Notes under the pieces: model-generated
The model's database searches: none
What the model saw: the letters and a program-made list of their open reading frames with translations, nothing else
Told to the model about the DNA's origin: nothing
In this document: positions 1-64,000 of the stretch, piece by piece
Layout of the letters: each line of letters starts with the position of its first letter
How positions within the stretch are numbered: position 1 is the first letter of the stretch
From: Ruegeria marina
Lineage (GTDB): Bacteria > Pseudomonadota > Alphaproteobacteria > Rhodobacterales > Rhodobacteraceae
Length of the DNA: 64,000 bases
Direction: 5' to 3'
Assembly: GCF_900101475.1 (NCBI RefSeq)
Contig: NZ_FMZV01000005.1
Span: forward strand, 62,001 to 126,000
Position numbers and translations under genes: made by a program

Positions 1-93
1 ATCCAGCCTGGCCAGGATGTCGAAGACCTGATCAGGGAACGTCTGGAACAGGAAGCGACCAAGGGATTGCTGAAGCTGCTCGGCAAGAACTAG
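1..93 (+). CDS. C-terminal end of an unidentified protein (partial)
   Basis: An open frame enters from the left edge and stops at a TAG at 91-93, giving the last 30 codons. The tail is rich in charged and leucine residues and ends LLKLLGKN, reading as an amphipathic helix. GC3 bias supports coding. Too little remains to identify it; an AsmA-type envelope protein is a guess from the helix-like tail. It converges on the phosphohexomutase gene across a 261-bp gap full of hairpins. Confidence 0.6.
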   Translation: MQPGQDVEDLIRERLEQEATKGLLKLLGKN

Positions 94-354
94 AGCCTGT
101 CGGAACAGAGCCGCAGCAGACGCCTCGCCAATGCCGCAAGAGTGCGCAGTGCAACCGGGCATGGGCACTGCCCGGGTGTCTCGGAAAAGAAGGCGCGGAT
201 CCGGCTTCTTTCTGGTCGGAAATACTCCGGAGCGCGAGGCAGAGCCTCGCCTGAATATGCCGCGCCGCAGGCGCGGCCCGGCCCAAGCCCGAACGGGTTT
301 CTCGCCAGAGAAACCCGGTGAGGGGGCGGGAGCGCCTCCCCCCCCGAAACCCGC
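94..354. other. Convergent intergenic region rich in hairpins
   Basis: This gap between two converging genes holds no convincing gene. It has a perfect 10-bp stem (CGGGTTTCTC at 294-303 with its complement at 308-317, 4-nt loop), shorter stems GCGAGGC/GCCTCGC and CCGCGCC/GGCGCGG, and one copy of the TTTC/GAAA hairpin repeat at 204-231. The likely role is bidirectional termination. Confidence 0.55.
204..231 (+). repeat. TTTC/GAAA hairpin repeat, copy 1
   Basis: Contains CTTCTTTCTGGT followed by a GAAATACTCCGG core. It is one of six related copies in the window, all between genes. TTTC and GAAA can pair around a 6-nt loop. Confidence 0.7.
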
Positions 355-1851
355 TCAGATGGTCTGGTCGTAGTCCCCGACGCCGGGTTCCGTGCGGATG
401 ACCGCGTCGATTTCGGCGAAGATGGCGCGCATCTCCGCCTCGCTTTCGCTGCTTTCGCAGACCACCACCAGGTTGGGCGTGTTCGACGAGGCGCGGACCA
501 GGCCCCAGGATCCATTGTCGAGGATGACGCGGGCGCCGTTGACCGTGACGACTTCCTTGATCGCCTTGCCGGCAAAACTGTCCCCGGCCGCATGCCTTGC
601 GGCCAGTTTTTCCACCAGCCGTTCGAGAATGGCGTATTTTTCGGTATCGGCGGCATAGGGCGACATGGTCGGCGTCGACCAGGTGCGCGGCAGCGCCTTG
701 CGCAGGTCGGACATGCGGCTGCCGGGGTTGCGGTCCATCAGCTTGCAGATCTCGACCGCCACCCGCATGCCGCAGTCGTAGCCGCGCCCGATCGGTTCGG
801 CCAGGAAGTAGTGGCCCGACTTCTCGAACCCCGCCAGCGCGCCGATCTCCTTGACCCGCCGCTTCATGTGGCTGTGACCGGTCTTCCAGTAGTCGGCGAC
901 CACGCCGTTCTTCTTCAGTTCGGGGTCGGCGGCAAACAGGCCGGTGGATTTCACATCCGCCACGAAGGTGGCGCCGGGATACAATTTCGACAGGTCGCGC
1001 GCCATGATCACGCCCACCTTGTCTGCAAAGATCTCTTCGCCCTCGTCATCGACCACGCCGCAGCGGTCGCCGTCCCCGTCGAAGCCCAGCGCGAGATCGG
1101 CGCCGCTGGCTTTGACCATGTCGGCCATGTCATGCAGCATTTCCATGGCTTCTGGGTTCGGGTTGTAGTGGGGGAAGGTATAGTCGAGCTCATTGTGGCT
1201 CGGCACCACCTCGACCCCCATGCGCGCGAAGATCTCGGGCGCAAAGGCCGAGGCCGTGCCGTTGCCGGTGGCGCAGACCACCTTGAGCGGACGGGACATG
1301 CGGAAATCGCCGACCAGATCGTCGATATAGGCTTCCTTCACGCCCTCCACGAATTCATAGGAGCCACCCGGGCGTGCGACGCCTTCGCCGTTCAGCACGA
1401 TGTCGCGCAGTTCGGCCATTTCGTCGGGTCCGTGGGTCAATGGCCGGTCAAACCCCATCTTGACCCCGGTCCAGCCGTTCGGGTTGTGGCTGGCCGTGAC
1501 CATCGCAACCGCCGGCACATCCAGGTGGAATTGTGCGAAATAGGCCATCGGTGACAGCGCCGGGCCAATGTCCTTGACCTGGACACCGGCCTGCATCAGG
1601 CCCAGGATCAGCGCATTCTTGATGGCGAGTGAATAGTCGCGATAGTCGTTGCCGACCGCGATGACCGGCGCGATGCCGCGGCGGTGCATCTGCGTGCCCA
1701 GGCCCAGTCCCAGCGCGGTCATGCCGGGCAAGTTGATTTCTTCGGGGTATTTCCAGCGGGCATCGTATTCCCGGAACCCGGTGGGCCGGATCATTGCGTC
1801 GCGCAGAAAGCTCCAGGTGTTGGGTGTCACCTCGGAAAGCGGTTTGGTCAT
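355..1851 (-). CDS. Phosphomannomutase/phosphoglucomutase
   Basis: An alpha-D-phosphohexomutase of 498 residues that moves phosphate between C6 and C1 of mannose or glucose, feeding sugar-nucleotide synthesis for capsule and LPS. The catalytic phosphoserine loop TASHNP is at about residues 119-124 (Ser121), the metal-binding loop DGDGDR near 258-263 and the sugar-binding EKSGH near 344. Length fits the ManB/AlgC family. It is the last gene of a minus-strand operon after kdsA (21-bp gap) and the capsule-export genes, which supports a polysaccharide role. Whether mannose or glucose phosphate is preferred cannot be read from the sequence. Confidence 0.92.
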   Translation of the reverse strand: MTKPLSEVTPNTWSFLRDAMIRPTGFREYDARWKYPEEINLPGMTALGLGLGTQMHRRGIAPVIAVGNDYRDYSLAIKNALILGLMQAGVQVKDIGPALSPMAYFAQFHLDVPAVAMVTASHNPNGWTGVKMGFDRPLTHGPDEMAELRDIVLNGEGVARPGGSYEFVEGVKEAYIDDLVGDFRMSRPLKVVCATGNGTASAFAPEIFARMGVEVVPSHNELDYTFPHYNPNPEAMEMLHDMADMVKASGADLALGFDGDGDRCGVVDDEGEEIFADKVGVIMARDLSKLYPGATFVADVKSTGLFAADPELKKNGVVADYWKTGHSHMKRRVKEIGALAGFEKSGHYFLAEPIGRGYDCGMRVAVEICKLMDRNPGSRMSDLRKALPRTWSTPTMSPYAADTEKYAILERLVEKLAARHAAGDSFAGKAIKEVVTVNGARVILDNGSWGLVRASSNTPNLVVVCESSESEAEMRAIFAEIDAVIRTEPGVGDYDQTI

Positions 1852-1872
1852 GTCAAATTCTCTGGTTTCTTG

Positions 1873-2706
1873 TCAGATGCGAATGGGCTCTGCCTTAGCA
1901 AGCGCATCGAAGCGCATCAAGGTGGCGATCATGGCCGGCATCTGATCGAGATGGATCATGTTGGGCCCGTCGCTGGGGGCATTGTCGGGATCGGGGTGGG
2001 TTTCGATGAAAACGGCGCCGATGCCCAGGGACACCGCCGCCCGCGCCATGACCGGCGCAAACTCGCGCTGCCCTCCCGAAGAGCCGCCCCGGCCGCCCGG
2101 CTGCTGCACCGAATGCGTGGCATCCATGACCACAGGATAGCCGGTCTGCGCCATGATCGGCAGCGAACGCATATCGGCCACAAGGGTGTTGTAGCCGAAA
2201 GACACGCCCCTCTCGGTCAGCATGATCCTGTCGTTGCCGGTGCTTTCGATCTTGGTGACGATATTACCCATATCCCAGGGCGCCAGGAACTGGCCTTTCT
2301 TGACGTTGATCACGGCACCGGTCGCGCCCGCAGCCAGCAGCATGTCGGTCTGCCGGCACAGGAAGGCCGGTATCTGCAACACGTCCACCGCCGCCGCAGC
2401 AACGGCGCATTGGGCCTCGGTATGGACATCGGTGAGAACGGGTATGCCCATGCCGCGCCGGATGTCGTCCAGCACTTTCAACCCGGCGTCGATGCCCAGG
2501 CCGCGCTGGCCGCTCAACGAGGTGCGGTTCGCCTTGTCGTAGCTTGCCTTGAAGACGAATTGCGCGCCGACGGCGTCGCAGGCTTCTTTCAAGGTGCCGG
2601 CGATCATTTGCGCATGATCGGCGGATTCCAGCTGGCAGGGGCCGGCAATGACGGTCAGCGGCAGGTCGTTGCCAACGGTCAGGTCGGCGATTTTGACATG
2701 TTTCAT
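1873..2706 (-). CDS. kdsA: 3-deoxy-8-phosphooctulonate synthase (KdsA)
   Basis: Condenses phosphoenolpyruvate with arabinose 5-phosphate to Kdo-8-phosphate in the cytoplasm, for lipid A core and Kdo-linked capsules. The 277-residue length is typical. Family signatures include AGPCQLES near residue 21, an FKASYDKANRTS segment near 53, TDVHTEAQ, QIPAFLCRQTD, DATHSVQQPGG and the terminal GVFIETHPDP-like strand (here AVFIETHPDPD). It starts 4 bp after the kpsE-like gene ends, so it belongs to the same operon. Its place beside a capsule ATPase suggests Kdo supply for a Kdo-containing glycan. Confidence 0.96.
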   Translation of the reverse strand: MKHVKIADLTVGNDLPLTVIAGPCQLESADHAQMIAGTLKEACDAVGAQFVFKASYDKANRTSLSGQRGLGIDAGLKVLDDIRRGMGIPVLTDVHTEAQCAVAAAAVDVLQIPAFLCRQTDMLLAAGATGAVINVKKGQFLAPWDMGNIVTKIESTGNDRIMLTERGVSFGYNTLVADMRSLPIMAQTGYPVVMDATHSVQQPGGRGGSSGGQREFAPVMARAAVSLGIGAVFIETHPDPDNAPSDGPNMIHLDQMPAMIATLMRFDALAKAEPIRI

Positions 2707-2710
2707 GGGC

Positions 2711-4408
2711 TTACGAGGATACCTGTTCTCTAAGGATCGACGCGGTGAGCGAGATCATCAGGTAGATACCAGCAAAGAGCAGGAATGCCAAAATCGTATT
2801 TTCGAAACTGCGCGGATAACTCGGTTCCTCGCTTGGCACGGGGTTGACCGACACTGTCAGGTAGCGCACCTGCCGGTTCGCCTCCATCCGGGTGGTTTCC
2901 ATCTGTTGCAGCGCCGATTGCAGCATCATGTCGCGCGTGGCGAGGTCTGCCTGCGCCATCTGGATTCGGACGGTCAGCCGCGCCAGCGAGTTTTCGCCGC
3001 GCGAGGTATCCAGCATCTCGGCGTTCAGATCGTCGAGCAGATCGTTCAATCGCGCGATATCGGCACGGGTGCCGTCGACCTTGGCCTTGCTCGGACGCGC
3101 GTTGTCCAGCAGGGCCGCCAGTTGCAATTCCTTCTCCTGGATCTGCACTTCGACCTGGTCGATGCGGCCGCGCAGGCTTGCGATCACGCCTTCGGGATCA
3201 AGCAGCGCGCCCTTCTGCTGCAACTCGACCAGCGCCTCCTGTGCCTTGCGCCGTTCGGCCTGGGCATCCTCGAAGCTCTGGCGCGCCTCGCGCATCTGGT
3301 CTTCGCGCTTTTGCCCGGACAGGTTGTTCACCCGCTCCTCGGCATAGGTCAGCAGGCTTTGCGAAAACTCGGTGGCCACCTGCGGATCGGGGGCGGCGAC
3401 CTCCATCCGGATCACGCCTTCGGTCGGGTCATAGCCGATCTTCACGATGCGGCTGTAGATCTTGTAGGCGTCCTCGTTCGTGGCATCCGGGGCGAGGCGC
3501 TGGATCGGGTCGATCCAGGGTTGCTGGAAATGCGCCTTGAACCCGCGGTCGCGGTCCAGTTGCAACATCGCTTCCTTCGATTCCAGGAAGGACTGGACCG
3601 AGATCGAATCCTGGCTGGTGGCGAACTGGGTGCCCGCGAAAAAGCCGCCCAGCCCGCCCAGCGAGCCATCCGCCTGCAGGATCACGAATTCCGATTTGCT
3701 CGCATACATCGGGGTGGCGACGGCATAGAAGTAATAGGCGGCGATCAGCGTCGGCAGCCCGACGAAAACCGCCAGCCGGGTCACCAGCTGCATCAGCTTG
3801 CGCCGGCGCCGGCGCATGATGTCCTGCTGGATCTTGCCAATCTCCATCTCGCGCCGCTGGGTCGGGCTGAGTTCTGTCGATGGCAGCGTCTGGCGCGGCT
3901 GAATGGTCTGCGGCAGCTGCACCTTGGGCTCCGGTTTTTCGGCAGTCTTTTCGCCGCGTTGCACCACCAGATCCAGCATGTTGCCGCGCTCCAGCGGGTC
4001 TATGCCCCGCGCGCGCAGCTGACGTACCGCATCGTAATCGGACATGACCGGGAGATTGTGTTTCTGCGCGAGCCGACGCGCCATACGCAACTGTCGGCCG
4101 GTCAGCCCTTCGCGTTTGATCGCGTCGATCTCGGTCTCGGCGCCGGTTTCCGCAGCCGAAGAGACCTGACCCTGCATCGGCGCAGAGGCCTTGCCCTCTG
4201 GCGCGACGCGCGTGCTGACGTCTTCCTTCGCGGTTTCGGGGCGCGTCGCTCCGGTTGCCGGGCGTGTGGGAGTCACAAGCGGGCGCAGCGGCGCGACATT
4301 GCTCGTCTGGGCTGCAGAACCCCCGGCGGCAGAGGCATGCTGCACGCCCTCCGGCACACCGCCGGTACGGCGGATGCGGAATTTCTTAGCTTTGGGTTTC
4401 GTAGTCAT
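2711..4408 (-). CDS. KpsE/BexC/CtrB-type capsule export protein with N-terminal extension
   Basis: An inner-membrane protein of the polysaccharide co-polymerase/periplasmic adaptor type that works with an ABC exporter in capsule secretion. One membrane segment lies near residues 207-230 after an arginine-rich stretch, a second near the C terminus (about 535-555), and a long periplasmic coiled coil (roughly 350-500) between. The first 200 residues are unusual: a basic start, a Pro/Ala/Thr-rich linker and a helical block near 95-150; KpsE itself is about 380 residues. The start at 4408 (MTTKPKAKKF) was chosen over an in-frame ATG 16 codons upstream because it gives a basic N terminus and a short overlap with the ATPase gene (4386-4408). 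Confidence 0.82.
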   Translation of the reverse strand: MTTKPKAKKFRIRRTGGVPEGVQHASAAGGSAAQTSNVAPLRPLVTPTRPATGATRPETAKEDVSTRVAPEGKASAPMQGQVSSAAETGAETEIDAIKREGLTGRQLRMARRLAQKHNLPVMSDYDAVRQLRARGIDPLERGNMLDLVVQRGEKTAEKPEPKVQLPQTIQPRQTLPSTELSPTQRREMEIGKIQQDIMRRRRRKLMQLVTRLAVFVGLPTLIAAYYFYAVATPMYASKSEFVILQADGSLGGLGGFFAGTQFATSQDSISVQSFLESKEAMLQLDRDRGFKAHFQQPWIDPIQRLAPDATNEDAYKIYSRIVKIGYDPTEGVIRMEVAAPDPQVATEFSQSLLTYAEERVNNLSGQKREDQMREARQSFEDAQAERRKAQEALVELQQKGALLDPEGVIASLRGRIDQVEVQIQEKELQLAALLDNARPSKAKVDGTRADIARLNDLLDDLNAEMLDTSRGENSLARLTVRIQMAQADLATRDMMLQSALQQMETTRMEANRQVRYLTVSVNPVPSEEPSYPRSFENTILAFLLFAGIYLMISLTASILREQVSS

Positions 4409-5066
4409 AGAGCTGTTTCGCTTCTTCCAACGAGTCAAACATGTGCAACTGGCCATTCATCAAAACAGCGGCCTGGCGTGCGAATTTCTCAAGCGTCGCG
4501 GCCTGGTGCGAGACGATCACGATCGTCGTTGTGCGCAGGCGTTCTTCCAGGATCGCGCCGGCCTTCTTGTTGAATTCGACGTCTGTCGAGGCCGGCATGC
4601 CTTCGTCGATCAGGTACATGTCGAAGTCAAGCGCAAGCATTAGCGCAAAGGAGAACCGCGCCCTCATGCCCGAGGAATAGGTGCCTAGCGGCTGGTCGAA
4701 ATATTCGCCCAACCCGCAAAGCCACCGGCAGTACGCCTCGATGTAGTCGGGGTCCATGCCATAGAGGCGAGCGATGTAGCGGGCATTTTCCATGGCGGAC
4801 AATCGGCCGATGACGCCGCCCATGAAGCCCAGCGGAAAGGAAATGTTGCAGGACCTCCGGATCACGCCTTCGTCGGGTTTTTCCAGCCCTGCCATCATGT
4901 TGATCAGGGTCGTCTTGCCGGTCCCGTTCGGTGCGAGCACGCCAAGCGACTTGCCCAGTTCGACCCGGAACGAAACCCGGTCCAGGATCACCTTTCGCTG
5001 CGATCCGGTCCAAAACGACTTGCTGACATTCTCGAACTCAAGCATCTGCTGTCTGCTGCGGCCCAT
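4386..5066 (-). CDS. kpsT: KpsT-like ABC transporter ATP-binding protein
   Basis: ATPase subunit for export of capsular polysaccharide (KpsT/BexA/Wzt-short group). It has Walker A APNGTGKTT near residues 45-53, a signature YSSGMRAR near 129 and Walker B DMYLIDEG near 149. The 226-residue length and lack of a C-terminal carbohydrate-binding domain fit KpsT. It is the first gene of the minus-strand operon and overlaps the KpsE-like gene by 23 bp. Start may instead be Met8 (5045). The partner permease KpsM, normally next to it, is absent from this operon. Confidence 0.88.
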   Translation of the reverse strand: MGRSRQQMLEFENVSKSFWTGSQRKVILDRVSFRVELGKSLGVLAPNGTGKTTLINMMAGLEKPDEGVIRRSCNISFPLGFMGGVIGRLSAMENARYIARLYGMDPDYIEAYCRWLCGLGEYFDQPLGTYSSGMRARFSFALMLALDFDMYLIDEGMPASTDVEFNKKAGAILEERLRTTTIVIVSHQAATLEKFARQAAVLMNGQLHMFDSLEEAKQLYDYETQS

Positions 5067-5330
5067 GTTTTCTTTTTTGCAGTTCCGTCCCTGATGGGCG
5101 CCTACCCGGTTCCCGCCTGCACGGAGACTGACCTCCGACTATAGGGGGATTTGGGCTACATTATGTCGAAATCCGAAACAAATCTTCAATGCGATTCCCG
5201 CAGGGAAAACTGATGGACTTTCGCCGGTCCGGCGGGTTTTGAGATATCGTGCAGCTCTCTGACGGTTGGAGGCAAGAGGGCCATGGTCTATCTTGCGCTG
5301 GCCGCTCAAATTCCACGAGGCAAGAGGAAC

Positions 5331-5954
5331 ATGGTCCCGGACACACCGGCAGAAACCCAACTGGCCAAGGATATCCGTGCCTGCCGGCTGTGTGCGGAAC
5401 GGTTTGCCGGGACGGCTACCGCCCATGTCCCGCGTCCGGTGGTCTGGTTCCGGCCCGGCGCGCGTGTGCTGATTGCCGGACAGGCGCCGGGTGCGCGCGT
5501 ACACCAGACCGGCCGCCCCTTCACCGATCCGTCGGGTGATCGTCTGCGCGACTGGCTGGGGATCGGCGAGGATATTTTTTACGACCTCTCCCGCGTGGCG
5601 GTTGTTCCGATGGCCTTTTGTTTCCCGGGTTACGACAATAAGGGCTCGGATCTGCCGCCGCCGCCGATTTGTGGAAGGACATGGCACAATCGGGTGATGG
5701 CAGAACTGGGCAATTTGCCGCTGGTCGTGCTGGTGGGCGGTCACGCGCATCGCTACCACCTTGGCGCGCGCGGGCCGGTGACCGAAACGGTCGCCGCCTG
5801 GCGGGACCATGCGCCGCGGGTCTTTGCCTTGCCTCATCCGTCCTGGCGCAATACGGGATGGCTGAAGAAGAACCCGTGGTTCCAGACCGACCTGCTGCCG
5901 GTCCTGCGCGCACGGGTCAAGGAGGTGCTGCATGACCCCGGAAACCCCGATTGA
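5331..5954 (+). CDS. Uracil-DNA glycosylase family protein
   Basis: A UDG-superfamily protein (COG1573-like). A CRLC pair is near the N terminus; motif 1 reads GQAPGARVHQTGRPF rather than the family-4 GEAPG with an acidic residue, and the C-terminal motif is LPHPSWRN. Two further cysteines lie in FCFPG and PPPICG. The four cysteines could bind an iron-sulfur cluster, as in family 4, but glycosylase activity is uncertain. Two in-frame starts exist, 5283 and 5331, each preceded by the same GAGGCAAGAGG; 5331 gives the more family-like N terminus. The 3' end overlaps the SseB-family gene by 23 bp. Confidence 0.8.
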   Translation: MVPDTPAETQLAKDIRACRLCAERFAGTATAHVPRPVVWFRPGARVLIAGQAPGARVHQTGRPFTDPSGDRLRDWLGIGEDIFYDLSRVAVVPMAFCFPGYDNKGSDLPPPPICGRTWHNRVMAELGNLPLVVLVGGHAHRYHLGARGPVTETVAAWRDHAPRVFALPHPSWRNTGWLKKNPWFQTDLLPVLRARVKEVLHDPGNPD

Positions 5955-6711
5955 CCGCGCCCATGCGGAAATGGAGTCGAGCGACGCCGCCCGCCTGCGC
6001 TTCTTCGAGCGGCTGGGCGATGCCGAACTGTTCCTGCTGTTGACCGAGGAGGCGCGCGACGAGAATCTTTCGCCCGAACTCTTCGACCTCGCCGATGGCC
6101 GCTTCGTACTCGCCTTCGACCGCGAGGACCGCCTGGCCGCGTTTGTCGGCCGGCCGGCGCCCTATGCGGCCTTGTCTGGTCGGGTGCTCGCGGCGATGCT
6201 GGCGGGGCAGGGGGTGGGGCTCGGCCTCAATCTCGACGTGGCGCCTTCGGCCATGCTGATCCCGGCCGAGGCGCTGGCCTGGCTGGATGCAACGCTGGGC
6301 AACCGTCCGGACCATGTCGAGGCGCGGATATCCGAGGTCACGCCGCCCGGCGGGCTGCCCGAGGCGCTGCTATCCGCCCTCGATGCCAAGCTCGTCAGCG
6401 CCGCCGGTCTGGCGCAGGGGGCTTATCTCGCGGGGGTGGTCTATCACGAAGGCGCGCGCGGGCATCTTCTGGGATTTGTCGATGCGGTGGCAGGGGCCGA
6501 AGCGGCGCTGGCCAAGGCGGCGTCCGAAGCGCTCACCTTTTCCGGGATCGAGGCCGGGGCCATGGACGTCGGCTTTTTCAGCGCCAGCGACCCGATGGCC
6601 GCTGCCTTGGCGCGTGTGGGGCTGCGGTTCGAATTGCCCAAACCTGTGGCCCCTGCAAGTGCGCCGTCAGCTCCGGGCATGGACCCGGGTCGCCCGCCGC
6701 GATTGAAATGA
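5932..6711 (+). CDS. SseB family protein
   Basis: A 259-residue protein resembling the SseB/YfeW-type N-terminal domain: a helical start, then a FVLAFDREDRLAAFVG strand pair near residues 60-75 and an ALSGRVLAAML helix, with a second alpha/beta half ending in a Pro-rich tail. Function in this family is poorly defined; members have been linked to enhanced-serine-sensitivity phenotypes. The start overlaps the preceding gene by 23 bp, implying translational coupling. A GC-rich hairpin (6717-6735) follows the stop. Confidence 0.75.
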   Translation: MTPETPIDRAHAEMESSDAARLRFFERLGDAELFLLLTEEARDENLSPELFDLADGRFVLAFDREDRLAAFVGRPAPYAALSGRVLAAMLAGQGVGLGLNLDVAPSAMLIPAEALAWLDATLGNRPDHVEARISEVTPPGGLPEALLSALDAKLVSAAGLAQGAYLAGVVYHEGARGHLLGFVDAVAGAEAALAKAASEALTFSGIEAGAMDVGFFSASDPMAAALARVGLRFELPKPVAPASAPSAPGMDPGRPPRLK

Positions 6712-6750
6712 CCACAGGCGGGCGCCTGGCCCGCCCGCAAGGGGCGGCGG

Positions 6751-7626
6751 TTATTCCGCCGCTTCCAGCTTGTCTTGGGTGCGGGTGTCGAAATCGCTGG
6801 CGGCATGTCGTTCGCGCAACTGGTATTTGGGCTCGCCGGCGGTCCGGTTCACCATGCGTCCCCGGCTGACCGCCGGGCGCGCGTCGATCGCCTTGGCCCA
6901 GCGCTGCACATGCTCGTAGCTTTCGACATCGAGGAACTCTCCCGCGCTGTATTGCCGGCCCAACGCCAGTTGTCCGTACCATGGCCAGATCGCCATGTCG
7001 GCGATGGTATAGTCTTCGCCGGCGATGAAGCTCTTGTTCGCCAGTTCCCGGTTCAGCACGTCCAGCTGACGTTTGACCTCCATCGCGAACCGGTTGATCG
7101 GATATTCCCATTTTTCGGGCGCATAGGCGTAGAAATGACCGAACCCGCCGCCCAGATAAGGCGCGCTGCCCATCTGCCAGAACACCCAGTTCATCACTCC
7201 GGTCCGGGCCGCGCCGCTCCTGGGCAGGAAGGCGTCGAATTTCTCGGCAAGGTGGAACAGGATCGAGGCGCTCTCGAACACACGGACCGGTTCGGCACCC
7301 GAACGATCCAGCAGGGCCGGGATCTTCGAGTTCGGGTTGATGTCGACAAAGCCCGATCCGAATTGCTCGCCCTTGCCGATCTGGATCAGCCAGGCATCGT
7401 ATTCGGCCTCTGCATGACCCGCGGCCAGCAGCTCCTCGAACATCACAGTGACCTTGACCCCGTTGGGCGTACCCTGAGAGTAGAGCTGGAACGGATGCTC
7501 GCCGACCGGCAGTTCCTTGTCATGGGTCGGTCCCGCGATGGGGCGGTTGATGCTGGCGAACTGACCGCCGCTCTCCTTGTCCCAGACCCAGACTTTCGGC
7601 GGCGTATAGTTTGACGTTTCACTCAT
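6751..7626 (-). CDS. yghU: YghU-type glutathione S-transferase
   Basis: A 291-residue GST-family protein of the YghU/disulfide-bond reductase group. The extended N terminus with VWVWDKESGG and INRPIAGPTHDK is characteristic, followed by a thioredoxin fold (QLYSQGTPNGVKV) and the all-helical C-terminal domain with EVKRQLDVLNRELA and the DYTIADMAIWPW helix typical of GSTs. E. coli YghU reduces organic peroxides and binds two glutathiones. The start at 7626 was preferred over a longer frame because AGAAAGG precedes it and it matches the family start MSE. It stands alone. Confidence 0.92.
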   Translation of the reverse strand: MSETSNYTPPKVWVWDKESGGQFASINRPIAGPTHDKELPVGEHPFQLYSQGTPNGVKVTVMFEELLAAGHAEAEYDAWLIQIGKGEQFGSGFVDINPNSKIPALLDRSGAEPVRVFESASILFHLAEKFDAFLPRSGAARTGVMNWVFWQMGSAPYLGGGFGHFYAYAPEKWEYPINRFAMEVKRQLDVLNRELANKSFIAGEDYTIADMAIWPWYGQLALGRQYSAGEFLDVESYEHVQRWAKAIDARPAVSRGRMVNRTAGEPKYQLRERHAASDFDTRTQDKLEAAE

Positions 7627-7899
7627 GCGGAACCTTTCTCGCTTGCGACGGGACCGGACACCCGACACCCGGTCAGCTAATGTTTCGCTCAACAAAGTCC
7701 AACCCTGGCAGAGACACAAGGGACGATCATTCTGACGTCGGGATGTAATGCGGAATTGAAACATTTCCCCGGGCCGCAATCACGAAACCTCGTTCCCGCT
7801 CACACCCGCGCGAGCGGCGCTGCGAAATCATGCGGGCAAGGGTAATCTCTGGGCACTGGCCGGTGCATGCGGCCATGAACCATACGGAAGGACCCGTTG

Positions 7900-8424
7900 A
7901 TGAGACGTTTCGTTTTTGCCCTTGCCACGGTCGCCACCACGGCGCTGTCCCTGCCGGCCCTTGCCGGTGAGCAATATGTCGACGGCACCGGATACGCGGT
8001 GTCGGGCTATGATGTGGTGGCCTATCACGGCCTAACCCAATCGGCCGTCGGTCTTGCCCAGCCTGAGGGGGTCAAGGGCAAGGCTTCGATCACGGCCGAG
8101 TGGAACGGCGCGACCTGGGCGTTCTCGACCGAGGAGAACCGCGACAAGTTCCTCGCCGATCCGGAGTTCTATGCGCCGCAGTTTGACGGACACTGCGCCT
8201 ATGGCGTGTCCAAGGGTGGCAAGGTTCCGGGCAACCCGAACCTGTGGCGCATCGTCGACGACAAGCTCTATCTGAACATCACCCGGAACGTGGTGGGATT
8301 CTGGGAAGAGGATATTCCCGGCAACATCGACAAGGCCGATGGCAATTGGCCGGGGATCGAACCGAATGCGGCATCGACCAGCGTGATCCCCGATTTCACC
8401 TCGTCGGCGCCGGTAACCAACTGA
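7900..8424 (+). CDS. Secreted YHS domain-containing protein
   Basis: A 174-residue exported protein: a signal peptide (MRRFVFALATVATTALSLPALA) with likely cleavage after residue 22-23, then a YHS domain running from GYAVSGYDVVAYH to CAYGVSKGGKVPG. The family is thought to bind metal or copper and is often an extracytoplasmic accessory protein; its role here is unknown. The ATG at 7900 is preceded by GGAAGGA. The gene is divergent from yghU and ends at a strong terminator (8459-8482) shared with gcrA. Confidence 0.85.
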   Translation: MRRFVFALATVATTALSLPALAGEQYVDGTGYAVSGYDVVAYHGLTQSAVGLAQPEGVKGKASITAEWNGATWAFSTEENRDKFLADPEFYAPQFDGHCAYGVSKGGKVPGNPNLWRIVDDKLYLNITRNVVGFWEEDIPGNIDKADGNWPGIEPNAASTSVIPDFTSSAPVTN

Positions 8425-8458
8425 CGGCACGCAAAAGCGGTTTTCCGCAAAAAGAAAT

Positions 8459-8482
8459 GGTCCGGGGTCAAGATCCCGGACC
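8459..8482. terminator. Bidirectional terminator between YHS gene and gcrA
   Basis: Perfect 8-bp stem GGTCCGGG / CCCGGACC with an 8-nt loop. A short run ending ATTTT follows on the plus strand, and an A/T-rich segment lies on the other side. Both flanking genes end here. Confidence 0.7.
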
Positions 8483-8507
8483 AGTCCATTTTCGGCCCAT
8501 GCAAGTC

Positions 8508-9113
8508 TCAGCGGCGCCGGTCGCGGCGCGCGCTCATCGGCTGGAAGGCCACGCCCACATGCGCCTCGCAATAGGGTTTGCCCTGCTGCACCGGCAGGCC
8601 GCAGAACCAAAAGTCGTCAGTCGCGGGGTCCCCCACCGGCCATTTGCAGGTGCGTTCGGTGAGCTCCATGAGCGTCAGTTTCTTGGCCTTTTTCTCGACC
8701 TCGTTGACCTTGGCCAGCGCCTCGGGGCTGATCTCGTTGGCCGAAGGCTGCGGTGGCAGCGGCTGGCCTGCCGGAATGATCTGCTTGCGCGGCGGAATGG
8801 GCTTGGCCTCGGCCGGCTGTGGATCGGCGGCCGCCGCCGCGGGGGCGGGGCGCGCAGGTTCCGTGCGCGGCACGGGTTTTGCCCGGACCTCGGGCTTGGG
8901 TGCGCTGGCCGCGGGCTTGTCCTTGACTTCGGGCTTGGCCGGTGCGGGCGCCGCCGCGGGGCCCGATGTACGGTTTGACAGACCCAGGCGGTGAACCTTG
9001 CCGATCACTGCGTTGCGGGTCACCCCGCCCAGTTCCTTGGCGATCTGGCTGGCCGACTGGCCATCGCTCCACATTTTCTTGAGCAGTTCAACGCGCTCGT
9101 CAGTCCAGGACAT
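8508..9113 (-). CDS. gcrA: GcrA cell cycle regulator
   Basis: Alphaproteobacterial transcriptional regulator that binds sigma70-RNA polymerase and activates promoters carrying methylated GANTC sites. The N terminus (MSWTDERVELLKKMWSDG, then SASQIAKELG and TRNAVIGKVHRLGL) is the helix-turn-helix; a long Ala/Pro/Lys linker (about residues 50-140) follows, and the C-terminal domain holds CKWPVGDP, FWFCGLP and PYCEAH. Length 201 residues is within family range. It is divergent from the ABC permease across a 133-bp gap containing one GANTC site. Confidence 0.96.
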   Translation of the reverse strand: MSWTDERVELLKKMWSDGQSASQIAKELGGVTRNAVIGKVHRLGLSNRTSGPAAAPAPAKPEVKDKPAASAPKPEVRAKPVPRTEPARPAPAAAAADPQPAEAKPIPPRKQIIPAGQPLPPQPSANEISPEALAKVNEVEKKAKKLTLMELTERTCKWPVGDPATDDFWFCGLPVQQGKPYCEAHVGVAFQPMSARRDRRR

Positions 9114-9246
9114 GTCAGCCTCTCAAAAGCGGGAAAAGCGGCCCCATGCGCTGTGGCCGCCTCCGGAATTCGTCTCAGCGCCCTATTCTAGCCACTGCGG
9201 CCCGAGTTACAAGGCACTTCGAATCGGATCGCGACAGGAGAATGGC

Positions 9247-10053
9247 ATGAACGGCAAGACGGTCGAACCCGGGGTCCGCCGCTTTGGGCGCATCAACTGG
9301 CTGGGGCTCTATACCCTTGCGGCGCGCGAGGTGATGCGGTTTCTCGTGGTCTGGACCCAGACCCTGCTGGCGCCGCTGGTGACGGCCGGGCTGTTCCTGA
9401 TGATCTTCACGCTCGCGGTCGGTTCGGGCCGGGGCGAGGTCATGGGCGTCCCCTTCCTGCATTTCCTGGCGCCGGGCATCCTGATGATGACGGTGATCCA
9501 GAACGCCTTTGCAAATACCTCGTCCTCGGTGGTGATCTCGAAGGTGCAGGGCAATATCGTTGACACTCTGATGCCGCCCCTTTCGCCGCTGGAACTGCTG
9601 CTGGGTTATCTGGCGGGCGCGGTGGCGCGGGGCGTGATCGTGGCCCTGGCCATAGCGGTCGCGCTGGCGCTGCTGCTGGGGCTGGTCGCGCAGCATCCGG
9701 TGCTGGCCCTGTTCTATGCCGCGCTGGGCGCGGCCTTCATGGGGGCGCTGGGGCTTGTGGCAGGGATCTACGCCAACAAGTTCGACCAGATGGCGGCGAT
9801 CACCAATTTCATCGTCACGCCGCTCGCGTTCCTGTCCGGCACCTTCTATTCGGTCGAGGTGCTGCCGCCTGCGCTTTGGTTCCTGAGCCACGCCAACCCG
9901 GTGTTCTACCTGATCGACGGGCTGCGCTTTGCGGTGATCGGCGCCTCCGACAGCCCGCCCGCGCTGGGGGCCGCGGTCTGCGTCGCCGCCACCTTCGCGG
10001 TCTGCCTGCTGGCCTGGTCGATGCTGAGGAAAGGTTACCGCCTGAAGGCGTGA
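9247..10053 (+). CDS. ABC-2 type transporter permease
   Basis: A 268-residue membrane protein of the ABC-2/NodJ-YadH group with about six transmembrane helices starting after residue 35; the conserved block near residue 190 (FIVTPLAFLSGTFYSVEVLP) is typical of drug, heme or polysaccharide exporters. ATG 9247 is preceded by CAGGAGAATGGC, a good ribosome-binding site. No ATP-binding subunit is adjacent: gcrA is divergent and an unrelated MFS gene converges 10 bp downstream. The substrate is unknown. Confidence 0.88.
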   Translation: MNGKTVEPGVRRFGRINWLGLYTLAAREVMRFLVVWTQTLLAPLVTAGLFLMIFTLAVGSGRGEVMGVPFLHFLAPGILMMTVIQNAFANTSSSVVISKVQGNIVDTLMPPLSPLELLLGYLAGAVARGVIVALAIAVALALLLGLVAQHPVLALFYAALGAAFMGALGLVAGIYANKFDQMAAITNFIVTPLAFLSGTFYSVEVLPPALWFLSHANPVFYLIDGLRFAVIGASDSPPALGAAVCVAATFAVCLLAWSMLRKGYRLKA

Positions 10054-10063
10054 TGCAAGGGCG

Positions 10064-11296
10064 TCAGGCGTCGGCCAGCGATCCCGGCTCCAGCGGGATG
10101 CGCGGCCGGCCCAGCCGGGGATGCAGCCGCGCGGCGATGGCAAAGGCGCCGAACAGCGCCGTGCCGCCGGCGACGAAGATGCCGGCCACCGGCGCCACCA
10201 TCAGTACAAGCCAGGCGGCGCCCGGCGTCATGATCCCCGAAACGTCGCGATAGCTGGAATAGATCGCCGACATCTCGGTCCGCTCCGAGGGCTTCACCGC
10301 CATCAGGAACGGCAGCCCGGCGCAGATGTCCAGCACGATCAGCCAGAACGATCCTAGCATCAGCACGATCGCGGCAAGCGGCGGCCAGCCGGACAGGAAA
10401 CCGGCTGCCGCGAAGCAGAAACCGGCGCCCGCAAAACCGGTGCGCACCGCGCTGCGCAGCGACCGCCGCTGCACCCAGCGCAGGATCAGCGGCGCCAGGA
10501 AGAGCATCCCGTTGGTGATCGAAAGCAGGATGCCGCCCACCTTGTCGCCCATGCCCGATTCAATGGAAAAGATCGGCAGGTAGACCACATAGACCCACCA
10601 GCCGCAGGACCGGATCATGGCAAAGAGATAGCCCGACACCAGCCGGGGCTGCGCGAAGAAGCGCGGCAGGAACGCGAGCGGATTGCGCGCCGGGCCGCGC
10701 GCGCGGGTGATCATCTTGCCATTGCCCATCCGCAGCATCCAGAACACCGCCAGCATGATCACCGCGGCCGCGCCGCTGATCACGAAGGGGGCAGGGGCCC
10801 AGAGTTCCATCAGCAGCACGCCCGCCATCGGACCTGCCGTCCAGCCCATCGCGCTGTAGAACATCCGGCTGGTCTCGCACCGGCCGAGATCCACCCGCTC
10901 GATGTAATCCAGCACATAGGCGTTGAAGCAGATGAAGCAGACCACGGCGGCCACCGCGTTGCAGGCGAGCGCGGCGACCACGGCTTCGGGCGTACCCCGA
11001 ACCGCCAGGACGGCGCCGATCACGAACAGCAGCGCGCCGACCGTATAGGACCAGCGGCGCGGCACGAAACGGATCAGGAAGGGCACCATCAACCCGGCCA
11101 CCAGCGACAGGACGCCGATCAGGAAATAGGCGAGAGACACGTTTTCGGCGCTGCCGAGCGCACGGTACATCACGAGCGGAAACACCGAGATGAGGATGCC
11201 GCGGACCACTGCCTCGAGCCCGGCAATTATGCCGAAATCCCGCACCGAGGGGGCGGGAGAATGGCGCACCCATTCGGGAATCCGGCGTTCATGCAT
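10064..11296 (-). CDS. MFS transporter
   Basis: A 410-residue protein with about 12 hydrophobic segments in two halves, the major facilitator superfamily layout. A basic loop RFVPRRW follows the second helix, similar to the MFS A-motif position. The central loop (about residues 200-215, KMITRARGPARNP) is basic and cytosolic. No residues point to a substrate. It converges on the ABC permease gene; its upstream region runs into a GC-rich repeat near 11416-11487. Confidence 0.8.
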   Translation of the reverse strand: MHERRIPEWVRHSPAPSVRDFGIIAGLEAVVRGILISVFPLVMYRALGSAENVSLAYFLIGVLSLVAGLMVPFLIRFVPRRWSYTVGALLFVIGAVLAVRGTPEAVVAALACNAVAAVVCFICFNAYVLDYIERVDLGRCETSRMFYSAMGWTAGPMAGVLLMELWAPAPFVISGAAAVIMLAVFWMLRMGNGKMITRARGPARNPLAFLPRFFAQPRLVSGYLFAMIRSCGWWVYVVYLPIFSIESGMGDKVGGILLSITNGMLFLAPLILRWVQRRSLRSAVRTGFAGAGFCFAAAGFLSGWPPLAAIVLMLGSFWLIVLDICAGLPFLMAVKPSERTEMSAIYSSYRDVSGIMTPGAAWLVLMVAPVAGIFVAGGTALFGAFAIAARLHPRLGRPRIPLEPGSLADA

Positions 11297-11453
11297 AATG
11301 GCAACCTTTGCTACAAAACGGGCTCAGCATCGGCATCACTGGGATCGCGGTCGCGAAGATTTGCGACACATCCGTCGCTCAAAGGCCAGCGCCGCGAAAA
11401 AACGGACCGTGATGCCGCAGGGGGCTCTGCCCCCGCGCCGCCCTCTGGGCGGC

Positions 11454-11487
11454 GCTCCCCCGGAGTATTTCTGACCAGAAAGAAACC
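11454..11487 (-). repeat. TTTC/GAAA hairpin repeat, copy 2
   Basis: Read on the minus strand it is TTTCTTTCTGGTCAGAAATA then CTCCGGGGG, a near-perfect TTTCTG/CAGAAA palindrome, followed by GC-rich stems GCCGCCC/GGGCGGC and GGGGGC/GCCCCC down to 11416. It lies 5 bp beyond the 3' end of the EamA gene. Confidence 0.75.
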
Positions 11488-11491
11488 GTAG

Positions 11492-12376
11492 TCAGCGTCG
11501 CGCGGCACGCCCTTCGCGCCAGGCCAGGACCAGGGCGCCGGTCAGGATGATGGCGGCGCCGGTCATGCTGATCGCGTCAGGGATCACGTCGAATGCGATC
11601 ATGTCATAGAGGGCGGCAAAGATCAGCGTGGCGTAGCTGAACGGCGCCACGAAGGAGGCATCCGCCCGCGCCATCCCGTTGACGAAACAGGCCTGGGCGC
11701 AAGCCATCAGCCCCCCGATTCCGGCCAGCGCCGCCCATTGGCCGGGCAGGGGCGGCTGCCAGACCGGCCAGACCGCGGCGCTGGCGATCGCCAGCCCCAT
11801 GGCGTTGTTGACCAGCAGGATCTGGATCGGCCGTTCCCGCCCCGAGAGCTTCTTGATGAAAATGAGTTCCATTCCCATCACGGCGGCCGCGGCGAGTGCC
11901 AGCAGGGCGGCGGGCTGGAAGCTGCCGGGCGCCGGCCGCAGCAGGATGAGCGCGCCACAAAGGGCAATCGCCGCCGCGCCCCAGCGCCATGGCCCAACCC
12001 GTTCGCCCAGCAGAGGGATTGCCAGGACCATTGCGAATACGGGATTTAGGAAGGCGATCGCCGTGGCATCGGACATCGGGATATAGGCGACAGCGGCAAA
12101 CATCAGGGTCACCCCGCCCCAACCGAAGGTGGTGCGGCCCAGATGCAGCCTCCAATGCGGCCGCGTCAGGCGGGGGCGCAGGGTCATCACCACGCCCCCG
12201 ATGGCCAGGAAGGCAAACAGGAAGCGGCCGTGGCTGATCTGCAGGGCCGGCAGTGCCGGCCCCAGCGTGCCGGTTCCCAGCGCCTTGGCCAGCAGCGTGG
12301 TGCCTGCGATGAACGCCGTGGCGGCAAAGATCAACGCGGCGGCCAGCGCGGGGTTTTGCGGTTTCGCTTCGAACAT
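11492..12376 (-). CDS. EamA/DMT family transporter
   Basis: A 294-residue protein with ten predicted membrane segments in two EamA repeats (about residues 12-145 and 155-285). The first repeat ends MSDATAIAFLNPVFAMVLAIPLLGE, a typical EamA pattern; the second has FSYATLIFAALYDMIAFDV. Members export amino acids, nucleotides or metabolites; substrate cannot be assigned. It is a single gene flanked by a hairpin repeat downstream and divergent from the arginine leader region. Confidence 0.87.
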   Translation of the reverse strand: MFEAKPQNPALAAALIFAATAFIAGTTLLAKALGTGTLGPALPALQISHGRFLFAFLAIGGVVMTLRPRLTRPHWRLHLGRTTFGWGGVTLMFAAVAYIPMSDATAIAFLNPVFAMVLAIPLLGERVGPWRWGAAAIALCGALILLRPAPGSFQPAALLALAAAAVMGMELIFIKKLSGRERPIQILLVNNAMGLAIASAAVWPVWQPPLPGQWAALAGIGGLMACAQACFVNGMARADASFVAPFSYATLIFAALYDMIAFDVIPDAISMTGAAIILTGALVLAWREGRAARR

Positions 12377-12694
12377 GCGCCAGCGGTGACCGAGTACCGC
12401 GCGCTTGACAAGAGGAAACGATGGGTCCGGCTGGTGTCGTCAGCGAGGCGCAAGGGCGGCGCGGCGCGATTTGGTGCGCGCCGTGCCGCGAATGGCGCCC
12501 ATGATCACCCGGACGCGACTGCGGGGAATTCCGTTACCAGCGTGTCGAGGCGCTGGTGGCCAGGGGCATTCCCGGCATCTTTGCCCGCCGGACGTGGCGA
12601 CTCGACCGCTGCGCGTGGCCGGATTGCCATTTTGTTGCATGCGACCCTCCAAAAGGGGTTTTCTTTGCGCGAATCCTCCGTTATGGAGCGCGCC
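12377..12694. other. Intergenic region upstream of argD leader; possible gene remnant
   Basis: About 318 bp without a confident gene. Frame 1 from about 12505 to 12640 shows high GC3 and protein-like composition, but no start fits well, a TGA interrupts it at 12502-12504, and the frame then crosses the leader peptide, so it may be the relic of a decayed gene. The promoter for argD should also lie here, though no clear -35/-10 pair was seen. Confidence 0.35.
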
Positions 12695-12748
12695 ATGATC
12701 AAACTCGTCCATATCCTGTCCCTTCGACGCCGACGTGCTGCCGCCTGA
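12695..12748 (+). CDS. Putative arginine leader peptide (17 aa)
   Basis: A short ORF, MIKLVHILSLRRRRAAA, 115 bp before argD. GGAG at 12685-12688 sits 6 nt from the ATG, a very good ribosome-binding site. Four consecutive Arg codons (CGA CGC CGA CGT, 12725-12736) lie just before the stop, the layout of an attenuator peptide where ribosome stalling senses charged tRNA-Arg. A GCCGC/GCGGC stem overlaps its stop codon and more stems follow before argD. The match between the codon run and the downstream arginine pathway is the main argument. An in-frame ATG at 12683 lacks a ribosome-binding site. No homologue was checked. Confidence 0.62.
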   Translation: MIKLVHILSLRRRRAAA

Positions 12749-12863
12749 GCGGCCTCTTGATCCATGCGCGCCCGTGTTTTCCGCGCATATCCCGTTACAG
12801 ACATTGACCTGACCGCCCCGCTATGCCCTGCATCGGGGATAACCATCAGACAAGGATGATCCC
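12739..12863 (+). promoter_or_regulatory. Candidate attenuator/translational control region of argD
   Basis: Three stems follow the leader peptide: GCCGC/GCGGC around its stop codon (about 12740-12753); ATGCGCG (12764-12770) with CGCGCAT (12782-12788); and CCCCG plus ATGC (12816-12826) with GCAT plus CGGGG (12830-12838). A fourth option pairs GGGAT at 12836-12840 with ATCCC at 12859-12863, which would enclose the argD ribosome-binding site (AAGGA near 12853). No U-run follows any stem, so translational or Rho-dependent control seems likelier than intrinsic termination. Confidence 0.45.
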
Positions 12864-14051
12864 ATGATTCCGTCCGTCCTGCCGACCTATAACCGCGCGC
12901 CGCTTAACTTCGTGAAGGGCGAAGGCGCCTGGCTGACCGAGGCGGACGGCCGACGTTTCCTCGACCTCGGCTCGGGCATTGCGGTGAATGCGCTGGGCCA
13001 TGCCCATCCGGCATTGGTCAAGGCGCTGACCGACCAGGCCCAGAACCTGTGGCATGTTTCCAACCTCTACCAGATCCCGCAACAGCAGGCGCTGGCCGAC
13101 AAGCTGGTGGAGCATACTTTCGCCGACACGGTATTCTTCACCAATTCGGGCACCGAGGCCTGCGAACTGGCGGTCAAGATGGCGCGCAAGTATTTCTACG
13201 ACAAGGGCCAGCCCGAGCGTGTCGAGATCCTCACCTTCGACGGCTCGTTTCATGGCCGGTCCTCGGCCGGCATCGCCGCCGCTGGCTCGGAAAAGATGGT
13301 CAAGGGGTTCGGCCCGCTGCTGCCCGGTTTCGTGCATCTCACCTTCGGCGATCTCGACGGCGTGACCAACGCGATCACCGACAAGACCGCCGCGATCCTG
13401 ATCGAGCCGGTGCAGGGCGAGGGCGGCATTCGCCCCGTCCCCGATGCCGAGCTGAAGGCGCTGCGGCAGATCTGCGACGATCACGGCCTGCTGCTGATCC
13501 TCGACGAGGTGCAATGCGGGATGGGGCGCACCGGCAAGCTGTTCGCGCATGAATGGGCGGGCATCACACCCGACATCATGATGGTCGCCAAGGGCATCGG
13601 CGGCGGCTTTCCCCTGGGTGCCGTGCTGGCCACCGAAGAGGCCGCTTCGGGCATGACCGCGGGCACGCATGGCTCCACCTATGGCGGCAACCCGCTGGGC
13701 TGCGCGGTGGGCTGCGCGGTGATTGACCACATCACCGCCCCGGCCTTTCTCGAAGGCGTCAACCGCAAGGCAGGGTTGCTGCGGCAAAAGCTGGAAGGCC
13801 TGGTCGCCGACCACCCGGAGGTGTTCGAAGAGGTTCGCGGCGCTGGCCTGATGCTGGGGCTGAAATGCAAGGCGTCCAACCTTGACGTCGTCAAGGCCGG
13901 CTATGACAATCTGGTCATAACGGTGCCTGCTGCCGATAACGTCATTCGCCTTCTGCCGCCCCTGACGCTGACAGAGGACGACATTGCACAGGCCATGATC
14001 CGCCTCGACAAGGCCGCCGCACAGGTTGAAGAACAGCTCGCAACCTCCTGA
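12864..14051 (+). CDS. argD: Acetylornithine/succinyldiaminopimelate aminotransferase
   Basis: PLP-dependent class III aminotransferase making N-acetylornithine from N-acetylglutamate semialdehyde. The 395-residue protein has NSGTEACELAVKMARKY near residue 95, the cofactor-binding LILDEVQCGMGRTGK near 212-226 and the PLP lysine in MMVAKGIGGGFPLGA near 240. Start ATG is preceded by AAGGATGATCCC. It heads an arginine gene run with argF 90 bp downstream, with the leader peptide upstream probably setting its expression. A hairpin repeat sits between argD and argF. Confidence 0.96.
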   Translation: MIPSVLPTYNRAPLNFVKGEGAWLTEADGRRFLDLGSGIAVNALGHAHPALVKALTDQAQNLWHVSNLYQIPQQQALADKLVEHTFADTVFFTNSGTEACELAVKMARKYFYDKGQPERVEILTFDGSFHGRSSAGIAAAGSEKMVKGFGPLLPGFVHLTFGDLDGVTNAITDKTAAILIEPVQGEGGIRPVPDAELKALRQICDDHGLLLILDEVQCGMGRTGKLFAHEWAGITPDIMMVAKGIGGGFPLGAVLATEEAASGMTAGTHGSTYGGNPLGCAVGCAVIDHITAPAFLEGVNRKAGLLRQKLEGLVADHPEVFEEVRGAGLMLGLKCKASNLDVVKAGYDNLVITVPAADNVIRLLPPLTLTEDDIAQAMIRLDKAAAQVEEQLATS

Positions 14052-14056
14052 CCTTC

Positions 14057-14082
14057 ATCTTTTCGAAAATACTCCGGGGGAG
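14057..14082 (+). repeat. TTTC/GAAA hairpin repeat, copy 3 (diverged)
   Basis: TCTTTTCGAAAATACTCCGG followed by GGG; the hairpin core is the palindrome TTTTCGAAAA. A GGGGGC/GCCCC element follows to about 14121. It lies inside the argD-argF gap, so if it terminates transcription it does so only partly. Confidence 0.6.
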
Positions 14083-14141
14083 TTGCGCATGGCGCGACGG
14101 GGGCAGCGCCCCATCTCCCGGGCAGACGAAAGTCCAACGCC

Positions 14142-15068
14142 ATGAATCACTTTCTCGACATCCACAAGACCGACGCTGCCGACCTGCGCGCCATGATCGA
14201 CCAGGCGGGTGCCATGAAAAAGGCCCGCCTCGGCCGGCCCAGGGCCGCGCCCGATGACACGCAGCCGCTCAAGGACCGGATGGTGGCGCTGATCTTCGAG
14301 AAACCCTCGACCCGGACCCGCGTGTCCTTCGACGTTGGCGTGCGCCAGATGGGCGGGCAGACCATGGTGCTTTCGGGCAATGACATGCAGCTCGGTCACG
14401 GCGAGACCATCGCGGATACCGCCCGCGTGCTCAGCCGCTACGTCGACATGATCATGATCCGCACCTTCGACGAGACGGTGCTGACCGAGATGGCCGAATA
14501 TGCCGATGTTCCCGTCATCAACGGGCTGACCGACCGCACCCATCCCTGTCAGATCATGGCCGACGTGCTGACATTCGAGGAGCACCGCGGCCCGATCGCC
14601 GGCAAGAAGGTGGTCTGGACCGGCGACGGCAACAATGTCTGTTCCTCCTTCCTGCATGCCGCCGGTCAGTTCGGCTTCGATCTCACCTTCACCGGCCCGG
14701 CCCAGTTCGACCCCAAGGAAGAGTTCGTGGGCTTCGCCCGCCGCAAGGGCTCGACGATCGTGATCGAGCGCGATCCCTACAAGGCGGTCGAGGGCGCCGA
14801 TCTGGTGGTGGCCGATACCTGGGTGTCGATGCATGACGCGCAATCGGCCAAGGAACGCCGGCACAACCTGCTCAGGCCCTACCAGGTCAATGCCGAACTG
14901 ATGCGCCACGCCAAGCCGGATGCACTCTTCATGCATTGCCTGCCCGCCCACCGCGAGGAGGAAGCGACCTCCGAGGTGATGGATGGCCCGAACTCTGTCG
15001 TCTTCGACGAGGCGGAAAACCGGCTGCACGCGCAAAAGGCGATCATGCGCTGGTGCCTGGGGGTCTGA
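14142..15068 (+). CDS. argF: Ornithine carbamoyltransferase
   Basis: Makes citrulline from ornithine and carbamoyl phosphate; a cytoplasmic trimer. The 308-residue sequence has the carbamoyl-phosphate loop [12 protein letters not shown] near residues 52-63, the HPCQ motif in [11 protein letters not shown] near 131, and the ornithine-side MHCLPAHR near 266. It follows argD by 90 bp with a hairpin element between, and precedes argC by 86 bp, so the three are probably co-transcribed at least in part. Confidence 0.97.
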
Positions 15069-15154
15069 TCTCGCGCCTGCGCAACCTGAACCAAACCGAT
15101 GGCCGGACTCGGCCAGATCATCGCATACCCACTCCTCAACACGGGGGACTGAAC

Positions 15155-16072
15155 ATGACACACAAGGTCTTCATCGACGGCGAGGTCGGCACCACCGGCC
15201 TCCAGATCCGCGCCCGGCTCGAAGGGCGGGACGATATCCGTCTCGTCACCCTGGGCGAGGCCGAGCGCAAGGATACCGGCGCGCGGCTGGCCGCCTTTGC
15301 CGAGGCCGATGTCGGCATCCTTTGCCTGCCCGACGCGGCGGCGGTCGAGATCGTGGCGCAACTGGCTGGCACCGGGACCCGCCTGATCGACGCCAGCACC
15401 GCGCACCGGGTCGACCCGGACTGGGTGTTCGGCTTCCCCGAGATGGACAGCGGCCTGCGCGACCGGATCGCCAGCGGTCAGTTCGTCTCGAACCCCGGCT
15501 GCTATTCCACCGGCGCCATTGCGCTCTTGCACCCGCTGGTCAAGCGCGGGCTGATCGCCGCCGAAACGCCGCTCGCCATCAATGCCATCAGCGGCTATTC
15601 CGGCGGCGGCAAGGCGATGATCGCCGAGTTCCAGAGCGGCCAGACCGACGGCCCCTTCGTTTATGCCACCGACCAGCGGCACAAGCACCTGCCCGAGATC
15701 ATCGCGCATGTGGGCCTGTCGCGGCGGCCCGTCTTCGTGCCCTCGGTCGGCCCCTACGAACAGGGCATGATCGTGCAGGTGCCGCTGCCCTTCCTGGAAC
15801 CGGGCGAGAGCGCCGGCCTGCACGCGGCCCTGGCCGAGCATTACGCCGGCAGCGCCTTCGTGTCGGTCGTCAAGCCGGATCACTACGGCGCCCGGATCGA
15901 CCCGCGCCGCCTGAACGATACCAACCGGCTGGAACTGTCGGTGCATGGCAATCCCGACACCGGCGGCGCGGTGCTGATCGCCCTGCTCGACAACCTGGGC
16001 AAGGGCGCCTCGGGGGCGGCGGTGCAGAACCTCAACATCATGCTCGGGCTCGATGAAACGCTGGGCCTCTGA
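15155..16072 (+). CDS. argC: N-acetyl-gamma-glutamyl-phosphate reductase (type 2)
   Basis: Reduces N-acetylglutamyl phosphate to the semialdehyde with NADPH. At 305 residues it belongs to the shorter ArgC class; the start MTHKVFIDGEVGTTGLQIR carries the nucleotide-binding loop and the catalytic cysteine lies in NPGCYSTGA near residue 115. The start at 15155 follows GGGGGACTGAAC. A longer frame upstream overlaps argF and is a shadow. Position downstream of argF completes three of the arginine steps in one stretch. Confidence 0.95.
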   Translation: MTHKVFIDGEVGTTGLQIRARLEGRDDIRLVTLGEAERKDTGARLAAFAEADVGILCLPDAAAVEIVAQLAGTGTRLIDASTAHRVDPDWVFGFPEMDSGLRDRIASGQFVSNPGCYSTGAIALLHPLVKRGLIAAETPLAINAISGYSGGGKAMIAEFQSGQTDGPFVYATDQRHKHLPEIIAHVGLSRRPVFVPSVGPYEQGMIVQVPLPFLEPGESAGLHAALAEHYAGSAFVSVVKPDHYGARIDPRRLNDTNRLELSVHGNPDTGGAVLIALLDNLGKGASGAAVQNLNIMLGLDETLGL

Positions 16073-16169
16073 CCAACGCCTCCCGAGACGCGGCCGACCA
16101 GCAGCTTGACCAGTTGCGCGGCTGTCTTGGCACGCGCATGATGCGCATTGTCAAGCGAGAGAGGAAACC

Positions 16170-17159
16170 ATGCGGATCGTCATCGCCGGTGCGGGCAGCA
16201 TCGGCTGTTTCTGTGGCGGGTTGCTGGCGGCCGGAGGGCATGCCGTCACGCTCTGGGGGCGGGACCGCGTGCTGGACCAGATCCGGGCCCACGGGTTGAC
16301 GGTGACAGATTTCTCCGGCCTCGAACGGCATATCGCCGTCGATGGTCTGACATTGGCGGAGGATCCGGCCTGCCTGTCCGACGCGGAAGCGGTGATTGTC
16401 ACCGTCAAGACACCCGCGACCGCCGGCATCGCCGGCGATATCGCAACCCATGCTCCCTCTGTCGTGCCGGTGGTGTCTTGGCAGAACGGGGTTGAAAACG
16501 CCCGGATCCTGCGCGCGGCCATGCCGGGGCGCGACCTGCGCGCGGGCATGGTGCCGTTCAACGTGGTGCCCGCGGGCGCCGGTGTCTGGCACCGCGCCAG
16601 CTCCGGTGACATCGTGATCGGGCCCGGTCCGGGGAGGCTCGGCCCGGCCTTGTCTGTGTCTGGGTTGCCGGTGATCGAAAGCGCCCGGATCGAGGCGGTG
16701 CAATGGGGCAAGCTGGTGGTCAATCTCAACAACGCGCTCAATGCGCTGTCGGGGCTGACGCTGGTGGAACAACTCGCCGACCGCGACTGGCGCCGCCTGA
16801 TGGCCGACCAGATGGCCGAGGCGCTGGGCGTGCTGCGCGCTGCGGGTATTGCCGTGGCTTCGACCACGCCGCTCCCGGTCTGGACCAGCCCGCATATCCT
16901 GCGCTTGCCGACCCCGTTGTTCCGGCGCATCGCGGCCCGTATGCTGACCGTCGACCCCGCCGCCCGCACCTCGATGGCCTATGACCTGCTGGCAGGACGG
17001 ATGACCGAGATCGACAGCCTGCAAGGCGAGATCCTGCGTCTTGCGCAAGCGTGGGACCGGCCCGCGCCGCTTGCCGAGCGCATTACCGGACTTGTCCGCC
17101 GGGCCGAAATGGCAGGCCCCGGTTTGCCCGGACTGACCCCGCAGGACATACGCGGCTGA
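16170..17159 (+). CDS. 2-dehydropantoate 2-reductase (ketopantoate reductase family)
   Basis: An NADPH-dependent reductase of the PanE/ApbA family, 329 residues. The N-terminal Rossmann loop is GAGSIGCFCGG at residues 7-17; WQNGVEN near 109 and the lysine in WGKLVVNLNNALNALSG near 181-197 are family motifs of the active site. ATG follows GAGAGGAAACC. Ketopantoate reduction for pantothenate/CoA is likely, but many paralogues act on other 2-oxo acids, and no pan genes are adjacent. Confidence 0.85.
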   Translation: MRIVIAGAGSIGCFCGGLLAAGGHAVTLWGRDRVLDQIRAHGLTVTDFSGLERHIAVDGLTLAEDPACLSDAEAVIVTVKTPATAGIAGDIATHAPSVVPVVSWQNGVENARILRAAMPGRDLRAGMVPFNVVPAGAGVWHRASSGDIVIGPGPGRLGPALSVSGLPVIESARIEAVQWGKLVVNLNNALNALSGLTLVEQLADRDWRRLMADQMAEALGVLRAAGIAVASTTPLPVWTSPHILRLPTPLFRRIAARMLTVDPAARTSMAYDLLAGRMTEIDSLQGEILRLAQAWDRPAPLAERITGLVRRAEMAGPGLPGLTPQDIRG

Positions 17160-17172
17160 ACAGGTCCTGTGC

Positions 17173-18660
17173 TCAGGTGATCTGGTTGAGCAGGATGAAG
17201 ATGAGCGCAGACATCAGCGCCGCCGCTGGAACGGTGACGATCCAGGCCGCAACGACTGTCATGAAATGCGACCGGCGCACCAGCTTGCGCCGGCGGCGCT
17301 CTTCCTGCGGCAGGCGGAGCTCGGCCGGGCGGCGGTCTCGCAATGCGCGCAGCCGCTTTTCCGAATGCCACTCGCGATAGAACCCGACCCCGAACACGCC
17401 GCCAACGGCGATATGGGTGGAACTGACCGGCAGACCCAGCCAACTGGCGACGATTACCGTGATCGCGGCCGACAGCGCCACGCAATAAGCGCGCATCGGG
17501 TTCAGCTTGGTGATCTGGCTGCCCACCATGCGGATCAGTTTGGGACCGAACAGGAACAGGCCGAAAGACAGCCCGAATGCGCCGATCACCATCACCCAGG
17601 AAGGGATAGCCACCTTGGCGGCAAAGCTGCCGGCAGACGTCACATGCACGATGGCGGCGAGCGGTCCGACGGCATTGGCCACGTCATTGGCGCCATGGGC
17701 AAAGCTCAGAAGGGCGGCGGACAACACCAGCGGCAGGCCGAACAGCGCCTTGACCGAACGGGTGCGGTTCTCCATGCCTTCGGATTTGCGCCGCACCCAG
17801 GGCACGGTCACGGCCCAGATGACCAGGGCCGTGCCCAGCCCGATCAGCAGGGCCATCTGCAGGTCGATCTTGACCAGCTTTTTGACCCCCTTGACCGCCA
17901 GGTAAGTGGCAAAGGTTCCGGCCATGATCGCCACCAGGATCGGCACCCATTTGCGTGCTGCCGCGATCTTGTCCGGCTGGTACTGGATACGGTGCTTGAT
18001 CAGGGCCAGGAACATCGCAGCAATGCCGCCCCCCAGCACGGGCGAGATGATCCAGCTGGCGACGATCGCGCTCATGGTCGACCAGTCCACCGCCGAGAGG
18101 CCGGCCGCCGCCACGCCCGCGCCCATCACGCCGCCGACCACCGAATGGGTGGTCGAGACCGGCGCGCCGATCCAGGTGGCGAGGTTCACCCACAAGGCCG
18201 AGGAAATCAGCGCTGCCATCATCGCCCAGACAAAGACCTGCGCATCCTCGACCGAATGCGGGTCGATGATCCCCTTGGAGATGGTGGATACCACGTCCCC
18301 GCCCGCCAGCAGCGCACCTGCGGTTTCGGCCACGGCGGCAATGGCGATCGCCGCCCCCATGCTCAACGCGCCCGCACCTACCGCCGGCCCCATGTTGTTG
18401 GCGACGTCGTTGGCGCCGATGTTGATTGCCATGTAGGCGCCGAACGCTGCCGCCGCGACCACGACGAACCCGCCGGGCGCATGGCCAAAGGCCACCATGG
18501 CCGCCAATGCGGCAACGACGATGAAAGCCAGCGCGATGCCGGGGGCAACGAGCGGACGGGTCACGTAGTTCGCCGCCACTTCGATCCGGGAAATCCGGTT
18601 CAGGTCGGCGTCGAGCCTGCCCCACTGGGGTCTTGCGGTGGGTTCGGTCATCTGCGTCAT
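17173..18660 (-). CDS. pit: Inorganic phosphate transporter, PiT family
   Basis: A low-affinity phosphate (metal-phosphate/H+) symporter of 495 residues. The two inverted PiT repeats show as GANDVANNMGPAVGAGAL near residue 82 and GANDVANAVGPLAAI near 323; matching SxPVSTTHSVVGG and PVSSTHIAVGG motifs follow each. About ten or more membrane helices. A cytosolic basic segment (EKRLRALRDRRP) lies near 430. An array of three PhoB-like 7-mers (18718-18746) sits upstream in reverse orientation, consistent with repression by PhoB as known for Sinorhizobium orfA-pit. Confidence 0.94.
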   Translation of the reverse strand: MTQMTEPTARPQWGRLDADLNRISRIEVAANYVTRPLVAPGIALAFIVVAALAAMVAFGHAPGGFVVVAAAAFGAYMAINIGANDVANNMGPAVGAGALSMGAAIAIAAVAETAGALLAGGDVVSTISKGIIDPHSVEDAQVFVWAMMAALISSALWVNLATWIGAPVSTTHSVVGGVMGAGVAAAGLSAVDWSTMSAIVASWIISPVLGGGIAAMFLALIKHRIQYQPDKIAAARKWVPILVAIMAGTFATYLAVKGVKKLVKIDLQMALLIGLGTALVIWAVTVPWVRRKSEGMENRTRSVKALFGLPLVLSAALLSFAHGANDVANAVGPLAAIVHVTSAGSFAAKVAIPSWVMVIGAFGLSFGLFLFGPKLIRMVGSQITKLNPMRAYCVALSAAITVIVASWLGLPVSSTHIAVGGVFGVGFYREWHSEKRLRALRDRRPAELRLPQEERRRRKLVRRSHFMTVVAAWIVTVPAAALMSALIFILLNQIT

Positions 18661-18717
18661 CCGGCCTGGGAATGTCGCAGGATGCCATAGACCGCCTGAG
18701 GTTTCAGCGCAACCAGG

Positions 18718-18746
18718 CTGTCATTAAAGTGTAATCGGACTGTTAC
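18718..18746 (+). promoter_or_regulatory. PhoB-box-like array upstream of pit
   Basis: Three 7-mers on an exact 11-bp period: CTGTCAT (18718-18724), GTGTAAT (18729-18735), CTGTTAC (18740-18746), with A/T-rich spacer TAAA after the first. This is the Pho-box pattern (CTGTCAT-like half sites, 11-bp spacing). It lies 58 bp upstream of pit and points away from it; its last repeat overlaps the Nudix stop codon. Confidence 0.65.
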
Positions 18747-19201
18747 AATTGCCGCAGCAATTCCTGCAACTGCGGCTCCTGAACCATGTTTGCTGCCTCC
18801 AGCGGCGCGACCCAGCGCAGGGTGCGCTGGCCTGCTTCGGGGAATTCATCGGACTGTTCCGCGACATCCACCCGATAGACATAGGTTTCCACCGGCTCGA
18901 CCGTGCCGTTCTTGCGCCGCTTGCCATAGCCGAACACGCCGACCGGCTCGTCCGTCACCTCGGCACGCGAGACGCCCGCCTCTTCCCAGGCTTCGTGGAG
19001 CGCGGTTTCGGCCCCGCTCATGCCTTCGATCGGCCAGCCCTTCGGAACGATCCAGCGCCCGGTGTCCAGGCTGGTGATCAGCAGAACCTCTTGTCCCTGC
19101 GCGACAGGGCGCAGGCACAGCGCCGCAACTTGTGCCCTCTTGGGGCGCCTCAGGATGGGGCTTACCAATTCTGCCCATGCGCGACTGACCTTGGTTCTCA
19201 T
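18743..19201 (-). CDS. Nudix hydrolase (DIPP-like)
   Basis: A 152-residue Nudix protein of the diphosphoinositol-polyphosphate/Ap4A-hydrolase-like type (RWIVPKGWP strand before the box). The metal-binding HEAWEEAGV part of the Nudix box is near residues 73-81; the first Glu of the usual Gx5Ex7REUxEExGU is Met and the Arg is His here. Start at 19201 follows GGAGGTGGAGAGC, a strong site; the longer frame lacks one. Substrate unknown. It is upstream of pit on the same strand and divergent from gnd. Confidence 0.88.
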   Translation of the reverse strand: MRTKVSRAWAELVSPILRRPKRAQVAALCLRPVAQGQEVLLITSLDTGRWIVPKGWPIEGMSGAETALHEAWEEAGVSRAEVTDEPVGVFGYGKRRKNGTVEPVETYVYRVDVAEQSDEFPEAGQRTLRWVAPLEAANMVQEPQLQELLRQL

Positions 19202-19387
19202 GCTCTCCACCTCCGATTGGGTTGACGTTTGTTTTTTTGTGTCGCGTGGAAATATGTTCATGAAATATTCTTTTTGCGCCGGGATTCAACTGTTTTTCCC
19301 GTCTGTCGGTGTCCTGGGTTCACCCGCTTGCACAGGCCACACGCATCGCGCATCCTGAAACCGCAGCAGAGCGAGACCGGAGGAAGG

Positions 19388-20761
19388 ATGGGGCAACCAC
19401 GGATCGGACTATACGGTTTGGGCACCATGGGGAGTGCTCTGGCGCTAAATTTCGCCGGCCGTGGGATCGACATAGCCGTCGCCAATCGCGAAGCCGAATG
19501 GCTCGCGCCCTTCCTTGACCGGGCCGGGCCTTTGGCGGACCGGATCACCGGTTGTGCAGACCCCGCCGCGTTGGTCCTGTCTTTGCCGAGGCCGCGGCTG
19601 ATCCTCCTCATGATCCCCTCGGGCGCGCCGGTCGATGCGATGATCGACACATTCCTGCCGCTTCTCTCACCGGGCGATACCCTGATCGACGCCGGCAATT
19701 CCGATTTTCACGATACCCGCCGCCGGACAGCCGCCCTGACCGGGCAGGGGATCGGCTTCGTTGGCCTTGGCGTCTCGGGCGGCGAGGAAGGCGCACGCAA
19801 CGGGCCATCGATGATGCTGGGCGGTTCGCGGGATAGCTGGAGCCTGCTTCGCCCCCTCCTCGAACCCATCGCCGCGCGGTTCCAGGGTGATCCATGTGTC
19901 GCTCACATGGGGCCGGATGGCGCGGGGCATTTCGTCAAGACCGTGCACAACGGCATCGAATATGCCGACATGCAGATGATTGCCGAGGTCTACGGTCTCA
20001 TGCGGGACGGCGCCGGCTGGGGCGCCGCCCGCATCGGCGCGCTGTTTGCCGAGTGGGACAAGGGCCCGCTCAGGTCCTTCCTCGTGGAAACGACCGCCCG
20101 GGTTCTGGCTGCGGTCGATCCCGAAACCGGGCAGCCGATGGTCGACCTGATCCGGGATCGGGCCGGGCAGAAAGGCACCGGGCGATGGACCGTGATCGAG
20201 GCGCTGCGCCTTGGCCAATCCGCTTCGGTGATCGAGGCTGCCGTGGCCGCGCGCGGCTGGTCCGGCCTGCCGCGCCTGTCTGGCGCCAAGCCTGCCGGGC
20301 AGAGGCAGTTTCAGCCGGAACAGCTTGAAAACGCGTTGCAGGCGGGCCGCCTGATCGCCCATCTGCAAGGGTTCGGGATAATGCGCGCCGCCGCCGAGGA
20401 ATACGGCTGGCCGCTCGATCTGGCCCGCGTCGCCGAAATCTGGCGCGCGGGTTGCATCATCCGCTCTGACCTGCTCGACCGCCTCGCGCCGATCCTGCGT
20501 GGCGCGGGCGACGGGCCAATCTACCTGGCCCCCGAGGCCGCCGATCTGTTGTCCTCGGTTCTGCCTGCGCTGCGTGCCTCCGTTTCGCAGGCGGTCGCAA
20601 CGGCCCTGCCGGTTCCGGCGCTCTCCGCCGCGCTGGCCTGGGCCGACAGCCTGGCGCAGCCGCGCGGCACGGCGAACCTGATCCAGGCCCAGCGTGACGC
20701 CTTTGGCCGCCACGGCTTCGAACGCATCGACAGGCCCGGCGAGGCGCATTTCGACTGGTGA
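19388..20761 (+). CDS. gnd: 6-phosphogluconate dehydrogenase, decarboxylating
   Basis: Oxidises 6-phosphogluconate to ribulose 5-phosphate and CO2 with NADP+. The Rossmann motif GLYGLGTMG starts at residue 6; substrate-binding GVSGGEEGARNGPSMM is near 128 and catalytic lysine/asparagine lie in HFVKTVHNGIEYADMQ near 178. The 457 residues match the long enzyme class with a full helical C-terminal domain ending in the Arg/His tail (FGRHGFERID). ATG 19388 follows GGAGGAAGG. It is a single gene, divergent from the Nudix gene. Confidence 0.95.
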   Translation: MGQPRIGLYGLGTMGSALALNFAGRGIDIAVANREAEWLAPFLDRAGPLADRITGCADPAALVLSLPRPRLILLMIPSGAPVDAMIDTFLPLLSPGDTLIDAGNSDFHDTRRRTAALTGQGIGFVGLGVSGGEEGARNGPSMMLGGSRDSWSLLRPLLEPIAARFQGDPCVAHMGPDGAGHFVKTVHNGIEYADMQMIAEVYGLMRDGAGWGAARIGALFAEWDKGPLRSFLVETTARVLAAVDPETGQPMVDLIRDRAGQKGTGRWTVIEALRLGQSASVIEAAVAARGWSGLPRLSGAKPAGQRQFQPEQLENALQAGRLIAHLQGFGIMRAAAEEYGWPLDLARVAEIWRAGCIIRSDLLDRLAPILRGAGDGPIYLAPEAADLLSSVLPALRASVSQAVATALPVPALSAALAWADSLAQPRGTANLIQAQRDAFGRHGFERIDRPGEAHFDW

Positions 20762-20954
20762 CCGGCCCGGCTTGCGGAACGCCCCGACAGCAGAATGCGC
20801 TTCACCCGGTTCCGGCGGCATCAAGAAAGTTGACACAACAATAAATCTTTGGACTTACTGGCTGATCCGCAAGCGTTTTTCGCCTTGTATCCGGCGGATC
20901 GCGCTCTCTGCGGCAAGGTAATTTTTAATACCGGTTTCCCCGAGGGAGAACTCA

Positions 20955-21650
20955 ATGACCAACAAACTGATTGCAGAAGTTTTCGGAACCTTCTGGCTGG
21001 TGCTCGGCGGCTGCGGCAGCGCCGTGCTCGCGGCCGGGGTCGCAGACGTCGGGATCGGCTGGGCAGGCGTCAGCCTGGCCTTCGGCCTCACCGTCCTGAC
21101 CATGGCCTATGCCGTGGGACATATCTCGGGCGGCCATTTCAACCCGGCGGTGTCGCTGGGCCTTATGGTGGCGGGCCGCTTCGATGGCAAACTGCTCCTG
21201 CCCTACTGGGCGGCGCAGGTTGTCGGCGCGATACTCGCTGCCCTGGTGCTCTATATCATCGTCTCCGGCGGTGCCGGTTTTGCGGGCGTCGGCGGCTTTG
21301 CCTCCAACGGCTATGGCGCGGCCTCGCCCCAGGGCTACTCGATGATCTCGGGCCTGGTGACCGAGGTGGTGCTCACTGCCTTCTTCCTGATCATCATTCT
21401 CGGCGCCACGTCCAAGGGCGCCCCGGCGGGTTTCGCGCCCATAGCCATCGGCCTCGGTCTGACGCTCATTCACCTGGTGTCGATCCCGGTGACCAATACC
21501 TCGGTCAACCCCGCCCGCTCGACCGGCGTGGCGCTGTTCGCCGACGGTCCGGCGCTGGCGCAGCTCTGGCTGTTCTGGGTCGCGCCCCTGATCGGCGGGG
21601 CGCTCGGCGCGATCCTGTGGAAGGTCATCGCCGGCAGCAAGGCCGACTGA
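20955..21650 (+). CDS. aqpZ: Aquaporin Z
   Basis: Water channel of the inner membrane, 231 residues, six helices. Both signature loops are present: [12 protein letters not shown] with NPA at 63-65 and [12 protein letters not shown] with NPA near 186-188, followed by the pore arginine of the water-selective group. The narrow-filter residues Phe, His and Arg typical of AqpZ are plausible from TAEVV-like and [10 protein letters not shown] positions. Start is preceded by GAGGGAGAACTCA. Single gene; a GMC oxidoreductase follows 115 bp later. Confidence 0.96.
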
Positions 21651-21765
21651 TACCCGTGCTGATGAACACCGGTTCCCGCCGCGCCCCCGAATGCGCGGCG
21701 GGCATCGAACACGCCCATTGCATCCCCCGTCCCGATCGGCAAGCTGGCAGACGAGGGAGAGTGAC

Positions 21766-23373
21766 ATGACCGAGCAGCTTGCAGGCGATTACGACTACAT
21801 CATCGTGGGGGGTGGCACCGCCGGCTGCGTGCTGGCCAACCGGCTCAGCGCCGACCCAAAGACGCGCGTCCTGCTGCTCGAGGCGGGCGGCAAGGGCCAT
21901 TACCACTGGGTGCATATCCCGGTGGGTTACCTCTATTGCATCGGCAATCCGCGCGTCGACTGGATGATGAAGACCGCCGCCGAACCCGGCCTGAACGGTC
22001 GCAGCCTGGTCTATCCGCGTGGCAAGGTTCTGGGCGGCTGCACCTCGATCAACGGCATGATCTACATGCGCGGGCAGGCCGCCGACTACGACGGCTGGCG
22101 GCAGATGGGCAATACCGGCTGGGGCTGGGACGACGTTCTGCCCTGGTTCCGCCGCTCCGAGGATCACCACAAGGGCGAGAGTGACCTGCACGGGGCAGGG
22201 GGCGAGTGGAAGGTCACCACCCAGCGCCTGAGTTGGGAGATCCTGCGTGCCTTTCAACAGGGCGCGCGCGAATTCGGATACGAGCCCACCGAGGATTTCA
22301 ACAGCGGCACCAACGAGGGATCGGGCTTTTTCGAGGTCAACCAGAGAAAGGGCGTGCGCTGGAACACCACCAAGGCCTTCCTGCGCCCGGCGATGAACAG
22401 GTCCAACCTGCGGGTGCTGACCCGGGCCGAAACGCAGCGGTTGATCCTCGACGGCAAGCGTGTCACCGGCGTCGCCTTCCGCCACAACGGGGCGGACCAT
22501 ACCGCCATCGCGCGGGCCGAGGTGCTGCTCGCCGCGGGCGCCATCAACTCGCCCAAGCTGATGGAGCTTTCGGGCATCGGCCAGCCCGACCGCCTTTCGG
22601 CGCTGGGCATTGCCCCGGTGCACGACCTGCCCGGCGTGGGCGAGAACCTGCAAGATCACTTGCAGATCCGCACCGTGTTCAAGGTGTCGAACACGCCCAC
22701 CCTGAACGAGACGGCCAATTCGCTCACCGGCCGCATCGGTATCGCGCTGAAATATGCGCTGACCCGCTCGGGGCCGCTCAGCATGGCGCCCAGCCAGTTC
22801 GGCATGTTCACGAAATCCGATCCCAGCCTGGAAACCCCCGACCTGGAATACCATGTGCAGCCGCTCTCCACCGACCGGCTGGGCGACCCGCTGCACCCCT
22901 TCCCGGCCATCACCGTCTCGGTCTGCAACCTGCGCCCCGAAAGCGTCGGCGATTGCCACATCACCACCGCGGACACCGGGCAACAGCCGCATATCCGGCT
23001 CAACTACCTCAGCGCCCCGCGCGACCAGCAGGTCGCCGTCGCCGCCATCAAGCAGGCCCGCCGGATCATGACGGCAAAGGCGCTCGCGCCCTACAGGCCG
23101 CAGGAATTCCTGCCCGGCCCGCATATCGCCAGCGATGCCGATCTGCTGCGTGAGGCCGGCAATATCGCCACCACGATCTTTCACCCGGTGGGCACCTGCA
23201 AGATGGGCCGGGACCCGATGGCGGTGGTCGCCCCTGACCTGCGGGTGCACGGTCTCTCCGGGCTGCGGGTGATCGACGCCTCGATCATGCCCAGGATCGT
23301 CAGCGGCAACACCGCCTCGCCCGTGATCATGATCGCCGAAAAAGCCGCCGACATGATCCGCAGCGGCACCTGA
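21766..23373 (+). CDS. GMC family oxidoreductase (choline/alcohol dehydrogenase-like)
   Basis: An FAD-dependent flavoenzyme of 535 residues. The dinucleotide-binding motif [19 protein letters not shown] starts near residue 7; the first GMC signature is in [20 protein letters not shown] near 84-103, the second in [15 protein letters not shown] near 258, and the active-site histidine in HPVGTCKMG near 476. Substrates are primary alcohols or choline-like compounds; choline betaine genes are absent nearby, so an alcohol dehydrogenase of the AlkJ type is equally possible. A hairpin repeat follows the stop. Confidence 0.92.
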
Positions 23374-23388
23374 CAGCCCGTCATTCCT

Positions 23389-23418
23389 GCTTCTTTCTGG
23401 TCCGAAATACTCCGGGGG
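23389..23418 (+). repeat. TTTC/GAAA hairpin repeat, copy 4
   Basis: CTTCTTTCTGGTCC then GAAATACTCCGGGGG, followed by GGCCC/GGGCC-type and GGGGGC/GCCCCC stems to 23454. It occupies the gap between the converging GMC and LysR genes. Confidence 0.75.
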
Positions 23419-23466
23419 TGAGGCCCGTCAGGGCCGAGGGGGCAGCGCCCCCTTGCTCCGCCCGGT

Positions 23467-24408
23467 TCAGCGCTCCGGCCGATAGGCCTGCGCGATCATC
23501 GCCTGTTCACGCTGCGCCACATAGGCGGTGCGGAACCGGGGCGCAAAGAACGCGACAAAGGCGCGGACCTCGGGGCGGCGATAGGCGTCCGGGCCGATCA
23601 CCAGCCACGAAGTGCTGTCGGTGTCCGGAACCGGATCAAAACAGCGCACCAGCGTCGGGTAATCGGTGGCATACAAGATCGCCACCGGACCGATGCCCAG
23701 GCCCGCCTCGATGCTGGCGGTCACCGATTCCGGCTCGCCGCAGCGCGCCACGATCTGCTCGGGCGAAATCCGTTCCATCAGCCAGCTGTTCAGCCGCATG
23801 GCCCCCGGCATGGGGTCGTAGATGACAAAGGTATGACCGGCGAAATCATCGGGCCCCGTCGGTACCCCATGGCGCGCGGCATAGTCGCGCGATGCGTAAA
23901 GGGCCGATTTGACGTCGGTGAGCTTTGAACAGATCAGCCGCTCGTTGGTGATCTGGGGCGTGATACGGATGGCGATGTCGGCCTCTCCCGCCGCCAGATC
24001 GAGTATGTCATAAGTCGAGATCAATTCGAAACGGATCTCGGGGTGCCCGTCACGGAAATCTGACAGGATCTTGGTGAAAATCGGCGAGAAATTCCGGTTG
24101 GGGGCGGTAATCCGGATCGGCCGGGCGTTGGACTTGCGCGCCTTGGTCGCGGCCTCCTCCAGGTTTCTGGCCGAGGCTTCCAGCATCTCCGCCTGCGGCA
24201 GCAGGTCCCGCGCCACTAGAGTCGGGCGGAACCCGCGGGTATCGCGCTCGAACAGCGTCAGCCCCAACTGATGCTCCAGCGTCTCGATCTGGCGGGCGAC
24301 GGTCGGCTGCGACACCCCCAGCACTCTCGACGCGGCCAGTGTCGATCCCTCGCGGTAGACTGCCAGAAAGACGCGAATGTCCGACCAGTTCAACGACCAC
24401 CTCTTCAT
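23467..24408 (-). CDS. LysR family transcriptional regulator
   Basis: A 313-residue LTTR: N-terminal winged helix (residues 5-65; [22 protein letters not shown] is the recognition segment), then a periplasmic-binding-like effector domain. Start MKRWSLNW at 24408 was chosen; the longer frame runs through the intergenic space. It converges on the GMC oxidoreductase gene and is divergent from a small ORF, either of which might be its target. Effector unknown. Confidence 0.9.
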
Positions 24409-24501
24409 TTCCGAAGAACCGCGCAACGCCGTCGTGTATACCATGCCGCTTGCGCGCCACCTAATGTTCTTTGTGTGATGCCCAAGCAAGGGGAGGCCGG
24501 G

Positions 24502-24729
24502 ATGGCCATGCAGGACAGCTTTCCGACCCGCTTCAAAATCATGTGCGCGTTTCTGGCGCGGCCGCTGTCCTGGCGCCGCTCCCAGGCGGCCCCACTGCCC
24601 GAGACCGAGACCAAGGACGACCGCGCGCGCCGCGCCTTCCCGCGGGAAATCTTCGAACTCTGCCCCGAGGCCCTTGCGTCGGAGTACGGCCTGCACGATG
24701 CAATCGTGGGCTTGTCCGGCCGCTACTGA
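24502..24729 (+). CDS. Small hypothetical protein (75 aa)
   Basis: Begins MAMQDSFPTRFKIMCAF after a strong GGGGAGGCCGGG site. It has a basic/hydrophobic start, a charged middle (PETETKDDRARRAF) and a C-terminal helix ending GLHDAIVGLSGRY. GC3 bias supports coding. No domain is recognised. It is divergent from the LysR gene (94-bp gap), the classic layout for a LysR target, and converges on hrpB with a 12-bp gap. Confidence 0.6.
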   Translation: MAMQDSFPTRFKIMCAFLARPLSWRRSQAAPLPETETKDDRARRAFPREIFELCPEALASEYGLHDAIVGLSGRY

Positions 24730-24741
24730 CCTCGGGCCCGA

Positions 24742-27204
24742 CTAAGAGGCGCCGCCCCGCGGCTTGGCCCTGAGCGTCGGATCGGCGGCGCGCGGGTCCT
24801 CGGGCCAGGGGTGTTTTGGATATTGCGCCCGCATGTCCTTGCGCACATCCGCATAGGAGCCGTCCCAGAATCCCGGCAGGTCGCGGGTGATCTGGATGGG
24901 GCGCTGGGCAGGGGACAGGAGCGTGATCTTCAGCGGCACGCCCGCCACCATCGGGTGCTGAGTCACCCCGAACATCTCTTGCAGGCGGACCGAGATTTCC
25001 GGCACCTCATGTTCATAGTCGATCGGCACCTTGCGCCCCAGGGGCGTGACGAATGCTCCTGGCGCGCGCGCCTCCAGTTCCTGGCTCTGTCCCCAGTCGA
25101 GCCGCGCCTTCAGCGCTGGCAGCAGATCGAAGCGTTTCCAGTCCTCGGCGCTGCGTACCCCGGTCAGCATCGGCAACAGCCAGTCCTCCAGACTGGCCAT
25201 CAGCCCGGCTTGCGAGAAATCCGGCAGGTCCGCGCCCCCGGCGCGGACCAGTTCCACCCGCCGCGCCAGCCGGGCCGCGGCCCCCTCCGGCCGCAGACCG
25301 AGGTCGCGCACGCCGTCCAGCATCGCGCGGGCCACGGCCTCGGAGGGGACGTCCTTCCAGAGGCGGTCGCTCAGCGTGATCGCGCCCAGCCGCTCCTGCT
25401 GCCGTGCGATCACCCGGCGTTCGCGCCGCGACCACTCGCAAGTATCGACCAGGGTGATCTGGTCGCCGAACAGTGTCCGCAACTCGGCCTCGCCGATCCG
25501 CGCGGCCATGCGGATACGCGCCTCGCGCGGGTCGCCATCGGTGTCGATGGCCACCAGATAGGGCGCGCCGGCCAGTGTCTCGCCGAGGTCCAGCGCCGCG
25601 CCCTTGCCGCCCGACAGGACGAAGCGGGGCGCCTCACCCTTGCGGCGCTGGCCGATCCGGTCGGGATAGGCAAGCGCGGCCATCGCCGCCGGGCTCATCG
25701 CCTCGGGCGATGTCTCTGCCTGCCGCTCCAGCCGTTTGGCCTCGCCCCGGATGCGGTCGATCACCGCCATGTTCATCTCATAAGGCCGCTCGCGCCGGAA
25801 CCGCGCCGGGTCGCGCAGGGCGTCCAGCCGCAACTCCAGATCGGCGGGCGCACCGCGCAGCGGGTCGCGCTCGGCCATCAGCGCCGCCAGCGGCGCCGCC
25901 TGCCGCCCGGCCATGGCCAGCATGTGGCCGAGCCGCGGATGCAACGGCAGCGATGCCAGTACGCGGCCGTGCTCGGTGATCCGCCCGCGTCCGTCGAGCG
26001 CGCCCAGCATGGCCAACAACGCCCGCGCCTCGGCCAGCGCGCCCTCGGGGGGCTGGGTCAGAAACGGCAGATCCTCGGGCTCGGCCCCCCAGAGCGCCAG
26101 TTCCAGCGCAAGGCCGGCCAGATCCGCCGCCTCGATCTCGGCCGGCGGAAACCCGGCCAGCGCCCCTTCCTCGCCGCGCGTCCAGAGCCGGTAACAGACG
26201 CCCTCGGTCACTCGCCCCGCGCGCCCCGCGCGTTGGGTCGCCTCGGCCCGCGTCACCCGTTCAGTGACCAGCCGCGACATCCCCGAGCCGGGATCGAACC
26301 GCGCCCGCCGTGCCTGACCCATGTCCACGACGACCCGGACGTCGGGAATGGTCAGCGAAGTTTCGGCGATCGAGGTCGCCAGCACCACCTTGCGCCCCTT
26401 TGCGACAGGGGCCAGCGCCGCGCCTTGCGCGCCGAAGGGCATGGCCCCGAACAGCGGCCTGATCGCGCAGTCCTTTGGCAGGCGCGCGGACAGCAGCGCC
26501 TCGGCGCGCCGGATCTCCCCCTCGCCGGGCAGGAACACCAGCAGCCCGCCGTGGCTGCCACGGGTGTCCGCCTCGGCCTGTACGACGAGATCGGCCAGCG
26601 CCTCCACCCGTCGCACGCGCGGATCCAGCGGACGGTCCAGCCAGCGGGTCTCGACCGGAAAGGCGCGTCCCTCGGATGTCACCAGCGGCGCCTCCATCAA
26701 CTCCGCCACCGGGGCCGCATCCAGCGTTGCCGACATCGCCAGCAGGATCAGCTCCTCGCGCAGCGCGCCCGCAACTTCCAGGCAGAGCGCCAGACCCAGA
26801 TCGGCATTCAGCGAGCGTTCGTGGAATTCGTCGAAGATCACCGCACCGACGCCGGGCAGATCGGGATCCGATTGCAGCATCCGGGTCAGGATGCCTTCGG
26901 TAACCACCTCGATCCGGGTCGATTTCGAAATCCTGGCCTCGCCCCTGATCCGATAGCCCACGGTCTGGCCCAACGGCTCGCCCAGGGTTTCGGCCATCCG
27001 TTCCGCCGCCGCCCGCGCCGCAAGCCGGCGCGGCTCGAGCATCACGATCCGTCCGGGCGTCAGCCCGGCCTCCAATATGGCCAGCGGCACCCGCGTGGTC
27101 TTGCCCGCCCCCGGTGGGGCTTGCAGGACCGCACGTCCCCGCAGGCGCAGGGCGGAAAGCAGATCGGGCAGGGCGTCTTCGATGGGCAGGCGGGTCATGT
27201 CCAT
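24742..27204 (-). CDS. hrpB: ATP-dependent helicase HrpB
   Basis: A DEAH-type RNA helicase of 820 residues. Walker A is APPGAGKTT near residue 29, the DEAH-position motif reads DEFH near 125, SAT near 158, and motif VI QRAGRAGR near 322. The HA2-like region follows, and the C-terminal HrpB-specific domain (from about 690) has VPIDYEHEVPEISVRLQEMFG. Cellular role is not well defined; HrpB is a single-gene helicase in many proteobacteria. Start could be Met3. An apparent very long ORF on the other strand is its antisense shadow. Confidence 0.95.
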   Translation of the reverse strand: MDMTRLPIEDALPDLLSALRLRGRAVLQAPPGAGKTTRVPLAILEAGLTPGRIVMLEPRRLAARAAAERMAETLGEPLGQTVGYRIRGEARISKSTRIEVVTEGILTRMLQSDPDLPGVGAVIFDEFHERSLNADLGLALCLEVAGALREELILLAMSATLDAAPVAELMEAPLVTSEGRAFPVETRWLDRPLDPRVRRVEALADLVVQAEADTRGSHGGLLVFLPGEGEIRRAEALLSARLPKDCAIRPLFGAMPFGAQGAALAPVAKGRKVVLATSIAETSLTIPDVRVVVDMGQARRARFDPGSGMSRLVTERVTRAEATQRAGRAGRVTEGVCYRLWTRGEEGALAGFPPAEIEAADLAGLALELALWGAEPEDLPFLTQPPEGALAEARALLAMLGALDGRGRITEHGRVLASLPLHPRLGHMLAMAGRQAAPLAALMAERDPLRGAPADLELRLDALRDPARFRRERPYEMNMAVIDRIRGEAKRLERQAETSPEAMSPAAMAALAYPDRIGQRRKGEAPRFVLSGGKGAALDLGETLAGAPYLVAIDTDGDPREARIRMAARIGEAELRTLFGDQITLVDTCEWSRRERRVIARQQERLGAITLSDRLWKDVPSEAVARAMLDGVRDLGLRPEGAAARLARRVELVRAGGADLPDFSQAGLMASLEDWLLPMLTGVRSAEDWKRFDLLPALKARLDWGQSQELEARAPGAFVTPLGRKVPIDYEHEVPEISVRLQEMFGVTQHPMVAGVPLKITLLSPAQRPIQITRDLPGFWDGSYADVRKDMRAQYPKHPWPEDPRAADPTLRAKPRGGAS

Positions 27205-27303
27205 CTTATCGCCACAGTACGGGACAAAGGTCTAGGCCCCAATCCGGAATTGCGGCCCCGTCGCCATCCGGGTTCGAGCCACTGGCGCCACGGATGGCGA
27301 CCC

Positions 27304-27331
27304 GCCGGAGTATTTCCAACCAGAAAGAAGC
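27304..27331 (-). repeat. TTTC/GAAA hairpin repeat, copy 5
   Basis: On the minus strand CTTCTTTCTGGTTGGAAATA then CTCCGGCGG; the stem is TTTC/GAAA. Confidence 0.7.
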
Positions 27332-27343
27332 AGAAGCGTTCGG

Positions 27344-27374
27344 GCTTCTTTCTGGTGAAAAATACTCCCGCCGG
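27344..27374 (+). repeat. TTTC/GAAA hairpin repeat, copy 6
   Basis: CTTCTTTCTGGTGAAAAATA then CTCCCGCCGG; the 3' GAAA has become AAAA. It is the mirror partner of copy 5, 13 bp away. Confidence 0.7.
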
Positions 27375-27507
27375 AGGCGGCCGCGCTCTGGGGCGATTGA
27401 CTGCGATGGGGTCCCCGGCGCAGGGACAATCCGGCGCATCCGGACGACAGGCTCTGGACAAACACCGGCCCGCTCCGCCATTCAGGGCAAAATTCGCGAG
27501 GATCGGC

Positions 27508-28485
27508 ATGGATATCACACAGCTTGGCGACAGGATACTCTCGGGCGATCGCCGGGCGCTGGCGCGGGCGATCACGCTGGTGGAAAGCCGGCGCGCCGAC
27601 CATCGGGTCGACGCCACCGAACTGCTGGAGCGGCTGGCGCGCGCAGGGCGGCAGGCGCTCCGGATCGGACTTTCGGGCACGCCGGGGGTTGGCAAGTCCA
27701 CCTTCATCGAAAGCTTCGGCATGATGCTGGTGGGGCAGGGCTTGCGCGTCGCGGTCCTCGCGGTTGATCCCAGCTCGGCTCGCTCCGGCGGCTCGATCCT
27801 GGGCGACAAGACCCGGATGGAGCGTCTCTCGCGCGAGTCCAATGCCTTTATCCGTCCCTCCCCCAGCCAGAGCCACCTGGGTGGCGTCGCGCGGCGCACC
27901 CGCGAGGCGGTTGCGCTGTGCGAGGCGGCGGGGTTCGATGTCGTGCTGATCGAGACCGTGGGCGTCGGCCAGTCAGAAACCGTGGTCTCGGAACTGTCCG
28001 ACCTGTTCCTGCTGCTGCTGGCGCCCGCGGGCGGCGACGAGTTGCAGGGGGTCAAGCGCGGCATCATGGAGATGGCCGACATCATTCTGGTCAACAAGGC
28101 CGACGGCCCGCTGAAACCGGTCGCCACCCGGACCTGTGCCGATTATGCCGGCGCGCTGCGCCTGCTGCGCAAGCGGCCGCAGGATCCGGAGCATTTCCCG
28201 AAGGCTCTCACCGTCTCGGCGGTCGAGGAACACGGGCTGGCCGAGGCCTGGGCCGAGATGCAGGCGCTGGTCGAATGGCGCAAGGCGCAGGGGCATTGGC
28301 AGGACAACCGGGCCGCGCAGGCCCGGTTCTGGTTCGGGCAGGAGGTGCGCCACGCCCTGCTGGCCCGGCTGGAAACGCCGCAGGCGCGGGCCGAGATGGA
28401 CCGGCTGGCCACCGCTGCAGCCGTGGGTGATATGACCCCGGCCAGCGCCGCCGAGCAGATGCTGGCCTATCTGAAGGTGAATTGA
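27508..28485 (+). CDS. meaB: Methylmalonyl-CoA mutase-associated GTPase MeaB (ArgK)
   Basis: A G3E-type GTPase chaperone that guards methylmalonyl-CoA mutase, gating cobalamin loading. Walker A GTPGVGKST is near residue 57; VDPSSARSGGSILGDKTRM near 90 and VDVVLIETVGVGQSE-like FDVVLIETVGVGQSE near 145 are family signatures; NKAD near 196 is the guanine-specificity motif. Length 325 residues is normal. The mutase gene is not in the window. ATG 27508 was chosen from the family start; the long upstream frame is a shadow of hrpB. Confidence 0.94.
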   Translation: MDITQLGDRILSGDRRALARAITLVESRRADHRVDATELLERLARAGRQALRIGLSGTPGVGKSTFIESFGMMLVGQGLRVAVLAVDPSSARSGGSILGDKTRMERLSRESNAFIRPSPSQSHLGGVARRTREAVALCEAAGFDVVLIETVGVGQSETVVSELSDLFLLLLAPAGGDELQGVKRGIMEMADIILVNKADGPLKPVATRTCADYAGALRLLRKRPQDPEHFPKALTVSAVEEHGLAEAWAEMQALVEWRKAQGHWQDNRAAQARFWFGQEVRHALLARLETPQARAEMDRLATAAAVGDMTPASAAEQMLAYLKVN

Positions 28486-28583
28486 TGGGCTTGGCCTGCC
28501 AAGAACACCGTGGCCCGGAACATGCCGGACCCGGGGCCCTCGGGGGCGGTCGCAGCGAAGGCAAAGAATCCGCGCCAGCCGTC

Positions 28584-28612
28584 TTGACCCCCCGCGCGAT
28601 TCCCACTACACG
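28584..28612 (+). promoter_or_regulatory. Possible sigma70-type promoter of rpmB
   Basis: TTGACC at 28584-28589, a 17-bp spacer, then TACACG at 28607-28612, about 90 bp upstream of rpmB. The -10 is only a partial match. Confidence 0.35.
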
Positions 28613-28704
28613 CATCCAACCAGTTTTCGGGCGCGACTTCGGGTTGCGCCCCTTGTGATTTGGCAGGCGCCTTTCGTCTGCCACCAGATACGAAGGAAGA
28701 GACC

Positions 28705-28992
28705 ATGTCGCGCCGTTGCGAACTGACCGGAAAAGGCCCGATGACTGGCAACAATGTCAGCCATGCAAACAACAAGACCCGCCGTCGTTTTCTGCCCAAC
28801 CTGAACGACGTGACGCTGCAGTCGGAAACCCTGGGCCGCGGCGTCAAGCTGCGCATCTCGGCGGCTGCCCTGCGCTCGGTCGACCACCGCGGCGGTCTGG
28901 ACGCCTTCCTGGCCAAGGCCAAGGACGAGGACCTGTCCGACAACGCCCTGAAGGTCAAGAAAGAGATCGCCAAGGCACAAGCCTCGGCCTGA
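28705..28992 (+). CDS. rpmB: 50S ribosomal protein L28
   Basis: A 95-residue ribosomal protein beginning [20 protein letters not shown], with [12 protein letters not shown] near residues 24-35, as in alphaproteobacterial L28. The start at 28705 is preceded by GAAGGAAGAGACC. An in-frame ATG 15 codons earlier would add an atypical tail and is rejected. It is a monocistronic gene with its own terminator directly after the stop. Confidence 0.98.
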
Positions 28993-29016
28993 TCGACCCC
29001 AGGACACTGGATCGCA

Positions 29017-29048
29017 GAAAACCCCGTACCAACCGGTGCGGGGTTTTC
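29017..29048 (+). terminator. Intrinsic terminator of rpmB
   Basis: GAAAACCCCG (29017-29026) pairs with CGGGGTTTTC (29039-29048) around a 12-nt loop; the 3' arm supplies the U-run. It is 25 bp past the stop codon. Confidence 0.9.
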
Positions 29049-29138
29049 CGCGTGTTGGGCGCGGGCAAAGCGTCCGCCTGTCGCAGCGGCCCGATGCCGC
29101 CTTGTGTTCCCCCTCGCGAACGCGCTAGCAGAACGGCA

Positions 29139-29489
29139 ATGATGATCCGTCTGCGCATCTCCCTAGCCGTGATCCTGGCTGCGCTGCTGGCGCTGACCGG
29201 GCAGGGGCTGGCCAATTCCCGCGGCATGAATGCCGCAGTGGGGCAGATGGAGATCTGCACCGGCTCCGGCCCGGTGATCCTCTATATGGGCGAAGACGGG
29301 CAGCCCACGGCCCGGCCGCATTACTGTCCCGATTTCGCCTTGGCCCTGCTGGGGGCGTTGACGCCTGACGTCATGGCTCTGCCAGTCCTGCCCGAGCGCG
29401 CCGCATCGCAGCCCGACCGCACCCGGGCCAGCCTGATTTCCGCCACGCTCTCGGCCGTTCCGGCCCGCGCGCCGCCTGTCCCGGTCTGA
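29139..29489 (+). CDS. DUF2946-like small exported protein next to copper chaperone
   Basis: A 116-residue protein with an N-terminal hydrophobic segment (ISLAVILAALLALTG, residues 7-21) like a signal peptide or anchor, then MEICTGSGPVILYMGEDGQP and HYCPDF. The paired cysteines and position directly before a PCu(A)C chaperone recall DUF2946 proteins of copper loci. Function is inferred from context only. A tail rich in Pro, Arg and Ala follows. The gap to the next gene is 47 bp, so they probably form an operon. Confidence 0.65.
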   Translation: MMIRLRISLAVILAALLALTGQGLANSRGMNAAVGQMEICTGSGPVILYMGEDGQPTARPHYCPDFALALLGALTPDVMALPVLPERAASQPDRTRASLISATLSAVPARAPPVPV

Positions 29490-29536
29490 TCCGACCCAAA
29501 TCAGACCAATCAGGACATGACCAAGGAGAGAGACCC

Positions 29537-30007
29537 ATGTCGTTCAAATCCGCACTGCTGGCCGCCGCCGCATCCCTGAGCCTTGCCACCGCCGCGCTGG
29601 CCGGGGACATCATCATCGACGACGCCTATGCCCGCTCGGCCGGCGCCCATGCCAAGGCGGGCGCCGCCTTCATGGTGATCCACAATTCCGGCGATACCGA
29701 CGACCGGCTGATGGATGTCCGCTCGGACGTGTCGGCCCGGGTGGAACTGCACACCCACAAGATCAACGATCAGGGTGTCGCCCAGATGATGCACGTCCCC
29801 GAAGGCTTCGTGATCCCTGCCGGTGGCATGCATGCGCTGGCGCGCGGCGGCGATCACGTGATGTTCATGGGCATCAAGGCGCCCTTTGAGCAGGGGGCGA
29901 TGGTGCCGCTGACGCTGCTGTTCGAAAAGGCCGGCGAGATCGAGATCGAGGTCCCCGTCGACCTGGAGCGCCAGGATGGCGGCCACGGCCACATGAAAAA
30001 GAACTGA
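29537..30007 (+). CDS. Periplasmic copper chaperone PCu(A)C
   Basis: A 156-residue exported protein: signal peptide to about residue 22 (ATAALAG), then the PCu(A)C fold. Copper-binding Met and His residues follow the family spacing (ELHTHKI, then MMHVP, then MHALARGGDHVMFMG). It hands Cu(I) to the CuA site of cytochrome c oxidase together with SCO proteins. A basic His-rich tail (GGHGHMKK) may add metal affinity. It follows the DUF2946-like gene closely. Confidence 0.93.
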   Translation: MSFKSALLAAAASLSLATAALAGDIIIDDAYARSAGAHAKAGAAFMVIHNSGDTDDRLMDVRSDVSARVELHTHKINDQGVAQMMHVPEGFVIPAGGMHALARGGDHVMFMGIKAPFEQGAMVPLTLLFEKAGEIEIEVPVDLERQDGGHGHMKKN

Positions 30008-30057
30008 ACGCGCAGGCACGCCTGTCTTCAGGCTGCGCTGCAGCCCTCATCCATGCG

Positions 30058-31041
30058 TCAGGCCGGGCCTTCCCCCGGCCTGGAGGCCCAATCCGACACC
30101 GTTCCCGCCCCTGCCGAAAGGGCACGGTCCAGCGCCTGGGCCGCTATCGCAAAATCGCCGATCGCCATGCCGCGAAACACGAAACCCGCCCGGTTCGCCG
30201 GGGCGCGGGCCGGTGCGGTGCCAGTCACCAGCGCCGCCAGGTCCCCGGCCACCAGCGCTGGATCGACCATCGGGCGCGGGTTGTCGACCTCTTGCGCCTG
30301 ATCGTCGATGTAAAGCGGCGCCAGCGCCGCCATCCCTTCGGCCCGCCAGGGTACGCCCGCATCGGTGATCGCGGCAAAGGCGCCGGGTTTCAGCCAGCGG
30401 GCATCGAGGAACGGCTCCATCCCGTAGGCGAGCGTCACCGAAGAGACCACGATATCGGCCGCCGCCAGCGCCGCCTGCGGTGCGCTGGCGATCTCGACCT
30501 CCAGCCCTCGCGCCCGGGCCAGCGCGGCCAGCCGCTCCAGGTTTCCCGCGCCGCGCCCCAGCAGCACCGCCCGCCGCAGCGGGAAGAGGTCGCAGAATGC
30601 CGCCAGGTGGCTGCGCGCCTGCGCCCCGGTGCCTACGAAGGCTATCGTTTCGGCCGCCGGATCGGCCAGCCGCCGCGCTGCCAGCGCGCTGAGCCCCGCC
30701 GTGCGCACGCCCGTCAGCCACCCCGCCTGCATCAGCGCCCGCATCTGTCCCGTTTCGCTGTCCTGCACCAGCACCACGCCCTCGACCCCGGGCAGGCCGC
30801 GGGCCGGGTTGCGCGGGCTCACCATCACCGACTTGACCACCGTCAGGTCCGGCGCATCGCCCGTGGCCAGCGTCGTCATCACGTAGCGCCCGTCTCCCGG
30901 CAGCACCGCCGATTTCGGCGCCACCTTCACCGTGCCCCGGACCTGCGCCGCGATTGCGTTTTCCAGCGCCGACAGCACCTCGGCCGTCGTTATCCCCAGG
31001 CCGGCCAGTTCGGAATCCGACAGGATCAGGAAGCCGCTCAT
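30058..31041 (-). CDS. Ornithine cyclodeaminase family protein
   Basis: A 327-residue NAD(P)-dependent enzyme of the ornithine cyclodeaminase/mu-crystallin family. The Rossmann motif FVGTGAQARSHL is near residue 134; TVVKSVMVSPRNPARGLPG near 68 and VSSVTLAYGM near 200 are family regions. Members act on ornithine, alanine or cyclic imino acids, so the substrate is open. Its start overlaps the sirtuin stop by 4 bp (ATGA), an operon with the deacylase upstream. Confidence 0.83.
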   Translation of the reverse strand: MSGFLILSDSELAGLGITTAEVLSALENAIAAQVRGTVKVAPKSAVLPGDGRYVMTTLATGDAPDLTVVKSVMVSPRNPARGLPGVEGVVLVQDSETGQMRALMQAGWLTGVRTAGLSALAARRLADPAAETIAFVGTGAQARSHLAAFCDLFPLRRAVLLGRGAGNLERLAALARARGLEVEIASAPQAALAAADIVVSSVTLAYGMEPFLDARWLKPGAFAAITDAGVPWRAEGMAALAPLYIDDQAQEVDNPRPMVDPALVAGDLAALVTGTAPARAPANRAGFVFRGMAIGDFAIAAQALDRALSAGAGTVSDWASRPGEGPA

Positions 31042-31736
31042 CTCGGCCCCTCCAGCAAGTCCGCCACCCAGTCCGGAACGATCTGGCTGGCCGGGCCGAA
31101 CCGGGTCTCGTCGAAGCTCGACACGACGGCCGAGGGCTCCAGGTTCAGCTCCACAGTCCGCGCGCCCGCCGCGGTCGCCTCGTTCACGAAGGCTGCCGCC
31201 GGATAGACCTGCCCCGAGGTGCCGATCGCGGCAAACACGGAACAGCCCGCCAGGTGGTCATATATGGCATCCATGAAATAGGCCATCTCGCCGAACCACA
31301 CCACATCGGGCCGGGCGGTGGGGCGGGTGCAGGCGGGGCAGGGGGTGGCAGTGTCCATCTCTTCGGGTGCGGTCCAGCGGTGGCCACAGGCGGCGCAAAG
31401 CGCCCCCGCAAGGGTGCCATGCATGTGGATCACGTCTTGCGCGCCGCCCGCCTCGTGCAGGCGGTCCACGTTCTGGGTCACGATCACCACCTCGCCTGGC
31501 CAGTCCCGTTGCAGGCGCGCCAGCACCTGATGCGCTGCATTGGGTCGGGCGGCGGCGGCCTTCACCCGGCGCGCATTGTAGAACTCGTGCACCAGCACCG
31601 GGTTGCGGGCAAAACCCTCGGGCGTCGCAACGTCGTCGATCGCGTATTTCGCCCACAGCCCGTCCTTGTCCCGGAACGTGCCCAGCCCGCTTTCAGCCGA
31701 TATACCCGCGCCGGTCAGTATGACGATCTTTTCCAT
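31038..31736 (-). CDS. cobB: NAD-dependent protein deacylase (sirtuin, CobB class)
   Basis: A 232-residue Sir2 enzyme that removes acyl groups from lysines using NAD+. GAGISAESGLGTFR near residues 9-22 binds NAD; TQNVDRLHEAGG near 84 and catalytic His in VIHMHGTL near 102 are conserved; zinc pairs are CAAC and CPAC. EFYNARR carries the Tyr-x-x-Arg of the desuccinylase class, as in E. coli CobB. Start 31736 (MEKIVILTGAG) was chosen; the longer frame runs into the opposite-strand phosphatase promoter. Confidence 0.94.
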   Translation of the reverse strand: MEKIVILTGAGISAESGLGTFRDKDGLWAKYAIDDVATPEGFARNPVLVHEFYNARRVKAAAARPNAAHQVLARLQRDWPGEVVIVTQNVDRLHEAGGAQDVIHMHGTLAGALCAACGHRWTAPEEMDTATPCPACTRPTARPDVVWFGEMAYFMDAIYDHLAGCSVFAAIGTSGQVYPAAAFVNEATAAGARTVELNLEPSAVVSSFDETRFGPASQIVPDWVADLLEGPR

Positions 31737-31779
31737 CCCAGGACCCTCGCGTAATGATCGGGGCAAAACGGAGCCCCGC

Positions 31780-32223
31780 ATGACCCACCGTATCCTCTTC
31801 GTCTGCCTTGGCAACATCCGCCGGTCACCCGCGGCCGAAGGCGTTTTTCGCGTGCTGATGCCCGACGCGCAGACCGACAGCGCTGGAACCGGCGACTGGC
31901 ATGTGGGCGAGCCGCCCTACGGTCCGATGCAGGTGGCGGCGCAGGCGCGCGGCATCGACCTGTCGGACCTGCGGGCGCGCCAGTTCACCGCGGCCGATTT
32001 CACCCGTTTCGACCTGATCCTGGGCATGGACATGCAGAACATTGCGGATATCGAGGCGCTGCGTCCCGCCGGCAACGCGACTCCGGTCAGGCTCTTCACC
32101 GAGTTCGCGCCCGAAACCGGGGCAACCCATGTGCCCGATCCCTACTACACCCGCGATTTCGACGGCGCGCTCGACCTGATCCGGGCCGCGGCGGCCGGGT
32201 TGCGGAAACATCTGGGCCACTGA
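31780..32223 (+). CDS. Low-molecular-weight protein-tyrosine phosphatase
   Basis: A 147-residue phosphatase with P-loop VCLGNIRRSP: nucleophile Cys9, loop Arg15, Ser16. The usual second cysteine (CxGNxCRSP) is arginine at position 14, so the protective disulfide of many members cannot form. The acid loop DPYYTRDFDGA near 124 carries the catalytic Asp. It starts 43 bp from the divergent sirtuin gene. Either protein-tyrosine or polysaccharide-linked phosphatase function is possible. Confidence 0.9.
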   Translation: MTHRILFVCLGNIRRSPAAEGVFRVLMPDAQTDSAGTGDWHVGEPPYGPMQVAAQARGIDLSDLRARQFTAADFTRFDLILGMDMQNIADIEALRPAGNATPVRLFTEFAPETGATHVPDPYYTRDFDGALDLIRAAAAGLRKHLGH

Positions 32224-32277
32224 CCAGGATCGACCCAAGCGCAGTCTGTCAATCCCAACTCCCCTGACGGCCTGCCA

Positions 32278-32293
32278 CCAGTTTGTAAACTGG
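32278..32293. repeat. 16-bp palindrome in a convergent gap
   Basis: CCAGTTT, GT, AAACTGG: 7-bp arms around 2 nt. It lies between the converging phosphatase and LysR genes, and a half copy (AAAACTGG) is 67 bp further on. Function unknown; a cruciform or terminator base is possible. Confidence 0.45.
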
Positions 32294-32509
32294 CCCCGGA
32301 TCGGCGGCACAAAAGGCGGGGGTCCGGGGAAACCGGCCGGGATTTAAGCAATTCCAAAACTGGCCGTTCTTGTTGTGCAAACTTGCAAGCCGCCTCTTGC
32401 CGGGTCCGCGCGCCTTGCGCTCAATGCGGGGGGTCAGCATCCCGGCAGGCTTCAGATGACCTCAAACCAAAGTTTTTCGGATATGGATGCCCGGGACCAT
32501 GCGTGCCCG

Positions 32510-33475
32510 TCAGTCCTCGATCACCCTGAGCTGGCCGCCAAGCCATGGAAGCCGGGCGACTGCGGGGTCGATCATCTGGCTCTGCACCAGCCGGCGCATG
32601 GTCTGCGCCACGTCGCGTGGCACCCGGTCGGCCCAGTCGGATCCGGCAAAGAGCGAAATGGTGCGCGCAAACGCGGCAAAGGGCAGGGGAAAGGCGTCGA
32701 TCTCTTCATGGAACCGGGCCGCGCGCATGTATCCCAGCGGCGTCGTCACCGCCCAGCCCACGCGCCGGGCCACCATCGCGATCAGCGCCAGGTGCGAACC
32801 GATTTCGAACCGTTCCTCGAACTCCAGCTTGTGGCGGGCCAGCTGGGTTTCGATCTGGCGGCTGATCAGTTGCTCTCGGGCATAGCGCAGCAGGGGCATG
32901 GTACGCAGCGCCGCCATCACGTCGCCGCCCTCGGGCACCACCCCGCGCGGCGCCACGATCATGAACGGGTCGCGCACCAGCGGATATTCGACCACGCCTT
33001 CGTGCATCTCGCCCGCGGTTGCGGCGACAGCAATATGCAGACGCCGTGCCTTCATCGCCTCGGTGATCTCGTGGCTGGGCGCAGTAATCAGCTTGAACCG
33101 GCACTTGGTCAGGCTGTCGGCCAGAAGTACCGCCAGCCGCGGCGTCAGGTCATTGTCGAAATCGTCGATCAGCCCCATGCTGAGCGTGCTCAGATGGGTC
33201 AGGTCCATCACCGTCAGTTCGCTCTGCGCCAGCCGGAGCTCGCTCAGAACCGTCTCTGCCCGCGGCAGAAACGCGCGCCCCGCCGGTGTCAGCACCATGG
33301 GGCGGCGGCCGTGGTCCACCAGATCGCTGCCCAGTGCCTGTTCCAGATTCTTCAGCTGCTGGCTCACCGCCGGCTGGCTCAACCCGGTCAGTTCCGAGGC
33401 CTGCGCCACCGACCCGGAGCGCGCCAGCGCCTCGAACACTTCCAGACCGCGCAGGGTCACGCCTTTCATCAGCAT
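32510..33475 (-). CDS. LysR family transcriptional regulator, divergent from hisD-like gene
   Basis: A 321-residue LTTR: helix-turn-helix in the first 65 residues (SVAQASELTGLSQPAVSQQLKNLE), effector domain with SMGLIDDFDNDLTP near 98. Start may be Met3. It is divergent from the HisD-family dehydrogenase with a 77-bp gap that contains a TTGAC-N5-GTCAA site, the usual arrangement for regulating the neighbour. The effector is unknown; the target gene suggests a polyol or amino alcohol. Confidence 0.9.
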   Translation of the reverse strand: MLMKGVTLRGLEVFEALARSGSVAQASELTGLSQPAVSQQLKNLEQALGSDLVDHGRRPMVLTPAGRAFLPRAETVLSELRLAQSELTVMDLTHLSTLSMGLIDDFDNDLTPRLAVLLADSLTKCRFKLITAPSHEITEAMKARRLHIAVAATAGEMHEGVVEYPLVRDPFMIVAPRGVVPEGGDVMAALRTMPLLRYAREQLISRQIETQLARHKLEFEERFEIGSHLALIAMVARRVGWAVTTPLGYMRAARFHEEIDAFPLPFAAFARTISLFAGSDWADRVPRDVAQTMRRLVQSQMIDPAVARLPWLGGQLRVIED

Positions 33476-33515
33476 TTCGGTCGCTCCCGGCAGTTTTGCT
33501 TTTTCTTAATATAAG

Positions 33516-33530
33516 TTGACCAAACGTCAA
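33516..33530. promoter_or_regulatory. Candidate LysR-type operator
   Basis: TTGAC-CAAAC-GTCAA, an inverted repeat with the T-N11-A geometry of LTTR sites, midway between the LysR gene and the HisD-like gene (23 bp before its ATG). A second dyad CTTA-ATA-TAAG directly precedes it (33505-33515). Confidence 0.55.
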
Positions 33531-33552
33531 GTAATGATCGTGAGGCTCTCGA

Positions 33553-34854
33553 ATGAGTATTACCGTTTTGAAATCCGCACCCGGGCTTGAAGTCTCGGCG
33601 CAGGGGGATGCGTCCGACGTCGTGCAGGTGATGCTCGCCCGTCTGAAACTGGAAGGCGAGGTTGCCGCCCGTGACTATGCCGCGCGTCTTGATGGCTGGA
33701 CCGGCGATATCGTGGTCACATCCGAGCAGATCGCCGGCGCCTGCGACCAGGTGCCCGAAGACCTCAAGTCCCAGATCCGTTACGCCCATGACAACATCCG
33801 CCGTTTCGCCGAGGCGCAGCGCGCCTCGGCGCTGGATTTCCAGACTGAGCTGCGCCCGGGCCTGATCGCCGGGCAGAAACAGATCCCGCTGGCGGCGGCA
33901 GGGGCCTATGTGCCGGGCGGGCGCTATGCCCATATCGCCTCGGCGTTGATGACGATCACCACCGCCCGCGCCGCGGGCGTGCCGCGTATCACCGCCGTCT
34001 CGCCGCCGCAGCCGGGGCGTGGCATCCATCCGGCGATCCTCTATGCCATGTCGCTGGCCGGCGCCGACCGCATCCTGGCGCTGGGCGGGGTGCAGGGGGT
34101 GGCGGCGCTGGCCTTTGGCCTCTTCGGTGCCCCGCCCGCCGATATCCTCGTCGGGCCCGGCAACCAGTTCGTGGCCGAGGCCAAGCGCCAGCTGTTCGGC
34201 CCGGTCGGTATCGACATGTTCGCCGGGCCCACCGACAGCCTGGTCATCGCCGACGCCACCGCCGACCCGTTGACCGTTGCCTGGGATCTGGTCGGCCAGG
34301 CCGAGCATGGCTACAACTCACCCGTCTGGCTGGTCACCGACGACAGGACCCTGGCCGAGACGGTGCTGGCCCATATTCCCGCCTGCATCGCCGAACTGCC
34401 CGAACCCAACCGCTCCAGCGCCCAGGCCGCCTGGGATGCCTTGGGCGAGGTGATCCTGTGCGTTAATCGCGAGGAGATGGCCGCTACCGCCGACCGCTAC
34501 GCGCCCGAGCACCTGCATGTGCAGGCCGCCGATCTCGACTGGTGGCGGCGCCGCCTTTCGGCCTATGGCTCGCTGTTCCTGGGCGAGTTGACCACCGTGG
34601 CCTTCGGCGACAAGGCCAGCGGGCCCAACCACGTGCTGCCCACCTCGGGCGCGGCACGCTATACTGGCGGGCTAAGCGTACACAAGTTCCTGAAAACCGT
34701 GACCTGGCAGCAGGTCGAGCCGCGGGCGCTGCCCGAACTCGCCCGCGCCACCGCTGTCATCTCGCGCGCCGAGGGGATGGAAGGCCACGCCCGCACGGCG
34801 GATATCCGTCTGGAAAAGTTGCGCCCCGTGCTGCGACAGGTCGGCAATGGCTGA
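33553..34854 (+). CDS. HisD-family (histidinol dehydrogenase-like) NAD-dependent dehydrogenase
   Basis: A 433-residue protein with the HisD fold: GGRYAHIASALMTI near 122, LGGVQGVAALAFG near 177, GPGNQFVAEAKRQLFGPVGIDM near 201-222, zinc ligands Gln249 and His252 in GQAEHG, and GPNHVLPTSG near 364. Several signature positions differ from biosynthetic HisD (GPTDSLVIAD instead of GPSEILVIAD; GYNSPVW after the QAEH). These features recall the paralogues acting on other diols, such as sulfopropanediol dehydrogenase HpsN. No histidine genes are near and a LysR gene is divergent, so a catabolic role is more likely than histidine synthesis. Confidence 0.82.
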   Translation: MSITVLKSAPGLEVSAQGDASDVVQVMLARLKLEGEVAARDYAARLDGWTGDIVVTSEQIAGACDQVPEDLKSQIRYAHDNIRRFAEAQRASALDFQTELRPGLIAGQKQIPLAAAGAYVPGGRYAHIASALMTITTARAAGVPRITAVSPPQPGRGIHPAILYAMSLAGADRILALGGVQGVAALAFGLFGAPPADILVGPGNQFVAEAKRQLFGPVGIDMFAGPTDSLVIADATADPLTVAWDLVGQAEHGYNSPVWLVTDDRTLAETVLAHIPACIAELPEPNRSSAQAAWDALGEVILCVNREEMAATADRYAPEHLHVQAADLDWWRRRLSAYGSLFLGELTTVAFGDKASGPNHVLPTSGAARYTGGLSVHKFLKTVTWQQVEPRALPELARATAVISRAEGMEGHARTADIRLEKLRPVLRQVGNG

Positions 34855-34898
34855 GCAAACAAAAGGCGGGCTTCAAGCCAGCCGTCCGCCGTCTTCGA

Positions 34899-35216
34899 TT
34901 ACTGGCAGATCGCCTGCGCCAGCTCTCCGAACGCCTTGTAGCGCTTCCACAGTGCCTCGTCGCTGCGCTTGTCCGACATCCGCACTTCCTGCGCCTGGTG
35001 CGGGTCCCGGAACCACTTGGCGACCTTGCGCCGGTCGGACCGGGTCAGCGACTTGTTGGCGGCCTGCTGGATGCAACTGCACCGCTGCGGGGTCGCCTCG
35101 GACCGGCCGCTCTGGCGGCAGGCATCATGAATGCCTCCGGTCGCCGCAAAAACCTGTGCCGGCGCCGTCACGCTCATCAGGGCGGCACAGACCGCCCCCG
35201 TCAAAAACCGTTTCAC
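34899..35216 (-). CDS. Small secreted cysteine-containing protein
   Basis: A 105-residue protein from a GTG start at 35216 (AAGAGG 7 nt upstream). A signal peptide (VKRFLTGAVCAALMSVTAPAQVFA, starts with GTG read as Met) ends near residue 24. The mature part has CRQSG, a CSC motif (QRCSCIQQAAN) and a highly basic helix (TRSDRRKVAKWFRDPHQ) ending in AICQ, so four cysteines could form two disulfides. No family was recognised. It converges on the HisD-like gene. Confidence 0.65.
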   Translation of the reverse strand: MKRFLTGAVCAALMSVTAPAQVFAATGGIHDACRQSGRSEATPQRCSCIQQAANKSLTRSDRRKVAKWFRDPHQAQEVRMSDKRSDEALWKRYKAFGELAQAICQ

Positions 35217-35540
35217 GTTTTGGCCTCTTGCTCTGCTGCGGGGTCTGCCGCCCCGTCTCTCGGGCCACACTATGACAAAAGAGCGCGCGCGGATCAATCG
35301 GGTGCGACAATCGGAATGTATGGCTGGTGGATGAATGATGCGCGCCTGCGTCACCTGTCCTCTGGTGGGGGAGCGCCTTCAGGCATGCCGCGAGGATGTT
35401 TGTGGGCAGCCTTCCCGTCCCGTCGCCGAGGAAGCCCTTGCCAGCATCCGCCGATTGGCTCGTCTCAGGATCAATTCCGGCAACTGAAGGCTCTTGATCC
35501 ACCTTGACCAAACCAAGATTCCTCATCATATGCCCAATCC
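35217..35540. other. Intergenic region between secreted protein gene and lepA
   Basis: 324 bp with no strong gene. A 50-codon open frame at 35335-35487 is listed separately. The lepA promoter should be in the last 60 bp (TTGACC at 35515 is a possible -35-like hexamer), but no good -10 was found before the ATG at 35541. Confidence 0.4.
35335..35487 (+). CDS. Possible small ORF (50 aa), uncertain
   Basis: MMRACVTCPLVGERLQACRE and on, ending RLARLRINSGN. GGTGGATGA precedes the start and third positions are GC-rich. It has four cysteines (CVTC near the start, later CREDVC), a possible metal site. No family is recognised and chance ORFs are common at this GC, so this is a tentative call. Confidence 0.3.
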   Translation: MMRACVTCPLVGERLQACREDVCGQPSRPVAEEALASIRRLARLRINSGN

Positions 35541-37340
35541 ATGACAAACCTCGCTCATATCCGCAATTTCTCCATCGTCGCCCATATCGACCATGGCAAA
35601 TCCACCCTTGCCGACCGGCTCATCCAGGAGACCGGGACGGTGCAGGATCGTGACATGAAGGAGCAGTTGCTCGACAGCATGGATATCGAGCGCGAGCGCG
35701 GCATCACCATCAAGGCCAACACGGTCCGCATCGACTATACCGCCGACAATGGCGAGCAGTATGTGCTGAACCTGATCGACACGCCCGGCCATGTCGACTT
35801 TGCCTATGAGGTCAGCCGCTCGATGCGCGCGGTCGAGGGGTCGCTTCTGGTGGTGGACAGCACGCAAGGGGTCGAAGCGCAGACTCTCGCCAACGTCTAC
35901 CAGGCCATCGACGCCAACCACGAGATCGTGCCGATCCTCAACAAGATCGACCTGCCCGCCAGCGACTGCGACCGGGTGGCCGAACAGATCGAGGATGTGA
36001 TCGGCATCGACGCATCCGGCGCGATCCGCGTCAGCGCCAAGACCGGCGTCGGCATCCACGAAACGCTCGAAGCCATCGTGCACCACCTGCCCGCGCCCAA
36101 GGGCACCCGCGACGCGCCCTTGAAGGCGATGCTGGTGGACAGCTGGTACGACAGCTATCTCGGCGTCATCGTGCTGGTCCGCATCATGGACGGCGTCCTG
36201 AAAAAGGGCATGCGGGTCAAGTTCATGTCCAACGGCACCCTGCACCATGTCGACCGCATCGGCGTCTTCCGCCCCGCCATGCAGATGGTGGACGAGCTCG
36301 GCCCGGGCGAGATCGGCTTCCTCACCGCCTCGATCAAACAGGTCCGCGACACCCGCGTCGGCGACACCATCACCAATGACCGCAACGGCGCCGACAAGGC
36401 GCTGCCCGGCTTCAAACCCGCCCAGCCGGTGGTGTTCTGCGGCCTCTTCCCGGTCGATAGCGCCGAGTTCGAAGACCTCCGCGACGCCATCGAGAAACTG
36501 GCCCTCAACGACGCCTCCTTCTCCTATGAAATGGAAACCTCCGCCGCCCTCGGCTTCGGCTTCCGCTGCGGCTTCCTGGGCCTCCTGCATCTCGAGGTCA
36601 TCCGCGACCGCCTCGAACGCGAATACGATATCGAGCTGATCACCACCGCCCCCTCGGTGGTCTACCGCGTCTTCATGCGCGACGGCGAGATGCGCGAGCT
36701 GCACAACCCCGCCGACATGCCCGACCTGTCGAAGGTCGACCATATCGAGGAACCGCGCATCAAGGCGACCATCCTCGTGCCCGACGAATACCTCGGCGAC
36801 GTGCTGAAACTCTGCCAGGACCGCCGCGGCATCCAGACCGACCTCTCCTATGCCGGCTCCCGCGCCATGGTCGTCTATGACCTGCCGCTGAACGAGGTGG
36901 TGTTCGACTTCTACGACCGGCTCAAATCGGTGACCAAGGGCTATGCCAGCTTCGACTACCAGCTCACCGGCTACCGCGAGGACAGCCTGGTCAAGATGTC
37001 GATCCTGGTGAATGACGAGCCGGTCGATGCGCTCTCGACCATGGTCCACCGCGACCGGGCCGAGGCGCGCGGCCGCGCCATGTGCGAAAAGCTCAAGGAC
37101 CTGATCCCCCGCCACATGTTCAAGATCCCGATCCAGGCGGCCATCGGCGGCAAGGTCATCGCACGCGAGACCCTCTCGGCGCTTCGCAAGGACGTGACCG
37201 CCAAGTGTTATGGTGGGGATGCGACCCGCAAACGCAAGCTGCTGGACAAGCAGAAGGCGGGCAAGAAGAAGATGCGCCAGTTCGGCAAGGTGGATATCCC
37301 GCAGGAAGCGTTTATTTCCGCCCTGAAAATGGACAGCTGA
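35541..37340 (+). CDS. lepA: Elongation factor 4 (LepA)
   Basis: A ribosome-bound translational GTPase that back-translocates or helps ribosome assembly. It is 599 residues with G1 AHIDHGKST near residue 13, G3 DTPGHVDF near 78, G4 NKID near 132, then the EF-G-like domains and the LepA-specific C-terminal domain (from about 485) ending in [14 protein letters not shown]. Very long ORFs on the opposite strand are shadows. It is a single gene followed by palindromic repeats. Confidence 0.98.
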
Positions 37341-37470
37341 GGCTGTTCATTTTGAGTGACGGTGTGCGAAAGCGGTTGGCGCAGCCAACTGCGTGCCCAC
37401 ACCGTGGAGTTTGGCTTTGTTTTCAGGGCGCGTAGGCGTGCGGCACCCGGTAGAGGCCTCGCCCCCATAG

Positions 37471-37490
37471 GGTGGGCAGTCCTGCCCACC
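37471..37490. repeat. REP-like palindrome 1
   Basis: GGTGGGCAG, TC, CTGCCCACC: perfect 9-bp arms. Paired with a second copy 19 bp downstream. Confidence 0.7.
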
Positions 37491-37509
37491 ATGGTTGATG
37501 CGCCCGTGC

Positions 37510-37528
37510 GGTGGGCAAACTGCCCACC
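37510..37528. repeat. REP-like palindrome 2
   Basis: GGTGGGCA, AAC, TGCCCACC: 8-bp arms. Its end touches the stop codon of the low-GC gene (37529). GTGGGCA/TGCCCAC palindromes of this kind are common intergenic repeats in Rhodobacteraceae. Confidence 0.7.
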
Positions 37529-38107
37529 CTACGCTTGCTCATTTGGGTTTTTAACTATCGGCAATATGGCGTGGTGTACGCTAATTGGTAGATCTTTTCG
37601 GATAAGGCCAATCATTCCCAAGACTATCAGGTAAATTCGGTCAGCGTCCTTGAGAGCTTCATCGACCAGTTCTCGTGTCACGGCACTAGTTTGGCGCCTA
37701 AACTTAGGGTTACTCCTCGAGCCAATGTTGGTCACATAGTCCACTCGTAAGAATCCTTGTGACGTTCCAAAGAAAGCACCGTGTGCGGCCATGTGCCGAT
37801 TTTGGACAAACCTCTCGATCCAATCAGATAAGGCGTACAAGTCTTCAGAAAACCCGAATTCTTTCGCCAACTCGCTAGATTTCTTGAGTTCTTTGTTGAG
37901 CTCTTTCGTGGTGAGTTTTCTCACCTGGCAGTATGCATCAAACCAATTTTCATTTTCCAGCCTTAATCCTCCGAGGAAAACAACCAGAGCGCTTGTTAAC
38001 AACTCGATATGCGCGCAGGTTTGCAGATAAAGTCCCAATAAATAAGTGAATTCTTTTGGCAGCAAGCCTTCTATGGCTGTACCCCGGTCAGGGAATAATT
38101 CGTCCAT
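37529..38107 (-). CDS. Low-GC orphan protein with possible HEPN-like motif
   Basis: A 192-residue helical protein whose base composition is clearly AT-richer than its neighbours, suggesting transfer. It has Glu/Lys-rich helices (TTKELNKELKKSSELAKEFG near residues 65-85) and FVQNRHMAAHG near 105-115, a possible Arg-x4-His HEPN-type nuclease motif, though weak. No antitoxin partner is adjacent; an unrelated Phd-like gene is 300 bp upstream. ATG 38107 follows AGAGGCGATTG. It ends at a REP-like palindrome. Confidence 0.65.
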   Translation of the reverse strand: MDELFPDRGTAIEGLLPKEFTYLLGLYLQTCAHIELLTSALVVFLGGLRLENENWFDAYCQVRKLTTKELNKELKKSSELAKEFGFSEDLYALSDWIERFVQNRHMAAHGAFFGTSQGFLRVDYVTNIGSRSNPKFRRQTSAVTRELVDEALKDADRIYLIVLGMIGLIRKDLPISVHHAILPIVKNPNEQA

Positions 38108-38234
38108 CAATCGCCTCTATCTACCAGATTTTTCTAACTGATTTTTTGCAAAAAGATCAGTAAAAGCAGGCTGTTGTATAATCCCGAGTTAGAATTTCTG
38201 TTTGCAATCCAACAATACCGCCCGGCCACAGGCC

Positions 38235-38298
38235 GGGCCGCGCCGACCCGCCCCCATGGGGCGGCGCGATTGCGCCACCCCTCGGGTCGGCGCGGCCC
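38235..38298. repeat. Long inverted repeat (16-bp arms)
   Basis: GGGCCGCGCCGACCCG (38235-38250) and its exact reverse complement (38283-38298) around a 32-nt GC-rich middle that can itself pair. Lies between the low-GC gene and the Phd-like gene. Confidence 0.7.
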
Positions 38299-38360
38299 TC
38301 CGTGCTTTGATCCGCCGTCGCATTTGCGACTGCGCCCCGGGGCTCCGCCCGTTCGGCCCT

Positions 38361-38383
38361 GAAACGGTCCACTGGACCGTTTC
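38361..38383. repeat. Palindrome GAAACGGTCC-ACT-GGACCGTTTC
   Basis: Perfect 10-bp arms around 3 nt. Placed directly before the 3' end of the Phd-like gene (38406), so it could act as its terminator or be a dispersed repeat. Confidence 0.7.
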
Positions 38384-38405
38384 CAGGACGGGCCTCACCC
38401 CCCCC

Positions 38406-38807
38406 TCACCAAAACCACCCCTTCCTAACTTCCCCCGCAACCTCGCCGCCTTCCACCCCCTCGACCCCGCCCGCCTTCAGGATCCGGCGTTCCTGGGCGC
38501 GGGTCATCTGGATCTTGCGGACCTGGATCGCCGCCTCGCGCGCGGTGACATAATTCCCGTCCGGCCCCGGTTCCATCCCCGGCACCGTCGGGCGGCGGTG
38601 CCACCAGCCGCGCATCCCCGCCAGCACGTGCCGCCAGCCGGTGCGCGCGTCGTCGCCCAGGTCCCAGATGCGTTCCACCTCGGGCATCGACACCAGCGCT
38701 GCCACCGGGCGGCCGTGGCGGGTCAGCACGATCACCGCGCGCGGGTCCTGCGCCCGGGTGACGAGTTGGCCCAGTTGCGAGCGGGCCTCGGAAACGGGGA
38801 TGTACAT
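38406..38807 (-). CDS. Phd/YefM-type antitoxin-like protein (orphan)
   Basis: A 133-residue protein. Residues 1-60 (MYIPVSEARSQLGQLVTRA, VIVLTRHGRPVAALVSMPE) match the Phd/YefM DNA-binding antitoxin fold. The rest is longer than usual, with a Trp-rich segment (RHVLAGMRGWWHRR near 60-72) and a basic tail. No PIN, RelE or Doc toxin gene is adjacent, so it is an orphan or its toxin has been lost. Start ATG follows the AGGAGATTCGCC site. Confidence 0.82.
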   Translation of the reverse strand: MYIPVSEARSQLGQLVTRAQDPRAVIVLTRHGRPVAALVSMPEVERIWDLGDDARTGWRHVLAGMRGWWHRRPTVPGMEPGPDGNYVTAREAAIQVRKIQMTRAQERRILKAGGVEGVEGGEVAGEVRKGWFW

Positions 38808-39262
38808 GGCGAATCTCCTCTGTACAAAACGGTCAATCAGGGGTCTGAGGCTGGGACAATTCGGTTAAAACGGCCCGATTCCAGCGTACGATCCGCTTTG
38901 CGGGCGCAGAAACCGGGGCTTGGCTCCGCGTTAACCCCTGTCCCCCTGCAACCCTGCCGCGCGGCTGGATTTGTCGGCCTTGTCCACAGGTGCCGCCACC
39001 GCTTATCCCCATGTTATCCCCGGCGAATTTTCATGCTGCGGTGCTATTTTCTTGCCTCGCAGCGGGGTGGGGTGCCAGATTTGTCTTACCGCAACGGAGC
39101 CTCGGTTTCCGAAGCGGGACGCAGGGGCCAGGGGGCCGGGCGGCGCAGCGGGGACCTTAGGGGAAACGCAGCAAAGTCAGGAGCTTACCGGGAGGTGGCG
39201 CGTCGCACAGGGTCTTCGGAGCCGGGCGAGGGGCCATCTCTGACACGGGTCTTGCGGGCGGG

Positions 39263-39382
39263 TTGACGTTTGCGGACGTTAATCGGCAAACCGGACGGGG
39301 GTTCGCCCTCGCTCGGCAAGGCGTCAGGGCGTGTCCTTGGGGATGCATGCAAAGACCGCGTCTGAGCACCTGACGCCTTTTT
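39263..39382 (+). ncRNA. Candidate small RNA
   Basis: TTGACG at 39263 could be a -35. Downstream, a GGG-TTCG-CCC tetraloop stem (about 39292-39316) is followed by AGGCGTCAGG (39319-39328) pairing perfectly with CCTGACGCCT (39369-39378) across a 40-nt loop, then TTTTT. The layout resembles a small RNA ending in an intrinsic terminator. No -10 box was clear and no known RNA family (6S, SRP, tmRNA, RNase P) was recognised. Confidence 0.35.
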
Positions 39383-39427
39383 CTATTCTGGCAGTTGTTT
39401 CAAGGGCTTACCTTGGTCTGAAGCAGA

Positions 39428-39461
39428 AACGGGGATCGGCCTTGCTTGGCTGATCCCCGTT
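39428..39461 (-). terminator. Hairpin, likely terminator of the entericidin gene
   Basis: AACGGGGATC plus GGC pairs with GGCTGATCCCCGTT around TTGCTT. On the minus strand it is followed by TTTCTGCTT, so termination of the minus-strand lipoprotein gene, 132 bp upstream of it in transcription, fits best. Confidence 0.5.
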
Positions 39462-39592
39462 GTCCGTGTCCTTGGATGCAATGCCGCGTCTGTTGCACCT
39501 GTGGTTAACCTCTACCCGATGCGCCTATGGGATGCAACAATATATCGGTGTCGGCTGCTCCACTCGCCCCAGATATGGCATTCGCGATTGGG

Positions 39593-39730
39593 TCAGAACT
39601 GCTTCTGCAAATCCGTCGCGGCGTTCTCGATCGCATTCCCCGCCTTGCGAATATCCCGTCCCGCCCCCTTCGCCGTTTCACAAGCGGCGAGCGTCAACAG
39701 CATCACACCGATCACAACGATGCGGATCAT
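39593..39730 (-). CDS. ecnA: Entericidin-like small lipoprotein
   Basis: A 45-residue lipoprotein: a basic start, hydrophobic core and lipobox LTLAAC with Cys17, then a short amphipathic tail (ETAKGAGRDIRKAGNAIENA and on). The KGxGRDIxKAGxAIExAA pattern is the entericidin EcnA/EcnB family, linked to stress-associated cell lysis. A strong GGAGG lies 6 nt before the ATG at 39730. It lies 62 bp downstream of znuB on the same strand but may have its own promoter. Confidence 0.87.
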   Translation of the reverse strand: MIRIVVIGVMLLTLAACETAKGAGRDIRKAGNAIENAATDLQKQF

Positions 39731-39791
39731 TCCGGCCTCCATCTGGTTTCAGGGCTTCTCTATCAGTCGCGCCCGGGCTGGACCAGAGGCC

Positions 39792-40586
39792 CTAGCGGTG
39801 CCGGGCGACACTTCGCGCAAGGGTCGTGAGCACAAAGATCACCGAGGCGGCGCAAACGATGCTCGGCCCGGCGGGGGTATCGAACCAGTATGCGGCGTAA
39901 AGGCCGCCGAGAGCGGCGGCGGCGCCGATTGCGCCTGCGCCCAAGGCCATCGCCTCGGGGGTTCGGGCCAGAGGCCGGGCCGCTGCGGCCGGGATCACCA
40001 GCATCGCCGCGATCAGCAATACGCCGACGACCTTGATGGCGACCGCCACGACAAGGGCCAGCGCAAGTGTCAGCCAGAGTTCCGCCTTTGCGGGATCGAC
40101 GCCCGCAGCCCGCGCAAGGTCGGGGTTCAGGGTCGAGACCAGCAGGTCGGACCAGTGCCATGCGACAAGCCCGATGACCAGAATGCCGCCGCCCCAGATC
40201 ACCGCCAGATCGCCGGGCGTGACCGCCAGGATGTCGCCGAACAGGAAGGCCATGAGGTCAAGCCGGGCGTTCGTGTTCAACGATACGGCGACCATGCCTG
40301 CCGCCAGCGCGGTATGTGCCATGACGCCCAGCAAAGTGTCCATCGCGTATCCGTGGCCGCGCAACAGCACGACAGTCAGAGCCATCGCCAGAGAGGCGAG
40401 GATGACCGCCGGCAGGACCGGTGCCGAAAGGGCAAGCGCCAGCGCCACACCCAGAACCGCGGCGTGGGCGGTGGCCTCACCAAAATAGGCCATGCGCCGC
40501 CAGACCACGAAACACCCGAGCGGCGCAGAGGCCGCCGCGATCCCCATTCCGGCCAGGGTCGCGCGGACCATGAAATCGTTCAGCAT
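39792..40586 (-). CDS. znuB: Zinc ABC transporter permease
   Basis: The inner-membrane channel of the high-affinity zinc importer, 264 residues with about eight to nine hydrophobic helices typical of the ABC-3 family; ATAHAAVLGVALALALSAP near residue 35 and a GHGYAMDTLLGVMAHTALA block near 73 are conserved. It begins 1 bp inside the stop of znuC (TGATG overlap), so they are translationally coupled. The full order on this strand is zur, znuC, znuB. Confidence 0.94.
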   Translation of the reverse strand: MLNDFMVRATLAGMGIAAASAPLGCFVVWRRMAYFGEATAHAAVLGVALALALSAPVLPAVILASLAMALTVVLLRGHGYAMDTLLGVMAHTALAAGMVAVSLNTNARLDLMAFLFGDILAVTPGDLAVIWGGGILVIGLVAWHWSDLLVSTLNPDLARAAGVDPAKAELWLTLALALVVAVAIKVVGVLLIAAMLVIPAAAARPLARTPEAMALGAGAIGAAAALGGLYAAYWFDTPAGPSIVCAASVIFVLTTLARSVARHR

Positions 40587-41350
40587 CAGGATACTCCGGG
40601 CTGGTGATCATGTGCGCAATCGGCGTCATGGCTGTGACTGTGCTGATGCCGATAGAGGGCCAGAGTGCCCTTGGTGCCGGTCCCGAACAGCGCGCGGTAC
40701 TCCGGGGCATCGGCCACGACCTCGGGCGTGCCCTCGCAACAGATATGCCCGTTGATGCACAGCACGCGGTCGGACGCCGCCATGACCACATGCAGGTCGT
40801 GGCTGACCATGATGATCGCGCAGCCAAGCTCGCGGCGCACTTCTTCGATCCGCTGGTAAAAGGCGGCGGCCCCGGGTTGATCAAGACCCTGGGTCGCCTC
40901 GTCGAGCAACAACAGCTGCGGGCGTTCCAGAATGGCGCGCGCCAGCAAGACCCGCTGGAACTGCCCCCCCGAGAGGTCCGCCATCTGCGCCTTGCCCAGC
41001 TCCGGCACGCCGGCGCGCGCCAGTGCCTCGCCCGCAACGCTGTCCGTGACGCGACGCGGCAGGCTCAGAAACCGTCTGACGGTGATCGGCAGCGCTGCAT
41101 CGATCGACAGCTTCTGGGGGACATATCCGATCCTCAGGCCGGGCAAACGTTGCATTCGACCGGCGCTCAGCGGCACCGCCCCGATCAAGGCGCGAAGAAA
41201 CGTGGATTTTCCCGATCCGTTGGGGCCTACGATGGTGACGATTTCGTTGGCCGCAACGGCCATCGATACGTCTTGCAGCACGGTGCGCCCACCGACGCGC
41301 ACACCCAACCCCTGGGTTTCGATCACGGGTGTACCGGCATCGGCGGTCAT
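40586..41350 (-). CDS. znuC: Zinc ABC transporter ATP-binding protein
   Basis: ATPase of the zinc importer, 254 residues. Walker A GPNGSGKST is near residues 40-48, signature LSGGQFQRV near 144 and Walker B LLLLDEATQGLD near 164. The tail is His-rich (RHQHSHSHDADCAHDHQ), a feature of zinc transporters. Start 41350 (MTADAGTP) overlaps the zur stop by 4 bp (ATGA). The longer frame was rejected because it lies inside zur. Confidence 0.95.
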   Translation of the reverse strand: MTADAGTPVIETQGLGVRVGGRTVLQDVSMAVAANEIVTIVGPNGSGKSTFLRALIGAVPLSAGRMQRLPGLRIGYVPQKLSIDAALPITVRRFLSLPRRVTDSVAGEALARAGVPELGKAQMADLSGGQFQRVLLARAILERPQLLLLDEATQGLDQPGAAAFYQRIEEVRRELGCAIIMVSHDLHVVMAASDRVLCINGHICCEGTPEVVADAPEYRALFGTGTKGTLALYRHQHSHSHDADCAHDHQPGVS

Positions 41351-41826
41351 GCGGCGAATTCCTGGCAGGCAGGGCACAGCCCCTCGGCTTCGACCACGAT
41401 CCGTTCTATCGCGAACCCGGTCGTGGCGGCGGCCTTGCCCAAACGGCCCTGTTCCAGTTCCGTCTCTGCTTCCGCCACTGCCTTGCAGTTGCGGCAGATC
41501 AGGAAGGCCGGGACATGGTCCTGCTCGGGATGGGCGCAGGCGGTATAGGCATTCAACCGTTCGATACGATGCGCAAAGCCATTCTGTACCAGAAAATCGA
41601 GCGCCCGATACGCGACCGGCGGCTGTGATCCCAGACCGTCGGCGGCCAGTATGTCGAGGATCTCATAAGCGCCCATGGCGCGGTGCTGCTGCACGAGAAT
41701 CTCGAGTACCCGGCGACGAACGGGGGTGAGTTGCAGTTTCTGATCGGCGCAGCGCGCTTCGGCCTCGGCCAGCGCCGTGGCGATGCAGCGGCTGTGATCA
41801 TGCTGTTCGAAACCGATGGCTGTCAT
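41347..41826 (-). CDS. zur: Zinc uptake regulator Zur (Fur family)
   Basis: A 159-residue Fur-family repressor. The N-terminal helix-turn-helix spans about residues 30-90 (LTPVRRRVLEILVQQHRAMGAYEILD). Structural zinc cysteines are CRNC near 115 and CPACQ at the C terminus. It heads the minus-strand znu operon and is divergent from znuA. Zur boxes in the 103-bp gap indicate autoregulation and control of both operons. Confidence 0.94.
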   Translation of the reverse strand: MTAIGFEQHDHSRCIATALAEAEARCADQKLQLTPVRRRVLEILVQQHRAMGAYEILDILAADGLGSQPPVAYRALDFLVQNGFAHRIERLNAYTACAHPEQDHVPAFLICRNCKAVAEAETELEQGRLGKAAATTGFAIERIVVEAEGLCPACQEFAA

Positions 41827-41860
41827 ACGGGTGTTCCCCTGATGGAGTGCAGGGGTTGAT

Positions 41861-41872
41861 ATGTTATAACAT
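41861..41872. promoter_or_regulatory. Zur box 1
   Basis: ATGTTATAACAT, a perfect 12-bp palindrome inside GATATGTTATAACATCTC. It sits in the zur-znuA gap, 35 bp upstream of zur, and matches the alphaproteobacterial Zur consensus. Confidence 0.85.
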
Positions 41873-41895
41873 CTCGGATATCAACCCTGGTCATC

Positions 41896-41910
41896 TGTTA
41901 TAGAATAACA
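41896..41910. promoter_or_regulatory. Zur box 2
   Basis: TGTTAT-AGA-ATAACA, a second palindrome with a 3-nt centre, 20 bp upstream of the znuA start. The pair allows repression in both directions. Confidence 0.75.
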
Positions 41911-41929
41911 TGTCACTGATAGGACCAAC

Positions 41930-42853
41930 ATGCTCCGTTCCTGCCTCGTTTCGCTGTTTCTCACTGCTGCCGTGCCCGTGGTTGCCGATGTCCCGCGCGT
42001 TGTTGTCGACATAGCCCCGGTTCATTCGCTGGTCGCGCAAGTCATGATCGGGGTAGGAGAGCCGGAACTGATCGTGCATCCGGGAGCCTCACCCCATAGC
42101 TATGCGATGCGCCCGTCCGAGGCGCGCGCGATGGAACAAGCCGATCTTGTGGTCTGGATGGGACCGCAGCTTACACCGTGGTTCGAGAAGCCACTGGAGG
42201 CGCTTGGGGCGAGTGCACGTCATGTCACTCTGCTCGACCTGGCTGCGACAGAGACCCTTCCGCTTCGGGTGCTTGACCACGACGATGGGGAGCAAGAGGA
42301 CGAGCACCATGGCCATGACCATGGTCATGGCCACGAGGGTGTGGACCCGCACGCCTGGCTCGACCCTCGCAACGGGCAAGCATGGCTGGCGACGCTGGCC
42401 GAGGAACTGGCGGCCATCGACCCGGAGAATGCCGGGACATACCGGGCGAACGCCGTCGCCGCCGTGGAGAGGCTCGAAGTGTCGATCGCCGAAATCACAT
42501 CGGCGGTTCAACCAATGGACGGGCGGAGTTTCATCGCCTTCCACGATGCCTACCAGTATTTCGAGCGGCGTTTCTCGCTCACGCTCGCGGGCACCGTGTC
42601 GCTGAGCGACGCACGCAGCCCGAGCCCTGCAAGGCTGGCGCGTCTGCGCGAGGAGATCGGGCAAAAGGACATTGCCTGCGCGTTTTCCGAGCCTCAGTTC
42701 AACACCGGTGTGTTGCAGACCGTCATCGAAGGAACGGACACGCGCATTCTGGTCCTGGACCCGATCGGCGCGCATCTGACCCCAGGTCCGGACCTCTACG
42801 CGCAACTGCTGCGCGACATGGGGGCGGGTTTTGTGGAATGCGCGGGCAACTGA
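41930..42853 (+). CDS. znuA: Zinc ABC transporter substrate-binding protein
   Basis: Periplasmic zinc-binding protein of 307 residues with a signal peptide to about residue 19. Zinc ligands include His in GASPHSY near 56 and in PHAWLDP near 141. A His/Asp/Glu-rich loop (residues 116-136, HDDGEQEDEHHGHDHGHGHE) is the family's flexible zinc-scavenging loop. ATG 41930 overlaps the end of Zur box 2's flank. Divergent from zur; regulated by the boxes above. The C-terminal cysteine pair common in many ZnuA is present (IACAF and FVECAG). Confidence 0.93.
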   Translation: MLRSCLVSLFLTAAVPVVADVPRVVVDIAPVHSLVAQVMIGVGEPELIVHPGASPHSYAMRPSEARAMEQADLVVWMGPQLTPWFEKPLEALGASARHVTLLDLAATETLPLRVLDHDDGEQEDEHHGHDHGHGHEGVDPHAWLDPRNGQAWLATLAEELAAIDPENAGTYRANAVAAVERLEVSIAEITSAVQPMDGRSFIAFHDAYQYFERRFSLTLAGTVSLSDARSPSPARLARLREEIGQKDIACAFSEPQFNTGVLQTVIEGTDTRILVLDPIGAHLTPGPDLYAQLLRDMGAGFVECAGN

Positions 42854-42860
42854 CGGGCGG

Positions 42861-43919
42861 TCATTCCGCCGGGCTGAACCCCTCGATCAATTGACGCAAG
42901 CCCAGAGCGGCCCCGGCAAAGATCGCCACAAAAGTTACTGGTGCACTGAAGGATAGCAGACTGAAGGCCGTCAGACCCTGTCCCACGGTGCACCCCATGG
43001 CGATGACGGCACCGGTTCCCATGATCGCGGCCCCGATGATCTGGCGGCGCAATTCGCGCGGATCCTCGCAGGCTTCCCACCGGAAATGGCCGCGGATCAT
43101 CGACCCGATGAATGCACCCAGCCAGACCCCGGCCACCGATCCCACGGCAAAGGACAGCGGCCGGACCGACCCGGTCATGGCGAACAGGATGGTCTCGCCG
43201 ACGGGGGCGGAGAAACTGTGCGACACCACCGGTTCGGCATTGAACCCGTGGTTGGCGACCCATTGCGTTCCGGCCCAGCCCGAGACGATCGCGAAGGCTA
43301 CCACCAGGGACCAGAAAATGGACTTTGGTTCCTGCCGCAGAGAGGACGAAGACAGCGCGCCGACACAGAGCAGAAGCCCGAGCGCCGCTCCGATGCTCCA
43401 GAGAGGCAACCCGGTCGCCGCCTGCGCGTAATGGGCAATTCCAGGGGGAATCTGCCCCGCCACCTCGATCTGAGGAAACAAGGCATTTCGAATCGGAGCA
43501 AGGGGACCCGAAAGCGTGACATAGGTAAACACGCCCATGACCAGCACGATGACGAAGGCTCTCAGGTCGCCGCCACCCAGACGCGCGATAGCGCCATAGC
43601 CGCAGTTGCCGGAGAGGGCCATGCCGTACCCGAACATCAGCCCGCCGACCACCGAGGCAAGCGGCATCCAGCGGATCGAGAGATAGTAGCTTTCAGACGG
43701 GTCAAGCAGTCCTAGACCGGTCAGGGCAAAACTGCCCAACGTGGCCGCCCCTATGGCCAGCAGCCACATCCGCATCCTGACACCGGAACCGCCGTAGAGC
43801 AGGTCCTCGATCGCACCCAGGGTGCAAAAGCGGCCCAGACGGGCAGCCAGCCCGAGGGCGATGCCTCCGACCAATCCCACCAGCGCAACAGCCTGGCTGT
43901 CGCTCATCCATGCAAGCAT
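42861..43919 (-). CDS. YeeE/YedE family sulfur transporter (SoxT-like)
   Basis: A 352-residue membrane protein of the YeeE/YedE (TsuA-like) family with about ten hydrophobic segments. Two repeats carry the family GRFCTLGAIEDLLYGGS motif near residue 29 and an MGCTVGQGLTAFSLLS motif near 310. Such proteins import thiosulfate or other sulfur species. Its position beside soxR and soxS matches soxT of other sulfur oxidisers, so uptake or release of a Sox substrate is a reasonable inference. It follows soxR by 55 bp on the same strand. Confidence 0.8.
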   Translation of the reverse strand: MLAWMSDSQAVALVGLVGGIALGLAARLGRFCTLGAIEDLLYGGSGVRMRMWLLAIGAATLGSFALTGLGLLDPSESYYLSIRWMPLASVVGGLMFGYGMALSGNCGYGAIARLGGGDLRAFVIVLVMGVFTYVTLSGPLAPIRNALFPQIEVAGQIPPGIAHYAQAATGLPLWSIGAALGLLLCVGALSSSSLRQEPKSIFWSLVVAFAIVSGWAGTQWVANHGFNAEPVVSHSFSAPVGETILFAMTGSVRPLSFAVGSVAGVWLGAFIGSMIRGHFRWEACEDPRELRRQIIGAAIMGTGAVIAMGCTVGQGLTAFSLLSFSAPVTFVAIFAGAALGLRQLIEGFSPAE

Positions 43920-43974
43920 GTGTTCCTCCCGCTGTCGCGCCCGGTCAGCCTGTTGCAGCGGTCTGTCCGGTCGG

Positions 43975-44310
43975 TCAGTCGGCGTTGCAGAAAAGCTCGT
44001 ATACCACTTCCAGTATGCGACGCGGGCGGTCGTCTGCCAAACGATAATAGATGGCCTTGCCGTCGCGACGAGGAACCACCAGGCCTTCGAGCCTCAGTCG
44101 CGACAGCTGTTGCGACACCGCTGCCTGCCGGGCGGACAGAAGGTCTTCGAGTTCGGTCACGGATTTCTCGCCGGAAACCAGATGGCAGAGGATCATCAAC
44201 CTGCCTTCATGGCTGATCGCCTTGAGGAAGTTGGACGCAAGAGTGGCGTTGTCCACCATCTTGTCGAGTTCTTCTTCGGCCATATCGGTCGAAAATTTCG
44301 GAAGTGCCAT
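43975..44310 (-). CDS. soxR: ArsR-family sulfur-responsive repressor SoxR
   Basis: A 111-residue winged-helix regulator of the ArsR/SqrR group (not the iron-sulfur SoxR of E. coli). HTH is in LLSARQAAVSQQLSRLRLEGL near residues 58-78. Two cysteines, Cys42 (LCHLV) and Cys108 (ELFCNAD), fit the persulfide sensors SqrR/BigR, which form a tetrasulfide and release DNA. Start 44310 follows GAGGACAAAAAAG. Likely targets are the ATTC-N8-GAAT sites at soxX, soxB and near soxS/V. Confidence 0.92.
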   Translation of the reverse strand: MALPKFSTDMAEEELDKMVDNATLASNFLKAISHEGRLMILCHLVSGEKSVTELEDLLSARQAAVSQQLSRLRLEGLVVPRRDGKAIYYRLADDRPRRILEVVYELFCNAD

Positions 44311-44456
44311 CTTTTTTGTCCTCGTTCCCGGTAGGAGAGATCCGGGGGTCTGCAACCGTTACGCCCTTTACCAGCGCTTTCGCGCGCATTTAATTCTATT
44401 TGTCGATCTGTTCCACCGGCTTCGGCGAATTTGATCTCATGTGGTTCCGGTTTGCC

Positions 44457-44834
44457 TCAACTGCTGCCCGGCACGGGTGGCTGGAAGCTTGTTTGTTCGA
44501 TCAGCAGTTTTTCAAGCACCGGCCAGAAGAAATGCTCTCCGGGGTAGCCTTCGATGCGGCCGATTTCACGCCCGTCCTCCACGACAATGAAGGTCGGTGT
44601 GAAGACGACCCGGCGGCTGAGTTCAAGATCAGCAGGTATCGCGCGCAGATCGACGCGTTTCAGCGGCGCAAAACGACCTTCGGCGGACAGCGGATAGATG
44701 TCTCCGATCTCCTTGTTCCACCGCGCGCACCATTCGCATCCCGCCTGTTCGACCATGACGAGATCCGCCGCCCAAAGCGGTGTACCTGCAATCGTCAGGC
44801 CGATCGCGGCAAGAAGATTTCGAAACTTGTACAT
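44457..44834 (-). CDS. soxS: Periplasmic thioredoxin SoxS
   Basis: A 125-residue thioredoxin-like protein with a signal peptide (to about residue 23, PLWAA) and redox pair CEWC at 33-36. It keeps Sox proteins reduced (reactivation of SoxYZ in Paracoccus). cis-Pro is in VFTPTFIVVEDG near 89. Start 44834 (MYKFRNLL) was chosen over an upstream ATG. It is divergent from soxV, and soxR follows 146 bp downstream. Confidence 0.88.
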   Translation of the reverse strand: MYKFRNLLAAIGLTIAGTPLWAADLVMVEQAGCEWCARWNKEIGDIYPLSAEGRFAPLKRVDLRAIPADLELSRRVVFTPTFIVVEDGREIGRIEGYPGEHFFWPVLEKLLIEQTSFQPPVPGSS

Positions 44835-44870
44835 GTGAGACCCGTTGACCTTTTTGCTTCTCACAACGTA

Positions 44871-44886
44871 ATTTGAATGTGTGAAT
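44871..44886. promoter_or_regulatory. Degenerate SoxR-type site between soxS and soxV
   Basis: On the minus strand ATTCACACAT then TCAAAT: the first ten bases equal those of the soxB site; the right half is degenerate. It lies 37 bp upstream of soxS and 45 bp upstream of soxV. Confidence 0.5.
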
Positions 44887-44930
44887 AATTCAAGAGTTGC
44901 GACTCTTGGCTGCTCTCACAGGGAGGTGAG

Positions 44931-45668
44931 ATGCTGGAGATTTCGTTCCTCGGGGCTCTGATTGCCGGATTGCTGAGCTTTTTTACGCCCTGCATCCTGC
45001 CCATGGTGCCGTTCTACCTGTCGTACCTTGGGGGGCTGAGCATCGCCGAATTGCGTGCCGATGGTAGAATCGAGCCCGGCGCGCAACGTCGCCTGATCAA
45101 CTCCGCCTTGTGTTTCGCGGCGGGTGTGACGACGGTGTTCATGGCCTTGGGAATGGGCGCCACCGCCTTGGGCCGTCTGTTTGCGACATATATGGACATG
45201 CTGGCCTGGGGCGCCGCCGGTATCCTGCTGATCTTCGGTCTGCACTTTCTCGGGGTCATCCGCGTTCCCTTGCTCTATCGTGAAGCACGTCTTGAAAGCA
45301 GCGCTTCCGCCTCGACGGTTTTCGGGGCCTATGCAATGGGCCTGGCCTTCGGTTTCGGCTGGACACCCTGTGTAGGGCCGGCGCTGGCCTCGATCCTGAT
45401 GATCGCCAGCGGAATGGGCGATGTCTGGAGGGGCGGCCTGCTGCTGCTGGTCTACGGGGTGGGGATGACGGCGCCTTTCGTCATTGCCGCGTTTTTCGCC
45501 AAACCGTTCCTGGCCTGGGTGCAGCGCCACCGGGCCGCTTTCACATGGGTCGAAAAAGGCATGGGCGCGATGCTGATCCTTTTTGCTATCCTCATTGCCA
45601 CCGGCGGCGTGACCTGGATTGCCGAGGCGATGATTCGCTGGATGCCCGGGTTTTCGTCGGTCGGGTGA
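44931..45668 (+). CDS. soxV: SoxV, CcdA-like membrane thiol reductant carrier
   Basis: A 245-residue membrane protein of the CcdA/DsbD-beta family with six helices. The paired cysteines carried by the family occur in FFTPCILP (Cys21) and GWTPCVGP (Cys147). It moves electrons from cytoplasmic thioredoxin across the membrane to the periplasmic thioredoxins SoxW and SoxS. It is preceded by AGGGAGGTGAG and followed after 26 bp by soxW, forming an operon. Confidence 0.93.
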   Translation: MLEISFLGALIAGLLSFFTPCILPMVPFYLSYLGGLSIAELRADGRIEPGAQRRLINSALCFAAGVTTVFMALGMGATALGRLFATYMDMLAWGAAGILLIFGLHFLGVIRVPLLYREARLESSASASTVFGAYAMGLAFGFGWTPCVGPALASILMIASGMGDVWRGGLLLLVYGVGMTAPFVIAAFFAKPFLAWVQRHRAAFTWVEKGMGAMLILFAILIATGGVTWIAEAMIRWMPGFSSVG

Positions 45669-45694
45669 CGACCGTGAACAAATGGAGGAAGACG

Positions 45695-46273
45695 ATGAGA
45701 CGACTTCTGGCTGCGATTCTGGCCTTGGGTCTTGCGACCGCGGCGCATGCGGTCGAAATGGGTGATGATGGCCTGCACAAGCCCGAATGGCTCCGCGACA
45801 CGTTCAAGGACCTGCGCGAGGACTACGCCGAGGCGCAGTCCGAGGGCAAGCGGCTTTTGCTGCTGGTCGAACAGCGCGGGTGCCTTTATTGCAGGGACAT
45901 GCACGAAAATACCTTCACCGATCCACGGGTTCTGGCTCTGCTGGAAGAGACCTACTTTCCGGTGCAGATCAACCTGCACGGGGATATCGAGATCGTGGAT
46001 ACCGATGGCGAAACTCTGACGGAAAAGGAAGCCACCCGGAAATGGCGGGTCCTGTTCACGCCGACGATGATCTTCCTGCCGCCGGTGCTGGAGGAAAGCG
46101 TTTCGGCGGTCGACCAGGCCGTTTCGGTGATGCCGGGAGCGTTTTCGGCCGGAACGACTCTGGACATGATGACCTGGGTCAAGGAAGAGCGATATCTCGA
46201 TCAGTCCGAAGAGGATTTTCAGCGCTACCATGCGCGCATGATCAAGGAGCGCAACGACGGCGACACCCGCTGA
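45695..46273 (+). CDS. soxW: Periplasmic thioredoxin SoxW
   Basis: A 192-residue protein with signal peptide (to about residue 19, ATAAHA) and active site CLYC at residues 63-66 (RGCLYCRDMHENTF), cis-Pro in VLFTPTMIFLPP near 125. It accepts reductant from SoxV. ATG 45695 is preceded by GGAGGAAG. The gene lies 26 bp after soxV. The C-terminal tail (RYHARMIKERNDGD) is charged. Confidence 0.92.
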   Translation: MRRLLAAILALGLATAAHAVEMGDDGLHKPEWLRDTFKDLREDYAEAQSEGKRLLLLVEQRGCLYCRDMHENTFTDPRVLALLEETYFPVQINLHGDIEIVDTDGETLTEKEATRKWRVLFTPTMIFLPPVLEESVSAVDQAVSVMPGAFSAGTTLDMMTWVKEERYLDQSEEDFQRYHARMIKERNDGDTR

Positions 46274-46346
46274 AAGGCCCCACGATCACTGTAATCAAGT
46301 GAAATTTTTCGAAATTTCCGGTGGTGGTCCTTGCAATGAAATAACA

Positions 46347-46362
46347 ATTCACATTCGTGAAT
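46347..46362. promoter_or_regulatory. SoxR operator at the soxX promoter
   Basis: ATTCAC-ATTC-GTGAAT, a perfect palindrome of the ATTC-N8-GAAT type (90 bp before the soxX ATG). The arms extend to AATTCAC/GTGAATT. Confidence 0.8.
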
Positions 46363-46451
46363 TTGATGTTGCGTATTGGCTCTCCGTAGCCTACGGTATA
46401 CAAGGCGAGAAGAGCTGCGGGCAAAGACTCGCGGCAACCAAGGGAGGACAC

Positions 46452-46925
46452 ATGAAACTGACAACGCTGACGCTGGCTGCCGGACTGATTGGTGGCGCTG
46501 CATGGGCGGCGGAGACTGCGCCCAACGACGTCATCTACACCGAGGGCGGTGCTATCGAGGCTTCGTTGACTGGTGTGCCCGGTAACCCTGCCGAGGGCGC
46601 CAATGTTCTGGGTAAGCGCAGTCTTGGCAATTGCGTGGCCTGTCATCAGGTATCCGCATTGGCCGATGTGCCTTTCCACGGTGAGATCGGGCCGGCGCTT
46701 GACGGTGCGGGCGACCGCTGGACCGAGGCGGAGCTGCGCGGGCTTGTCGCGAATGCCAAGATGACCTTTGAAGGCACGATGATGCCTGCCTTCTACAAGG
46801 TCGATGGTTATATCCGGCCGGGCGATGCCTTTACCGGAAAGGCCGCAGAAGGCCCGCTTGCGCCGCTGCTGACCGCTCAGCAGATCGAAGATGTTGTCGC
46901 GTTTCTTGCGACCCTGAAGGATTAA
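46452..46925 (+). CDS. soxX: SoxX, monoheme cytochrome c of SoxAX
   Basis: The small subunit of SoxAX, which attaches thiosulfate to SoxY. It is 157 residues with a signal peptide (WAAE, near 19) and one CVACH heme site (Cys61, Cys64, His65); the axial Met is in FEGTMMPAFYKV near 116. ATG 46452 follows GGGAGGACAC. First gene of soxXYZA, with its own SoxR operator upstream. Confidence 0.95.
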   Translation: MKLTTLTLAAGLIGGAAWAAETAPNDVIYTEGGAIEASLTGVPGNPAEGANVLGKRSLGNCVACHQVSALADVPFHGEIGPALDGAGDRWTEAELRGLVANAKMTFEGTMMPAFYKVDGYIRPGDAFTGKAAEGPLAPLLTAQQIEDVVAFLATLKD

Positions 46926-46970
46926 TCGGTCCTGTCCCAGGGGCAGGGCTTGTATCAAAGGAGAAATACG

Positions 46971-47387
46971 ATGGACTTTACGCGTCGTGATACCCTCGGC
47001 TTGGCCTTGGGCGCAGCGGCCCTGACGGTTCTGCCGTTCCGGGCGAACGCAGCAGTCGAGGACAGGATCGCCGAGTTCACTGGCGGTGCCGACACGGGTG
47101 AGGCTGGCTTGACCCTGACCGCGCCCGAGATTGCAGAAAACGGCAATACCGTTCCGATCGAAGTGAGCGCGCCGGGCGCGGTCTCGATCCTTGTGCTGGC
47201 CGCCGGAAACCCGACTCCGGGTGTGGCCCAGTTCAACTTCGGCCCGCTCGCCGCCACTCAGTCGGCGGCGACCCGCATCCGTCTTGCCGGAACGCAGGAC
47301 GTCATCGCGGTTGCCAAGATGGCCGACGGTTCTTTCGTCAAGGCCGTTTCGACCGTGAAAGTGACAATCGGGGGCTGCGGCGGCTAA
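46971..47387 (+). CDS. soxY: SoxY, sulfur carrier subunit
   Basis: A 138-residue carrier exported by Tat (RRDTLGLALGAAAL near the start). The C-terminal swinging arm GGCGG (Cys136) covalently holds the sulfur intermediates. It pairs with SoxZ. Start ATG 46971 follows AAGGAGAAATACG. It lies 45 bp after soxX and 33 bp before soxZ. Confidence 0.97.
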   Translation: MDFTRRDTLGLALGAAALTVLPFRANAAVEDRIAEFTGGADTGEAGLTLTAPEIAENGNTVPIEVSAPGAVSILVLAAGNPTPGVAQFNFGPLAATQSAATRIRLAGTQDVIAVAKMADGSFVKAVSTVKVTIGGCGG

Positions 47388-47420
47388 GCCGTCCTTCCGG
47401 ATAATCAGGAGACAAGACAA

Positions 47421-47750
47421 ATGGCATCTGGTGTTAAACCCCGCGTGAAGGTCCCGAAATCGGCTGCGGCCGGCGAGGCAGTCACGATCAAGACCCTCAT
47501 CAGCCACGACATGGAAAGCGGTCAGCGCAAGGACAAGGATGGCAACGTCATTCCGCGCTCGATCATCAACCGCTTTACCTGCGAGTTCAACGGACAGTCG
47601 GTCATCGATATCAAGATGGAGCCGGCGATTTCCACGAATCCGTATTTCGAGTTCAACGCGACAGTGCCCGAAGCGGGCGAGTTCGCGTTCACCTGGTATG
47701 ACGACGACGGCTCTGTCTACAACGACAACAAGCCGATCACGATCGCCTGA
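47421..47750 (+). CDS. soxZ: SoxZ, sulfur carrier subunit
   Basis: A 109-residue protein forming the SoxYZ heterodimer; no signal peptide, so it travels with Tat-exported SoxY. It begins MASGVKPRVKVPKSAAAGE, has the IKTLISHDMESGQRKDKDG loop near 27-45 and the FTWYDDDGSVYNDNKP end typical of SoxZ. It follows soxY by 33 bp and soxA follows after 80 bp. Confidence 0.97.
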   Translation: MASGVKPRVKVPKSAAAGEAVTIKTLISHDMESGQRKDKDGNVIPRSIINRFTCEFNGQSVIDIKMEPAISTNPYFEFNATVPEAGEFAFTWYDDDGSVYNDNKPITIA

Positions 47751-47830
47751 TCCGCGGTCCAAAAAGAATGATGCTTTCGCCCGGCTTGCTGTGGCCGGGC
47801 GTGGGCCAATCACCCAAGGGAGGAAATTGG

Positions 47831-48682
47831 ATGAGATTCAAGGCAATGACCGCGATTGCCGCATTGGTGGCCGCGCCTTTGACGGTGATGGCTGGCCCCG
47901 ATGAGGACGAGTTGGTCATCAATGGGGAAATCAATATCGTCACCAAGACTGCCGCGCCTGCCCACCTCGACGGTGCGCTGCCCGAGATCTATTCCGGCTG
48001 GCGGTTCCGCTCGGACGAAACTCAGGCGCTTGAAATGGACGATTTCGAGAACCCGGGCATGGCGGCCGTCGATGTCGCGCGCGAAGTGTGGGACACGGTC
48101 GACGGCTCGGAAGGAAAGTCCTGTGCGTCTTGCCACAACGCGGTCGAAGACAGCATGGTGGGTGTACGGGCCGTCTATCCGAAATGGAACGAAGCCGCCG
48201 GCGAGGTGCGCACGCTGGAAATGCAGGTCAACGACTGCCGGACCTCGAACATGGGTGCCGAAGCATGGAAGTACGAGGGCGGTGAAATGACCGCAATGTC
48301 GGCTTTGATCGCGATGCAGTCGCGCGGCTTGCCGGTGAACGTGGCCATCGACGGACCCGTTCAGGCCGCTTGGGAACAGGGCAAGGAGATGTATTACACC
48401 CGGTACGGTCAGTTGGAGCTGAGTTGCGCCAACTGTCATGAGGACAACTGGGGCAACATGATCCGTGCCGACCACCTCAGCCAGGGTCAGATCAATGGGT
48501 TCCCGACCTATCGCCTGAAGAACACGAAGCTGAACTCGGTACACGACCGCTTCAAAGGGTGTATCCGCGACACCCGCGCGGAAACCTTCAAGCCGGGCAG
48601 CCCCGAATTTGTCGCTCTGGAACTCTATGTCGCCAGCCGCGGCAACGGCCTGTCGGTCGAAGGACCGTCGGTCCGCAACTGA
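47831..48682 (+). CDS. soxA: SoxA, diheme cytochrome c of SoxAX
   Basis: Catalytic subunit of SoxAX, 283 residues with a signal peptide (to VMA, about residue 21). Two heme sites CASCH (98-102) and CANCH (199-203); catalytic cysteine, bearing persulfide, is Cys244 in FKGCIRDTRAE. ATG 47831 follows AGGAAATTGG. It closes soxXYZA; a terminator follows (48689-48724) and soxB has a separate promoter. Confidence 0.96.
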   Translation: MRFKAMTAIAALVAAPLTVMAGPDEDELVINGEINIVTKTAAPAHLDGALPEIYSGWRFRSDETQALEMDDFENPGMAAVDVAREVWDTVDGSEGKSCASCHNAVEDSMVGVRAVYPKWNEAAGEVRTLEMQVNDCRTSNMGAEAWKYEGGEMTAMSALIAMQSRGLPVNVAIDGPVQAAWEQGKEMYYTRYGQLELSCANCHEDNWGNMIRADHLSQGQINGFPTYRLKNTKLNSVHDRFKGCIRDTRAETFKPGSPEFVALELYVASRGNGLSVEGPSVRN

Positions 48683-48688
48683 ACCGAG

Positions 48689-48726
48689 GACCCCGTGTCG
48701 CAGATGTCGGCGCGGGGTCTTTATCC
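48689..48726 (+). terminator. Terminator after soxA
   Basis: GACCCCG (48689-48695) pairs with CGGGGTC (48713-48719), followed by TTTAT. It separates soxXYZA from soxBCDEF. Confidence 0.75.
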
Positions 48727-48735
48727 TTATTATAA

Positions 48736-48751
48736 ATTCACACATGTGAAT
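48736..48751. promoter_or_regulatory. SoxR operator at the soxB promoter
   Basis: ATTCAC-ACAT-GTGAAT, perfect palindrome; extended arms AAATTCAC/GTGAATTT. It is 38 bp before the soxB ATG. Confidence 0.85.
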
Positions 48752-48789
48752 TTAATGTTAATGTGACCAAGAACGGAAAGCATCCACCC

Positions 48790-50493
48790 ATGATCTCACG
48801 TCGCGATTTCCTCCAGGTTTCGATGGCAGCCTCGGCCCTGGTCGGGGCTTCGGGTTTCGGCAACTGGTCCCGGCTGGCAGCGCAGCAGGCGCTGACCCAG
48901 GACCAGCTTCTGGAATTCGAGACCTTCGGCAATCTGACGCTGATCCATATCACCGACATTCATGCGCAGTTGATGCCGATCTATTTCCGTGAACCCGAGG
49001 TCAATCTGGGGATCGGCGCGGCCAAGGGGCAGATGCCGCATATCACGGGCGCCGATTTCCGCCGGTTCTACGGGATCGAGGATGGCAGCCCCTCGGCCTA
49101 TGCTCTTACATATAATGATTTTTCGGCGCTGGCCCGTGCCTATGGGCGGATGGGCGGCATGGACCGCGTGGCCACCGTTGTCAACGCGATCCGCTCCGAC
49201 CGGCCCGATGCGCTGCTTCTGGATGGCGGCGACACCTGGCATGGCTCCTACACCTGTTTCCATACCGAAGGACAGGATGTGGTCAACGTTATGAATGCGT
49301 TGAAACCAGATGCAATGACCTTCCACTGGGAGTTTACCCTCGGCACCGACCGGGTCACCGAACTGGTCGAGGGCTTGCCCTTTGCCGCTTTGGGCCAGAA
49401 CATCTTTGATGCCGAATGGGACGAACCGTCGGAACTGTTCAAACCCTACAAGTTCTTCGAGCGCGGCGGTGTAAAGGTCGCTGTCATCGGCCAGGCCTTT
49501 CCGTACATGCCGATTGCCAACCCCGGTTGGATGTTCCCGGAATTCTCGTTCGGCATCCGCGAAGAAAACATGCAGGCCATGGTCGACGAGGTCCGGGCCG
49601 AGGGCGCCGAAGTGGTCGTCGTCCTCAGCCATAACGGCTTTGACGTGGACAAGAAGATGGCCGGCCGGGTCACCGGCATCGATGTCATTCTCAGTGGCCA
49701 CACTCATGACGCCCTGCCCGAGCCGGTGCAGGTGGAGCAGACTTATGTGATCGCCAGCGGTTCGAACGGCAAGTTCGTCAGCCGGGTCGATCTGGATATC
49801 CGCGATGGCCGGATGATGGGCCTGAAGCACAAGCTGATCCCGATCTTCTCGGACGTGATCGCACCCGACCCCGCGGTTACGGCGTTGATCAACGCGCAGC
49901 GCGAACCGCATATCGACCAGTTGCGCGAGGTGATCGGGCGGACCGATGAGAATTCGCTGCTCTACCGGCGCGGCAATTTCAACGGCAGCTGGGATGACCT
50001 GATCTGTGACGCGCTGCTGAGCGAGCGGGAGGCCGATATCGCCATGTCACCCGGCGTGCGCTGGGGGCCGTCGATCCTGCCGGGGCAGGAGATCACCCGC
50101 GAGGACATCTGGAACGTCACCTCGATGAGCTATGGCGCGGCCTATCGTACCGAGATGACGGGCGAGTTCCTGCACGTCGTGCTCGAGGACGTGGGCGACA
50201 ACCTGTTCAACCCAGATCCCTATTACCAGCAAGGCGGCGACATGGTGCGCGTGGGCGGCCTGGGGTATCGGATCGACGTCAGCAAGCCGCAGGGCAGCCG
50301 CATAACCGACATGACGCTTTTGAAGACAGGCGAAAAGATCGACCCGGCCAAAAGCTATACGGTCGCAGGATGGGCCAGCGTCAACGAAGGCACCGAAGGC
50401 CCGCAGATCTGGGATGTGGTGGAAAGCCATATCCGCAAGCTGGGCACCGTTTCGGTGACGCCTAACACATCGGTCGAGGTGGTGGGGGCGTAA
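48790..50493 (+). CDS. soxB: SoxB, sulfate thiol esterase (dimanganese hydrolase)
   Basis: Releases sulfate from SoxY-bound thiosulfonate by hydrolysis. It is 567 residues, exported by Tat (SRRDFLQ near residue 3). The metallophosphatase motifs are LIHITDIHAQL near 53, DGGDTWHGS near 145, and FSHNGFD-like LSHNGFD plus SGHTHD near 299. ATG 48790 has GGAAAG upstream; a GTG at 48763 lacks a ribosome-binding site and overlaps the operator. First gene of soxBCDEF. Confidence 0.96.
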   Translation: MISRRDFLQVSMAASALVGASGFGNWSRLAAQQALTQDQLLEFETFGNLTLIHITDIHAQLMPIYFREPEVNLGIGAAKGQMPHITGADFRRFYGIEDGSPSAYALTYNDFSALARAYGRMGGMDRVATVVNAIRSDRPDALLLDGGDTWHGSYTCFHTEGQDVVNVMNALKPDAMTFHWEFTLGTDRVTELVEGLPFAALGQNIFDAEWDEPSELFKPYKFFERGGVKVAVIGQAFPYMPIANPGWMFPEFSFGIREENMQAMVDEVRAEGAEVVVVLSHNGFDVDKKMAGRVTGIDVILSGHTHDALPEPVQVEQTYVIASGSNGKFVSRVDLDIRDGRMMGLKHKLIPIFSDVIAPDPAVTALINAQREPHIDQLREVIGRTDENSLLYRRGNFNGSWDDLICDALLSEREADIAMSPGVRWGPSILPGQEITREDIWNVTSMSYGAAYRTEMTGEFLHVVLEDVGDNLFNPDPYYQQGGDMVRVGGLGYRIDVSKPQGSRITDMTLLKTGEKIDPAKSYTVAGWASVNEGTEGPQIWDVVESHIRKLGTVSVTPNTSVEVVGA

Positions 50494-50564
50494 CGCGTCC
50501 GCATTTCGATGATTTCCAAGGTTTTGCCCCCGAAGCAGGAGGCAGATTTACAAAGGAGGCATTC

Positions 50565-51848
50565 ATGAGTGAAAGCTCTGGCAAGAAAGGCGCGTCGCGC
50601 CGCCAGTTCCTGACCAGTGTTGCAGCGGTCGGGGCCGGGGCGGTGGCCGCCGGCGCGTCCCGCGCAGCGACACCGGATCCGTTGATCACCGAAGTGCAGG
50701 AATGGGCGCGCGCCACTGGCGATGGTGTCGACGCGTCCCCCTATGGCCTGCCCATCGAATACGAGGGCGACGTGATCCGCCGCAACGTGGAATGGCTGAC
50801 CGCCGACACGATCAGCTCGATCAACTTCACCCCGATCCACGCCCTTGACGGGACGATCACCCCACAGGGCTGCGCCTTCGAGCGGCACCATTCGGGCGCC
50901 ATCGCGCTGAAGAAGGAAGACTATCGCCTGATGATCAACGGGCTGGTCGATCAGCCGCTGGTCTTTACCTATGCCGATCTGGAACGCTTCCCGCGCGAGA
51001 ACCATGTGTATTTCTGCGAATGCGCGGCGAACTCGGGCATGGAATGGGCCGGTGCCCAGCTGAACGGCGCGCAGTTCACCCATGGCATGATCCATAACAT
51101 GGAATACTCCGGCGTCAGCCTGCGGACCCTGCTGGAAGAGGCGGGTCTGGGTGCGGCCGGCGACCTGAGCGACAAATGGGTCTATGTCGAGGGGGCCGAC
51201 GCCTCGTCGAACGGGCGTTCGATCCCGATGGAAAAAGCGCTGGACGACTGCCTGATCGCATTCAAGGCCAATGGCGAGGCGCTGCGCAAGGAACATGGCT
51301 ATCCGGTGCGCCTGGTAGTGCCCGGCTGGGAAGGCAACATGTGGGTCAAGTGGTTGCGCCGGATCGAGGTGATGGACGGCCCGGTCGAAAGCCGCGAAGA
51401 GACCTCGAAATACACCGATACACTGGCTGATGGCACAAGCCGCAAGTGGACCTGGGTGATGGACGCCAAGTCGGTGATCACGTCGCCCAGCCCGCAGGCG
51501 CCCATCGCGCACGGGCCCGGACCGCTGGTGATCACCGGTCTGGCCTGGTCAGGCCGAGGGGCCATCACCGGCGTCGATGTCTCGCTCGACGGCGGCATAT
51601 CCTGGCAACCTGCGCGCCTGGCGGCGCCGGGTCAGGACAAGGCGCTGACGCGCTTTTACCTGGACATCAACTGGGACGGTTCGGAAATGCTGCTGCAAAG
51701 CCGGGCGCGCGATGAGTCAGGCTATGTGCAGCCGACCAAGGCGCAGCTGCGCGAGGTACGCGGGCTGAACTCGATCTATCATAACAACGCGATCCAGACC
51801 TGGTGGGTCAAGGCAAGCGGAGAGGCCGAAAATGTCGAAGTTTCCTAA
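50565..51848 (+). CDS. soxC: SoxC, molybdenum cofactor subunit of Sox sulfane dehydrogenase
   Basis: Moco subunit of SoxCD, which oxidises the sulfane sulfur on SoxY. It is 427 residues with a Tat signal (SRRQFLTS at residues 12-19). The Moco-cysteine region is FCECAANSG near 150-156 (Cys151 or Cys153). The C-terminal Mo-co oxidoreductase dimerisation domain follows (DVSLDGGISWQPARL near 336). Its end overlaps the soxD start by 17 bp. Confidence 0.96.
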   Translation: MSESSGKKGASRRQFLTSVAAVGAGAVAAGASRAATPDPLITEVQEWARATGDGVDASPYGLPIEYEGDVIRRNVEWLTADTISSINFTPIHALDGTITPQGCAFERHHSGAIALKKEDYRLMINGLVDQPLVFTYADLERFPRENHVYFCECAANSGMEWAGAQLNGAQFTHGMIHNMEYSGVSLRTLLEEAGLGAAGDLSDKWVYVEGADASSNGRSIPMEKALDDCLIAFKANGEALRKEHGYPVRLVVPGWEGNMWVKWLRRIEVMDGPVESREETSKYTDTLADGTSRKWTWVMDAKSVITSPSPQAPIAHGPGPLVITGLAWSGRGAITGVDVSLDGGISWQPARLAAPGQDKALTRFYLDINWDGSEMLLQSRARDESGYVQPTKAQLREVRGLNSIYHNNAIQTWWVKASGEAENVEVS

Positions 51849-52911
51849 GCTCACGCTGACTGCATCGCTCGCGGCGCTGATGCTCGCCGCGCCCGTATCG
51901 GCGGGCAATTATGGCCTTGGTCGGCCGGCGCTGCCCGAGGAAATCGCTGCATGGGACCTGGACGTCAGCCCTGATGGCACCGGTCTGCCCGCAGGATCGG
52001 GCTCGGTCGAGGATGGCGAGGCGATCTTTGCCGACTATTGCGCCATCTGTCACGGCGACTTTGCCGAAGGCGTCGACAACTGGCCCAAGCTGGCCGGTGG
52101 CGAGGGCACGCTCGATCGCGAAGATCCTCTGAAGACCGTCGGATCCTACTGGCCCTACCTGACGACCACCTGGGACTATGTGAACAGGTCGATGCCTTTC
52201 GGCAACGCGCAGACCCTGACGCCGAACGAAGTTTACGCGATCGTGGCTTACATCCTCTATTCGAACGACCTGGTCGATGACGACTTCGTACTGTCGAACG
52301 AGAACCTTCTGGATGTCGAACTGCCCAATGCCGAAGGTTTCATCCTGGATGACCGCGAAACAGCCGAGGCGCATTTCTGGACGAACGAGCCCTGCATGAG
52401 CGATTGCAAGGACAGTGTCGAGATCACGATGCGGGCCATGGTTCTGGACGTGACGCCGGAAGAAACGCGCGCCAAGAAGGTGCAGGAACTGATCCGCCGG
52501 ACCAAGCCCGAACCTTCGCGCGAGGAGGTCAAGGCGCCGGCGGAAGCAGCTGAACAGCCAGCGGCCGAGACCGCATCGGCCAGCGCGGTCGATCCGGAAC
52601 TCGTGGCGGCGGGAGAGTCTGTGTTCAAGAAGTGCAAGGCCTGCCACCAGGTCGGCGCCGATGCAAAAAACAAGACAGGTCCGCTTCTGAATGGTATCGT
52701 GGGGGCACCTGCTGGACATGTGGATGGCTTCAAGTACTCCAAGGCGATGCAAGAGGCCGCAGAAGGCGGGTTGGTATGGTCGGATGCGGAACTGGCGGCC
52801 TTCCTGACAAAGCCCAAGGACTACATGAAGGGTACGAAAATGTCCTTTGCCGGTCTCAAGAAAGACGAAGAGATAGAAGCGGTCATCGCTTATCTTAAAA
52901 GCTTCGAGTAG
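51832..52911 (+). CDS. soxD: SoxD, diheme cytochrome c of sulfane dehydrogenase
   Basis: Electron-accepting subunit of SoxCD, 359 residues. Two cytochrome domains: CAICH (Cys70 to His74) and CKACH (Cys268 to His272), joined by an Ala/Glu-rich linker (near 225-255). A signal peptide ends near residue 25 (VSAGN). The start overlaps soxC by 17 bp, consistent with translational coupling. The second domain resembles cytochrome c2, with axial Met in KGTKMSFAG. Confidence 0.95.
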   Translation: MSKFPKLTLTASLAALMLAAPVSAGNYGLGRPALPEEIAAWDLDVSPDGTGLPAGSGSVEDGEAIFADYCAICHGDFAEGVDNWPKLAGGEGTLDREDPLKTVGSYWPYLTTTWDYVNRSMPFGNAQTLTPNEVYAIVAYILYSNDLVDDDFVLSNENLLDVELPNAEGFILDDRETAEAHFWTNEPCMSDCKDSVEITMRAMVLDVTPEETRAKKVQELIRRTKPEPSREEVKAPAEAAEQPAAETASASAVDPELVAAGESVFKKCKACHQVGADAKNKTGPLLNGIVGAPAGHVDGFKYSKAMQEAAEGGLVWSDAELAAFLTKPKDYMKGTKMSFAGLKKDEEIEAVIAYLKSFE

Positions 52912-52914
52912 ACC

Positions 52915-53625
52915 GTGAGGTTTCTGGGAGGAACGATACTGACCTGGGCCGCGCTGGCTGGCGCGGCCTGGGCCGATGAAACTGCCCTCCGGATCGGCGA
53001 TCCCGAACGCGGCGCCGAGGTTTTCCAGGTCTGCGCTGAATGTCATCAGGTCGGCAAAGGTGCCGAGCATGGAACCGGCCCGCACCTGAACGGCATTTTC
53101 GACCGAAAGGTCGCCCAGTTCGAGGATTTTGAATATTCCGCGGGGATAATCCGGGCGCGCAGGGCTGGCATGGTCTGGGATCTCGAGCATCTCGACGCCT
53201 ATCTCACGAACCCCAAGACGCTCGTTTCCGGCACCAACATGGAATTCGCCGGGCTGAGCGATCCGAAGGATCGTGGCGACGTTCTGGCCTATCTGCGCCA
53301 GTTCTCGGCCAATCCGCAGAACATTCCAGAAGCCGCGCCAACCGCCTTGAAACAGGAGGTCGAACTGTCCCCCGAGGTTCTCGCGATGGTGGGAGATCCC
53401 GAATATGGGGAGTACCTGGCGACCGAGTGCACCACATGCCACCAGCTTGACGGCGACTACGATGGCATACCGGTCATCACGGGCTGGCTGGCCGAGGATT
53501 TCGTGCTGGCCATGCATGCCTACAAGCAGAAAATCAGGCCGCACCCGGTCATGCAGATGATGGCGGGGCGGCTGTCGGACGAGGAGATCGCGGCACTGGC
53601 CGCATATTTCGGAGCGCTGGAGTAA
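52915..53625 (+). CDS. soxE: SoxE, diheme cytochrome c
   Basis: A 236-residue diheme cytochrome from a GTG start, 4 bp after soxD. Heme sites are CAECH (Cys40 to His44) and CTTCH (Cys172 to His176). A signal peptide ends near residue 20 (AAWADE). In Paracoccus, SoxE pairs with flavoprotein SoxF, equivalent to flavocytochrome c sulfide dehydrogenase. soxF starts 37 bp later. Confidence 0.93.
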   Translation: MRFLGGTILTWAALAGAAWADETALRIGDPERGAEVFQVCAECHQVGKGAEHGTGPHLNGIFDRKVAQFEDFEYSAGIIRARRAGMVWDLEHLDAYLTNPKTLVSGTNMEFAGLSDPKDRGDVLAYLRQFSANPQNIPEAAPTALKQEVELSPEVLAMVGDPEYGEYLATECTTCHQLDGDYDGIPVITGWLAEDFVLAMHAYKQKIRPHPVMQMMAGRLSDEEIAALAAYFGALE

Positions 53626-53661
53626 CCCTCCGGCGCTCTGGCGTTTCGGGAGGAGGAAACC

Positions 53662-54924
53662 ATGAGACTGAACAGACGCGGCTTTATCGGGGCGGGTATC
53701 GCCACCGCGGCGGCATTGCAGGCCCCGGTTGTGCTTGGGGCGGGGAAACCCCGTGTCGTCGTCATCGGCGGCGGGGCCGGGGGCGCGACCGCTGCCCGCT
53801 ACATCGCCAAGGACTCGGATGGTGCAATTGATGTGACGCTGGTTGAACCCACCCGCAGCTACTACACCTGCTTTTTCTCGAACCTCTATATCGGCGGTTT
53901 CCGCGAGCTTTCAAGCATCGCCCATTCCTATGGCAAGCTTGCCAGCGAATACGGGGTCAATGTCGTTCACGACTGGGCCATCGGCATCGACCGCGATGCG
54001 CGGACGGTCTCTTTGGCCGGCGGCGCGGTGCTCCCCTATGATCGGCTGATCCTGAGCCCGGGGATCGATTTCGTCGATGGCGCGGTGCCGGGCTGGGACG
54101 TTTCCCAGCAGAACAAGATGCCCCATGCCTACAAGGCCGGCAGCCAGACCGAACTGCTCAAGGCGCAGATCGAGTCGATGCCGGAAGGCGGAGTTTTCGC
54201 CATGGTTGCGCCGCCCAACCCGTTTCGCTGCCCGCCGGGACCCTACGAGCGGGTCAGCATGGTTGCGCATCTGCTCAAGCAGATCAATCCGACCGCCAAG
54301 ATCCTGATCGCCGACCCGAAGGAGAAGTTTTCCAAGCAGGCGCTGTTCGAAGAAGGTTGGCAGAAGCATTACAGCGGCATGATCGATCGTCTCGGCCCGG
54401 ATTTCGGCGGCGGCAACGTGACGGTGAATCCCGACGCGATGACGATCAACATCGACGGGGCCGAGGAAAAGGTCGACGTCTGCAACGTCATCCCCGCCCA
54501 GAAGGCCGGCCGGATCTGCGAGATTGCCGGAATCACCGAGGGCAACTGGGCCCCGGTCGACGGCCACTCGATGCAGTCGCGACTCGACGAGAACATTTAC
54601 GTTCTGGGTGATGCGACGGATCAGGGCGATATGCCGAAGTCGGGCTTTTCCGCCAACAGCCAGGCCAAGGTCGCGGCAATGGCGGTGCGCGGGGCTCTGA
54701 CCGGATCGAAGGTGTTCCCGGCCAAGTACTCCAACACCTGCTGGTCGCTGATCGGGACCGATGATGGGGTGAAGGTGGGCGCGGCCTACGAGGCGACCGA
54801 CGAGAAGATTGCCAGCGTGTCGAGCTTCGTGAGCCAGACCGGTGAGGACGCGGCCCTTCGCATGCAGACATACGAGGAAAGCATCGGCTGGTATGCCGGT
54901 ATCACCTCGGACATGTTCGGCTGA
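53662..54924 (+). CDS. soxF: SoxF, FAD-containing sulfide dehydrogenase-like subunit
   Basis: A 420-residue flavoprotein of the FCSD (FccB) family, exported by Tat (NRRGFIGAG near residue 3). The FAD motif VVVIGGGAGGATAARYI starts near residue 31; conserved C residues occur in TCFFSNLY near 70 and in NTCWSLIG near 355. It works with SoxE in sulfide oxidation. Last gene of soxBCDEF; a hairpin follows. Confidence 0.94.
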   Translation: MRLNRRGFIGAGIATAAALQAPVVLGAGKPRVVVIGGGAGGATAARYIAKDSDGAIDVTLVEPTRSYYTCFFSNLYIGGFRELSSIAHSYGKLASEYGVNVVHDWAIGIDRDARTVSLAGGAVLPYDRLILSPGIDFVDGAVPGWDVSQQNKMPHAYKAGSQTELLKAQIESMPEGGVFAMVAPPNPFRCPPGPYERVSMVAHLLKQINPTAKILIADPKEKFSKQALFEEGWQKHYSGMIDRLGPDFGGGNVTVNPDAMTINIDGAEEKVDVCNVIPAQKAGRICEIAGITEGNWAPVDGHSMQSRLDENIYVLGDATDQGDMPKSGFSANSQAKVAAMAVRGALTGSKVFPAKYSNTCWSLIGTDDGVKVGAAYEATDEKIASVSSFVSQTGEDAALRMQTYEESIGWYAGITSDMFG

Positions 54925-54931
54925 TCAGACG

Positions 54932-54964
54932 GCAGGGTGTGGTCCGCTCAGGACCACGCCCTGC
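54932..54964. terminator. Convergent terminator of soxF and glxA
   Basis: GCAGGGTGTGGTCC (54932-54945) pairs with GGACCACGCCCTGC (54951-54964) with one G-T pair, loop GCTCA. The stop codon of the minus-strand GlxA gene lies in the loop. Confidence 0.8.
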
Positions 54965-55952
54965 GGAAGGAATGGGGCGACGTGCCATAGCGCGCCTTGA
55001 ACTGGCGCGACAGGTGACTGGTATTGGCAAATCCGGTGGCGGCGGCGATCTCCGCCACCGTCATGTTCGTCTCGTTCAGATAGATGAAGGCGCGGGATAT
55101 CCTGAGGTCCATGTAGAATGCCATCGGACCCTGTCCGAGGTATCGCTTGAACAACCGTTCCAACTGTCTGCGCGAGATGTTCAGCCGGCTGCATAAATCG
55201 TCATTCGTGAACGGGTCTTCCAGTTCCGATTCCATCAGCTCGATGGCTTTGAGAAGCGATTTGTTGCGGCTTCCGATGGCCACCGAATGGGCCGAGCGTT
55301 GCGGCGACTTGCCGCCCGAACGCATATGGATGCACATGTCGGCCACCATGATCGCCAGATTGGGGCCGTGCTGCTTTTCGATCAGCGCCAGCATCATGTC
55401 GATGGCGGTGTTTCCCCCGCCACAGGTGGTGATGCGTCCGTCCACTTCGTAGATATTGGCGCTGGGTGTCAGTGCCGGAAACGCCTCCACGAATCCGGGC
55501 TGGTTTTCCCAGTGCAGGGTGAACCTGCGCCCGTCCAGCAGGCCGGCACGGGCAAGCGCAAAGGCACCGGTGCAAATCCCGCCCAGAGAGCGGCCGTGCC
55601 GATGTTCGCGCCGGAGCCAGGCCAAAACAGCCGGCGAACAGGTCTTTTCCGGCTCCACCCCGGCGCAGACGAAGCCGAATGCGTCCTGCGGCAGCGGCGC
55701 CAACGCCTGGTCCGGCGTGATCCGCAGCCCGTTCGAACAGGTGACCGGAGTTCCGTCTTCGGTCATCATGTGCCAGGTGTAGAGCGTTTGCTTGGTCAGC
55801 TGATTGGCGATCCGCAGCGGTTCGATCGCGGCCGCGACGGCAAGCATCGTTGCCTTTGGCAACAACAGAAAACGAAAATCCTGCGGCGGCCCGTCATAGG
55901 CCAGGGACAGGGTGGCGGATGCGCCTTTTTGTACGAACGGCTCTCGGGTCAT
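54948..55952 (-). CDS. GlxA family AraC-type transcriptional regulator
   Basis: A two-domain regulator: an N-terminal DJ-1/PfpI (class I amidotransferase-like) domain (to about residue 200, with GGGNTAIDMMLALIEKQHG at its end) and a C-terminal AraC HTH (LNISRRQLERLFKRYLGQGPM, then TGFANTSHLSRQFKARYG). Such proteins regulate carnitine, betaine or amino-acid use. Start is uncertain: 55952 (334 residues) is used, with longer frames to 56138. Placed next to sox but converging on soxF, so not obviously linked. Confidence 0.82.
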   Translation of the reverse strand: MTREPFVQKGASATLSLAYDGPPQDFRFLLLPKATMLAVAAAIEPLRIANQLTKQTLYTWHMMTEDGTPVTCSNGLRITPDQALAPLPQDAFGFVCAGVEPEKTCSPAVLAWLRREHRHGRSLGGICTGAFALARAGLLDGRRFTLHWENQPGFVEAFPALTPSANIYEVDGRITTCGGGNTAIDMMLALIEKQHGPNLAIMVADMCIHMRSGGKSPQRSAHSVAIGSRNKSLLKAIELMESELEDPFTNDDLCSRLNISRRQLERLFKRYLGQGPMAFYMDLRISRAFIYLNETNMTVAEIAAATGFANTSHLSRQFKARYGTSPHSFRRAWS

Positions 55953-56203
55953 GATGCGGGGGGTAAATGGAAGCGTCGGATTTTTCCACAGCCTCTCGGG
56001 TTCACAGGCTTCTACAGTGCTGTGCAAAAGCGCGCGGGTCAACATGCGCCACAATTCATCCCGTTTACGCCAACCCCGACAGGCTGGTGAACCCAAGTTA
56101 TTCGCCTTGCGGCTCTTGCGGCCCCCCCAGAGCGACACTAAGACTCGGGTAACCTCGTCGGGCTATTGTCCCGATCCATCGCAAGAAAGCAGGCAGGTCC
56201 CGA

Positions 56204-56833
56204 ATGTTCGATCCAGTCCATACCTTCACCAACACGCTTGTTCCCATGGTCGTGGAACAGACCAGCCGGGGCGAGCGGGCCTATGACATCTTCTCGCGCC
56301 TGCTCAAGGAGCGGATCATCTTCATCAACGGTCCGATTCACGACGGGATGAGCCATCTGGTGGTCGCGCAGCTGCTGCACCTGGAGGCCGAGAATCCGAA
56401 CAAGGAGATCTCGATCTACATCAACAGCCCCGGCGGCGTTGTCACCAGCGGGCTGTCGATCTATGATACGATGCAGTATATCCGCCCCAAATGCTCGACC
56501 CTGGTGATCGGCCAGGCGGCCTCGATGGGATCGGTCCTGCTGGCTGGCGGGGAAAAGGGCCTGCGCTTCTCGCTTCCCAACAGCCGGATCATGGTGCACC
56601 AGCCCTCGGGCGGGTATCAGGGTCAGGCCAGCGACATCATGATCCATGCGGCCGAGACGCAAAAGCTCAAGGACCGGCTTTATGATATCTACGTCAAGCA
56701 TACCGGGCAGAGCAAAAAGACCATTGAGCGGGCGCTGGATCGCGACAACTTCATGTCGCCCGAAGAGGCCAAGGAATGGGGGCATATTGACGAAATCGTC
56801 GAAAGCCGCGGCAAGATGGGCGACGAGGCGTAA
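56204..56833 (+). CDS. clpP: ATP-dependent Clp protease proteolytic subunit
   Basis: Serine peptidase of ClpXP, 209 residues. Catalytic Ser107 in [11 protein letters not shown], His132 in MVHQPSGG, and Asp near 181 ([11 protein letters not shown]). N-terminal [20 protein letters not shown] is typical. A terminator follows, then clpX at 56971, which may also be reached by read-through. ATG is preceded by GCAGGTCCCGA with a modest GGCAGG site. Confidence 0.98.
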
Positions 56834-56842
56834 GAGGCCGAT

Positions 56843-56873
56843 ACCGGCCTGCTGATCGGTGGCCGGTCTTTTT
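56843..56873 (+). terminator. Terminator after clpP
   Basis: ACCGGCC (56843-56849) pairs with GGCCGGT (56861-56867), then CTTTTT. Confidence 0.8.
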
Positions 56874-56970
56874 GACATTGTGGCTGCAAACGTGCTGGCC
56901 TAATCTCTACGAACAGACGGCATTCCGGTTTCCGGATCGGGACGCCGGGAAGAAGCCGGAAAGGGTGAAC

Positions 56971-58239
56971 ATGGCGACGAACTCAGGCGGTGACAGCAAG
57001 AATACGCTCTATTGCAGCTTTTGCGGCAAGAGCCAGCATGAGGTTCGCAAGCTGATCGCGGGACCGACCGTGTTCATCTGTGATGAATGCGTTGAACTCT
57101 GCATGGACATCATCCGTGAAGAGACCAAGAGCAGCGGGCTGAAGTCCTCGGACGGAGTGCCGACGCCGCGCGATATCTGCGATGTGCTCGACGATTACGT
57201 GATCGGCCAGGCCACCGCAAAACGCGTGCTCTCGGTCGCGGTTCATAACCATTACAAGCGTTTGAACCATTCGCAAAAGGCCGGCAACGATATCGAGCTT
57301 TCGAAATCCAACATCCTGCTGATCGGACCCACGGGGTGCGGCAAGACGCTGCTGGCGCAGACACTGGCGCGCATCCTGGATGTGCCCTTCACCATGGCGG
57401 ATGCGACGACCCTGACCGAGGCGGGCTATGTCGGTGAGGATGTGGAGAATATCATTCTCAAACTCTTGCAGGCCAGCGAATACAATGTCGAACGCGCTCA
57501 GCGTGGCATCGTCTATATCGACGAGGTCGACAAGATCACCCGCAAGTCCGAGAATCCCTCGATCACCCGCGACGTGTCGGGCGAGGGTGTGCAGCAGGCC
57601 CTGCTGAAACTGATGGAAGGCACCGTGGCCAGTGTGCCGCCCCAGGGTGGCCGCAAGCATCCGCAACAGGAATTCCTGCAAGTCGACACCACCAACATCC
57701 TGTTCATCTGCGGTGGCGCGTTTGCGGGGCTCGACAAGATCATCGCGCAGCGCGGCAAGGGCAGCGCAATGGGTTTTGGCGCCGATGTGCGGTCCAATGA
57801 TGACCGTGGCGTTGGTGAGTTGTTCAAGGAACTGGAGCCCGAGGACCTGCTGAAATTCGGGCTGATCCCTGAATTCGTCGGCCGCCTGCCGGTTCTGGCA
57901 ACGCTTGAGGATCTGGATGAGGATGCCTTGGTCACAATCCTGACCAAGCCCAAGAACGCGCTTGTGAAACAATATCAGCGCCTGTTCGAGCTCGAAAATA
58001 CCGAACTGGACTTTACCGACGACGCGCTCAAGGCCATCGCCAAGCGGGCCATCGCGCGCAAGACCGGCGCGCGGGGGCTGCGCTCGATCATGGAGGACAT
58101 CCTTCTCGACACGATGTTCGAACTGCCCAGCATGGCGAACGTGACCAAGGTGGTCGTGAATGAAGAAGCCGTGACCACCGAGGCGCAACCGCTGCTGATC
58201 TACACGGAAAGCGAAAAGGGATCGGCGACCGCGGGCTGA
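56971..58239 (+). CDS. clpX: ATP-dependent Clp protease ATPase subunit
   Basis: AAA+ unfoldase of ClpXP, 422 residues. The zinc-binding domain has Cys15, Cys18, Cys37 and Cys40 ([14 protein letters not shown]); Walker A GPTGCGKT near 118; Walker B YIDEVDKI near 182. Start 56971 ([11 protein letters not shown]) has AAAGGGTGAAC upstream and is preferred over an in-frame upstream start. clpP is its partner 137 bp upstream. Confidence 0.98.
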
Positions 58240-58255
58240 TGTCCGTTTGCACAGG

Positions 58256-58287
58256 AAACGGCGGCGCGGGTCTCCTGCGCCGTTTTT
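58256..58287 (+). terminator. Terminator after clpX
   Basis: AAACGGCG (58256-58263) pairs with CGCCGTTT (58278-58285), with TTTTT at the end. It is 17 bp past the stop. Confidence 0.85.
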
Positions 58288-58408
58288 CGTTGCGGCCCCA
58301 TTCACATGAATGATCCCGCAAAGGGCTGTTCCGGATGATCCATCCGGACTATTGCGGACAGGAAAGTTCACTTTGGCCAGCTGGCTGAAAAAGGGAAGGA
58401 ACAGCAAA

Positions 58409-58768
58409 TTGAAGATCACCAGAATTTCATCCGGCGGCGAGTTCGAAGCCAGGATCGGTTATTGCCGTGCAGTGGTTGCAGGTGGATTCGTGCATGTGGC
58501 GGGAACCGTGGGGCAGGGTGATGGTGTGGTCGAACAGGCGCGCTCTGCACTCGCCACGATTTCAGCCGCACTCGAGAAAGCCGGCGCTTCTCTGGCGGAC
58601 GTGGTGCGCGTCACCTATTATCTTCCGGACCGGCACGAGTTCGAACCGTGCTGGCCCGTTCTGAGCGCGGCGTTCGGCGCCAATCCGCCTGCCGCCACGA
58701 TGATCGAATGCGGTCTGATCGATCCCAAGTACCGTATCGAGATCGAGGTCACCGCGCTGGCGCCATAA
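58409..58768 (+). CDS. RidA family protein
   Basis: A 119-residue Rid-family protein from a TTG start at 58409, preceded by AAGGAACAGCAAA. The start is placed at KITRISSGGEFEA by homology-like layout. It has RAVVAGGFVHVAGTVG near 20-35 and DVVRVTYYLPDRHEF near 67, typical of RidA; the IECGLIDPKYRIEIE strand ends the fold, but the Arg of true RidA enamine deaminases is at a variable position. Function as a housekeeping deaminase is inferred. Confidence 0.8.
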   Translation: MKITRISSGGEFEARIGYCRAVVAGGFVHVAGTVGQGDGVVEQARSALATISAALEKAGASLADVVRVTYYLPDRHEFEPCWPVLSAAFGANPPAATMIECGLIDPKYRIEIEVTALAP

Positions 58769-58860
58769 TGACGGATGCGCGCGCCTGTCACGGGCAAGGG
58801 CTCTGGACCTTGGCGCGCGCATAGGCCATATCTGCACATGAGAAATTGCCGGAGGCACCG

Positions 58861-59244
58861 ATGGGAATCCTGAACACCCTGCTGCGCGCCGTGACCTGGT
58901 GGAACGGGTCGACGCTCAACACTCAGATCTACACTGCCCGCAAGGGCAAGAAGGTCGGTGAGGATTCGCAGGGCAACACGTTCTATCGCAATGCCGATGA
59001 CAGCCAGCGCTGGGTCATGTTCAACGGCGAGGCCGAGGCCAGCCGGATCGACCCGGAATGGCACGGATGGTTGCACCGCACCTGGGACGAGCCGCCGAGC
59101 GAACGCCCGCTCAAGCGCAAGGCATGGGAAAAACCGCATCAGGAGAACCTGACCGGAACGCCGCTTGCCTATGCACCGGCGGGTTCGCTGCGTCGGACCA
59201 AGCCGGTCGAACGGCGCGATTACGAGGCGTGGAGCCCGGAGTAA
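58861..59244 (+). CDS. NADH-ubiquinone oxidoreductase subunit NDUFA12 family
   Basis: A 127-residue accessory subunit of complex I (B17.2/NDUFA12 family), widespread in alphaproteobacteria and mitochondria. It begins [14 protein letters not shown] and has GNTFYRN near 39, [22 protein letters not shown] near 49-70, and [14 protein letters not shown] near 91. ATG 58861 follows GGAGGCACCG. The next gene, mlaD-like, starts 11 bp later, an operon. Confidence 0.93.
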
Positions 59245-59255
59245 AAGAGGCGGAT

Positions 59256-59714
59256 ATGTCCAGCCACAACATGACTGAAGTTCTGGTCGGCGGAGCGGTT
59301 CTGGCCGCGGCGGTGGCCTTTGGCGTCTATGCGAGCCAGGCAACGGGTCTGTCGCGGGGGAGCGCAGGCTATGAGCTGACGGCGTCCTTTCGATCGCTGG
59401 AAGGGGTGACCATAGGCACCGATGTGCGCCTTGCCGGTGTCAAGATCGGAACGGTGACAGGGGTTGAACTGAACCCGGAAAGCTATCGGGCCGATACACG
59501 GTTTACGGTGGCTGAGGGTATTCAGATACCCGACGACAGTGCCGCGGTGATCTCGTCCGAAGGGCTTCTGGGGGGCAACTTCCTGGAAATCATGCCGGGC
59601 GGATCGCTCTTCTATTTCGAACCGGGCGATACGGTCGAGGATACGCAGGGCGCTGTGAGCCTGATTTCCCTTCTGGTTAAGTTCGTCGCCGGAGACGGGG
59701 GCGACGGGCAGTGA
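59256..59714 (+). CDS. mlaD: MlaD-family outer-membrane lipid transport protein
   Basis: A 152-residue MCE-domain protein anchored by one N-terminal helix (VLVGGAVLAAAVAFGVYA, residues 9-26). The MCE domain spans YELTASFRSLEGVTIGTDVRLAGVKIG, and LGGNFLEIMPGG near 110 is the family loop. It is the periplasmic hexamer of the phospholipid ABC system MlaFEDB. It starts 11 bp after the NDUFA12 gene and overlaps the DUF2155 gene start by 4 bp. Confidence 0.92.
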   Translation: MSSHNMTEVLVGGAVLAAAVAFGVYASQATGLSRGSAGYELTASFRSLEGVTIGTDVRLAGVKIGTVTGVELNPESYRADTRFTVAEGIQIPDDSAAVISSEGLLGGNFLEIMPGGSLFYFEPGDTVEDTQGAVSLISLLVKFVAGDGGDGQ

Positions 59715-60070
59715 TCCGGGTTTGTCTGCTGAGCCTGGGGGTGCTCGCCGGTGCCGCGTCTTCTCAGGAGGCGGTTTCCTCCGGGACTGGTGTGGTACTG
59801 CGAGGGCTGGACAAGGTCAGCGGCCAGACGCAGGACTTCAACGTGAAAACCGGCGATACCGCCGAGATCTACGGTCTCGATGTGGCGCTTGGAGATTGCC
59901 GTTACCCTTCCGAGAACCCGACGGGCGATGCATATGCATATCTTACCATATGGGAACGGAACCAACGGCAGGCTTTGTTCGACGGTTGGATGATCGCAAC
60001 ATCGCCGGCGCTGAGCGCGCTGGACCACTCCCGCTACGACGTCTGGGTCATCCGCTGCATGACGTCCTGA
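59711..60070 (+). CDS. DUF2155 domain-containing exported protein
   Basis: A 119-residue protein from a GTG start overlapping mlaD by 4 bp, with signal peptide to about residue 18. DUF2155 pattern: VLRGLDKVSGQTQDFNVKTG near 29 and GDCRYPSENPTGDAYAYLTIW near 61. Function unknown; in alphaproteobacteria it often neighbours NDUFA12 and aat. Its 3' end overlaps the converging aat by 37 bp. Confidence 0.88.
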   Translation: MIRVCLLSLGVLAGAASSQEAVSSGTGVVLRGLDKVSGQTQDFNVKTGDTAEIYGLDVALGDCRYPSENPTGDAYAYLTIWERNQRQALFDGWMIATSPALSALDHSRYDVWVIRCMTS

Positions 60071-60666
60071 GGCGACTGGTCTATTTCGGCCAGAAAATCG
60101 GCCCTTTTCGAAATGGCCTGTTCGAGTTGACGGCGATACTCGGCCCTGGAAATTTCCACAGCGCCGAGGGAAGCCAGATGCGACGTCAGGAACTGGGTGT
60201 CGAATAGGCGGAACCCGGTTTGCCGAAGACGATCGACCAGATAGGCAAGAGCGATCTTGGACATGTCCCTACGGCGGGAAAACATGCTCTCGCCGAAAAA
60301 GGCCGCCCCAAGGACCACGCCATAAACCCCTCCAACCAAGTCCCCTTCTTGCCAGACCTCGATGGAATGCGCGTTGCCGCGTCTGTGCAGGGCCAGGTAA
60401 CTGTCGCGGATTTCAGGGTTGATCCAGGTTTCAGCGCGATCGGCGCACCCGTTCAGGACACCGGCGAAATCGCGGTCGCATGTCACGGTGTAGTCATTGC
60501 GCAGCAATCGGCGTGCAAGGCTGCGGGAAATGTGGAACCCATCCAACGGAAACACGCCCCGGCGGGTCGGCTCGACCCAGAAGACTTCGGGGTCGTTGCG
60601 GTGTTCGGCCATTGGAAAGATGCCGATGGAATATCCGTGAAGCAGGAGTTCGGGCGAAAGCGTCAT
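60034..60666 (-). CDS. aat: Leucyl/phenylalanyl-tRNA-protein transferase
   Basis: Adds Leu or Phe to N termini of proteins beginning with Arg or Lys, marking them for ClpAP (N-degron). It is 210 residues with GYSIGIFPMAE near residue 10, FWVEPTRRGVFPLDGFHISRSLARRL near 29-55, IEVWQEGDLVGGVYGVVLGAAFFGESMFSRR near 98 and LFDTQFLTSHLASLGA near 153. It lies 51 bp downstream of accC on the same strand and converges on the DUF2155 gene. Confidence 0.95.
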   Translation of the reverse strand: MTLSPELLLHGYSIGIFPMAEHRNDPEVFWVEPTRRGVFPLDGFHISRSLARRLLRNDYTVTCDRDFAGVLNGCADRAETWINPEIRDSYLALHRRGNAHSIEVWQEGDLVGGVYGVVLGAAFFGESMFSRRRDMSKIALAYLVDRLRQTGFRLFDTQFLTSHLASLGAVEISRAEYRRQLEQAISKRADFLAEIDQSPQDVMQRMTQTS

Positions 60667-60717
60667 GCCGTTCCACCCCCGTGGAAACAGGCCGGGTGCG
60701 AAACCCGGCCTGATTGG

Positions 60718-62067
60718 TCAGTCCGGCATGTTTTCGGCAAGCCAGCGCTCCAGCCAGTGGATGTTGTAGTTGCCGTCATGGATATCCGGTTCTTTCAACA
60801 GCGCGTGGAACAGCGGCACTGTCGTGTCGATACCATCGACGATCAGTTCCCCAAGGGCCCGCTGAAGCCGCGCCAGCGCCTCGGCCCGGTCGCGCCCATG
60901 AACGATCAGCTTGGCGATCAGGCTGTCGTAGTAGGGCGGGATCGAATATCCGGTATAAAGTGCCGAATCCATCCGCACGCCCAGGCCGCCGGGCGTGTGA
61001 TAGGCGGTGATCCTACCGGGGCAGGGTGAGAACTTAGGCAGCTTTTCTGCGTTGATCCGGACCTCGATCGCGTGTCCGTTGATCTGCAGGTCATCCTGGG
61101 TGAACGACATCGGCAGTCCCGCTGCAACCCGGATCTGTTCGCGGACCAGGTCGATGCCGAAAATACCTTCGGTCACGGGGTGTTCCACCTGAAGGCGCGT
61201 GTTCATCTCGATGAAGTAGAACTCGCCGTTCTCGTAGAGGAATTCGATGGTGCCCGCGCCGATATAGTTGATCTTGGCCACCGCGTCGGCGCAGATCTTG
61301 CCGATCCGGGCGCGCTCCTCGGGTGTGATGCAGGGGCCGGGGGCCTCTTCGAACACCTTCTGGTGGCGGCGTTGCAGCGAGCAGTCGCGTTCGCCCAGAT
61401 GCACGGCATAGCCCTTGCCGTCTCCAAAGACCTGGATCTCGATATGGCGGGGTGTGGTGAGGTATTTCTCGATATAGACCTCATCATTTCCGAAGGCGGC
61501 CTTGGCCTCGGCCCGCGCGGTGGTAAAGGCGCGCTCCATCTCCTTGGCGTCGCGTGCTACCTTCATGCCGCGACCGCCGCCGCCGGCGGTGGCCTTGATG
61601 ATCACGGGATAGCCGATCTCTTCGCCGACCCGTTTGGCAGCAGCCAGATCGGGCACCCCGCCGTCCGATCCCGGAACAACCGGAATGCCAAGCTCCTTGG
61701 CGGTCTCCTTGGCGGTGATCTTGTCGCCCATGATGCGGATATGTTCCGCCGAGGGGCCGATGAAGGTGATGCCGTGGTCTTCGACGATCTGCACGAAACC
61801 GGCGTTTTCGGACAGGAAACCATAGCCGGGGTGAATCGCCTGCGCGCCGGTGATCTCGCAGGCCGAGATGATCGCGGGAACCGAAAGGTAGCTCTGCGGG
61901 CTTGGCGCCGGGCCGATGCAGACCGATTCGTCGGCCATGCGCACATGCATGGCGTCGCTGTCGGCGGTCGAATGCACGGCGACCGTGGCGATCCCCATCT
62001 CACGCGCGGCGCGGATCACACGCAGGGCGATCTCGCCTCGGTTCGCAATCAGGATCTTGTCGAACAT
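60718..62067 (-). CDS. accC: Acetyl-CoA carboxylase biotin carboxylase subunit
   Basis: ATP-grasp enzyme that carboxylates biotin on AccB, the first step of fatty acid synthesis. It is 449 residues. N-terminal [20 protein letters not shown], glycine-rich GGGGRGMK near 163, EAPGP near 235, [13 protein letters not shown] near 290 and [20 protein letters not shown] near 383 are all present. Start 62067 was chosen. It begins 10 bp after accB ends, an operon. Confidence 0.97.
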
Positions 62068-62077
62068 GGATCGGCCC

Positions 62078-62575
62078 TTATTCGATGATGACCAGCGGTG
62101 TGCCAAATTCCACGGCGTCGCCGTCACCCACCAGGATGCGCTTGACGGTTCCTGCGCGCGGAGCGTGAATATGGTTCATGGTCTTCATCGCCTCGACGAT
62201 CAGCAAGGTGTCGCCTTCGGAGACGCTCGCGCCGACGGAAACGAAGGGGGCAGCACCGGGTTCGGCCTGCAGATAGATGGTGCCGACCATGGGCGAGGTC
62301 ACGGCGCCGGGATGGGCGGCCGGGTCTTCGATTGCAGCGGGGGCGGCGCTGGGGGCGGTCGGCGCGGCTGCTGTCGCGACGGGCGCCGCGGCTGGGACTG
62401 CAACCTGTACAGGAGCGGCGGCCAGCGCCGGTGACACGCGGCTGACCCGCACGTTCAGGCTGTCATCCTCGCCATATTCGCGCTTTACCTGCAATTCGGT
62501 CAGGTCGTTTTCCCGCAGCAACTCGGCCAGTGCCTTGATGAATGCCACGTCCGCTTCGTGTCTGGTGTCTGTCAT
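62078..62575 (-). CDS. accB: Acetyl-CoA carboxylase biotin carboxyl carrier protein
   Basis: Biotin carrier of 165 residues. The biotin-lysine is Lys131 in EAMKTMN; an Ala/Pro-rich hinge (about 50-85) separates the helical N terminus from the C-terminal biotinyl domain, as usual. Transcribed with accC, 10 bp downstream. Confidence 0.97.
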
Positions 62576-62723
62576 GAGTGTCCTCGACGGTTCCCCTTGG
62601 CCCGTTATTGACTGCCGGGCTCGTGAATTACGCGGCGTTATAGGCCATGCGCCAGCCCATGAAAAGCGCCGTATCGCCTGCGAAGATGGGGACGATGCCG
62701 GGAAATTGCGAGCCTGAATGCGA

Positions 62724-63260
62724 TCAGAGCGGCATGCCGGACAGTTTTGCCACCAGTTCCGGCAGCTTGCGGGCGCCGAACTTTTCCAACAACCGGGCCC
62801 TGTGTGCCTCGATCGTGCGATAGCTGAGTCCCAGCTCGGCGCCGACTTCCTTGGCCGAAAGACCCCGGCAGGTCAGCAGCGCCACGTCACGTTCGCGCGG
62901 CGTCAGTTCGACCACACGGCGCTCTTCCGAGATATCGGCGAAACTCCATATCCCGTGGCGGAAGGGATCGTCCGGTGTCAGCGACTTGCCGCGTGCCCGG
63001 CACCAGAACAGGTCGCCGTTGCGCCGCCGCATGATCCGTTCGTCGGTGTAATACCCAGTCTCCAGCATCACCTGCAGGCCGCGTTTGCCGATGCGCTCGA
63101 AATCCTCGTGGCTGGGATAGAGGCTCAAGAGCGGCATGTCGCGATATTCGGCTTCGTTCCCCCCGAACATCGAGGCGAAATGCAGGTTGCACCGTCGGAT
63201 GACACGGTTTTCCAGTTCCACAAGCCCGATGGGCGCATATTCGAAGGCCGGATCGCTCAT
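62724..63260 (-). CDS. PAS domain LuxR-type transcriptional regulator
   Basis: A 178-residue protein: N-terminal PAS-like domain (about 1-110; YAPIGLVELENRVIRRCN and MRRRNGDLFWCRARGK) and C-terminal LuxR HTH (LTPRERDVALLTCRGLSAKEVGAELGLS, then TIEAHRARLLEKF). It has no REC domain, so it is probably a small-molecule or redox sensor. Start MSDPAFEY at 63260. It is divergent from the thiolase gene (90-bp gap), so it may control it. Confidence 0.85.
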   Translation of the reverse strand: MSDPAFEYAPIGLVELENRVIRRCNLHFASMFGGNEAEYRDMPLLSLYPSHEDFERIGKRGLQVMLETGYYTDERIMRRRNGDLFWCRARGKSLTPDDPFRHGIWSFADISEERRVVELTPRERDVALLTCRGLSAKEVGAELGLSYRTIEAHRARLLEKFGARKLPELVAKLSGMPL

Positions 63261-63350
63261 ATCCGTATGGTGGCGGGTATTTTTACGGAATTGAAGCAAA
63301 AGCTTTGCCTTGGCAGGATTTGGCGCAAATCTTTTCGGGGGAGAGAATCC

Positions 63351-64000
63351 ATGGTTTGCATCGCCGGTTGGGGGCATACGAAATTCGGCAAGCTGACCGA
63401 CATGTCGCTTGAGGACATGATCGTCGCGGCAGGGCGCGAGGCCCTGACCGACGCAGGGATCGGGGCCGAGGCGGTCGACGGCATATGGGTGGGGCATTTC
63501 AACGGCGGTCTGGTGCCCGACGGCTTTCCGGCATCGCTTGCAATGAGCATCGATCCGGCCCTGCGTTTCAAACCTGCGACTCGGCTGGAAAACGCCTGCG
63601 CCTCGGGGTCGGCTGCGGTATTCGCCGCGCGTCAGGCGATCCTGTCGGGCGAGGCGCGGGTGGCGCTGGTGATCGGGGTGGAAAAGATGACCCATCTGCC
63701 CACAGCCGAGGTTGCCGAAGCCCTTGGCCATGCCGCCTATCAGGCAGAAGAGGCGGGCCTTTCCTTTCCGGGGGTCTTTGCACTGTTCGCGCAGGCCTAT
63801 TTCGACCGGTACGGCGACCAGAGCCAGGCATTGGCAAAGATTGCCGCAAAGAACCATGGCAATTCGGTCAACAACCCGCTGGCGCAGCTTCAGAAACCGT
63901 TTGACGAGGCCTTCTGTGCCCAGGTGTCCGAGCGTAATCCCATCATCGCCGCGCCGCTGAAAAAGACCGACTGTTCGCTGGTCTCGGATGGTGCCGCGGC
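63351..64000 (+). CDS. Thiolase/acetyl-CoA acetyltransferase (partial, runs off right edge)
   Basis: A thiolase-fold protein, first 216 residues present, no stop before the edge. ENACASGSAA near residue 81 carries the acyl-accepting Cys83. The start MVCIAGWGHTKFG resembles acetyl-CoA acetyltransferase/SCP2-type thiolases rather than FadA. GMED-like loops are not seen. ATG 63351 follows GGGGGAGAGAATCC. It probably acts on branched-chain or acyl-CoA beta-oxidation; exact substrate unknown. Confidence 0.85.
   Translation, partial: MVCIAGWGHTKFGKLTDMSLEDMIVAAGREALTDAGIGAEAVDGIWVGHFNGGLVPDGFPASLAMSIDPALRFKPATRLENACASGSAAVFAARQAILSGEARVALVIGVEKMTHLPTAEVAEALGHAAYQAEEAGLSFPGVFALFAQAYFDRYGDQSQALAKIAAKNHGNSVNNPLAQLQKPFDEAFCAQVSERNPIIAAPLKKTDCSLVSDGAA

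Follow-up and report, generated by a model that had tools for sequence, protein, structure and literature searches.

The window, meaning the whole 64,000-nucleotide stretch of DNA analysed here, belongs to a 4.99 Mb draft genome whose closest named argD matches are those of Ruegeria. NCBIfam profile matches place argD, argF and argC in one operon order directly 3' of a short open reading frame (ORF) that carries a run of arginine codons, which bears out the earlier sequence-only reading that a leader ORF with Arg codons precedes an operon for arginine biosynthesis. The coordinates of that reading for the 17-codon ORF, its four adjacent Arg codons and the argD start also held. The genes and the leader are arranged as follows.

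12695 to 12748, forward strand: leader ORF MIKLVHILSLRRRRAAA, probably leaderless, 17 codons, with its ATG at 12695 and its stop codon TGA at 12746-12748.
12725 to 12736, forward strand: four consecutive Arg codons, CGA CGC CGA CGT, a run conserved and CGA-enriched in the family.
12852 to 12856, forward strand: Shine-Dalgarno (SD) sequence of argD, AAGGA, SD-like in 141 of 142 relatives.
12864 to 14051, forward strand: argD, acetylornithine transaminase (NF002325, 632.7 bits, cut-off 372).
14142 to 15068, forward strand: argF, ornithine carbamoyltransferase (TIGR00658, 373.1 bits, cut-off 280.85).
15155 to 16072, forward strand: argC, N-acetyl-gamma-glutamyl-phosphate reductase (TIGR01851, 374.2 bits, cut-off 229.85; the query started at 15143).

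The leader was followed through argD upstream regions of the same GTDB family, taken from 80 named contigs and 110 further genomes (190 loci, 179 of them distinct); the 110 include the window's own genome, belong nearly all to different genera and come from the stronger argD matches among those listed. Under a strict rule, which demanded an ATG ORF of 8-24 codons with RRR within the last nine residues, a leader was detected in 142 of 179 distinct regions on the forward strand, whereas the reverse strand gave 5 and mononucleotide-shuffled sequences 0 of the same 179; RRRR under the same rule gave 113, 2 and 0. A loose rule (at least two R in six residues, with the choice of leader weighted by -10 likeness) raised the count to 171 of 179 distinct regions, corresponding to each of the 80 named loci and to 102 among the other 110, with eight loci set aside and one (L185) assigned by hand. 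Thinning of similar sequences left 142 representatives, a figure that equals the strict count by coincidence. A chance ORF lying over GC-rich promoter DNA, with no regulatory leader at all, would agree with the ordinary fold of the window's own sequence taken by itself (z -0.34, 78 of 200 shuffles as good), but the excess over both controls, together with the compensatory changes and the clustering on a tree reported below, makes this explanation barely credible.

The sequence-only reading had proposed an alignment of argD loci across the family, and this comparison found the Arg codons kept while most other leader residues vary. With the first two R fixed by anchoring, the third position of the run is R in 110 of 142 leaders and the fourth in 89 of 117. 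Besides the run, the recurring parts are codons 1-3, which fall inside the helix S1 described below, a Leu or Ile before the run (82/142) and an Ala six residues past its start (43 of 52 leaders). The run is also distinctive in codon choice, since CGA accounts for 289 of 628 leader Arg codons (46%) and for 62 of 846 (7%) in the argD genes of 55 named representatives. The leader therefore shows three broad marks of a leader-peptide attenuator, namely a run of codons for the product, the cognate operon downstream and a run kept over other residues. A second leader type, ending in CCGACGAGCC and a stop (for example MTHATRIRRA) with two or three Arg codons, was seen in L058, L069, L100, L112, L138, L150, L152 and L155, and in L112, L138 and L150 the stop lies under a hairpin closed by GAGC/GCTC. 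Elsewhere among the arginine genes, no ORF with three R in six residues was found upstream of argG (15 loci) or argJ (14 loci), 12 of each from the family, nor an ORF with RRR upstream of argB in this genome. A 25-codon ORF before argH of this genome has RRR in its middle and was taken for chance. CCGACGCCGACGC has two matches in this genome, within frames of 536 and 396 codons.

The start of the leader was examined with respect to its promoter and its ribosome-binding site.

12659 to 12687, forward strand: candidate promoter P1, with -35 TTTTCT at 12659-12664, a 17-nt spacer and -10 TATGGA at 12682-12687; predicted transcription start 12695.

Among the 88 strict leaders with a single possible ATG, a TA begins 12, 13 and 14 nt 5' of the ATG in 38, 27 and 21 cases, compared with 10 at 11 nt, 6 at 10 nt and at most 5 at any other distance between 8 and 30 nt; a first spacing search had been limited to 11-17 nt, and this count was repeated without that restriction. 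A pyrimidine occupies -1 in 85 of the 88. Moreover, a sequence logo of 171 loci has T at positions -36 to -34 and lacks an SD. The leader had been credited with an excellent ribosome-binding site, and the window does have a GGAG there; across the family, however, an SD-like tetramer stands before 17 of 142 leaders, at the level expected by shuffling (14.8), against 141 of 142 argD genes (search windows -15 to -5 for the leader and -18 to -5 for argD). The GGAG overlaps the -10-like TATGGA and is most likely part of the -10 box. Usual -10-to-start distances would place the transcription start at the leader ATG, and the leader ORF would thus probably begin at the 5' end of its transcript, that is, be leaderless.

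Between the leader start and argD, the following elements were delimited.

12697 to 12702, forward strand: 5' strand of helix S1, GATCAA, beginning with the G of the ATG and reaching codon 3 (covariation).
12757 to 12762, forward strand: 3' strand of helix S1, TTGATC, located 8 nt past the leader stop (covariation).
12740 to 12753, forward strand: hairpin S0 over the leader stop, GCCGC 12740-12744 with GCGGC 12749-12753 (swap test).
12764 to 12788, forward strand: hairpin H2, ATGCGCG 12764-12770 with CGCGCAT 12782-12788 (folding z).
12789 to 12803, forward strand: linker, a candidate Rho entry site or promoter upstream element (base composition).
12804 to 12832, forward strand: candidate second promoter P2, with -35 TTGAC at 12804-12808 and a poor -10 position at 12827-12832 (CCTGCA).
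12816 to 12838, forward strand: hairpin H3, CCCCG 12816-12820 with CGGGG 12834-12838, inner ATGC/GCAT (swap test).

Pairing was evaluated by a swap test, in which the pairing of each species' own two arms is compared with that of arms exchanged between species; the z values are upper estimates because the thinned sequences are treated as independent. For S1, leader bases 1-14 against post-stop positions 0-20 gave z -5.8 raw and -6.3 after composition correction, compared with 0.2 for an untranscribed control arm. The test is not sharp, however: against windows as far as 60 nt downstream of the stop, leader bases 1-14 reach -2.9 to -3.8, so that part of the -6.3 is background (relatedness or a shifted partner). 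Unbroken S1 helices of at least 7 occur in 37 of 142 own pairings versus about 13 swapped ones, and outside the common GATCAA type (101 loci) helices of at least 6 occur in 34% of own versus 17% of swapped pairings, the highest of 50 swaps reaching 23%. Compensatory pairs are exemplified by GTTCAAACG/CGTTTGAAC, GGTCAAAG/CTTTGACC, GCGCAAAG/CTTTGCGC and GAACAACA/TGTTGTTC, and codons 1-3 therefore seem to be held for pairing as well as for coding. Folding of the leader together with the next 25 nt is at the level of shuffled sequences (mean z -0.13). In the folding model, the expected number of S1 pairs is 2.8 without a ribosome, 2.4 when a ribosome occupies the Arg run and 1.3 when it sits at the stop, by which S1 could form after ribosome release, yet also around a stalled ribosome.

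The sequence-only reading had described three stems before argD. These can be drawn, as S0 over the stop, H2 and H3, but the helix with the best support, S1, is one that it did not name. S0 scored z -3.9 and -3.3 in the swap test, which is not above the background from farther windows. The H2 region has a mean folding z of -1.08 (n 142) versus -0.63 for an untranscribed control, and its arms were not significant by the swap test (z -1.0 and -1.5). H3 reached z -6.4 in the swap test (n 137) with a mean folding z of -1.2; since H3 lies on P2, its covariation may be promoter matter. RNAalifold on 67 regions returned S1, four H2 pairs and small stems, with H3 absent.

Of 171 leader loci, 166 have the TTGAC of P2, which in most cases lies 54-69 nt upstream of argD; it also stands at -56 to -65 in all 8 of 8 leader-lacking loci, and GGCAC recurs at positions 21-25 counted from its first T. 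In 66 loci of other families, 33 occurrences of TTGAC were counted within 110 nt of argD, at scattered distances, and four other-family loci (L269, L274, L282, L286) read, by eye, TTGAC, 17 nt, GATACT. Across 493 TTGAC sites in 304 kb of this genome (both strands, coding included), GCACTC never occurred at spacings 10-23, and GCAC followed five times at spacing 16 (2.4-fold) and once at 17. TTGAC with a GCAC -10 was accordingly rejected as a general promoter motif in these 304 kb of the genome, a result that weighs against P2, and P2 rests for that reason on its conservation at argD. We interpret P2 as an older promoter of argD whose -10 box has worn. The segment 12804-12838 as a whole combines TTGAC and GGCAC, conserved upstream of argD whether or not the leader is there, with an overlying covarying hairpin, and may be an old worn promoter or a structured element. 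For Rho-dependent leader-peptide systems such as tnaC and speF orf34, a C-rich and G-poor stretch would be expected behind the leader. The 20 nt before TTGAC are 40% C and 10% G in the family, a composition that could also serve P2, and 12749-12803 of the window holds 20 C and 13 G. P2 also bears on the idea that argD is driven by P2 and that the leader RNA or peptide is a separate trans-acting product, a mode of action that passages of PMC7298713 describe for rnTrpL and peTrpL of S. meliloti. The persistence of TTGAC in loci with and without the leader speaks for this; the variation of most peptide residues other than Arg, the poor -10 of P2 here and the lack of TTGAC + GCACTC at spacings 10-23 in the 304 kb speak against it, and we regard it as improbable.

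The sequence-only reading had noted that no U-run follows the stems, and indeed the window has none and the family has no conserved U-run terminator. A GC hairpin whose next eight bases contain four T occurs in 47 of 142 relatives versus 24 shuffled and 14 reverse. Classical trp-type attenuation, with H2 or H3 as the intrinsic terminator, could appeal to this excess over shuffled sequences, to the hairpins behind the leader, to the composition of the ten positions that follow H3 (T 38%, G 13%) and to the U-run of the Rhodobacterales cysS leader described in parts of PMC8632094; it is nevertheless unlikely, as the window lacks a U-run and 95 of 142 relatives lack such a hairpin with its four T. 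Moreover, the post-stop strand has no alternative partner by covariation (argD RBS z +1.6; TTGAC region 0.0), which leaves a classical switch without covariation support.

Translational control, in which the ribosome's position on the leader would decide the exposure of the argD RBS, was weighed in the same way. The sequence-only reading had favoured translational or Rho-dependent control over intrinsic termination, and the missing conserved U-run terminator agrees with both, whereas control at the RBS gains no support from covariation or footprint folding. Leader GATCA pairs with TGATC at the argD RBS in the window's predicted fold, yet this pairing of the leader start with the RBS was rejected as it does not covary (z -0.3), nor does the post-stop region with the RBS (z +1.6). 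With the ribosome's footprint masked, the argD SD keeps the same predicted openness, 0.44, whether the leader is free of ribosomes or holds one on its Arg run or at its stop (n 142). We regard translational control as unlikely, slightly more so than an intrinsic terminator. In L062, a single case that carries no statistical weight, the argD RBS region is AAGGATTCAAACC in place of the usual AAGGATGATCC, echoing a changed leader start (GTTCAAA) and post-stop strand (TTTGAAC). With RBS masking disfavoured by constant openness and absent covariation, termination remains, and Rho is the likelier terminating agent because the U-run is absent.

Overall, we assign a probability of roughly three in four to the reading that a leader-peptide attenuator, sensed by the ribosome and specific for arginine, precedes argD-argF-argC and probably works with no intrinsic terminator. 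The features borne out by the family comparison are the leader ORF with its Arg run, the placement of the -10, helices S1 and H3, and the absence of both an SD and a conserved U-run, and on them the following course of events is proposed. The P1 transcript would start on the A of the leader ATG or beside it and would be read as a leaderless mRNA by a ribosome trailing the polymerase. When charged tRNA-Arg is short, this ribosome would halt on the Arg run, where two of the four codons are CGA, uncommon in argD, and the operon would be transcribed. When arginine is ample, it would reach the leader stop and leave; codons 1-3 would then pair behind the stop (S1), locking the start codon, and about one ribosome per transcript would decide the outcome. 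After S1 closure, transcription would end 5' of argD without a U-run, for which we prefer Rho as the probable agent. P2 may provide basal expression that bypasses the leader.

Leader-peptide attenuation is textbook knowledge for the trp, his, leu, ilv, thr and phe operons, and to our knowledge no such attenuator has been known for bacterial arginine synthesis. No arginine leader before argD was found among the open-licence papers that the literature searches listed, which is weak evidence of novelty. In Rfam 15, no family reached its gathering score in the window or in 12 relatives; of three weak matches in the region, the best (Clostridiales-2, minus strand, 21.8 vs 58.6 bits) was taken as chance. 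T-boxes are tRNA-binding RNAs without a leader ORF. Passages of PMC1262725 report arginine T-boxes as RNA-level control of arginine genes, and describe Mycobacterium cys-operon leaders that resemble the argD leader in that the codon run lies close to the stop, a conserved terminator hairpin is missing and a role of Rho is proposed, while differing in the amino acid (cysteine) and the phylum (Actinobacteria). The trpL of S. meliloti (rnTrpL/peTrpL) is reported as a leaderless leader ORF in the parts consulted of PMC7298713 and PMC10117765; it is likewise alphaproteobacterial with codons for the product amino acid in a row, the 5' start being predicted in our case, and it differs in its Trp codons and in a described transcription terminator, those parts containing no mention of a start-codon helix. 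In the Salmonella speF leader, excerpts of PMC6386406 describe orf34 with consecutive Arg codons sensed by ribosome pausing and a Rho-dependent ending for which no intrinsic terminator was found, much as proposed for the argD leader. According to the same excerpts, orf34 differs in having 34 codons and an SD, in starting at nt 32 with speF at nt 516, in serving a polyamine gene, in responding to ornithine too and in having two consecutive Arg codons; identity with it was rejected, the gene after the present leader being argD and not speF. From the same order, Rhodobacterales, portions of PMC8632094 present uORFC-8-2, a short uORF before cysS with tandem cognate codons that is read as ribosome-mediated attenuation. 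Identity was rejected here as well, since in those portions uORFC-8-2 has Cys codons, a tRNA synthetase gene and a U-run terminator, compared with Arg codons, argD and no such terminator in our case. The terms argD and acetylornithine occur 0 times in the main text of that paper.

The distribution of the leader was extended to 30 further family genomes, hand-picked from the weaker argD matches among those listed and not comprising all of the weakest. One gene was misplaced (L348), and two matches were weak only because they were cut (L334 and L351, both with leader), which gives a leader in 10 of 29 readable loci and in 8 of 27 truly divergent ones, with 19 lacking it. In other alphaproteobacterial families the count was 11 of 67 argD loci versus 9 of 67 on the reverse strand, that is, background only. 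On a 155-row ArgD tree, leader presence required 2 changes versus 38.5 in shuffles, a pattern that fits one acquisition ahead of the core family plus one loss, on a tree built by a quick method with long branches and a midpoint root and with L105 left out. The single loss (L325) sits on a long, oddly composed branch of unsure place. Eight of 179 close-family regions lack the leader, and more losses are possible because leader-lacking L140, L148, L172, L177, L181, L187 and L190 lie outside the tree. In leader-lacking L172, L177, L187, L330, L340 and L343, a frame with an ending like GYRLK was seen by eye shortly 5' of argD. The same ending belongs to the ABC permease at 9055-10053 of the window, which lies about 2.8 kb upstream of argD with two reverse-strand frames between. 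Further points against an attenuator are that P2 might let argD escape it and that the leader is missing from 8 of 179 close and 19 of 27 divergent regions. The fuller scheme, a one-shot leaderless arginine attenuator with an AUG-first transcript, a self-closing S1, a Rho ending and a single gain over an older promoter in the ancestor of the core Rhodobacteraceae, is put forward as tentative, at somewhat less than even odds.

For the biology of the family, the leader would probably let the cell raise its arginine-making genes when charged tRNA-Arg is short, and such arginine control is predicted in Ruegeria, Phaeobacter, Sulfitobacter and their kin. The attenuator seems to have been gained once and kept, under the loose rule, in 102 of 110 loci of nearly all different genera and in 80 of 80 named ones. 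It may offer a natural system for the coupling of a leaderless ORF to the polymerase and for attenuation without an intrinsic terminator.
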